The translations under genes and the position numbers were made by a program. A stretch of 26,824 nucleotides of DNA from a virus, in IMG/VR virus record IMGVR_UViG_3300046694_000378, positions 1 to 26,824 of that record; one strand, given 5' to 3'. Under the pieces are notes generated by a model. That model was not told where the DNA came from. It searched no databases and saw nothing but the letters and a program-made list of their open reading frames with translations. Shown piece after piece: positions 1 to 26,824 of this stretch (the stretch's first letter is position 1; every line of letters starts with the position of its first letter).

Positions 1-1
1 G

Positions 2-181
2 GACGTGATGGGGCGCAAGCGGGATGCCCTGGAGCAGTGGCACGCGCATCTAGACCAGAAGGGTTTTGCCCTGATTCACGGATTGACCGGCTTTAGATTC
101 GGAGATTCCGGTAATGCGCTGGAAGCCACACAGGACAAGGGCTGCAAGGCTAATCAAGAATCAACCATAGGCGAGGTTTAA
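2..181 (+). CDS. 3' fragment of a phage gene, possibly a tyrosine integrase
   Basis: The frame is open from the window edge to a TAA at 179-181, giving the last 59 residues of a protein that starts outside the window. Near its beginning it reads KRDALEQWHAHL. A KR-x-AL-x-x-W-x-x-HL helix of this kind is common at the very C-terminus of phage tyrosine integrases, but the catalytic residues would lie upstream and cannot be seen. The remaining tail is polar and has no recognisable domain. The next gene starts 2 bp later, so the two are co-transcribed, and the GAGGT inside its last codons serves as the next ribosome binding site. It could equally be another early-region protein. Coding status is fairly secure; the family is a guess. 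Confidence 0.5.
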   Translation, partial: DVMGRKRDALEQWHAHLDQKGFALIHGLTGFRFGDSGNALEATQDKGCKANQESTIGEV

Positions 182-183
182 AA

Positions 184-498
184 ATGATGAAAAAGCAGCA
201 TGGCCCCGCCTTTGTGCGTTGCCTTATACCGATGACTGAGTGCCCATCCTGCTGTGGTGCCGGCCTCATTCAGGGCGTGTTTCATCAGCTTGAATGCATC
301 GGCTGTCACTCGTCTGGGTTCGTCCATGCCGAAACGCTCGAAGCGCTGCCAATGCAAGACCTGGTGATTCAGCTTGGACTGGAAATCCGCCGAGCGCGGA
401 ACCGACTGAGCAGCTCGCCGGCCATTGGTGGAGCTCAGGACCAATACGAACGGAATAACCGCCGCGGCGCCGGCGGATCGAATTACACAGGGGATTGA
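184..498 (+). CDS. Small zinc-knuckle phage protein (DnaJ-like CxxCxGxG)
   Basis: This 104-residue protein has two cysteine pairs. C20-x-x-C23 is followed by CGAG, which resembles the CxxCxGxG repeat of DnaJ zinc fingers, and the second pair is C38-x-x-C41. One zinc ion is probably bound between the two knuckles. The C-terminal half is charged and low in complexity and is likely disordered. GAGGT at 173-177 is the ribosome binding site. Two adjacent ATGs (184 and 187) are possible starts. It sits between a possible integrase end and the Q-like gene, a usual place for small early-region phage proteins with nucleic-acid roles. The precise function is unknown. Confidence 0.65.
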   Translation: MMKKQHGPAFVRCLIPMTECPSCCGAGLIQGVFHQLECIGCHSSGFVHAETLEALPMQDLVIQLGLEIRRARNRLSSSPAIGGAQDQYERNNRRGAGGSNYTGD

Positions 499-501
499 GC
501 G

Positions 502-1065
502 ATGGGCATCTATAAAGACGTGATGGGCACCCTGGTACGCGTACTGGCCGCCGACAACATCGACAACAGCACCAAGCAGTCGTGGCAGAAGTTGATCGAC
601 GCCGACCTACGTTCGGGTGGTACCGGCAGTTCGCTCTCAGTGCGTGACAAGTTCGATTACGACTGCTGCCTCTATGCGCTTTTGCATCGTCAGCTTGAGC
701 CAGCCCAGTGGGATGTTCTGGTCGCCAAGTATTCCACGCACAAAGCCAACAAGGTTGCCGCCATCGGCCGCCTGGTGGCCCGTATAGTTTCTCCGGCGCC
801 GCAACTGTTCACCTATAAGGCGCTCACTGCGTGGGCCATTCCAAAGCTGAAGGGCGTCCAAAATGGCAAGCGCTCCACCGACATGATCGTCCTGCCCGCC
901 GAGTTCTACGACATGAACAATTGGGATATGGAAGGTAAGCCAGAGTCGACGCGTCGGCGCTGGAAGACGGGGATCGCCAAGCGGCTTGAATCGCTGGAAG
1001 AGGCCGCAGTCATCCATGCGACCGAGATATTTGACCGGGAAGAAATCTTCATTGATGCCGCTTGA
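502..1065 (+). CDS. Probable antitermination protein Q-like
   Basis: The protein has 187 residues, no membrane segment and no signal peptide. Its C-terminal third is basic, with STRRRWKTGIAKRLESLEEA looking like a helix-turn-helix, which suits DNA binding. An AGGGG ribosome binding site at 488-492 precedes the ATG at 502. I call it Q-like mainly from position: it is the last early gene, followed at once by a promoter-like sequence, a terminator and the holin/packaging/morphogenesis genes. In lambdoid phages Q binds near the late promoter and lets polymerase ignore terminators. The many terminator hairpins among the downstream genes make such a factor necessary. No diagnostic motif proves the assignment; another late transcription regulator is possible. 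Confidence 0.5.
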   Translation: MGIYKDVMGTLVRVLAADNIDNSTKQSWQKLIDADLRSGGTGSSLSVRDKFDYDCCLYALLHRQLEPAQWDVLVAKYSTHKANKVAAIGRLVARIVSPAPQLFTYKALTAWAIPKLKGVQNGKRSTDMIVLPAEFYDMNNWDMEGKPESTRRRWKTGIAKRLESLEEAAVIHATEIFDREEIFIDAA

Positions 1066-1090
1066 CGTTGTGGCGGAATGATCGTAATTT
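1062..1090 (+). promoter_or_regulatory. Candidate late promoter (pR'-like)
   Basis: TTGACG (1062-1067) matches five of six bases of the -35 consensus and overlaps the stop codon of the Q-like gene. Exactly 17 bp later comes TAATTT (1085-1090), a poor -10 match. Transcripts would start near 1097 and meet the terminator at 1136-1161 after about 60 nt. That layout resembles lambda pR' with its leader terminator tR'. The weak -10 keeps confidence low. Confidence 0.3.
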
Positions 1091-1135
1091 AGCCACATCA
1101 TGTCGATCTTGCGCATTATGAGATTTGACAAAAGA

Positions 1136-1161
1136 AGCCCGGCCATTGAGTCGGGCTTTTT
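1136..1161. terminator. Bidirectional intrinsic terminator
   Basis: AGCCCG (1136-1141) pairs with CGGGCT (1152-1157), followed by TTTTT to 1161. On the minus strand the stem is also followed by a T-rich stretch, so it can end both rightward transcription and the convergent gene at 1177-1728. Confidence 0.75.
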
Positions 1162-1176
1162 GTTGGGTGTTGTAGT

Positions 1177-1728
1177 TCAGCTTCCAGAGATATTGATTTC
1201 TCCGATTATGACTTTGTCAAAGAATTCATTGACCCAACCGGCCAAATGACCGTGATCCACTGCGTCACGAGCTCGCAGATAAACCGTAATTAGATATTGA
1301 GGCGGGGCGTTTCGGAGCGAGAATTCCCGATACTCCCAGACGACGCTGCTTTTTATAGCGCTGGCCATTTCGGGTTGATCCCCCAGACGCTCTGCAAGCC
1401 GGGTCTCCCATTTTTCTTCAATAGCGGCGATTGCTTCTTCGCGTCTCGCGAGCTCAGGGTCCCTCAAGGTGAATTCAAGATAGGAAAAGTAGAATTCATC
1501 TTCCTGCCCCGACGCGCACCCAAGTGTCATGAAAGGGCTACTTGCCGCATTGAGCTGTTTTATCAGCGGTTTCAACCCATTCTCATCGGTTGCTTCGTGT
1601 ATCGCATCGATTTGCTGAGGGTTAGCGATTAGGTCGATGCCACCATTATTTCTCTCCCCATCTGCACGTGGCTCTTCTGCAATGAATGGCCAGCGAGCGA
1701 AATTGTCTGTTTCGGTGCACTTTTTCAT
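1177..1728 (-). CDS. Inverted moron, hypothetical protein
   Basis: A 183-residue soluble protein of unknown function, encoded against the direction of every neighbour. AAAGGA lies 9 bp before the ATG as a good ribosome binding site. The middle is rich in charged helix, around AIAAIEEKWETRLAERLGDQ, and I see no membrane span, signal peptide, zinc site or enzyme motif. It lies between the Q-like gene and the holin, flanked on both sides by terminators of very similar sequence (1136-1161 and 1781-1802). This is the usual arrangement of a moron, a gene added to a prophage and expressed from its own promoter in the lysogen. No convincing promoter is visible. A lysogen-benefit role such as superinfection exclusion is only inference. 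Confidence 0.7.
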   Translation of the reverse strand: MKKCTETDNFARWPFIAEEPRADGERNNGGIDLIANPQQIDAIHEATDENGLKPLIKQLNAASSPFMTLGCASGQEDEFYFSYLEFTLRDPELARREEAIAAIEEKWETRLAERLGDQPEMASAIKSSVVWEYREFSLRNAPPQYLITVYLRARDAVDHGHLAGWVNEFFDKVIIGEINISGS

Positions 1729-1780
1729 CTGTTAATTGCTTCCTTTCGTGACGGATGTTGAACGATAACACGGGGCCAGG

Positions 1781-1802
1781 GCCCGCCATGAGCGGGCTTT
1801 TT
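1781..1802 (+). terminator. Intrinsic terminator before the holin gene
   Basis: GCCCGC (1781-1786) and GCGGGC (1792-1797) form a 6-bp stem with loop CATGA, followed by five T. It stands between the inverted moron and the holin ribosome binding site, so late transcription must pass it to reach the lysis genes. It is nearly identical to the hairpin at 19033-19058. Confidence 0.7.
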
Positions 1803-1810
1803 ATTCATCG

Positions 1811-1827
1811 CTCCCCGAGGGGGAGGA
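1811..1827 (+). promoter_or_regulatory. Hairpin overlapping the holin Shine-Dalgarno
   Basis: CTCCCC (1811-1816) can pair with GGGGAG (1820-1825). The right arm contains most of the GGAGGA ribosome binding site (1822-1827) of the holin, so the fold would mask it and limit holin translation. A structure with a similar role (sdi) exists before lambda S. The function here is inferred. Confidence 0.35.
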
Positions 1828-1834
1828 ATCTGAG

Positions 1835-2164
1835 ATGCCAAACATGCCCGACAAACCAGATACCTGGCTCATCGTCATGGCCTGGCTCAGCCAACACTCC
1901 CCAATGTTCTATGCCGCGACGCTGTCCTGTTGGATCGCCTTCTTGCGCGTCATCTACGGCGGTGGTGGAAGGCGACAGGCCCTGCTCGAATCGTGCCTGT
2001 GTGGCGCAATCACAGCCGGAGCATTCCCGCTGCTCGAATACTTCAACCTCCCATCAAGCCTGGCGGCTGCCCTCGGCGCCGTCATCGGCACGCTGGGGGT
2101 GAAGAAGGTGGCCGACCTGGCCGACCGATTCACGGACTTCAAATTACCCAAGCGGCAGGAGTGA
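1835..2164 (+). CDS. Holin, lambda family
   Basis: A 109-residue membrane protein with three predicted hydrophobic segments, at roughly residues 23-42, 48-70 and 74-93. The N-terminus (MPNMPDKPDTW) and the charged C-terminal tail (DFKLPKRQE) are as in lambda-family holins. Holins accumulate in the inner membrane and open lesions at a set time so that the endolysin reaches the cell wall. GGAGGA at 1822-1827 sits 7 bp before the ATG. A second in-frame ATG at codon 4 recalls the dual start of lambda S, although the extra three residues here carry no lysine. The endolysin is not adjacent but about 21 kb downstream, so the lysis genes are split. Confidence 0.8.
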   Translation: MPNMPDKPDTWLIVMAWLSQHSPMFYAATLSCWIAFLRVIYGGGGRRQALLESCLCGAITAGAFPLLEYFNLPSSLAAALGAVIGTLGVKKVADLADRFTDFKLPKRQE

Positions 2165-2167
2165 CCC

Positions 2168-2362
2168 ATGCAACTGATAGACAACTGGAAGCAAGCGCTG
2201 AGCATGACCAGCGTTCAGGCTGGTGGTGCAGTCGCTGCCCTTGGCGTGGCTGAGCAACTGATGCCATCGCTTCAGGCTGTGTTGCCCCCGATTGCCTATG
2301 GCGTGCTCGGCCTCCTGGTGATGATTGCCCGGGTCGTGCTGCAGCCGAAGCTGGCCAAGTAG
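2168..2362 (+). CDS. Small two-span membrane protein, holin-associated
   Basis: A 64-residue protein starting 3 bp after the holin stop and clearly co-translated with it. It has an amphipathic N-terminus (MQLIDNWKQALSM), two hydrophobic stretches (about residues 16-33 and 38-57) and a short basic end (QPKLAK). Small proteins of this type (DUF7940-like, from memory) often follow lambda-family holins in Pseudomonas prophages. They may act as a second holin, an antiholin or a pinholin-like helper. The sequence alone does not tell which. Confidence 0.7.
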   Translation: MQLIDNWKQALSMTSVQAGGAVAALGVAEQLMPSLQAVLPPIAYGVLGLLVMIARVVLQPKLAK

Positions 2363-2431
2363 TGCGGGTGATGACATGCACTGGATGCGCGGCCCGACGT
2401 GAATGGATCAAGAAGTGGAGTGCAGTTGCAT

Positions 2432-2611
2432 ATGAGCGGGCAAGCGATCTCCTATCTCGCCGAGATACTGAGCGAACAGAAGAAGCAGACAGCGATCCTC
2501 GAGCGGATGGCAAAGCAACAGAGCCTGCTGATCCAGGCGATGGCCGAGGATGCACCTGAAGAGCCCGATGCGCAGCCTCTCACCTACATGGATGGCAAAC
2601 CATGCCGATGA
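2432..2611 (+). CDS. Small coiled-coil phage protein
   Basis: I choose the ATG at 2432, giving 59 residues that begin MSGQAISYLAEILSEQKKQ; GTGGAG at 2415-2420 is a suitable ribosome binding site. A longer reading from GTG 2399 has poorer support. The first two thirds are heptad-like helix rich in Q, L and E and likely to form a coiled coil. The end is acidic (AEDAPEEPDAQP) and finishes YMDGKPCR. The stop overlaps the start of the HNH gene. Proteins with this ending recur between lysis and packaging genes of Pseudomonas phages. Function is unknown. Confidence 0.65.
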   Translation: MSGQAISYLAEILSEQKKQTAILERMAKQQSLLIQAMAEDAPEEPDAQPLTYMDGKPCR

Positions 2612-2976
2612 GGCCGCAGAAACCATGCAACGCCCAAGGCTGCAACGTGCTGACCCGCAACCCCCGCTACTGTGACGATCATGCTCACCTACTGAAGAGC
2701 ACGGCCCGGGCCAAGCCTCGGGAGAGCAGCACCAAGCGACACTACAACTACAAGTGGCAGCAGGCACGGGCTGGCTTCCTCGCGAAGCATCCGCTCTGTC
2801 TTCATTGCTCGGCGCGTGGGTTGGTGGTTGTGGCCACCGATGTCGACCACATAATCCCTCACAAGAGCGACATGGTCCTGTTCTGGGACAAGACCAACTG
2901 GCAGAGCCTATGCGGACCGTGCCACTCGGCTAAGACGGCCGCCGAAGACGGCGGATTCGGCAATACGAGGCGCTGA
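2602..2976 (+). CDS. HNH endonuclease (packaging-associated)
   Basis: A 124-residue HNH nuclease. The motif reads D82-H83 (VDHIIPH), N99 (TNWQSLC) and H108, with a zinc site formed by C66-x-x-C69 and C104-x-x-C107. An N-terminal cysteine/histidine cluster (C9, C14, C24, H27) may bind a second metal. In HK97 and relatives the HNH protein gp74, encoded next to cos and TerS, works with the terminase to cut concatemeric DNA at cos. The same order here (HNH, gap, TerS, TerL) supports that role. The start at 2602 overlaps the preceding gene by 10 bp; ATG 2608 is an alternative. Confidence 0.88.
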   Translation: MPMRPQKPCNAQGCNVLTRNPRYCDDHAHLLKSTARAKPRESSTKRHYNYKWQQARAGFLAKHPLCLHCSARGLVVVATDVDHIIPHKSDMVLFWDKTNWQSLCGPCHSAKTAAEDGGFGNTRR

Positions 2977-3135
2977 AAGCAGAAAAACCCCGAAAAAACA
3001 GTGAAATTCGACCAAATGAGAGCGATTCCCGCTCACGAGGAGGGGGAGGGTCGAAAGTCTGGGGCTTTTGGCTTCTAGACCGCGCCCTCAATCGTTTTCT
3101 TACGCCCGCGAAATTAAAAATTCAGGAGTTGCGCG
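2977..3135. other. Probable cos region (packaging start and cleavage site)
   Basis: A 159-bp non-coding gap between the HNH gene and TerS. It holds a purine-rich GAGGAGGGGGAGGG run (3037-3050), then TCGAAAGTCTGGGG (3051-3064) and GACCGCGCCC around 3078-3087. As I recall, a G-rich block, a TCGAAA-type block and a GC-rich GACCG block occur just upstream of P27-type TerS genes in cos phages that carry HNH proteins. GAGCG/CGCTC at 3020-3034 could form a small hairpin. The exact nick positions cannot be read from sequence. Confidence 0.45.
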
Positions 3136-3621
3136 ATGGGAGGCACCGCCACGGTCGCCGGCCGTGGTCGCAAACCCAAGCCGACGGCCAAGAAAGAGTT
3201 GGCCGGGAACCCGGGCAAACGCGCCCTTAACAAGGCCGAGCCCCAGTTTTCCAAGATCACCGAGATCGACCCGCCCGAGTGGCTGAGCGAGCGTGCGGCC
3301 ACCATGTGGAACATGGTCGTGCCGGAACTACTGCGCGAGAACGTGGTTGCGATCACCGACCTGCATAACGTCGAAGCCTTCTGCGTCGCCTATGACAACT
3401 GGCGCATGGCTCAAGAGTCAGTGCGGGATAACGGCATCGTGGTCGCCGGGGCCACCGGTGGGCCGATGAAGAATCCGGCACTGACCGCTGCCAACGAAAC
3501 CATGCGCCAGATGGTCACCTTCGGCTCGATGCTCGGCCTTGATCCGGCCAGCCGTACCAGGCTGATAGGCGGAAACAAGGAGAAAGCCACTAACGAATTC
3601 GCCCAACTTCTGAGCACATAA
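3136..3621 (+). CDS. terS: Terminase small subunit, P27 family
   Basis: A 161-residue protein with the features of P27-type small terminases. It has a basic N-terminus with GRGRKPKPT and ELAGNPGKRALN, then the PPEWLSE-x-A segment, and ends in a helical oligomerisation region with LGLDPASRTRL. It recognises the cos/pac site on phage DNA and loads the large subunit. CAGGAG at 3122-3127 precedes the ATG. The gene follows the candidate cos region and its stop abuts the TerL start. Confidence 0.88.
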   Translation: MGGTATVAGRGRKPKPTAKKELAGNPGKRALNKAEPQFSKITEIDPPEWLSERAATMWNMVVPELLRENVVAITDLHNVEAFCVAYDNWRMAQESVRDNGIVVAGATGGPMKNPALTAANETMRQMVTFGSMLGLDPASRTRLIGGNKEKATNEFAQLLST

Positions 3622-5349
3622 ATGACCAAAGCCCTACACCCCAGCGTCGACAAGGCGATGGCGTGGGGAAGGTCCGTGCTCCGAGGGAAGGTTCCAGCCT
3701 GCCGCTACATTCATCAGTCCATCCAGCGGCACTTCGACGACCTTGCCGCTAGCCGCAAGCGTGGTTACCGCTTCAAGTTCGACCCCGCCAAGGCCGAGAA
3801 GAAGCTGAAGCTGATCCAGCTGCTGCCCCATACGAAGGGCGAATGGGCGTTCAAGCGTCAACTGATCAGCCTGGAGCCATGGCAGCTGTTCGGCATGGCC
3901 GTCACGTTTGGCTGGGTCAAGAAGAAGGGCGGGCATCGCCGGTTCCGCGAGAGTTATTGGGAAGTGCCGCGGAAGAACGGAAAGTCGGTGATCGCGGCCG
4001 GCGTCGGCATCAGCATGTTCGTTGCCGACGGCGAGTTCGGCGCCGAGGTGTACTCGGGCGCTACCACTGAGAAGCAGGCGTGGGAGGTTTTCCGCCCGGC
4101 CAAGCTGATGGTGGCCAAGTCGCCGATGCTGGTCCAAGCGGCGGGCATCGAGGTCAACGCCTCGAACATGAACATCCCATCCGACTTCAGCCGCTTCGAG
4201 CCGCTAATTGGCGACCCGGGCGACGGTGCATCACCCAGCTGCGCGATCGTGGACGAATTCCATGAGCATCGCACCTCAGCCCAGTACGACACCATGCTCA
4301 CCGGCATGGGAGCCCGGCGGCAGCCGCTGATGTTCATCATCACCACCGCCGGCGCAGATATTGAGGGTCCGTGCTACGACAAGCGCCGTCAGGTCATTGA
4401 GATGCTGGAAGGCACGGTGCCCGACGACGAGCTGTTCGGCTTTATCTGGACGCTTGACGAGGGCGACGACTGGACCGATCCGAAGATGCTGGCCAAGGCC
4501 AACCCCAACCATGGGGTGTCGGTTTTTCAAGAGTACCTGGAGAGCCAGCAGGCCCGGGCGATCCGCTCGGCGCGCTTCACTAACACGTTCAAGACCAAGC
4601 ACTTGAACCTGTGGGTGAGCGCCAAGTCCGGCTTCTTCAACATGGAAGACTGGAAATCGTGCGAGGACACCACGCTGACCCTGGAACAGTTCGAGGGGCA
4701 GGAATGGATCGCCGGATTCGACTTGGCGCGCAAGCTGGACATGAACTCAAGAGCGCGGCTGTTCTGGCGCATGATCGATGGGAAAACCCACTACTACAGT
4801 GTCGCGCCGAAGTTCTGGGTGCCCTATGACACCGCGTATGACAGCGACAACAAGCGCATGTCAGAACGGTTCCAGGCCTGGATCAACTCCAAACATCTGG
4901 AGGTAACTGACGGTGCCGAGATCGATTACCGGGAGATCTTCGAAGACACCAAGGAAGCAAACCACCAGGCACCAGTTCGCGAGTGCCCGATTGACCCGCA
5001 CGGTGCCACAGGGTTGAGTCATGACCTTGACGACGAGGGTTTCAATCCGATCACGATCACGCAGAACTACACCAACATGTCAGATCCGATGAAGGAGCTC
5101 GAGGCGGCCATAACCGCCGGCCGGTTCCATCATGACGGTAATCCGATCATGACCTGGTGCATCGCCAATGTGATCGGCAAAAACATGCCAGGCAACGACG
5201 ATGTCGTTCGTCCGATCAAGCAAGGCGACGACAACAAGATCGACGGCGCCGTGGCGCTGATCATGACAATCGGCCGGGCGCTAGTTCTGGTCAACGACAA
5301 CAGCGGCAACATCACCGACTTTTTTTCGAAACCAATCATTGTTGGATAA
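3622..5349 (+). CDS. terL: Terminase large subunit (packaging ATPase/nuclease)
   Basis: A 575-residue packaging motor. The ATPase domain has a Walker A-like P116-RKNGKS122 and a Walker B with catalytic glutamate in CAIVDE (207-212). The C-terminal nuclease has an acidic motif in GFDLA (D367) and a late aspartate in KIDGAVAL (D541), as expected for the RNase H-like metal site. It cuts concatemers at cos and pumps DNA into the prohead through the portal. The ATG follows the TerS stop directly, so translation is coupled. The length is typical of HK97-type (Terminase_1) proteins, and nothing is missing. Confidence 0.93.
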
Positions 5350-5356
5350 CTCACCC

Positions 5357-5521
5357 ATGGATACAGGCCTGGTCCTCTTCATTGCAGCGGCCGTGGCCGC
5401 GCTGTGCCTGCTCGTTGCCGGCGTCTTCGTCTTGGCCGGCACTGGATGGTCTCTCATCGCCGGCGGCGCGTCCTTCCTGGGTGTCGCAGGTTTCATCCGA
5501 AAGGGGCTGACCGGTGACTAA
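5357..5521 (+). CDS. Small two-span membrane protein between terL and portal
   Basis: A 54-residue protein starting at ATG 5357; an upstream TTG start is less likely. It has two hydrophobic helices (about residues 5-28 and 31-47) and a short basic end (IRKGLTGD). There is no lipobox. It lies in the 7-bp gap after TerL and its stop overlaps the GTG start of the portal gene, so it belongs to the packaging transcript. Function is unknown. A membrane protein here is not structural and could be a superinfection-exclusion or lysis accessory factor. Confidence 0.6.
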   Translation: MDTGLVLFIAAAVAALCLLVAGVFVLAGTGWSLIAGGASFLGVAGFIRKGLTGD

Positions 5522-6851
5522 ACCACTCAAGTCTATCCTGCGGCAGGCAATGTTCAAATCGGCAGAGCCGAGCCTCGTCAAATCCTCATTGGCTGGCTGG
5601 GTGGGCCGTCGAATCGGCCTCGGCGACAAGGCGTTCTGGAACAGCTTCTACGGCACTGATTCAGCGTCAGGTAAAACCGTAAGCCAGCAGACGGCGCTGC
5701 AGCTTTCCACGGTCTGGGCCTGTGTTCGGTTGATTGCCGAAACTCTGGCCACTTTGCCAATCGCGCTGTACGAAGACAAAAGCGGTGTGCCGGTGGTGGC
5801 GTCATCTCACCCTGTACACCGGGTTATCAGCCAGCAGCCAAATGCCGACCAAACCCCGGTGGAGTTTTGGGAGTGCGTTGTGGCGAGCCTTCTGCTCAGC
5901 GGCAACAGCTTCAACGAGCCACACAGGGTGGGCGCGGAGATTTCATCGCTCGAGTTCATTCTCCCCCAAGCAGTTTCAACGCCAAGGCGTCTCAGCACCG
6001 GAGAGATTGAATACCGGTTCATCGACACTTTGGGAAAATCCCACACGTTGCTTGATGAACAGATGATGCATACCCGGGGGTTCGGTACGGACCCCATGTG
6101 CGGCCTCAGTCCACTGGCTATGGGTCGCAACGTGTTCGGCGCCGCGATGGCGGCTGATGAGTCGGCCAGCAAAATGTTCGCCAACGGCATGAAGCTCGGC
6201 GGGGTCCTGTCGACCGACCAAATACTGAACAAGGCCCAGCGGGAAGATATCCGCGAGGACATGGCTGCGAAATTTGCGGGAGCAGTGAATACCGGCAAGA
6301 CCATGGTGCTCGAGGCAGGCATGAAGTATCAGCAGGTGTCGATGACGCCCGAGGATGCGCAGATGCTGCAGACCCGGGCTTTCAATGTCGAGGAGATTTG
6401 CCGCTGGTTCCGGACGCCACCATGGATGGTCGGCCATACCTCGAACAGCACCAGCTGGGGCACCGGCATGGAGCAGCAGATGCTCGGCTTCCTGAGTTTC
6501 ACCCTGCTGCCCTGGATGAAGCGGATCGAGCAGAGCATTAATCGCCGCCTGCTTCGCCCTGATGAACGCCGCCGCTTCTACGCGAAGTTCAACGTGGAAG
6601 GTCTGCTCCGTGCTGATAGTGCGGCCCGCGCGGCGTTCTACAGCTCTATGACGCAAAACGGCATCTACACCCGCGACGACTGCCGGATCAAGGAGAACCT
6701 TGCGCCCATGGGTGGGAATGCCGCGAAGCTCACCGTCCAGTCGAACATGCTGCCTATCGACAAGCTTGGCGGAGACGCGGGTGATGCGCAGCAGGCCCGA
6801 TCAGCCCTAATTGACTGGCTTAACGACAAGCCAAAAGGTAATCCGGAATGA
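5514..6851 (+). CDS. Portal protein, HK97 family
   Basis: A 445-residue portal subunit. Features typical of the HK97 family are the early TALQLSTVWACVRLIAETLA helix, SHPVHRVI, a G-P/S-L motif (DPMCGLSPLAM), and the long central helix region with NVEEICRWFRTPPWMVG. Twelve copies form the dodecameric ring at one capsid vertex through which DNA enters and to which the tail attaches. It starts at GTG 5514, overlapping the previous stop, with AAAGGGG as ribosome binding site. It overlaps the protease gene by four bases (ATGA). Confidence 0.93.
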   Translation: MTKPLKSILRQAMFKSAEPSLVKSSLAGWVGRRIGLGDKAFWNSFYGTDSASGKTVSQQTALQLSTVWACVRLIAETLATLPIALYEDKSGVPVVASSHPVHRVISQQPNADQTPVEFWECVVASLLLSGNSFNEPHRVGAEISSLEFILPQAVSTPRRLSTGEIEYRFIDTLGKSHTLLDEQMMHTRGFGTDPMCGLSPLAMGRNVFGAAMAADESASKMFANGMKLGGVLSTDQILNKAQREDIREDMAAKFAGAVNTGKTMVLEAGMKYQQVSMTPEDAQMLQTRAFNVEEICRWFRTPPWMVGHTSNSTSWGTGMEQQMLGFLSFTLLPWMKRIEQSINRRLLRPDERRRFYAKFNVEGLLRADSAARAAFYSSMTQNGIYTRDDCRIKENLAPMGGNAAKLTVQSNMLPIDKLGGDAGDAQQARSALIDWLNDKPKGNPE

Positions 6852-7555
6852 AACGAAAAGACCAGGCGGTGGCGGTCAAATACCGCTCATTCGACTATGA
6901 CGTTAAGGCTGTCGGTGATGACGGCCTTTTTTCTGGCTACGGATCGGTGTTTGGCGTCGTCGATAGCTACAACGAAGTGGTGGCCCCAGGGGCTTTCCTT
7001 GAGTCGATTGCTGAGGCCAAGGCGAAGGATCGGACTTTCCCCGTGTTGTGGCAGCACAGCACAGGCGAACCGATTGGCAGTTGGGATATCGCCAGCCTCA
7101 AGGAGGACGAATACGGCCTGTTCGGCGCGGGAGAGCTTTGGTTGGCTGAGGCTCCCTATGCTCGAGTCGCCTATCGCGGCATGAAGTCCAGGTCAATCAC
7201 CGGGCTGTCGATCGGGTACTACGTGCGCGAGTCGAGCTTTGACGAGAAGACCCGAATCCGCACGCTGACCAAGCTGGACCTGGTGGAAATTTCCATTGTG
7301 ACGGTGCCGGCCAACGACGAAGCGCGCACCGACACAATCAAATCGAAGTTGGCCCATGGCGGCCTGCCATCACTTCCCGAATTTGAGTTGCTCCTGCGCG
7401 AGGCAGGCTTCTCGAAAACTCAATCTGCGGTGATTGCCAACCGTGGATTGCAGCACATGCTCCGGAGCGAGTCCGCGGGCGACCAGGCTGAAACCCAAGT
7501 TGCCAAGGCACTGCATGCGCAGTTGAGCCAAGGCCTGTCTCTCCCACAGTTTTAA
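6848..7555 (+). CDS. Prohead maturation protease, HK97 family (S78)
   Basis: A 235-residue serine protease that removes the N-terminal delta domain of the capsid protein after prohead assembly. The likely catalytic residues are H70 (VLWQHSTGEPIG) and S121 (SITGLSIGYYV), with an acidic partner in the following strand (DLVEISIVTVPAN). The early G-Y-G-S-V-F segment (residues 30-35) is typical of the family. Residues after about 165 are probably a self-cleaved tail. The start overlaps the portal stop (ATGA) and the capsid gene follows after 10 bp, the standard portal-protease-capsid order. Confidence 0.93.
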   Translation: MKRKDQAVAVKYRSFDYDVKAVGDDGLFSGYGSVFGVVDSYNEVVAPGAFLESIAEAKAKDRTFPVLWQHSTGEPIGSWDIASLKEDEYGLFGAGELWLAEAPYARVAYRGMKSRSITGLSIGYYVRESSFDEKTRIRTLTKLDLVEISIVTVPANDEARTDTIKSKLAHGGLPSLPEFELLLREAGFSKTQSAVIANRGLQHMLRSESAGDQAETQVAKALHAQLSQGLSLPQF

Positions 7556-7565
7556 GGAATCACTC

Positions 7566-8816
7566 ATGAACTACTTGAGCAATGAAGCGCGATCCGAGCA
7601 GCGCCAGATGCAGCGCAAAGAGCGTGCCGGCGACCAGCTGGAACTGAAGGATGTCATGGATGCGCTGAGCAAGCGCGACAATGACATCAAGGTGTTTGCC
7701 GAAAAGGCCAACGAAGAAATCAAATCTCACGGCAAGATCCTGGACGACACCAAGACCATTCTCGATGGTTTGGTCAAGGATGGTCTCGGCCTGCAAGATC
7801 GCCTGAACGAAGTTGAGCAGAAGCTCACCCGCCGCGGCGCCGCCAACGACGAGGGCGCAAAATCCATCGGCGAGCAGTTCACCGATGGTGACGACTTCAA
7901 GGGCTTGGCTGAAAAAGGCCGTGGTGTTGCTCGTATGCGCCTCAAGGCGGTGACCAGCATTACCAGCGCAACCACTGGCACCGGCGGTGTCGGTGCGGCC
8001 ATCGAGCCTACCCGCGTACCTGGCATTATCCAGGGGCCGGATCGCACGTTCACCATTCGTGACTTGATCATGCCGGGCCGGACCAACTCGAACGCAATCG
8101 AGTACGTGCGTGAGTCAGGTTTCCAGAACATGGCGGCCCCGGTCGGCGAAACGTTGGCCAAGCCTCAGTCCGATCTGTCGTACGAGCTGATCACCACCAC
8201 CGTAAAGACCATCGCTCACTGGTTTCGGGCCTCCAAGCAGGTGCTGGCTGACGTTCCGTTGCTGCAAAGCTATATCGACGGCCGTGCGATTTACGGTCTG
8301 AAATACGTCGAGGAAAACCAGATTCTGGCTGGTAATGGCACTGGTCAGAATTTGCTGGGCCTGATCCCGCAAGCCACCCCATTCAACGAAGCCCTGCGCA
8401 AAGCGGGCGACACCAAGATTGACCTGCTGCGCCGGGCCATCTTGCAGGTGCGTATTGCCGAGTATCGTGCCAGCGCGATTGTCCTCAACCCGGTTGACTG
8501 GGCAGACATGGAGTTGGCGAAGGACAGCACCGGCAGCTACATCTGGGTCAACGTGCAGGAGGGTGGTCAGCCTCGCATGTGGCGCCTGCCGGTTGTTGAT
8601 ACCAACGCCATGCCGCAAGGCGAGTTCATGGTCGGCGCGTTCGACATGGCCGCCCAGGTCTTCGACCGTGAAGATGCAAACGTCGAGGTTTCGACCGAGG
8701 ACGCTGACAACTTCACCAAGAACATGGTGACTATCCGTGCAGAAGAGCGCCTGGCGTTGGCGGTGTACCGCCCGCAGTCGTTTGTCCACGGCCCTTTCAC
8801 TGACCCAACGCCATAA
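7566..8816 (+). CDS. Major capsid protein, HK97 fold with delta domain
   Basis: A 416-residue capsid subunit. Residues 1 to about 127-133 form a charged, coiled-coil delta domain that acts as built-in scaffold and is removed by the protease. The mature part aligns closely with my memory of HK97 gp5: RVPGII, FTIRDLI, GRTNSNAIEYVRE, VKTIAHWFRAS, LQSYIDGR, GNGTGQNL, ASAIVLNP, and EERLALAVYRP near the end. K199, N386 and E393 fall at the positions of HK97 K169, N356 and E363, the residues that make covalent subunit cross-links. AAGGA lies 8 bp before the ATG. Confidence 0.95.
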   Translation: MNYLSNEARSEQRQMQRKERAGDQLELKDVMDALSKRDNDIKVFAEKANEEIKSHGKILDDTKTILDGLVKDGLGLQDRLNEVEQKLTRRGAANDEGAKSIGEQFTDGDDFKGLAEKGRGVARMRLKAVTSITSATTGTGGVGAAIEPTRVPGIIQGPDRTFTIRDLIMPGRTNSNAIEYVRESGFQNMAAPVGETLAKPQSDLSYELITTTVKTIAHWFRASKQVLADVPLLQSYIDGRAIYGLKYVEENQILAGNGTGQNLLGLIPQATPFNEALRKAGDTKIDLLRRAILQVRIAEYRASAIVLNPVDWADMELAKDSTGSYIWVNVQEGGQPRMWRLPVVDTNAMPQGEFMVGAFDMAAQVFDREDANVEVSTEDADNFTKNMVTIRAEERLALAVYRPQSFVHGPFTDPTP

Positions 8817-8835
8817 GGGCTTCGGGCACACGCTG

Positions 8836-8869
8836 AAGGAGAAGCCCGGGAGACCGGGCTTTTGATCTG
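8836..8869 (+). promoter_or_regulatory. Displaced Shine-Dalgarno with intervening hairpin
   Basis: AAGGAG (8836-8841) lies 28 nt before the next ATG (8870), too far for normal initiation. The space is filled by a perfect 8-bp stem (8842-8849 with 8854-8861) capped by a GAGA tetraloop. If the stem forms, the effective spacing becomes 8 nt. The same hairpin also looks like a weak terminator (TTTT at 8860-8863). Confidence 0.5.
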
Positions 8870-9097
8870 ATGACCGACATCAAACTGAAAACCATCAAGG
8901 GCTTCGAGTGGCGCGGCGCGTACGCACCGCCGAGGTCAGATATCGAGGCCGCCGAACTGGACGCCCGCGAGCTACTACGCAACGGGCTGGTCGAGGACTA
9001 CACCGTGAAAGCTGCAGACCCACCTGAAAGCAAAAAGGCTCCGGAGCTGGATAACAAGTCGGCGCCGAAACCAGGCACCAAGAAAAAGGCAGAGTAA
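8870..9097 (+). CDS. Small head-region protein, hypothetical
   Basis: A 75-residue protein that starts MTDIKLKTIKGFEWRGAYAP and ends in a lysine/proline-rich tail, probably disordered (SKKAPELDNKSAPKPGTKK). Small proteins of this shape often sit between the capsid and connector genes of HK97-like phages. They are rarely characterised; capsid decoration or assembly is possible but not shown here. The only in-frame ATG start is at 8870, and its ribosome binding site is displaced behind a hairpin (8836-8869). Confidence 0.7.
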   Translation: MTDIKLKTIKGFEWRGAYAPPRSDIEAAELDARELLRNGLVEDYTVKAADPPESKKAPELDNKSAPKPGTKKKAE

Positions 9098-9099
9098 TC

Positions 9100-9576
9100 A
9101 TGAGCGTGATCAACATTGATCTGGCGATGAAGCACCTCCTGGCTGAGCCGGAGGACCAGGAGCTTGTTCAGTCCCAGCTGGATGGCGCTGAGGGTGCCGC
9201 GATGGCGTACATCCAGCGCTCGTTCTTTGTTGATCAGGCCGCTCTCGATGCTGCCCGTCTGCAGGTGCCATCTATGCGAAGCGTGGCCCGACAGCAATAT
9301 GATTCGGCCATGGCCGATGCCGCTTTGATTGATGACCAGCTATTGCGCTGCGAAGCGATGGATGACGCGAAGTTCTCGCTCTCCGAGGCATTGGACGCAG
9401 CCACCCGAGTAGCACGGGGAATGGTCATCACGCCCAGTATTCAATCGGGCTGCCTGTTGAAACTGGGGCACCTATTCGCCAACCGTGAAGAGGTGGTAAC
9501 CGGCACCATTGCCACCGAATTGCCGCAAGCCTCCAAGGCTTTGCTGACGCCATATCGCGTCGGGATGGGTGCCTGA
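9100..9576 (+). CDS. Head-tail connector protein, HK97 gp6-like
   Basis: A 158-residue, mostly helical protein. It opens with a short acidic helix and SQLDGAEGAAMAYIQRSFF, as in gp6-type connectors that form a ring beneath the portal. An insertion in the middle (about residues 45-105) is rich in alanine and aspartate; the family's VPxxVKxAxLxLxAxLYxxRE-like region appears in altered form as QSGCLLKLGHLFANREEV. It ends TPYRVGMGA, like many connectors. The start follows the previous gene by 2 bp and the stop overlaps the next start. Confidence 0.75.
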   Translation: MSVINIDLAMKHLLAEPEDQELVQSQLDGAEGAAMAYIQRSFFVDQAALDAARLQVPSMRSVARQQYDSAMADAALIDDQLLRCEAMDDAKFSLSEALDAATRVARGMVITPSIQSGCLLKLGHLFANREEVVTGTIATELPQASKALLTPYRVGMGA

Positions 9577-9914
9577 TGCGCGCTGGTACATTGCGTCATC
9601 GGATAACCTTCCAGACTCCTAGTCTCGTTCAGGATCCCGAAACGGGCGAGATGTTGCCGGGCTGGGAACCTGTCTGGGAGAAGGTGCCCGCCTCGGTTGA
9701 GCCGCTCAGCGCCCGCGATCTAATCGCGGCGCAGGCGGTCCAGTCAGAAGCCTCCGGCCGCATGGTGATCCGCTACCGCGCCGGAGTGCTACCCACGATG
9801 CGCATTCTTCACCGTGGTGACGTCTACAGCATTCAGGGACCACCGATGCCCGATCCGGTGTCAGGCCTGGAGTACCTCACCATTCTGGTATCGAAGGGGT
9901 TGAATGATGGCTAA
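9576..9914 (+). CDS. Head closure / head-tail adaptor protein
   Basis: A 112-residue protein with the classic opening RAGTLRHRITFQ and the sequence GWEPVWEKVPASVEPLSARD, then RYRAGVLPTMRILHRGDVYSIQG near the middle. This is the Phage_H_T_join (SPP1 gp16-like) family of small beta-barrel proteins that close the portal channel and receive the tail. It overlaps the upstream stop by one base and the downstream gene by 11 bp. Confidence 0.9.
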   Translation: MRAGTLRHRITFQTPSLVQDPETGEMLPGWEPVWEKVPASVEPLSARDLIAAQAVQSEASGRMVIRYRAGVLPTMRILHRGDVYSIQGPPMPDPVSGLEYLTILVSKGLNDG

Positions 9915-10401
9915 TGGAGTCGAATTCAGCATTGCCGGCTTGGACTCGCTCCTTGGGAAGCTTGATGCCGTCACATACGACCTGAAGCGGAAGGGCGGGC
10001 GGTCAGCGTTACGCCGCGCTGCTCAGTTGGTTGCGGAAAAAGCCAAGGAGGGCGCCCGGGCCCTGGATGATGCCGAAACAGGACGCTCCATAGCCAGCAA
10101 CATTGGCTTGCGCTGGAACGGTCGACTATTCAAGAGAACCGGCGATTTGGGATTTCGAGTCGGGGTGATGAAAGGTGCGGTGCTGGCCAGAACAGGTGAA
10201 CAGCCGGACCTTGCCGCCGGCGGTGCGACGCCTCACTGGCGTCTCTTGGAGTTCGGCACGGCGAATATGGAAGCCCAGCCCTTCATGCGTAAAGCCCTTG
10301 CTGACAACATCAGTGAAGCGACCAACACGTTCGTTACCGAATACGAGAAAGCCATTGACCGTGCGATCAAGCGTGCGGCCAAGGCTACCGGGAGTAACTA
10401 A
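9904..10401 (+). CDS. HK97 gp10-like neck/tail completion protein
   Basis: A 165-residue protein of the HK97 gp10 family. It has the pattern GLDSLLGKLDAV, a basic helix (KRKGGRSALRRAAQLVAEKAKE), and the family's late motif HWRLLEFGTANMEAQPFMRKAL. It acts at the head-tail junction during assembly. The tandem ATGs at 9904 and 9907 are both possible starts. AAGGGG at 9894-9899 fits either, with slightly better spacing for 9907. Translation is coupled on both sides by overlapping stops and starts. Confidence 0.88.
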   Translation: MMANGVEFSIAGLDSLLGKLDAVTYDLKRKGGRSALRRAAQLVAEKAKEGARALDDAETGRSIASNIGLRWNGRLFKRTGDLGFRVGVMKGAVLARTGEQPDLAAGGATPHWRLLEFGTANMEAQPFMRKALADNISEATNTFVTEYEKAIDRAIKRAAKATGSN

Positions 10402-10769
10402 TGCCAGCAGCACCTATCTTCGCCGTGTGTTCCGCTGATGCCGGCGTCCGAGCGTTGCTCGGGGTGACGCCCCATCGGCTCTATCCATTCGGCGAGGCGC
10501 CGGAGGGTGTCGCGAAACCCTATGCCGTTTGGCAGATGGTCACCGGGAGTCCAGAAAACTATCTGGCCGGCCGCCCAGATCTGGACGGACTCACGCTGCA
10601 GGTCGACGTGTACGCAGTGACCGCAACATCAGCCAGAGCGGTCACCGACGCAATAGCCCGCGCAATCGAACTGAAAGCGAACATTGTGAGCTGGGGGGGC
10701 GAGAAAAAAGACACCACGACAAATCTCTACCGGTCGACCTTCGACGTCGACTGGCTTGTACCCAGATAG
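10401..10769 (+). CDS. Tail terminator/completion protein, DUF3168
   Basis: A 122-residue protein with DUF3168 features: PHRLYPFGEAPEG, YAVWQMVTGSPENYLAG, LQVDVYA, and an ending YRSTFDVDWLVPR. Members (HK97 gp11-like, lambda U-like) cap the growing tail tube and join it to the head. The ATG overlaps the previous stop by one base. The gene ends the head-tail junction block: a terminator hairpin follows before the tail tube gene. Confidence 0.85.
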   Translation: MPAAPIFAVCSADAGVRALLGVTPHRLYPFGEAPEGVAKPYAVWQMVTGSPENYLAGRPDLDGLTLQVDVYAVTATSARAVTDAIARAIELKANIVSWGGEKKDTTTNLYRSTFDVDWLVPR

Positions 10770-10785
10770 CCAACCCCTGAACCCG

Positions 10786-10806
10786 GCCCGCCATGTGCGG
10801 GTTTTT
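10786..10806 (+). terminator. Intrinsic terminator before the tail tube gene
   Basis: CCCGC (10787-10791) pairs with GCGGG (10797-10801), with an extra G-T pair possible, followed by TTTTT. It stands between the neck genes and the tail tube ribosome binding site (GGAG, 10820-10823) and belongs to the recurrent GCCCGCCATGAGCGGGC-like family of this genome. Confidence 0.6.
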
Positions 10807-10829
10807 ATGTCCGACATTTGGAGAACGCC

Positions 10830-11345
10830 ATGTCGATCCTTACTCAAGGAACTCAAATTTTTGCTCTGGTGCCGCCTCTAACCGGTACCGGCGCGTTTAC
10901 CGTAATGGAGGTTGAGTGCGCGACTGCGTTCAACCCGGGCGGAAACCCTGCGGATCCGATTGAAGATACCTGTCTGAGCTCTGCCGAACGGACCTACAAA
11001 AAAGGTCTGCGCACTCCAGGTCAGGCATCGCTCACGGTCAACGCTGATCCTGCAAACCCCAGTCATATCCGGCTTCATCAACTCTCAGAAGCTGATGGCG
11101 AAACCACGATCAAGTGGGCAGTTGGTTGGTCGGACGGCCCTAAAAACGCTGCCGGGGAACCGACTGCTTTGCCCACGCTAAACACCGAGGGTGATGACTT
11201 CGAACTGCCGGCCACGCGTACCTGGTACATCTTCGAGGGATACGTCTCTGATTTCCCGTTCGACTTTGCAGCAAATGCTGTGGTGAGCACCGCCGCGTCC
11301 ATTCAACGCTCCGGCGGTTCCGCCTGGATTCGCAAAACCCCATAA
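10830..11345 (+). CDS. Major tail tube protein
   Basis: A 171-residue protein starting at ATG 10830, 6 bp after GGAG; an upstream TTG reading is rejected. It begins [15 protein letters not shown] and contains [25 protein letters not shown] and a [21 protein letters not shown] segment, both typical of lambda V-like tube subunits of Pseudomonas siphophages. Hexameric rings stack around the tape measure protein to form the flexible tail tube. Placement after the terminator DUF3168 gene and before the G/GT chaperones is standard. Confidence 0.87.
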
Positions 11346-11354
11346 GGTCTGATC

Positions 11355-11780
11355 ATGAAGCTGAGCATCAACACTTTAAAAGAAGTGGGCGCCTTCACCG
11401 GCGCTCCGGTAGAAAAGCAAATCACCTGGAAGCAGGGTGATGCCGAGCTCACTGCTACCGTGTTCGTCCGCCCGCTTGGATACTTGTCGGCGGTCAGCGA
11501 TGTGCTAGCGGCCGGCGGCAAGCGTGATGGTATCGCCGGGCGCATTGCTGCGTGCATTTGTGATGAGAGCGGCGCGCCGGTGTTCGCCGTCGATGACATT
11601 ACTGGAGCCGCTGATCCGGAGCGGGGCGCCTTGGATGGAAACTTGACCGTGGCGCTTCTGTCAGTGATATCCGAGGTTACCGGCATGGGAAAGATGATGA
11701 GCTCAGCGACCTCGACGAGCTCTGGCACGAAATCGCGATCACGATCGGCTGCTCCATCGCGGAAGCGCAAGCCCGCCTGA
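11355..11780 (+). CDS. Tail assembly chaperone G-like (unshifted product)
   Basis: A 141-residue product made when ribosomes stay in frame. It begins MKLSINTLKEVGAFTGAPVE and contains a beta-rich domain (ITWKQGDAELTATVFVRPLG). The last 28 residues after the slippery site are serine/arginine-rich and look like an unselected tail, as expected because that stretch also codes for the overlapping -1 frame. G-type chaperones coat the tape measure protein during tail assembly and are absent from the finished virion. AAGG lies 7 bp before the ATG. Confidence 0.85.
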   Translation: MKLSINTLKEVGAFTGAPVEKQITWKQGDAELTATVFVRPLGYLSAVSDVLAAGGKRDGIAGRIAACICDESGAPVFAVDDITGAADPERGALDGNLTVALLSVISEVTGMGKMMSSATSTSSGTKSRSRSAAPSRKRKPA

Positions 11781-11989
11781 GTTATCCGGAGTTTCGCCAG
11801 TGGCAGAAGTACCGAGCTAAGCGTGGATCGCTCAACTGGGGGATGCGCATAGAGCGCGGTGCCGCAATGCTCGCGACGCTCTATGCCAACTCGAGAAGCC
11901 AGAACGGCGGCTTCAAAATTTACGATTTTATGCCGCATGATTCTGAGCAGCCACTGACGCTCGAGCAGGCAATGGAGTCGTGGACCTAA
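11355..11989 (+). CDS. Tail assembly chaperone GT fusion by -1 frameshift
   Basis: The frameshift product runs 11355-11693 in frame, then restarts at 11693 in the -1 frame to the TAA at 11987-11989. It has 113 + 98 = 211 residues. The T part has no good start of its own and reads ELWHEIAITIGCSIAEAQA, then SYPEFRQWQKYRAKRG, similar to lambda T-like domains (EF-x-x-W motif). In lambda, GT binds the tape measure and recruits tube protein, with about 4% of ribosomes shifting. The arrangement between tail tube and tape measure genes matches. Confidence 0.85.
11687..11722 (+). promoter_or_regulatory. Programmed -1 frameshift signal (GGGAAAG plus stem)
   Basis: The heptamer GGGAAAG at 11687-11693 is read G GGA AAG in the upstream frame, the same slippery sequence and phase as lambda G/GT. 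Five bases downstream, GAGCTC (11699-11704) can pair with GAGCTC (11717-11722) to form a possible stimulatory stem-loop. Confidence 0.85.
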
Positions 11990-12022
11990 CTGCCGTCTCT
12001 GCTGAAGAATCCGAAAATTTGA

Positions 12023-12043
12023 CTCGCCTAGGCGGGTTTTTTT
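12023..12043 (+). terminator. Intrinsic terminator before the tape measure gene
   Basis: CTCGC (12023-12027) and GCGGG (12032-12036) pair around the loop CTAG, followed by seven T (12037-12043). The tape measure ribosome binding site (TGGAG, 12049-12053) starts 5 nt later. The stem is short, so strength is uncertain. Confidence 0.5.
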
Positions 12044-12058
12044 ACGCCTGGAGTTTTT

Positions 12059-14545
12059 ATGGCTTCCCGATCGCTTGGTACGTTAACGCTGGACCTGATC
12101 GCCAAGATCGGAGGGTTTACAGGTCCGCTGGATAAAGCCAGTCGTGAATCTCAAAAGCGTATGGCCGAGATCCAGAAATCCGCGGAGAAAATCGGGATTG
12201 GCATAAGCGCGGGCGTCGCGGCTGGCGTTGCAGCTCTGGCAGCACTGACGGTATCGTCAGTCAAAGCTGGGTCCGAGATTACTCGGTTTGCACAGGTGTC
12301 CGGTGCGAGCAGCACCGAGTTCCAGAAGTATGCTGCCGGTGCAAAAGCCGTGGGGGTTGAGCAGGACAAGCTGGCGGATATATTCAAGGATGTGAACGAC
12401 AAAGTCGGCGATTTCTTGCTCAACGGCGGCGGCGAGCTGCAGGATTTCTTCAAAACAATCGCGCCTAAAGTTGGTGTGACTGCCGAGCAGTTCCGGAATC
12501 TCTCGGGTCCTCAGGCATTGCAGCTGTTCACGTCCAGCCTGCAGAAGGCGGGACTCAGCCAGGCAGAAATGACGCAGCAAATGGAGTCGCTGGCGAACGA
12601 TGCAACATTGCTCCTGCCTCTACTGCGGGACAACGGGGCAGCGTTCAAGGTGCTAGGCGATTCAGCGCAGCAAGCTGGCGCGATCATGGACGAGAAAACC
12701 ATCAAGGCTACTCAGGGCTTGGCCGCCGCCGGGTGGCTCGCGGAGCAATCCCTGGCCGGTATCAAAAATCAAGTTGCTGCATCGCTAATGCCGACGCTGA
12801 GCGACTATGCGGACATTCTTTTTGGTTTGAGCCAGGACACCGCCTCGGTTTCCCTGCTTTCCGATGGCCTTAACAGCGTTCTCAAGTTTACTGCGAAAAC
12901 TGCGGTCGGCATTGCGTACACCTTTGAGCTGCTAGGTAAATCCATTGCTGGCGTTGCTGCGATCGTAGTAAGCGCTTTTGATGGGGTGGATTTTTCCAGT
13001 CCGATCGATGCAATCAAAAAAATTAGCGAAAACTCTTCCCGTACGGCGTCAATCGTTGGCGATGATCTGGATGAGTTAGACAAAAAATACAACAACCTTT
13101 GGGGGCGAATCGACCAGGCGGGTTCGAGCGGACAGGCAAGTGGGCATCTGAAAGAAATTGCTGATGCGTTGAATGGAGTTGGAGCGGCGGCCCGGCCGGG
13201 CACTTTTAAAGCGCTGACCAAGGATCAACAAGATGCGGCCAAGGCGGCTGAGGCGGCTGCGAAGAAATTGCAGGGCGTCTTCGATACCACTGAAGAGGGG
13301 TACGAGCGTCAAATCGAGTTGATCAACACGTCGAACGATGCCCGGAAAAATGCTACCGAGATCGCCAAGCTTCAGTTTGAGGTCGAGTCCGGCAAGCTGG
13401 TTGGTATCAATGCTCAGCAGCAGAAGCGCCTTGAGGGTTTGGCTGCTGAGCTGGACGGCTTAAACAAGCTGAAGCAGGCCAATGAAGACGCCGTAAAACT
13501 GGCTAGCTTTGGGGATACGCTCAAAGACAGCAATCAAACGATCAAGCACGGGTTTGAGGTTGAACTGGCTGGTGCTGGTTCAGGTGACAAACTCAAAGAG
13601 CGCCTACAGGCCGATTTAGAGATTCAGCAGGACTACAACAAGCAGGCTGCCGACCTGCAGAAACAGCTCAATGGGGGGGACATTACCCAGGAGCTGTACG
13701 ACAAAGAAACGGAAATGCTCAGTGAATCACTCGCCGAGCGCATGGTGATCCAGCAGGACTTTTACAACCAGCAGGACGCCGCGCAGCAAAACTGGCTCGA
13801 CGGCGTCAGCTCGGCCTGGGAGAACTACAAGGATACGGCTACCGACTACCAGCAGCAGGCTGCCGATTTTACTTCGAGCGTGCTGGAGGAAAGCACTAGC
13901 GCAGTTTCAGAAAATATCAGTGCAATGCTCACCGAGCACAAGAGCTTTGGCGATTCGGTGATGGATATTGCTTCTTCCATGGCCAATTCGCTGATTGATG
14001 CCTTGGCCAGGATGGCCGCGCAGTGGCTGGTGTATCAAGGCGTACAACTTGCGATGGGCGCCACGGGTACCACTGCTGCAGTTGCAGAGGCTGCTATCTC
14101 AGGTCCTGCTATCGCGGCGGCATACGCGCCGGCTGCGGCGATGGCTTCCCTGGCATCTTTCGGTGCCAACTCAGTTCCGGCAATCGCAGCCATCACGACA
14201 ACAAATGCCACCGCCTCATCGATGGCTCTGCTGGGCATGGCCCACGACGGTATCGACTCTGTACCGGAAACGGGCACCTGGCTCCTGCAGAAAGGTGAGC
14301 GCGTAACCACCGCTGAAACCAGCGCAAAACTTGATCGGACACTCAGTCAGATCAATGGCAGCAGCATGTCGAGCAAAACGGAAGTAAACCTTCACGAAGA
14401 TGCCAGCCGCGCCGGGCAGGTGCAAACCAGCACCGGCCCAGACGGCAAGCAGATTATGGAGGTGTTCGTCTCAAACATCCGTTCGCAGAGCGCCGCAGCA
14501 AAGGCCTTTGAACAAACCTATGGACTGAAGCGAGTGGGACGATGA
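12059..14545 (+). CDS. Tail tape measure protein
   Basis: An 828-residue protein whose length sets tail length. It begins MASRSLGTLTLDLIAKIGGF and continues with a hydrophobic helix (about 46-70) and long alpha-helical coiled-coil stretches, especially residues 395-600. The lambda-type C-terminal domain is recognisable near 580-690 (WENYKDTATDYQQQ, SFGDSVMDIASSMANSLID, MAAQWLVYQG). A glycine/alanine-rich hydrophobic segment follows, and the end carries GTWLLQKGERVTTAETS. During infection such regions help DNA cross the inner membrane. TGGAG lies 5 bp before the ATG. The stop overlaps the next start. Confidence 0.95.
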   Translation: MASRSLGTLTLDLIAKIGGFTGPLDKASRESQKRMAEIQKSAEKIGIGISAGVAAGVAALAALTVSSVKAGSEITRFAQVSGASSTEFQKYAAGAKAVGVEQDKLADIFKDVNDKVGDFLLNGGGELQDFFKTIAPKVGVTAEQFRNLSGPQALQLFTSSLQKAGLSQAEMTQQMESLANDATLLLPLLRDNGAAFKVLGDSAQQAGAIMDEKTIKATQGLAAAGWLAEQSLAGIKNQVAASLMPTLSDYADILFGLSQDTASVSLLSDGLNSVLKFTAKTAVGIAYTFELLGKSIAGVAAIVVSAFDGVDFSSPIDAIKKISENSSRTASIVGDDLDELDKKYNNLWGRIDQAGSSGQASGHLKEIADALNGVGAAARPGTFKALTKDQQDAAKAAEAAAKKLQGVFDTTEEGYERQIELINTSNDARKNATEIAKLQFEVESGKLVGINAQQQKRLEGLAAELDGLNKLKQANEDAVKLASFGDTLKDSNQTIKHGFEVELAGAGSGDKLKERLQADLEIQQDYNKQAADLQKQLNGGDITQELYDKETEMLSESLAERMVIQQDFYNQQDAAQQNWLDGVSSAWENYKDTATDYQQQAADFTSSVLEESTSAVSENISAMLTEHKSFGDSVMDIASSMANSLIDALARMAAQWLVYQGVQLAMGATGTTAAVAEAAISGPAIAAAYAPAAAMASLASFGANSVPAIAAITTTNATASSMALLGMAHDGIDSVPETGTWLLQKGERVTTAETSAKLDRTLSQINGSSMSSKTEVNLHEDASRAGQVQTSTGPDGKQIMEVFVSNIRSQSAAAKAFEQTYGLKRVGR

Positions 14546-15027
14546 CGGCACTTGAAACGCTGTACGCCTCTGGGGGGAAGGCCGTCATCATCCCTACGCT
14601 CGAACTGTTCTGTACGCCTTGGGCGGCGCCGATCTATATCTGCCAGGGATTCGACGACATCACGGCTACCACGGAAGGTGGCGTGACCGCGACATTCACT
14701 GCAGCTGGTTTCGCCGCGGCGCTGCCAAAGCGGGACAACAGTGGAAATCAGACTCTAACTTTCGCCATCGACAACGTGACCGGTGAGGCGCAGCAACTGA
14801 TTGACCAGGCGCTCGTCGCACGAGCGAAGATCGGGCTGGTATTCCGGATATTCGTTTCCACCGACTTCACCACACCGGCGGAGCGCCCGTACCGGATGAC
14901 GGTGCTAAATGGCTTTATGCAGGGGGCGAGCGTTCAACTCAACGCCGGCTACTTCGACCTGATTAACCTCGCCTGGCCGCGCCGCAAGTACACCTTGGCC
15001 TTCGCGCCCTGCCTCCGGTACATCTAA
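14542..15027 (+). CDS. Minor tail protein, DUF1833 family
   Basis: A 161-residue protein resembling DUF1833 tail proteins. It starts MTALETLYASGGKAVIIPTL, has the motif LTFAIDNVTGEAQQLIDQAL, and ends WPRRKYTLAFAPCLRYI. In Pseudomonas and related siphophages these proteins take the place of lambda M/L between the tape measure and the NlpC/P60 protein and are thought to join the tube to the tail tip. It overlaps the tape measure stop (ATGA) and is followed directly by the next start. Confidence 0.8.
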   Translation: MTALETLYASGGKAVIIPTLELFCTPWAAPIYICQGFDDITATTEGGVTATFTAAGFAAALPKRDNSGNQTLTFAIDNVTGEAQQLIDQALVARAKIGLVFRIFVSTDFTTPAERPYRMTVLNGFMQGASVQLNAGYFDLINLAWPRRKYTLAFAPCLRYI

Positions 15028-15429
15028 ATGTTCGAAAAATACCTGAACGCTTCCTACGAGGATGGCGGGCGCGGCTCTGCGCGACTGGATTGCTGGGGAC
15101 TGGCTCGACTTGTCCGGCATGAGGTCTACGGCCTGCCGCTGCTTCCCAGTTGGGGTAATGTCCGCAACACCATGCCGAAGGAGTTCACAAAGGCCGTGAA
15201 TGAGGGCGCAGCAGCCATGGAGCGGTGCGAACCTGAAGTCGGGGCGATCGCCTGCGTATGGCGTGGCCTGATCTGCATTCATGTCGCGGTGATCATTGAT
15301 GTCGATGGCCGGCTTCATGGAATGGAAATGAAGCCGTCCGGCGCCACCATCAAGCCGCTGCGCAAATTCCAAGATCAATATCTGAAAGTGAGCTATCACC
15401 GTGATCGAACTCTACCCGAGCAAACTTGA
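15028..15429 (+). CDS. Tail tip peptidase, NlpC/P60-like (lambda K-like)
   Basis: A 133-residue cysteine peptidase-like protein. C22 in [10 protein letters not shown] and H85 in CIHVAVIID fit the NlpC/P60 catalytic pair. The domain is short and stands alone, without the JAB domain of full-length lambda K. Such proteins either cut peptidoglycan peptides during DNA entry or serve in tail-tip assembly. It lies between the DUF1833 gene and the tip attachment protein, whose GTG start overlaps its last 29 bases. Confidence 0.82.
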
Positions 15430-18400
15430 AGGCCAGCCGCTGGAGCGCCACAAGACCGATCGCGTGATGACCATCGAAAGCTGGTTGGTGGCCAAGGTGC
15501 CGAGCTACCAGGTGCGCGACTCGCCGCCGATCAGCATTGAAGTGAACGGTGTGTTTATCGATCCGCAGCATTGGGCGAAGGTTGAGTTCGGTCCCGCCGA
15601 TATAGTGCGCATTTACCCTGAGCCAAAAGGTACTGGCCTTGAGATCGCCGCATGGGCAGTCGTTGCGGCGATTGTTGCGGTCGGCGTGGTTATGCTTACC
15701 CAGAAGCCTTTGGTGACACCCAGCTCTGCGAGCAACGCGACCTCAGGCAAGGGAATCGGCCTTGCGAAAACTACAGCCAACCAGGTAAAGCTGGGCGACG
15801 TCATTCGCGAGTGCGCGGGCAAGAACGAGATTTTCCCCGATTACCTGACCCCGACTCGCCGTTACTTTGGGGATGACCCCAAGGTGCAGTGGGTTGAAAT
15901 GCTGCTGTGCATCGGTGTGGGCGAGTTCGACATCCCGCCGGGGCAGGTGCGTATTGGCGGAACCCCCATTGCATCTCTTGGTAGCGCGGCATCCTATGCC
16001 ATCTACGGTCCTGGCGAGTCGGTGGCAGCCGAGTTGGCTCGACTTTGGTGGCATAACTGCGAAGAGGTTGGCTCCACGTCGACCGGTAGTGCCGGTCTTA
16101 CCTTGACCACAACCACCCCCGTGGAGCCGCAGTTAACGGCAGCATCGGTGCAATTCAGCGAATACGTTGTTTCTGTGTCTCCATTGGCTGGCTGGTTCCC
16201 GCACGGCTGGGACGCCGGCATGATCGCGCGCATTGAAGTTCTGTATCCCTACGTGTTCACCGCGCCGGCGGATGGATCGGCAACGATCATCAGCGGCGAC
16301 CATGTGCCTATGATCGATCCCTTTGTGGGCATGAGGATCGAGATTACTGGAGCCAATGCCGGTGAATACGTGGTGGCGAGCTACGCGCCTTACGTTCCGG
16401 CTGTTCCTGCGGTCACAGGTAGCGCGTCCATGGTTACCGGAAACAGCGCGCCGGCGCGCTACGACTTCAATGTCACACCGCTGACGTTCACGGTAAGCCG
16501 AGGGGCGAGCACCTATTCGGTGACGCTGAACACGGCCACCACCAACCTCGCCGGTCTGGTGACAGCGGTGAACGCTGCGCTGGTCAGTACGGGGCTGGTT
16601 GCCAGTGCCTCTGGCAGTTTTCTTCGAATTGCCGAATCTGCATCGCCATATATTGGGGCGGCACTCACTTTGGGCGGTTCTTCGTCGACAGTCTTAGGTT
16701 CGTCGCCGGTGTTCGTCACCGGGGTGAGGACGGTTGCGGCTGCTGATGCAGTCTCCGCGAAAATCACCCTGACATACGATGGCGGCGCGCCGGTTGTAGG
16801 TCTTCAAACCGGAGTCCTCTGGTCGTGCATTGGTTATCGTGATCTGCGGTACCGAATCGCGTCAGTGTCAGACGACTCAGTTGATGATGACGAGGACACC
16901 GAGGGCGTTGACGAAAGCCATGGCCCTTCGGCGATTACCGTCATTCGTTTGACCGATACGGCAACCGAAGATGAGGCATGGTCGGGGTTCGACGACATCG
17001 AGACAAACACTGCTTTGATAACGCTCGATAGCTCGACCACTGAGGGCGACTGGGCAGGGCCTTTTTATGCCTGCCCTGAGGGCGAGGTGATTCGCCGTTT
17101 TGAAGTGGACTTCTTTTTCCCGCAGGGATTGGTTCGTTATACCGAGAAAAACGGGAACACTCGCTCGCACTGGGCGAAAACAGAGGTCCAGTATCGTGAT
17201 GCTTCGGCCGCCGGTGCCTGGACCAGTGTGTCTTACAAGTTTGAGGCGATGAGCCCGGATCAGCAGGGCTACACCAGGGTGATCACAGCGCCGACCTACA
17301 TCCGGCCAGAGGTCAGGATTCGTCGTGTCGGGGAAGAGTCACAGGAAAACTTCAAGTTTAACCGGGTGCAGTGGTACGGGCTGCGGGGTCGCATCGACAA
17401 GGCACCAAGCAGTTACAAGGACTGCACCACCATGGCGCTCTATGTGCGAGGCGGCGACAAGCTGTCCGCTCAGTCACAAAATCAAGTCTCAGTGATTGCC
17501 ACTCGGAAACTGCCGGTGCTGGCGGGTGACGTGTGGAGCGCTCCGGTGGCGACACGTGACATCGTGCCCTGGGTGAATTACGTCATGAAGTCGGCAGGCG
17601 GCACAGATGACGATATGGATATCGAGGAGTTCGGCCGCTACAACTCGATTTGGCAGAGCCGCGGTGATCACTTTGACTATGCGATTGAAGACGACAGCAC
17701 GGTCAAGGAGTGCCTCAACGATGCGTTGCTCGCCGGGTTTGCGGAGTTCACTCTAGAGCGCGGCCAGGTGACACCGGTTCGCGATGAACTGCGCACGCAG
17801 ATCGGTCATATGTACACCCCGCAGAACATGACCGAGCAACTCAAGCGGAACTTCACCCTGCCGGCGCCTGACGACTACGACGGCGTGGATATCAAGTACA
17901 TGGACGAAGTCACCCATGCGACTGAAGTGGTCAGGTGCCGACTGCCGGGTGATCAGGGGTTGACGGTTCAAACCGTCACGCTGAAGGGGGTTACCAATCG
18001 AGATCGAGCATGGCGAATCGGGATGCGCATGCGGCGTGCCCAGGTCTACCGCAACAAAAGCTACAGCTGGAGCACCGAGTTTGATGCCTTGAACAGCGGT
18101 TACCTCAGCTACGACGCGGTGGCCGATGACATTCCTGGTTACGGGCAAAGCTCGATGCTGATGGATGTAACTGTAGGCAGCAGTTCGGTGATTCTGGTGA
18201 GCTCCGAACCTCTGACTTGGAAGTCGGGCGTCTCCCATGTGGTCGGCCTGCGACGCCCGGACGGCACTGTCAGCGGGCCTTGGCCTGCAACTCGCGTCGA
18301 TGACTTCAGGCTTACCGTACCTTCGCTGGATTTTGAGCCTGACTTTTCATGGGACATCGATCCGCCGCACCTACTGTTCGGCGAATCGACACGTTGGTGT

Positions 18401-18511
18401 TATCCGGTTCTGATCACGTCAATCGATCCAGGTGACCACTCAGCGGACGTTGAGGCGGTCAACTACGATTCGCGTGTTTATGCGGACGACAACAACTTCG
18501 CCACCAATTAA
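15401..18511 (+). CDS. Central tail-tip/host attachment protein, TipJ (J-like)
   Basis: A 1036-residue tail-tip protein. Residues 1-73 look like a MoaD/ubiquitin-like beta-grasp domain ([19 protein letters not shown]), corresponding to an I-like domain fused in front of J. A hydrophobic segment at about 78-101 follows, then the TipJ core ([43 protein letters not shown]). The middle carries beta-rich inserted repeats (about 240-480), and the later part resembles baseplate hub/fibronectin-like domains. It forms the tip that first commits to the receptor. The start is GTG 15401, within the preceding gene, with only a weak ribosome binding site. Confidence 0.88.
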
Positions 18512-18523
18512 GGATTGCGAAAC

Positions 18524-19000
18524 ATGCTGACTATGCCTGACGGTATTCCGCTTCCGTTGCGAGACGGGTACGGATTCAAGCCGACAAGCCCCATCGTTCG
18601 CTCTCTCTTTGTCAGCGGTCGCGCCAGAAACCGGCGCCGCTATCGGAGCGTGCCGACTGAGGTATCCGTTTCGTGGTTGTGCAATGCCGAGCAGGCCAAG
18701 TTGTTTGAAGGGTGGTGCAAGTGGGGGATCGGCTGGGCCGATTGGTTCATGTGCCCCGTCAGGAGTCCGCTCGGACTGATGCAGACGCAGGCCCAGTTCA
18801 CGGACATTTACGACGGCCCGACTCTGGTGGGCGTCAATCTCTGGCGATATACCGCCGTCCTGTCGCTTTTTGAAATGCCGATTGTCACAGAAGCCGAACT
18901 GGTTGGGCTGATGTCCGGGATAGATATTGGCGTCATGAACTCCCGGCTGCGAACCCAGTTGAAACGCTGGTACACCGAGTCCTGGCCGGGCGCCACATAG
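18524..19000 (+). CDS. Tail-tip associated protein, hypothetical
   Basis: A 158-residue protein beginning MLTMPDGIPLPLRDGYGFKP at ATG 18524; AAGGA at 18510-18514 supports this start over TTG 18515. It contains FVSGRARNRRRYRSVPTEV and many tryptophans and aromatics (FEGWCKWGIGWADWFMCPV). From memory, similar proteins follow TipJ in Pseudomonas prophages and are annotated only as phage tail proteins. A structural tip or fibre-adaptor role is inferred from position. It ends the tail-tip block; a strong terminator follows. Confidence 0.75.
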   Translation: MLTMPDGIPLPLRDGYGFKPTSPIVRSLFVSGRARNRRRYRSVPTEVSVSWLCNAEQAKLFEGWCKWGIGWADWFMCPVRSPLGLMQTQAQFTDIYDGPTLVGVNLWRYTAVLSLFEMPIVTEAELVGLMSGIDIGVMNSRLRTQLKRWYTESWPGAT

Positions 19001-19032
19001 TTGCCCGGCCCGCCGAACACTTTCATTTCTAT

Positions 19033-19058
19033 AGCCCGCCACTGAGCGGGCTTTTTTT
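19033..19058 (+). terminator. Strong intrinsic terminator before the tail fibre gene
   Basis: AGCCCGC (19033-19039) pairs perfectly with GCGGGCT (19046-19052), loop CACTGA, followed by seven T. CTGGAG, the fibre gene's ribosome binding site, begins 5 nt later. It is nearly identical in stem to 1781-1802. Confidence 0.75.
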
Positions 19059-19072
19059 CGTCTGGAGTAAAT

Positions 19073-20848
19073 ATGAGCGGCGCGACTGATCTTGCCCGAC
19101 TGACGGCAACGATCGATACAGCCAACGAACTGTTGCTGAGCGATCAAATCAAGATGATGGACGTTGGTGACGGCGTGATGCGCCCGACCAACGCTAAGGC
19201 AGTAGCTGATTTAGCGGCACAGATGACCGGCGCAATGATTTACCTGACCACTGCGTCTGGCTTGGCAGGCACGGTGAGTGGTTCGTACTTCACGGTTCCA
19301 GCCTCCACCAGTGGCGAATACCTTATTCTTTATCGAAACGAGGGTGGTGTCGCCCTTGAGATCAAGCGTTACCCTTCATCGGAGGCACTCAAGGCTGTCA
19401 GCGATTTGGTGACCACCACGAATTACAGCACCCCAGAAGTCGAGGTGATGGTTATAAGCGACCAAGAAGGAGGGAAGCTGAGCACGTTGACTTCTAAGCG
19501 GCTAGAAACGCCGGGATTTGATGTCATTGCCGAGCCTGGAGACAAAACCATCATTGGCGACAGTGAGGGCGCGGCAAGCGTATTCGTTGATGCAGAGCGG
19601 GCCATACTCGGAGCTCTGGAAGTGCAACCGACTTCAATGCCAGGTTTTTACATCACTGACGAAGATGGCGGTGTAATTCAGGACTTCAATCAAAATTTTC
19701 TAGTCGACTCCGCAGAAGGCGCAGTTTCTCCATTCGACGGCGGCCTCCTGTTCATGCCAGTTATCGCCACTGCGGAGGGGGGGGACGTGGCGGTGTACGC
19801 CCAGGGCATGATCCCACATCGCGAAAACTCTGATAGCGTGATCGCATCCTTGGCCAGTCAGGATACGAGTTACAGCGTTACTGCCCCGGCTATGCCGGTC
19901 AGCTATACAAAGTGCGGAGCATCTGCCGTTCTGAATTTACGCCTGAAGTCTCAGCCCGATGTTCGGCATACGATGGCGCTGACACTTAAAAATGTGTCAG
20001 TGCAGTCACCGGCGGTGCCGATCAACATTCTCTGGATTGGCGATAGCATTACTAATTTTGCAGGACCATATCTCCTTGATACCTATCTCAGAGAGTTAGG
20101 GTTTGTGCCTAATTGGATGGGTACTCTGAAAAGTTCGGTATCGTCCAGCGAAACAAATACCGCAGGCCCGTTGGCCGAAGGGCGCCCGGGATGGGAGAGC
20201 GGTGATTACACCTACGCCGTTACTGGGCGCGCGCAAATGATTGCGGTAGGAGATGAAGCAAGCTACTTGACAATGGAGAAGTCGGATCAGTTCGCATTCA
20301 ACCCCTTTGTCCGTATCGCTAACGGCTCTGACTCCCCGGCAGTTGTTAGAAATGGTCGCGTCTTCGATCCGGCGTTTTATCAATCTCGATTTGGTTTTGA
20401 CACGCCAGACCTAGTCATTAATACCGTCGGCACGAACGATGTTCGTGATCTTGCTTCTTCGGCAATCTACGATGCTATTTATTCTAACGACACTCTCATG
20501 CACAGCCAGATACTGGCGGCCTGGCCTTCCGCCAAGGTCATCCGTAGCGTACCCGGTACCTCTTACAACTCTACGCGAAACGCTCTTTGGGCTAGTCATT
20601 ACGCCCCCATGATCCGAGCCTTGAAGGCAGCTGCCGTTACTGTTGGTTCGAAAGTTATCGTGCCGCCTCTTTGGGCTATGACTAACCCTGAAGTCGGTTA
20701 TGCAATTGGATTGGCAGTTCCAACGGGTAACGACGGTTTCAAAGTTTCTGATTGGAGCGATAACACCCATCCATCTGGCGCATCCCGTCAGGCGCTCTTC
20801 AAGGCGTTAGCACCATTCGTTGCCGCCGCCAAAATTAACTTAATGTAA
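19073..20848 (+). CDS. Tail fibre/spike with SGNH (GDSL-like) hydrolase domain
   Basis: A 591-residue protein. The N-terminal third is an attachment region (LTATIDTANELLLSDQIKMM) with beta-rich repeats. From about residue 318 it carries an SGNH-hydrolase domain: block I ILWIGDS with nucleophile S325, block II GRPGW (370-374), block III GTND (453-456, N455), and block V D563-x-x-H566-P. Together these give a full Ser/Asp/His set, so it is probably active. In phage G7C a tail spike with this fold removes acetyl groups from O-antigen; a polysaccharide esterase role at the cell surface is therefore likely here. CTGGAG precedes the ATG. An 8-G run lies at 19777-19784. Confidence 0.85.
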   Translation: MSGATDLARLTATIDTANELLLSDQIKMMDVGDGVMRPTNAKAVADLAAQMTGAMIYLTTASGLAGTVSGSYFTVPASTSGEYLILYRNEGGVALEIKRYPSSEALKAVSDLVTTTNYSTPEVEVMVISDQEGGKLSTLTSKRLETPGFDVIAEPGDKTIIGDSEGAASVFVDAERAILGALEVQPTSMPGFYITDEDGGVIQDFNQNFLVDSAEGAVSPFDGGLLFMPVIATAEGGDVAVYAQGMIPHRENSDSVIASLASQDTSYSVTAPAMPVSYTKCGASAVLNLRLKSQPDVRHTMALTLKNVSVQSPAVPINILWIGDSITNFAGPYLLDTYLRELGFVPNWMGTLKSSVSSSETNTAGPLAEGRPGWESGDYTYAVTGRAQMIAVGDEASYLTMEKSDQFAFNPFVRIANGSDSPAVVRNGRVFDPAFYQSRFGFDTPDLVINTVGTNDVRDLASSAIYDAIYSNDTLMHSQILAAWPSAKVIRSVPGTSYNSTRNALWASHYAPMIRALKAAAVTVGSKVIVPPLWAMTNPEVGYAIGLAVPTGNDGFKVSDWSDNTHPSGASRQALFKALAPFVAAAKINLM

Positions 20849-20857
20849 GGAATTAAG

Positions 20858-21619
20858 ATGGGTATCAAATTGATTGCCAACGGTGTCACTTCGGCTTGGA
20901 ATACGAAGGTCGTTCCTCCAGTTACCCGAGGATTGGAGGCTTGGTTTACCCTTGATACAGAGTCGAGTCGTTTTTTCTTGAATCGCGCGATTGGTAAGGT
21001 AAACGCAGCGATGATTGGGGCGCCAGCGGCATATGCGACCCACGGCAGATTCAAAAGCTTGACCAGTTACTTGCAGACTCAAGTGCCAGAGAGCACTGAG
21101 ATGACGATTGTCGTGGTTGGGAAAGCTGTCGCTGCCATTCCAGCCGGTGCTTCCGCCTTTGGTGATGCTAACACCCCGGCATATGTGGCGAATGGTTCAG
21201 GCGCAGCGGTAACTCCAGGCTACTCCGGCAATACCGTGGGGGTTTCTCTCCATCACGTAGCCCCTACTGCGTTAACAACCTTCACGCCTCGCGATAACGG
21301 AAGTGGAAGCCCTGGCTCGGGTGTTCTGACGTTAAGTGCAGATACTCCAACTGATTGGGGTATTCGGGCGCTTCGTATCACGGCCTCGGGCCAGGCAAAC
21401 TTCAACCTAACCAAAGGTATTAAGGTTGAAAACTCAGGTCAAAATGCCCGAATTCTCAATGGGAATTTGTTCAGAATTGGTAGTGCCGTGAGTGGGTTCG
21501 CGGCCGAAGTCGATATCTCGGCGGTGGCAATTTATTCCGTAGCGTTGACGGATTCTGAAATTGCTCAAGTCGCTGATGTTATGAGAAAGCGAATGGTACG
21601 TTTGGGTATAACAGTTTAA
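20858..21619 (+). CDS. Second tail fibre-like protein, possible lectin-like fold
   Basis: A 253-residue protein starting MGIKLIANGVTSAWNTKVVP, 9 bp after the SGNH fibre gene, with AAGG as ribosome binding site. It is rich in glycine, serine, threonine and beta-prone stretches. Near the end, VDISAVAIYSVALTDSEIAQ is typical of concanavalin/LamG-like domains in phage proteins. No catalytic motif is seen. It is probably a co-assembled receptor-binding subunit or a fibre partner. It is the last structural gene. Confidence 0.65.
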   Translation: MGIKLIANGVTSAWNTKVVPPVTRGLEAWFTLDTESSRFFLNRAIGKVNAAMIGAPAAYATHGRFKSLTSYLQTQVPESTEMTIVVVGKAVAAIPAGASAFGDANTPAYVANGSGAAVTPGYSGNTVGVSLHHVAPTALTTFTPRDNGSGSPGSGVLTLSADTPTDWGIRALRITASGQANFNLTKGIKVENSGQNARILNGNLFRIGSAVSGFAAEVDISAVAIYSVALTDSEIAQVADVMRKRMVRLGITV

Positions 21620-21651
21620 GCCTGGTTGGAATTCGTATTTGGAGTGAATAA

Positions 21652-21674
21652 GGCGCCGACCTGGGGGCGGCGCC
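21652..21674. terminator. GC-rich hairpin between convergent units
   Basis: GGCGCCG (21652-21658) pairs perfectly with CGGCGCC (21668-21674), loop of 9 nt. Neither side has a proper T run. It lies between the end of the late structural genes and the end of the minus-strand pair, so it may act as a convergent terminator, perhaps Rho-assisted. Confidence 0.35.
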
Positions 21675-21692
21675 AACCTGTCTTTACTAGAT

Positions 21693-21848
21693 TTAGTCGT
21701 TGGAGATGCTTGGATTGATGTGGAGGTCCATCATCTCAGAAAATATTTCCCGAATGCGGGCCTCTTGCTCCTCAGTAAACGGAGGTGTCAAGCTTTGATC
21801 TGCATTATCTTCAGTAATGGCTGAAGCTTTATTTTGTGAATCGTCCAA
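21693..21848 (-). CDS. 51-residue acidic protein, TTG start, hypothetical
   Basis: A short gene starting at TTG (21846-21848 on the minus strand), with AAAAGGA 8 bp upstream as a strong ribosome binding site, and stopping at 21693. The product starts MDDSQNKASAITEDNADQSL and has an amphipathic acidic helix (EEQEARIREIFSEMMDL) and a short end (HINPSISND). It starts 23 bp after the acetyltransferase stop and would be translated from the same transcript. It is too short and uses too rare a start for routine gene finders. No known family is recognised; a small partner or regulator of the acetyltransferase is conceivable. Confidence 0.55.
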   Translation of the reverse strand: MDDSQNKASAITEDNADQSLTPPFTEEQEARIREIFSEMMDLHINPSISND

Positions 21849-21871
21849 TTGTGAATTCCTTTTTGGTTGGT

Positions 21872-22618
21872 TTATTCTTTGGTAATAGTTAGAGTGTTGT
21901 TTTGGAGCTTCAGCGAAACATTTGCGCGCTTTTGTGCTCCTGAGTCTATTTTTTTGCGAAGTTGAAGTATTGCGTTTTCAACATCGTCAAAACAAAGGTC
22001 GCTCAACTCGTTTACGTCGTACTCCCACCATTTTAGCTCTAATAGTTGAGCGATAATTTCTTGGTCGAAACGGTATTTTATTACTTTTGCAGGCACGCCA
22101 CCTACTATTGCGTAGGCGGGAACGTCCTTATTTACGACCGCTCCAGCAGCAACTACTGCGCCGTCACCGATTGTGACGCCGCGTAAAATTACAGCGTTTG
22201 CACCTATCCATACATCGTTTCCGATAACCGGCATTCGCTTAGAAATAGATAGGGGGAGTCTGAGTTCTCCTGTGAAGTCCTTAGCACCATCCCAATTGTT
22301 AAAAGATGATTTTCCGTACTGAAATGGATGACTGCTCATCCAGGTAACTGGATGTTCTCCATCACCTATGGAGACATTGGGGGCAATACTGCAGTAGGCG
22401 CCCACCTTCCCGCATAATCTTCCACTCCGCATGAATGTATACGCACCAATCTCTACGTGCCCGCGAATCTCGGTTCTAAACAAATGTATGGGAGGGACGC
22501 ATGTAACTGAAAGACTACCGGGCACCCCGGTGTGCTCAAGTGACATTCCGTGGTTGGCGATAAATTGAGATCGCTCGACTGGTGTCATTTCTGTAAGTGA
22601 ATGGCTTTCAGTAGGCAT
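21872..22618 (-). CDS. CatB-like hexapeptide O-acetyltransferase (moron)
   Basis: A 248-residue left-handed beta-helix acetyltransferase, starting at ATG 22618. Hexapeptide-type turns appear in [29 protein letters not shown] and later [20 protein letters not shown] and [13 protein letters not shown]89 ([10 protein letters not shown]) is the likely catalytic histidine, with the family's SSHPF at 95-99 and [12 protein letters not shown] after the helix. It transfers acetyl from acetyl-CoA to a hydroxyl. Relatives modify either sugars of surface polysaccharide or antibiotics (CatB, Vat). Its place next to a deacetylase-like fibre gene favours polysaccharide. It runs against the late genes and is more AT-rich, as expected for a moron. 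The start codon has only a weak ribosome binding site. Confidence 0.82.
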
Positions 22619-22976
22619 CAAATAATCCGTGCTGAACTGTGATGTGTATTTTTATGGTGATGTGCTCGCTCAAATGGCGACCAGACCATGCAAGGCAAAA
22701 CGTATCTTATCGAAAACCCTTCCGTTTTTCCCAAAAATTGATCTGAGCCGCTAGAGGCTGATACCCGTATCGGCTGGCGGTGCTCGCAACTTTAATTGAG
22801 ATTTAACAATGAAATATTCGGGCCTGCGGCAGACCCTTCGCCCCTTGTCGCTGTGCCATTCCTCTCTAATTGCCTCCTTTATAGTCATAGCACTGGCTGG
22901 TCCTCAGCAGCCGGTAACTCAGTTGATGACAGCAGTTTCAGCCCGCCTAAGCGGCTTTTTCGCCAGGAGAAAAGTG
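22619..22976. other. Intergenic/regulatory region between acetyltransferase and endolysin
   Basis: A divergent gap of 358 bp. Its left part is AT-rich and should hold the promoter of the minus-strand acetyltransferase, though no clear -35/-10 pair is seen. GCTGATAC and GTATCGGC near 22757-22774 form an imperfect inverted repeat. From 22809 an in-frame extension of the endolysin is open (56 residues, partly hydrophobic). Its start has poor ribosome binding support. Confidence 0.5.
22940..22960 (+). terminator. Weak intrinsic terminator before the endolysin start
   Basis: AGCC-GC (22940-22946, one bulged C) pairs with GC-GGCT (22951-22956), loop CTAA, followed by five T. The endolysin ribosome binding site AGGAGA follows within 5 nt. 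It has the same hairpin-then-SD arrangement as other module joints in this genome. Confidence 0.45.
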
Positions 22977-23588
22977 ATGCCGATCACCCAGCAGCAATTG
23001 CTGCAGATCCTCCCGAACGCCGGCGCAGTTGCCGGCGTTTTTGTGTCCGCGCTAAATGACGCGATGGCACGGTTCAAAATTGAAGGCCGGTTGCGTGTTT
23101 CTGCGTTCCTGGCGCAGGTCGGGCATGAGTCCGGTCAGTTGCGCACGTTGGTCGAGAACCTGAACTACAGCGCCGAGGGTTTAATCAGGACTTGGCCGAA
23201 GCGGTTCAATCTGATGACAGCCACAAGTGTCGCCCGCAAGCCTGAGCAGATCGCGAATATCGTCTATGCCTCGCGACTGGGCAATGGGCCTGCCCTGACG
23301 GGTGACGGCTGGCGGTATCGGGGTCGGGGGCTGATTCAGGTCACAGGATGGGTTAACTACCAGGCTTGCGGCTCGGCCTTGAGCTTGGATCTTCTGACCA
23401 AGCCTGAATTGCTGGAGCAGCCGGTCTATGCTGCGCTGTCCGCCGCTTGGTTTTGGTCGAGCAATGGCCTGAACGAGATGGCAGATATTGGCCAGTTCGA
23501 AGCGATCACTCGGCGTATCAATGGCGGGATCCAAGGACAGGATGATCGATTGAAATTGTGGGCGAAAGCCATGGCAGTGCTGCAATAA
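22977..23588 (+). CDS. Endolysin, GH19 chitinase/lysozyme-like
   Basis: A 203-residue muramidase-type endolysin that cuts peptidoglycan glycan strands. It has the family pattern MPITQQQLLQILPNAG, the catalytic glutamate E51 in VGHESGQLRT, ENLNYSAEGL, GDGWRYRGRGLIQVTGWVNY and ITRRINGG. I choose ATG 22977 because AGGAGA stands 8 bp before it and the N-terminus then matches known Pseudomonas phage endolysins. A longer reading from ATG 22809 would add 56 residues with a hydrophobic stretch. It has no signal peptide in the short form, so it depends on the holin 21 kb upstream. No Rz/Rz1 spanin pair follows. Confidence 0.92.
   Translation: MPITQQQLLQILPNAGAVAGVFVSALNDAMARFKIEGRLRVSAFLAQVGHESGQLRTLVENLNYSAEGLIRTWPKRFNLMTATSVARKPEQIANIVYASRLGNGPALTGDGWRYRGRGLIQVTGWVNYQACGSALSLDLLTKPELLEQPVYAALSAAWFWSSNGLNEMADIGQFEAITRRINGGIQGQDDRLKLWAKAMAVLQ
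23016..23042 (+). terminator. Terminator-like hairpin inside the endolysin gene
   Basis: AACGCCGGC (23016-23024) pairs perfectly over 9 bp with GCCGGCGTT (23031-23039), loop GCAGTT, and T continues to 23042. This is as good an intrinsic terminator as any between genes, but it lies in codons 14-22 of the endolysin. It would stop transcripts not made by antiterminated polymerase. Confidence 0.5.
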
Positions 23589-23715
23589 ACGATTTAGGCA
23601 GTGAAGGTCGGACAACGCATTTTATGGGGGTCAGCGAGGTCGATGACGTGGCGCTGTGCAGGAGGCGGGTATGTTCTGACGCTTTTGTCCACCTCCGATG
23701 AGCTGTTGTAAAGGC

Positions 23716-23744
23716 TTGTCAGTAAGGTAGATTTAATCGATAGT
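23716..23744 (+). promoter_or_regulatory. Candidate promoter of the SIR2 gene
   Basis: TTGTCA (23716-23721, five of six) is followed after exactly 17 bp by GATAGT (23739-23744, four of six). Transcription would start about 10 bp before the ribosome binding site TTGGAG (23755-23760). The gap after the endolysin (23589-23767) otherwise holds no gene that I can see. Confidence 0.45.
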
Positions 23745-23767
23745 CTCCGTTTAATTGGAGCAATGTG

Positions 23768-24661
23768 ATGACAATAGGATTTGTTTTTGGCGCCGGCGCT
23801 AGTTACGGTAGCCTAGATTGCAAGCCAAGCACTCCACCACTGGGGAATGACCTTTTCAAGGCCATGAGGGATGGTGGTTTTTTAAGTTTTGTTAACGAAG
23901 AATGTGCGGAAAAGTTTTCTGACTTTGAAGTTGGGATGGATTTTTTCTATAAAAATCACAGTGGCTTCGTTGTTAGGTTTCTTCAAGAGATGTCGTTGTT
24001 TTTTTTGAAATATGATCTGGGTGACGAGAATCTATATTTTAAAATAGCTGAGCAACTGGCTCGGAGCAAAAAACGAGCGGTGTTTATGACGACTAATTAC
24101 GACTTGTTGCTTGAGAAGAGCTTTGAGCGTGCGGGGCTTGATTACTCTTACTCGTTTGGCGATTCACCTGATCAGGTTTCGCTTCTTAAAATTCATGGCT
24201 CCTGCAATTTTATTCCGCAGTGTACATTCACAGGCATAGCTTTTCAGTTTTCTCCAGATTGGCGTGGTCCAGCAATAAGATCTAATTTTAGGGCGGAGTT
24301 GGATCTTCGTAAGGTTATGAAATTTTGCATGAGTAGTTCTATCGCCCCGGCAATCGCAATGTACTCACCAGATAAAACTAGATTATTTGATGGCGTGTTT
24401 GTTGAGAGTCAATACAGTTCATGGGTTGAATCCCTATCTCATTGCGAGAGTATTTTTGTTGTTGGATTGCGCGTGCATTTAGTTGATAGGCATATATGGG
24501 AGCTTCTTGCAGTTACTACCGCGAAAATTTACTACGTTGGCTCGCAAAAAGAAGTATTTGAAAAATGGGCAAGTGAAAACGGACGAAGCGGTGATGTGGC
24601 AATATCAGGAAGATTTGAAGGGGCGATTGAAGAGATTTTTAACGCTATACATGGGAAATAA
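23768..24661 (+). CDS. SIR2-domain protein, likely NADase-type defence moron
   Basis: A 297-residue protein with the SIR2/Rossmann pattern. GFVFGAGAS (residues 4-12) is the NAD-binding loop, N110 in MTTNYD matches the conserved catalytic asparagine region, and H143-G in LLKIHGSCNF is the catalytic histidine. Later strands read SIFVVGLRV and KIYYVGS. Bacterial SIR2 proteins in prophages (for example ThsA and DSR types) often destroy NAD+ on phage infection, killing the infected cell. This one lacks an obvious extra sensor or effector domain. TTGGAG precedes the ATG; GTG 23765 is an alternative start. The gene is clearly more AT-rich than the phage core and sits between the endolysin and attR, a typical accessory slot. 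Confidence 0.8.
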   Translation: MTIGFVFGAGASYGSLDCKPSTPPLGNDLFKAMRDGGFLSFVNEECAEKFSDFEVGMDFFYKNHSGFVVRFLQEMSLFFLKYDLGDENLYFKIAEQLARSKKRAVFMTTNYDLLLEKSFERAGLDYSYSFGDSPDQVSLLKIHGSCNFIPQCTFTGIAFQFSPDWRGPAIRSNFRAELDLRKVMKFCMSSSIAPAIAMYSPDKTRLFDGVFVESQYSSWVESLSHCESIFVVGLRVHLVDRHIWELLAVTTAKIYYVGSQKEVFEKWASENGRSGDVAISGRFEGAIEEIFNAIHGK

Positions 24662-25302
24662 AGTTCTTTGGGGCTGTTGCGTTGACGCTGATTATTGTAG
24701 TGAAGTGTGCTGGAAATCACTTATCGTTCGCCTGCCTCTAATTGATGCGTAGCTTTTGAATTACGGTGCTGTTTATTTTTCAGCGTCGAGGGCGGCCACC
24801 AACACTTTCACGCTGAGCTACCTACAGGAAATAGATGGCTGCCTGTTTGCGCATGGTGGTGCAGGGCGGTTTGAGTTAGGCGGAACGCCTGGGTAAGGAA
24901 GTTGCTGAAATGTAGCTGAGAGCGTGTGAGTCCCGGGGGATTTGAAATCCCGGTTGGTTCGCGGATATGGCTGCTCGCTAATCGCTCGGAAGACTGAGGA
25001 GTGATCTTGTGCTGAGCTTTCGCTAGGTAGGATGCAGGAAATGTCTGGGCCAATTCTTGGGCCAAACTATCGGGGGATGACGGAGGGCTGCGGGGGGTTA
25101 CTGGGGCTTGGCCCTAGAATTCAAAGGCCAATCCCCCACCCATCCCCGGCTAGACGCCATAATTAAATGTCGCGTCGACTTAGCATGTGCTTAGGGACTT
25201 CTCCAGGTACAGGTGAAGCTCTGACAAGAAACCACAGTGACGGCACCCAGTCGGCGCCAGGTGACCGAGTCAATCGCGTTGTAATTCTGCCGCTGTCGAT
25301 TG
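24662..25302. other. Non-coding right-arm region of the prophage
   Basis: 641 bp with no convincing gene. Open frames here lack start signals. It contains the palindrome GGGATTTGAAATCCC (24937-24951) and two direct copies of TGGGCCAA (25046-25053 and 25058-25065), 12 bp apart. A G-rich stretch lies around 25070-25105. It may be a decayed accessory gene. Confidence 0.45.
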
Positions 25303-25512
25303 TCAGTCTGGCGCCATCATCACCGCAAGCGTCATCTTGATGAACTCTTCATTCTTGTCGATCGCTTCTAGGGCGCCGCGGATGTTGTCGGCGACGTCGG
25401 CCGATCCGCGCTGCTCGACCCAAAGGGTCAACTCCATGATGGCGGCTTCGAGGGCGAGCTGATTTTCGTTGAGCTTGTGGAGCAGGGAAGGGAGCAGGTC
25501 TGAGTGTGGCAT
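25303..25512 (-). CDS. Small conserved prophage-edge protein, hypothetical
   Basis: A 69-residue helical protein, MPHSDLLPSLLHKLNENQLA at its start, with leucine-rich heptads, WVEQRGSADVADNIRGALEA in the middle and a hydrophobic end (MTLAVMMAPD). GGAGGA 7 bp before the ATG is a strong ribosome binding site, so I accept it as real. I recall similar small proteins near prophage ends in Pseudomonas. Function is unknown. It runs opposite to the SIR2 gene. Confidence 0.7.
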   Translation of the reverse strand: MPHSDLLPSLLHKLNENQLALEAAIMELTLWVEQRGSADVADNIRGALEAIDKNEEFIKMTLAVMMAPD

Positions 25513-25596
25513 CGCGAATCCTCCATGAAGAGGTCAGCGTAGCATTTTGGGAGTGGTGTTCGTCGGCAGGAAGCCGGAGAGGGGCCGGAAAGACTC

Positions 25597-25616
25597 AGTG
25601 ACTTTTCGAGTGACTT
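25597..25616. repeat. Direct repeats AGTGACTT near the att site
   Basis: AGTGACTT occurs at 25597-25604 and 25609-25616, 12 bp apart and about 100 bp inside the prophage from the tRNA fragment. The spacing suits integrase arm-type binding sites, but no direct proof is available. Confidence 0.3.
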
Positions 25617-25708
25617 CGTAGAACACGGTTGCGCACTGTTGGGCATCGTTGCAGCGAGCGCCAAGCGCGAAGCCTTGGGTTTAGCGGGTTTCAGCGATCT
25701 CCGCATGC

Positions 25709-25753
25709 ATGGGGTGCTAGGGGTCGAGTGTTCGAATCACTCCGTCCCGACCA
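25709..25753 (+). other. attR-like site: 3' part of tRNA-Pro(GGG)
   Basis: The sequence reads as the 3' end of a tRNA. An anticodon loop ATGGGGT (25709-25715) with GGG is followed by the 3' anticodon strand, a variable loop, a perfect T-arm (GAGTG-TTCGAAT-CACTC, 25726-25742), the acceptor strand CGTCCCG, A and CCA (25751-25753). The 5' half of a tRNA is missing: the preceding bases do not pair. This is what integration into the 3' end of a tRNA-Pro gene leaves at the far boundary. Confidence 0.75.
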
Positions 25754-25779
25754 TTATTCCTGAGTAAAATCAGACACTT

Positions 25780-25806
25780 AAGCCGATCAGCTAGATCGGC
25801 TTTTTT
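25780..25806 (+). terminator. Strong terminator of the original tRNA gene
   Basis: AAGCCGATC (25780-25788) and GATCGGCTT (25794-25802) pair over 9 bp, loop AGCTA, followed by T through 25806. It lies 27 bp after the tRNA CCA and is host sequence. Confidence 0.85.
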
Positions 25807-26153
25807 GTGCCTGCGCAAAACTGGCCGGTGATTTCGTTGATGTTCAGGCCTGGAATTGCCACATCTCACCAGCTTTGTGATACGGGTACAGTGACAGTGC
25901 TCGCACTCGTCTACCCCCGGCGTTTCCCCTCGTTCTATCCTCTTCTGTCACCAACAGCCAACGGTCTTGCTTCATGGCCACCGATGACAGTTTGCCAAGG
26001 GCGTTTGTCTCGCGCACAGCACTGCCAGCGCTGGCTAAACTGAAAGTCTGGTCAACGGAGACATTACTCCAGGTCGCGGTCCCCGGAACCCTCCAGGCAA
26101 CGGCATCAGCTGCCTGGCGGGTTATGATGAAAAGTACAAATGGAGTTACGATC
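25807..26153. other. Host intergenic region
   Basis: 347 bp of chromosome between the tRNA terminator and the next gene. Open frames on either strand lack ribosome binding sites, and I see no promoter or structured RNA that I would support. GGAG at 26142-26145 belongs to the downstream gene. Confidence 0.5.
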
Positions 26154-26411
26154 ATGGATTACGACGATAAGTTGATCGAAGAAGCCGTGCTTGCCCTGTT
26201 GGTTACCTTCAGTTTTGATAACGGCAATTCGTGGAAAGGTTTCGACTTCGAAATCATGAACCGATTACATGAGCATGGCTTTATCAGGAATCCAGTGGAC
26301 AAGAGTAAATCGATTTGGTTGACGGCAGAGGGGCTGGAGCGAGGTCGGGAGATAGCGAATCGGTTATTTGCGGTAAGAACTGAAGCGGATGTGTCCGGAT
26401 CGGGTACCTGA
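26154..26411 (+). CDS. DUF6429-like host protein
   Basis: An 85-residue soluble protein beginning MDYDDKLIEEAVLALLVTFS, with WKGFDFEIMNRLHEHGFI and KSIWLTAEGLERGREIANRL. This looks like a small winged-helix fold and matches my memory of the DUF6429 family in proteobacteria. I choose ATG 26154 (GGAG 8 bp upstream); the frame is open further upstream but without good signals. Function is unknown. It is chromosomal, outside the prophage. Confidence 0.75.
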   Translation: MDYDDKLIEEAVLALLVTFSFDNGNSWKGFDFEIMNRLHEHGFIRNPVDKSKSIWLTAEGLERGREIANRLFAVRTEADVSGSGT

Positions 26412-26475
26412 GTGCCCGCAGCTTGCTGGAATGGGTTATGGACTAATGAGCTAAGTAATCTAAGGAATTGATGCT

Positions 26476-26619
26476 ATGGAAAAGGCGTTTCGAAACCCGC
26501 TGTTCCTGACCGGGCTGCCATTGGCGATCTGCGGCGTTGCTATCACCGCGCCCGCCCTGTGGATCCCCGGCTTTGTCATGATGGTTGCTGGCTGGGCGAG
26601 TGGCAACAAGCGGGCCTGA
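26476..26619 (+). CDS. Small two-span membrane protein, host
   Basis: A 47-residue protein starting MEKAFRNPLFLTGLPLAICG. AAGGA (26462-26466) stands 9 bp before the ATG. Two hydrophobic stretches (about residues 8-23 and 26-40) are joined by a short proline turn, and the end is basic (GNKRA). It is followed by a terminator. No function is recognised. Confidence 0.6.
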   Translation: MEKAFRNPLFLTGLPLAICGVAITAPALWIPGFVMMVAGWASGNKRA

Positions 26620-26678
26620 CTTCATAGATATGTAAATCTCACACCTTTATGAGGCACGACCTTATATTTCGGTGACTT

Positions 26679-26706
26679 AGCCCAATCTTCCCAGGTCGGG
26701 CTTTTT
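26679..26706 (+). terminator. Intrinsic terminator after the small membrane protein gene
   Basis: AGCCC (26679-26683) pairs with GGGCT (26698-26702), followed by T through 26706. The loop is 14 nt. It ends the rightward unit; the opposite strand has no T run. Confidence 0.55.
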
Positions 26707-26743
26707 CATGTGCGTGACTTTTGCGTAACTCCTGCACCGGCCA

Positions 26744-26824
26744 CTACTTCGCCGTAATCACCGACAACTTCGTAATCCCCGCCCGCTCAATCGAAGCCAT
26801 GGCCCGCGCCACCTCCCCATAGTT
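26744..26824 (-). CDS. exbD: C-terminal end of ExbD/TolR-like biopolymer transport protein
   Basis: The last 26 residues of a minus-strand protein, ending at TAG 26744-26746 and continuing past the window edge. The sequence NYGEVARAMASIERAGITKL matches the conserved end of the ExbD periplasmic domain (Y/G-x-V-x-x-x-M-x-x-x-x-x-AGI-x-K). ExbD works with ExbB and TonB to energise outer-membrane uptake using the proton gradient. It is host chromosome. Too little is visible to separate ExbD from TolR firmly. Confidence 0.7.
   Translation of the reverse strand, partial: NYGEVARAMASIERAGITKLSVITAK

Follow-up and report, generated by a model that had tools for sequence, protein, structure and literature searches.

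A predicted lambda-type -1 frameshift in the tail assembly chaperone gene of a Pseudomonas-type phage

Between the tail tube and tape measure genes of a 26.8-kb virus record lies a chaperone gene overlapped, in the -1 frame, by a T-like domain that lacks a start codon of its own. The question raised by this locus is how the T frame is translated. In lambda, the corresponding G/GT frameshift operates at a 30:1 ratio; it is widely conserved in long-tailed phages, and roles have been assigned to gpG and to the T domain (PMC5009743).

The slip site, its frames and its conservation

The whole record (26,824 nucleotides, hereafter the window) comes from a Pseudomonas-type phage, and the nearest named relatives of the gene block are Pseudomonas D3-like phages. 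Its gene order is siphophage-like: family matches identify the tail terminator, tail tube, G, T and tape measure genes and the tail genes further downstream, while the upstream head genes were recognised by eye alone, from their translations. The chaperone gene is flanked by the tail tube gene (10818-11345, PF16460) and the tape measure gene (12059-14545, PF09718/TIGR01541). A tRNA-Pyl called by ARAGORN at 12584-12664 falls within the tape measure gene and was treated as a false positive; an Rfam search returned no match. The features on which the frameshift reading is built are as follows.

11355-11780, + strand: G-like tail assembly chaperone ORF of 141 aa, the unshifted product (Pfam PF16459 Phage_TAC_13, E 6e-30; PHROG 1749)
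11687-11693, + strand: slippery heptamer G_GGA_AAG, in phase and identical in 177 of 209 related loci
11690-11989, + strand: T-like domain of the -1 frame, 99 residues long counted from AAA and C-terminal in GT, which has 211 residues (Pfam PF06223 Phage_tail_T, E 9e-10; PHROG 337, E 2e-23)

In frame 0 (the frame of 11355) the slip site reads ATG|GGA|AAG, and GAT is the next codon after a -1 slip. The initial annotation had described a lambda-identical GGGAAAG in the correct phase, and the heptamer does match that at lambda 10109-10115 in both sequence and phase (phase 2 in both). The Phage_TAC_13 match covers the first 112 residues of G (E 3e-30). The open stretch of the -1 frame runs from 11615 to 11989. 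A shifted product would comprise 113 + 98 = 211 residues with the junction G112-K113-D114-D115, the protein and junction originally predicted. In-phase GGGAAAG occurs once among 6119 in-phase positions in the 20 likely genes of the window. When phase is ignored, the plain heptamer occurs three times against 3.6 expected and is not rare; the significance of the site thus lies in its phase, place and conservation and not in the rarity of the plain heptamer.

Relatives of the T domain were gathered from viral contigs, phage records and genomes, yielding 209 loci with T. GGGAAAG is in phase with a frame-0 ORF standing in the -1 relation in 177 of these, GGGAAAA in 3 and AAAAAAC in 12. Loci without GGGAAAG mostly carry another -1 shifty site (AAAAAAC, GGGAAAA) or A_AAG just before the G stop; in a Pseudomonas subgroup, A_AAG lies near or directly before that stop. 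Within the D3-like branch and among its relatives, the signal hardly varies. Among 81 representatives, all with GGGAAAR and below 85% identity, the Gly codon of the heptamer is always GGA, compared with 57 of 702 Gly codons (8%) elsewhere in the gene; these representatives were selected for GGGAAA, and the count free of such selection is 180 of 209. The preceding codon specifies any of six residues (L, M, A, P, S or V), yet always ends in G. Because GGA is invariant and the codon before it ends in G whatever its residue, these codon patterns indicate that selection at the slip site acts on nucleotides and not on protein.

A subfamily and a single locus depart from the common arrangement. In L184-L204 (genome loci, mostly Pseudomonas), GCAAAG or AAAAAAC replaces GGGAAAG at around 1455-1510, a single codon ahead of the G stop (AAG AAC TGA). 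This subfamily has a Gly-rich insertion after the Glu-Val motif, and its -1 site is another one, though the gene is the same. In L006 (2100-2760), T is intact, but upstream of the heptamer the G frame has been replaced or disrupted; this locus is probably a rearranged prophage remnant.

Candidate stimulators around the slip site

Two elements flank the heptamer, the first of which was missed in the initial annotation.

11673-11676, + strand: Shine-Dalgarno (SD)-like GAGG (GAGGT to 11677), 10 nt before the heptamer, a proposed upstream stimulator with a family-wide signal
11699-11722 (arms 11699-11704 and 11717-11722), + strand: GAGCTC/GAGCTC stem with a 12-nt loop and a 5-nt spacer, a possible weak downstream stimulator that folds in the MFE structure

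An SD element stimulates -1 frameshifting at a distance of 9-14 nt, and at 10 nt in dnaX (PMC5009743). The GAGG sits at this known stimulatory distance and is probably a stimulator, as judged from its position and its conservation. At 10 nt before the heptamer, GAGG is present in 56 of the 81 representatives and AGG in 61. The site is the strongest anti-SD position in the gene (mean -7.7 versus -1.4 kcal/mol in 48 loci, not deduplicated), and none of 100 synonymous shuffles was as strong as the family mean. The window's own site (GAGGT, -7.1) is no stronger than its own synonymous shuffles, so the SD claim for this phage is founded on position and on the family.

For this one step there is an appreciable, if lesser, possibility that GAGG just reflects how a conserved Glu-Val motif is encoded and has no stimulatory effect, in which case frameshifting itself would still occur. 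Glu-Val-Asn is a conserved chaperone peptide motif that is kept in relatives whose slip sites differ in kind and spacing, and codon choice would also fit both the shuffle result for the window and the preference for Val GTG after Glu, which is not significant (p 0.06). However, the ratio of GAG to GAA at the SD codon across the representatives is 56:13, versus 258:173 elsewhere in the gene (p 0.0007; paired z 3.06), and AGG is kept in some lineages in which Glu is replaced by Gln or Lys. Those relatives whose slip sites are of another kind and differently spaced use GAG at close to the background rate (about 15 of 24, hand count; p 0.09 for the difference). A stimulatory role for GAGG has a counterpart in E. 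coli dnaX, where an SD-like element also lies 10 nt upstream of the shift site (PMC5009743), although dnaX is a different gene with a different heptamer and a strong stem-loop. Lambda lacks an AGG-type element at the 10-nt spacing at which the window has GAGG.

The downstream stem had been put forward together with the slip site. It is present with the 5-nt spacer claimed for it, and perhaps helps slippage slightly, but it supports frameshifting less strongly than was first supposed. The 81-nt region of the window folds no better than shuffles (z +0.66), and the 40 nt containing its 6-bp stem give z -1.0. Across the representatives, the 40 nt after the site have a mean z of -1.24 against dinucleotide shuffles (controls elsewhere, -0.36 to +0.03); against T-synonymous shuffles the family mean is -0.71, and the effect is smallest where the G tail is short (-0.31). 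All six stem pairs form in 22 of the 81 representatives and at least five in 41. The palindrome is made by two Glu-Leu pairs. In the first, the Leu codon is followed by A, and only CTC or CTT there keeps a stop out of frame 0; the stem is therefore partly a by-product of coding. As a required element the hairpin was rejected: many relatives with short tails have lost it, and this avoidance of stops accounts for part of it.

Expression of the T frame

Programmed -1 frameshifting at G_GGA_AAG is very likely, given the phase, domains, gene order and family-wide nucleotide conservation, which agree with the lambda-type reading first proposed. The full explanation, in which G is the majority product and GT the minority product of a -1 slip helped by a stimulator, with lambda-like roles for both, is held with high confidence. 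Most ribosomes would translate the 141-aa G, and a minority, probably a few percent, would slip back one base on G_GGA_AAG. The tRNA-Gly and tRNA-Lys would re-pair on GGG AAA, and the T domain would then be read to give the 211-residue GT. 16S rRNA probably aids slippage by pairing with the GAGG that lies 10 nt upstream, and the short downstream stem may do so slightly. By analogy with lambda, G would coat the tape measure protein and the few GT molecules would recruit the tail tube subunit. Phase, open frames, domains and conservation were read from the sequence; slippage itself, its level, the stimulator and, through lambda, the assembly roles are deduced.

Slippage on A_AAG in E. coli needs a Lys tRNA with the anticodon TTT. 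In three Pseudomonas genomes that carry related prophages, every Lys tRNA recovered has the anticodon TTT, in a search that a divergent tRNA-Lys(CUU) could escape. G_GGA_AAG is highly shift-prone in E. coli (PMC5009743), and 6-7% frameshifting has been measured for two tail-chaperone genes of an HK97-related cluster (PMC3711429).

It is very improbable that T is translated alone from an internal start, by re-initiation or coupling and without frameshifting. T is annotated as a separate CDS in most relatives in the databases, and GTG/ATG codons stand at +48/+51 in some of them. In the window, however, the T frame offers no ATG, GTG or TTG before +156 (156 nt beyond the slip), and starting there would remove about half of the conserved T domain. 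Conserved T residues begin immediately past the slip. Start codons show no conservation: only one of the 81 representatives has a T-frame start at or before +18, 26 have none within the first 150 nt, and the annotated T of D3 begins at CTG (+45). The annotated T starts in relatives are forced. An independent start, the outcome that the initial annotation had named as contrary to its reading, was rejected because neither the window nor the 81 representatives offer a usable conserved start codon. Least probable is that G and T are the two parts of a broken fusion gene, a pseudogene in which the heptamer stands by chance. This would suit the fact that the plain heptamer is not rare but is refuted by the occurrence of the same -1 relation and heptamer in 177 of 209 loci and by an intact downstream frame conserved to about 40% identity.

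The locus is a real and ordinary member of the known lambda G/GT kind, to which the SD-like element and a dual-coded tail add two constraints that are partly unexpected. The T domain belongs to the same Pfam family as lambda gpT (PF06223) and occupies the same place between tail tube and tape measure. The G proteins differ in family: lambda G is TAC_2 (PF06894), whereas G here is Phage_TAC_13 (PF16459) without a PF06894 match. What lambda and the window have in common is therefore the T domain, together with the slip site and the gene arrangement. Closer at hand is Pseudomonas phage D3 (Detrevirus), whose orf17 and orf18 encode G and T proteins 72% and 54% identical to those of the window, with the same heptamer, GAGG and gene order. 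As the initial annotation had anticipated, standard annotation misses GT: none of 12 annotated relatives joins the two frames. The present reading adds a 211-residue GT protein, which annotators split or drop.

The unshifted G tail

Beyond the slip site, the two frames overlap as follows.

11694-11780, + strand: overlap of the 28-residue unshifted G tail (Ser/Thr/Arg/Lys-rich) in frame 0 with the T domain in frame -1; reduced T synonymous variation in relatives of equal tail length

The tail of lambda G after the slip is short, and D3 G ends about 24 nt past the heptamer, leaving only 6 unshifted residues against 28 in the window. Relatives fall into length classes of 3, 6, 13, 28, 30-32 and about 48 residues. 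The Ser/Arg-rich tail was at first taken as a sign of out-of-frame coding; on the contrary, T synonymous variation falls to about 43% there, and the tail appears to be selected. In the 28-residue class, to which the window belongs, third codon positions of T vary 0.43 times as much inside the overlap as outside it (95%, 0.35-0.48), a value drawn from 35 related sequences, nine of them less than 85% identical, with statistics that ignore kinship. The corresponding ratio in the short-tail class is 0.88. Within the 28-residue class, codons 2-12 show roughly equal variation at all three positions, and over codons 13-27 variation remains reduced (0.34 versus 0.52) at four-fold sites incapable of creating a frame-0 stop. 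Since variation is reduced where there is no risk of a stop, selection on the frame-0 tail would exceed what maintenance of an open frame requires. These patterns are a good indication, but not proof, that the tail is selected as protein and that both frames are constrained.

Tentatively, and with a little less than even confidence, the site may be a compact module that joins an internal SD stimulator at the dnaX distance to a dual-coded overlap with a selected basic Ser/Arg tail, such that G and GT would differ by two functional C-termini and not by whether T is present or absent. The literature searched, which covered few subscription papers, held no description of an SD element or a dual-coded tail in this gene. 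If confirmed, the two would offer a simple test of frameshift-level tuning without strong RNA structure, and of the importance of the C-terminus of unshifted G.

Three other genes of the window lie further downstream. An ORF at 23765-24661, near tail and lysis genes, has a SIR2-like domain (PF13289, E 1e-8) and weak PADLOC SIR2 and AbiH matches, and it is a possible defence gene carried by the phage or prophage. A hexapeptide-repeat transferase encoded on the opposite strand (21872-22621, - strand), downstream of the tail fibre genes, is possibly a surface-modifying cargo gene. The tail-fibre-like protein at 19073-20848 has a weak GDSL/SGNH hydrolase match and is perhaps an esterase acting on the host surface.
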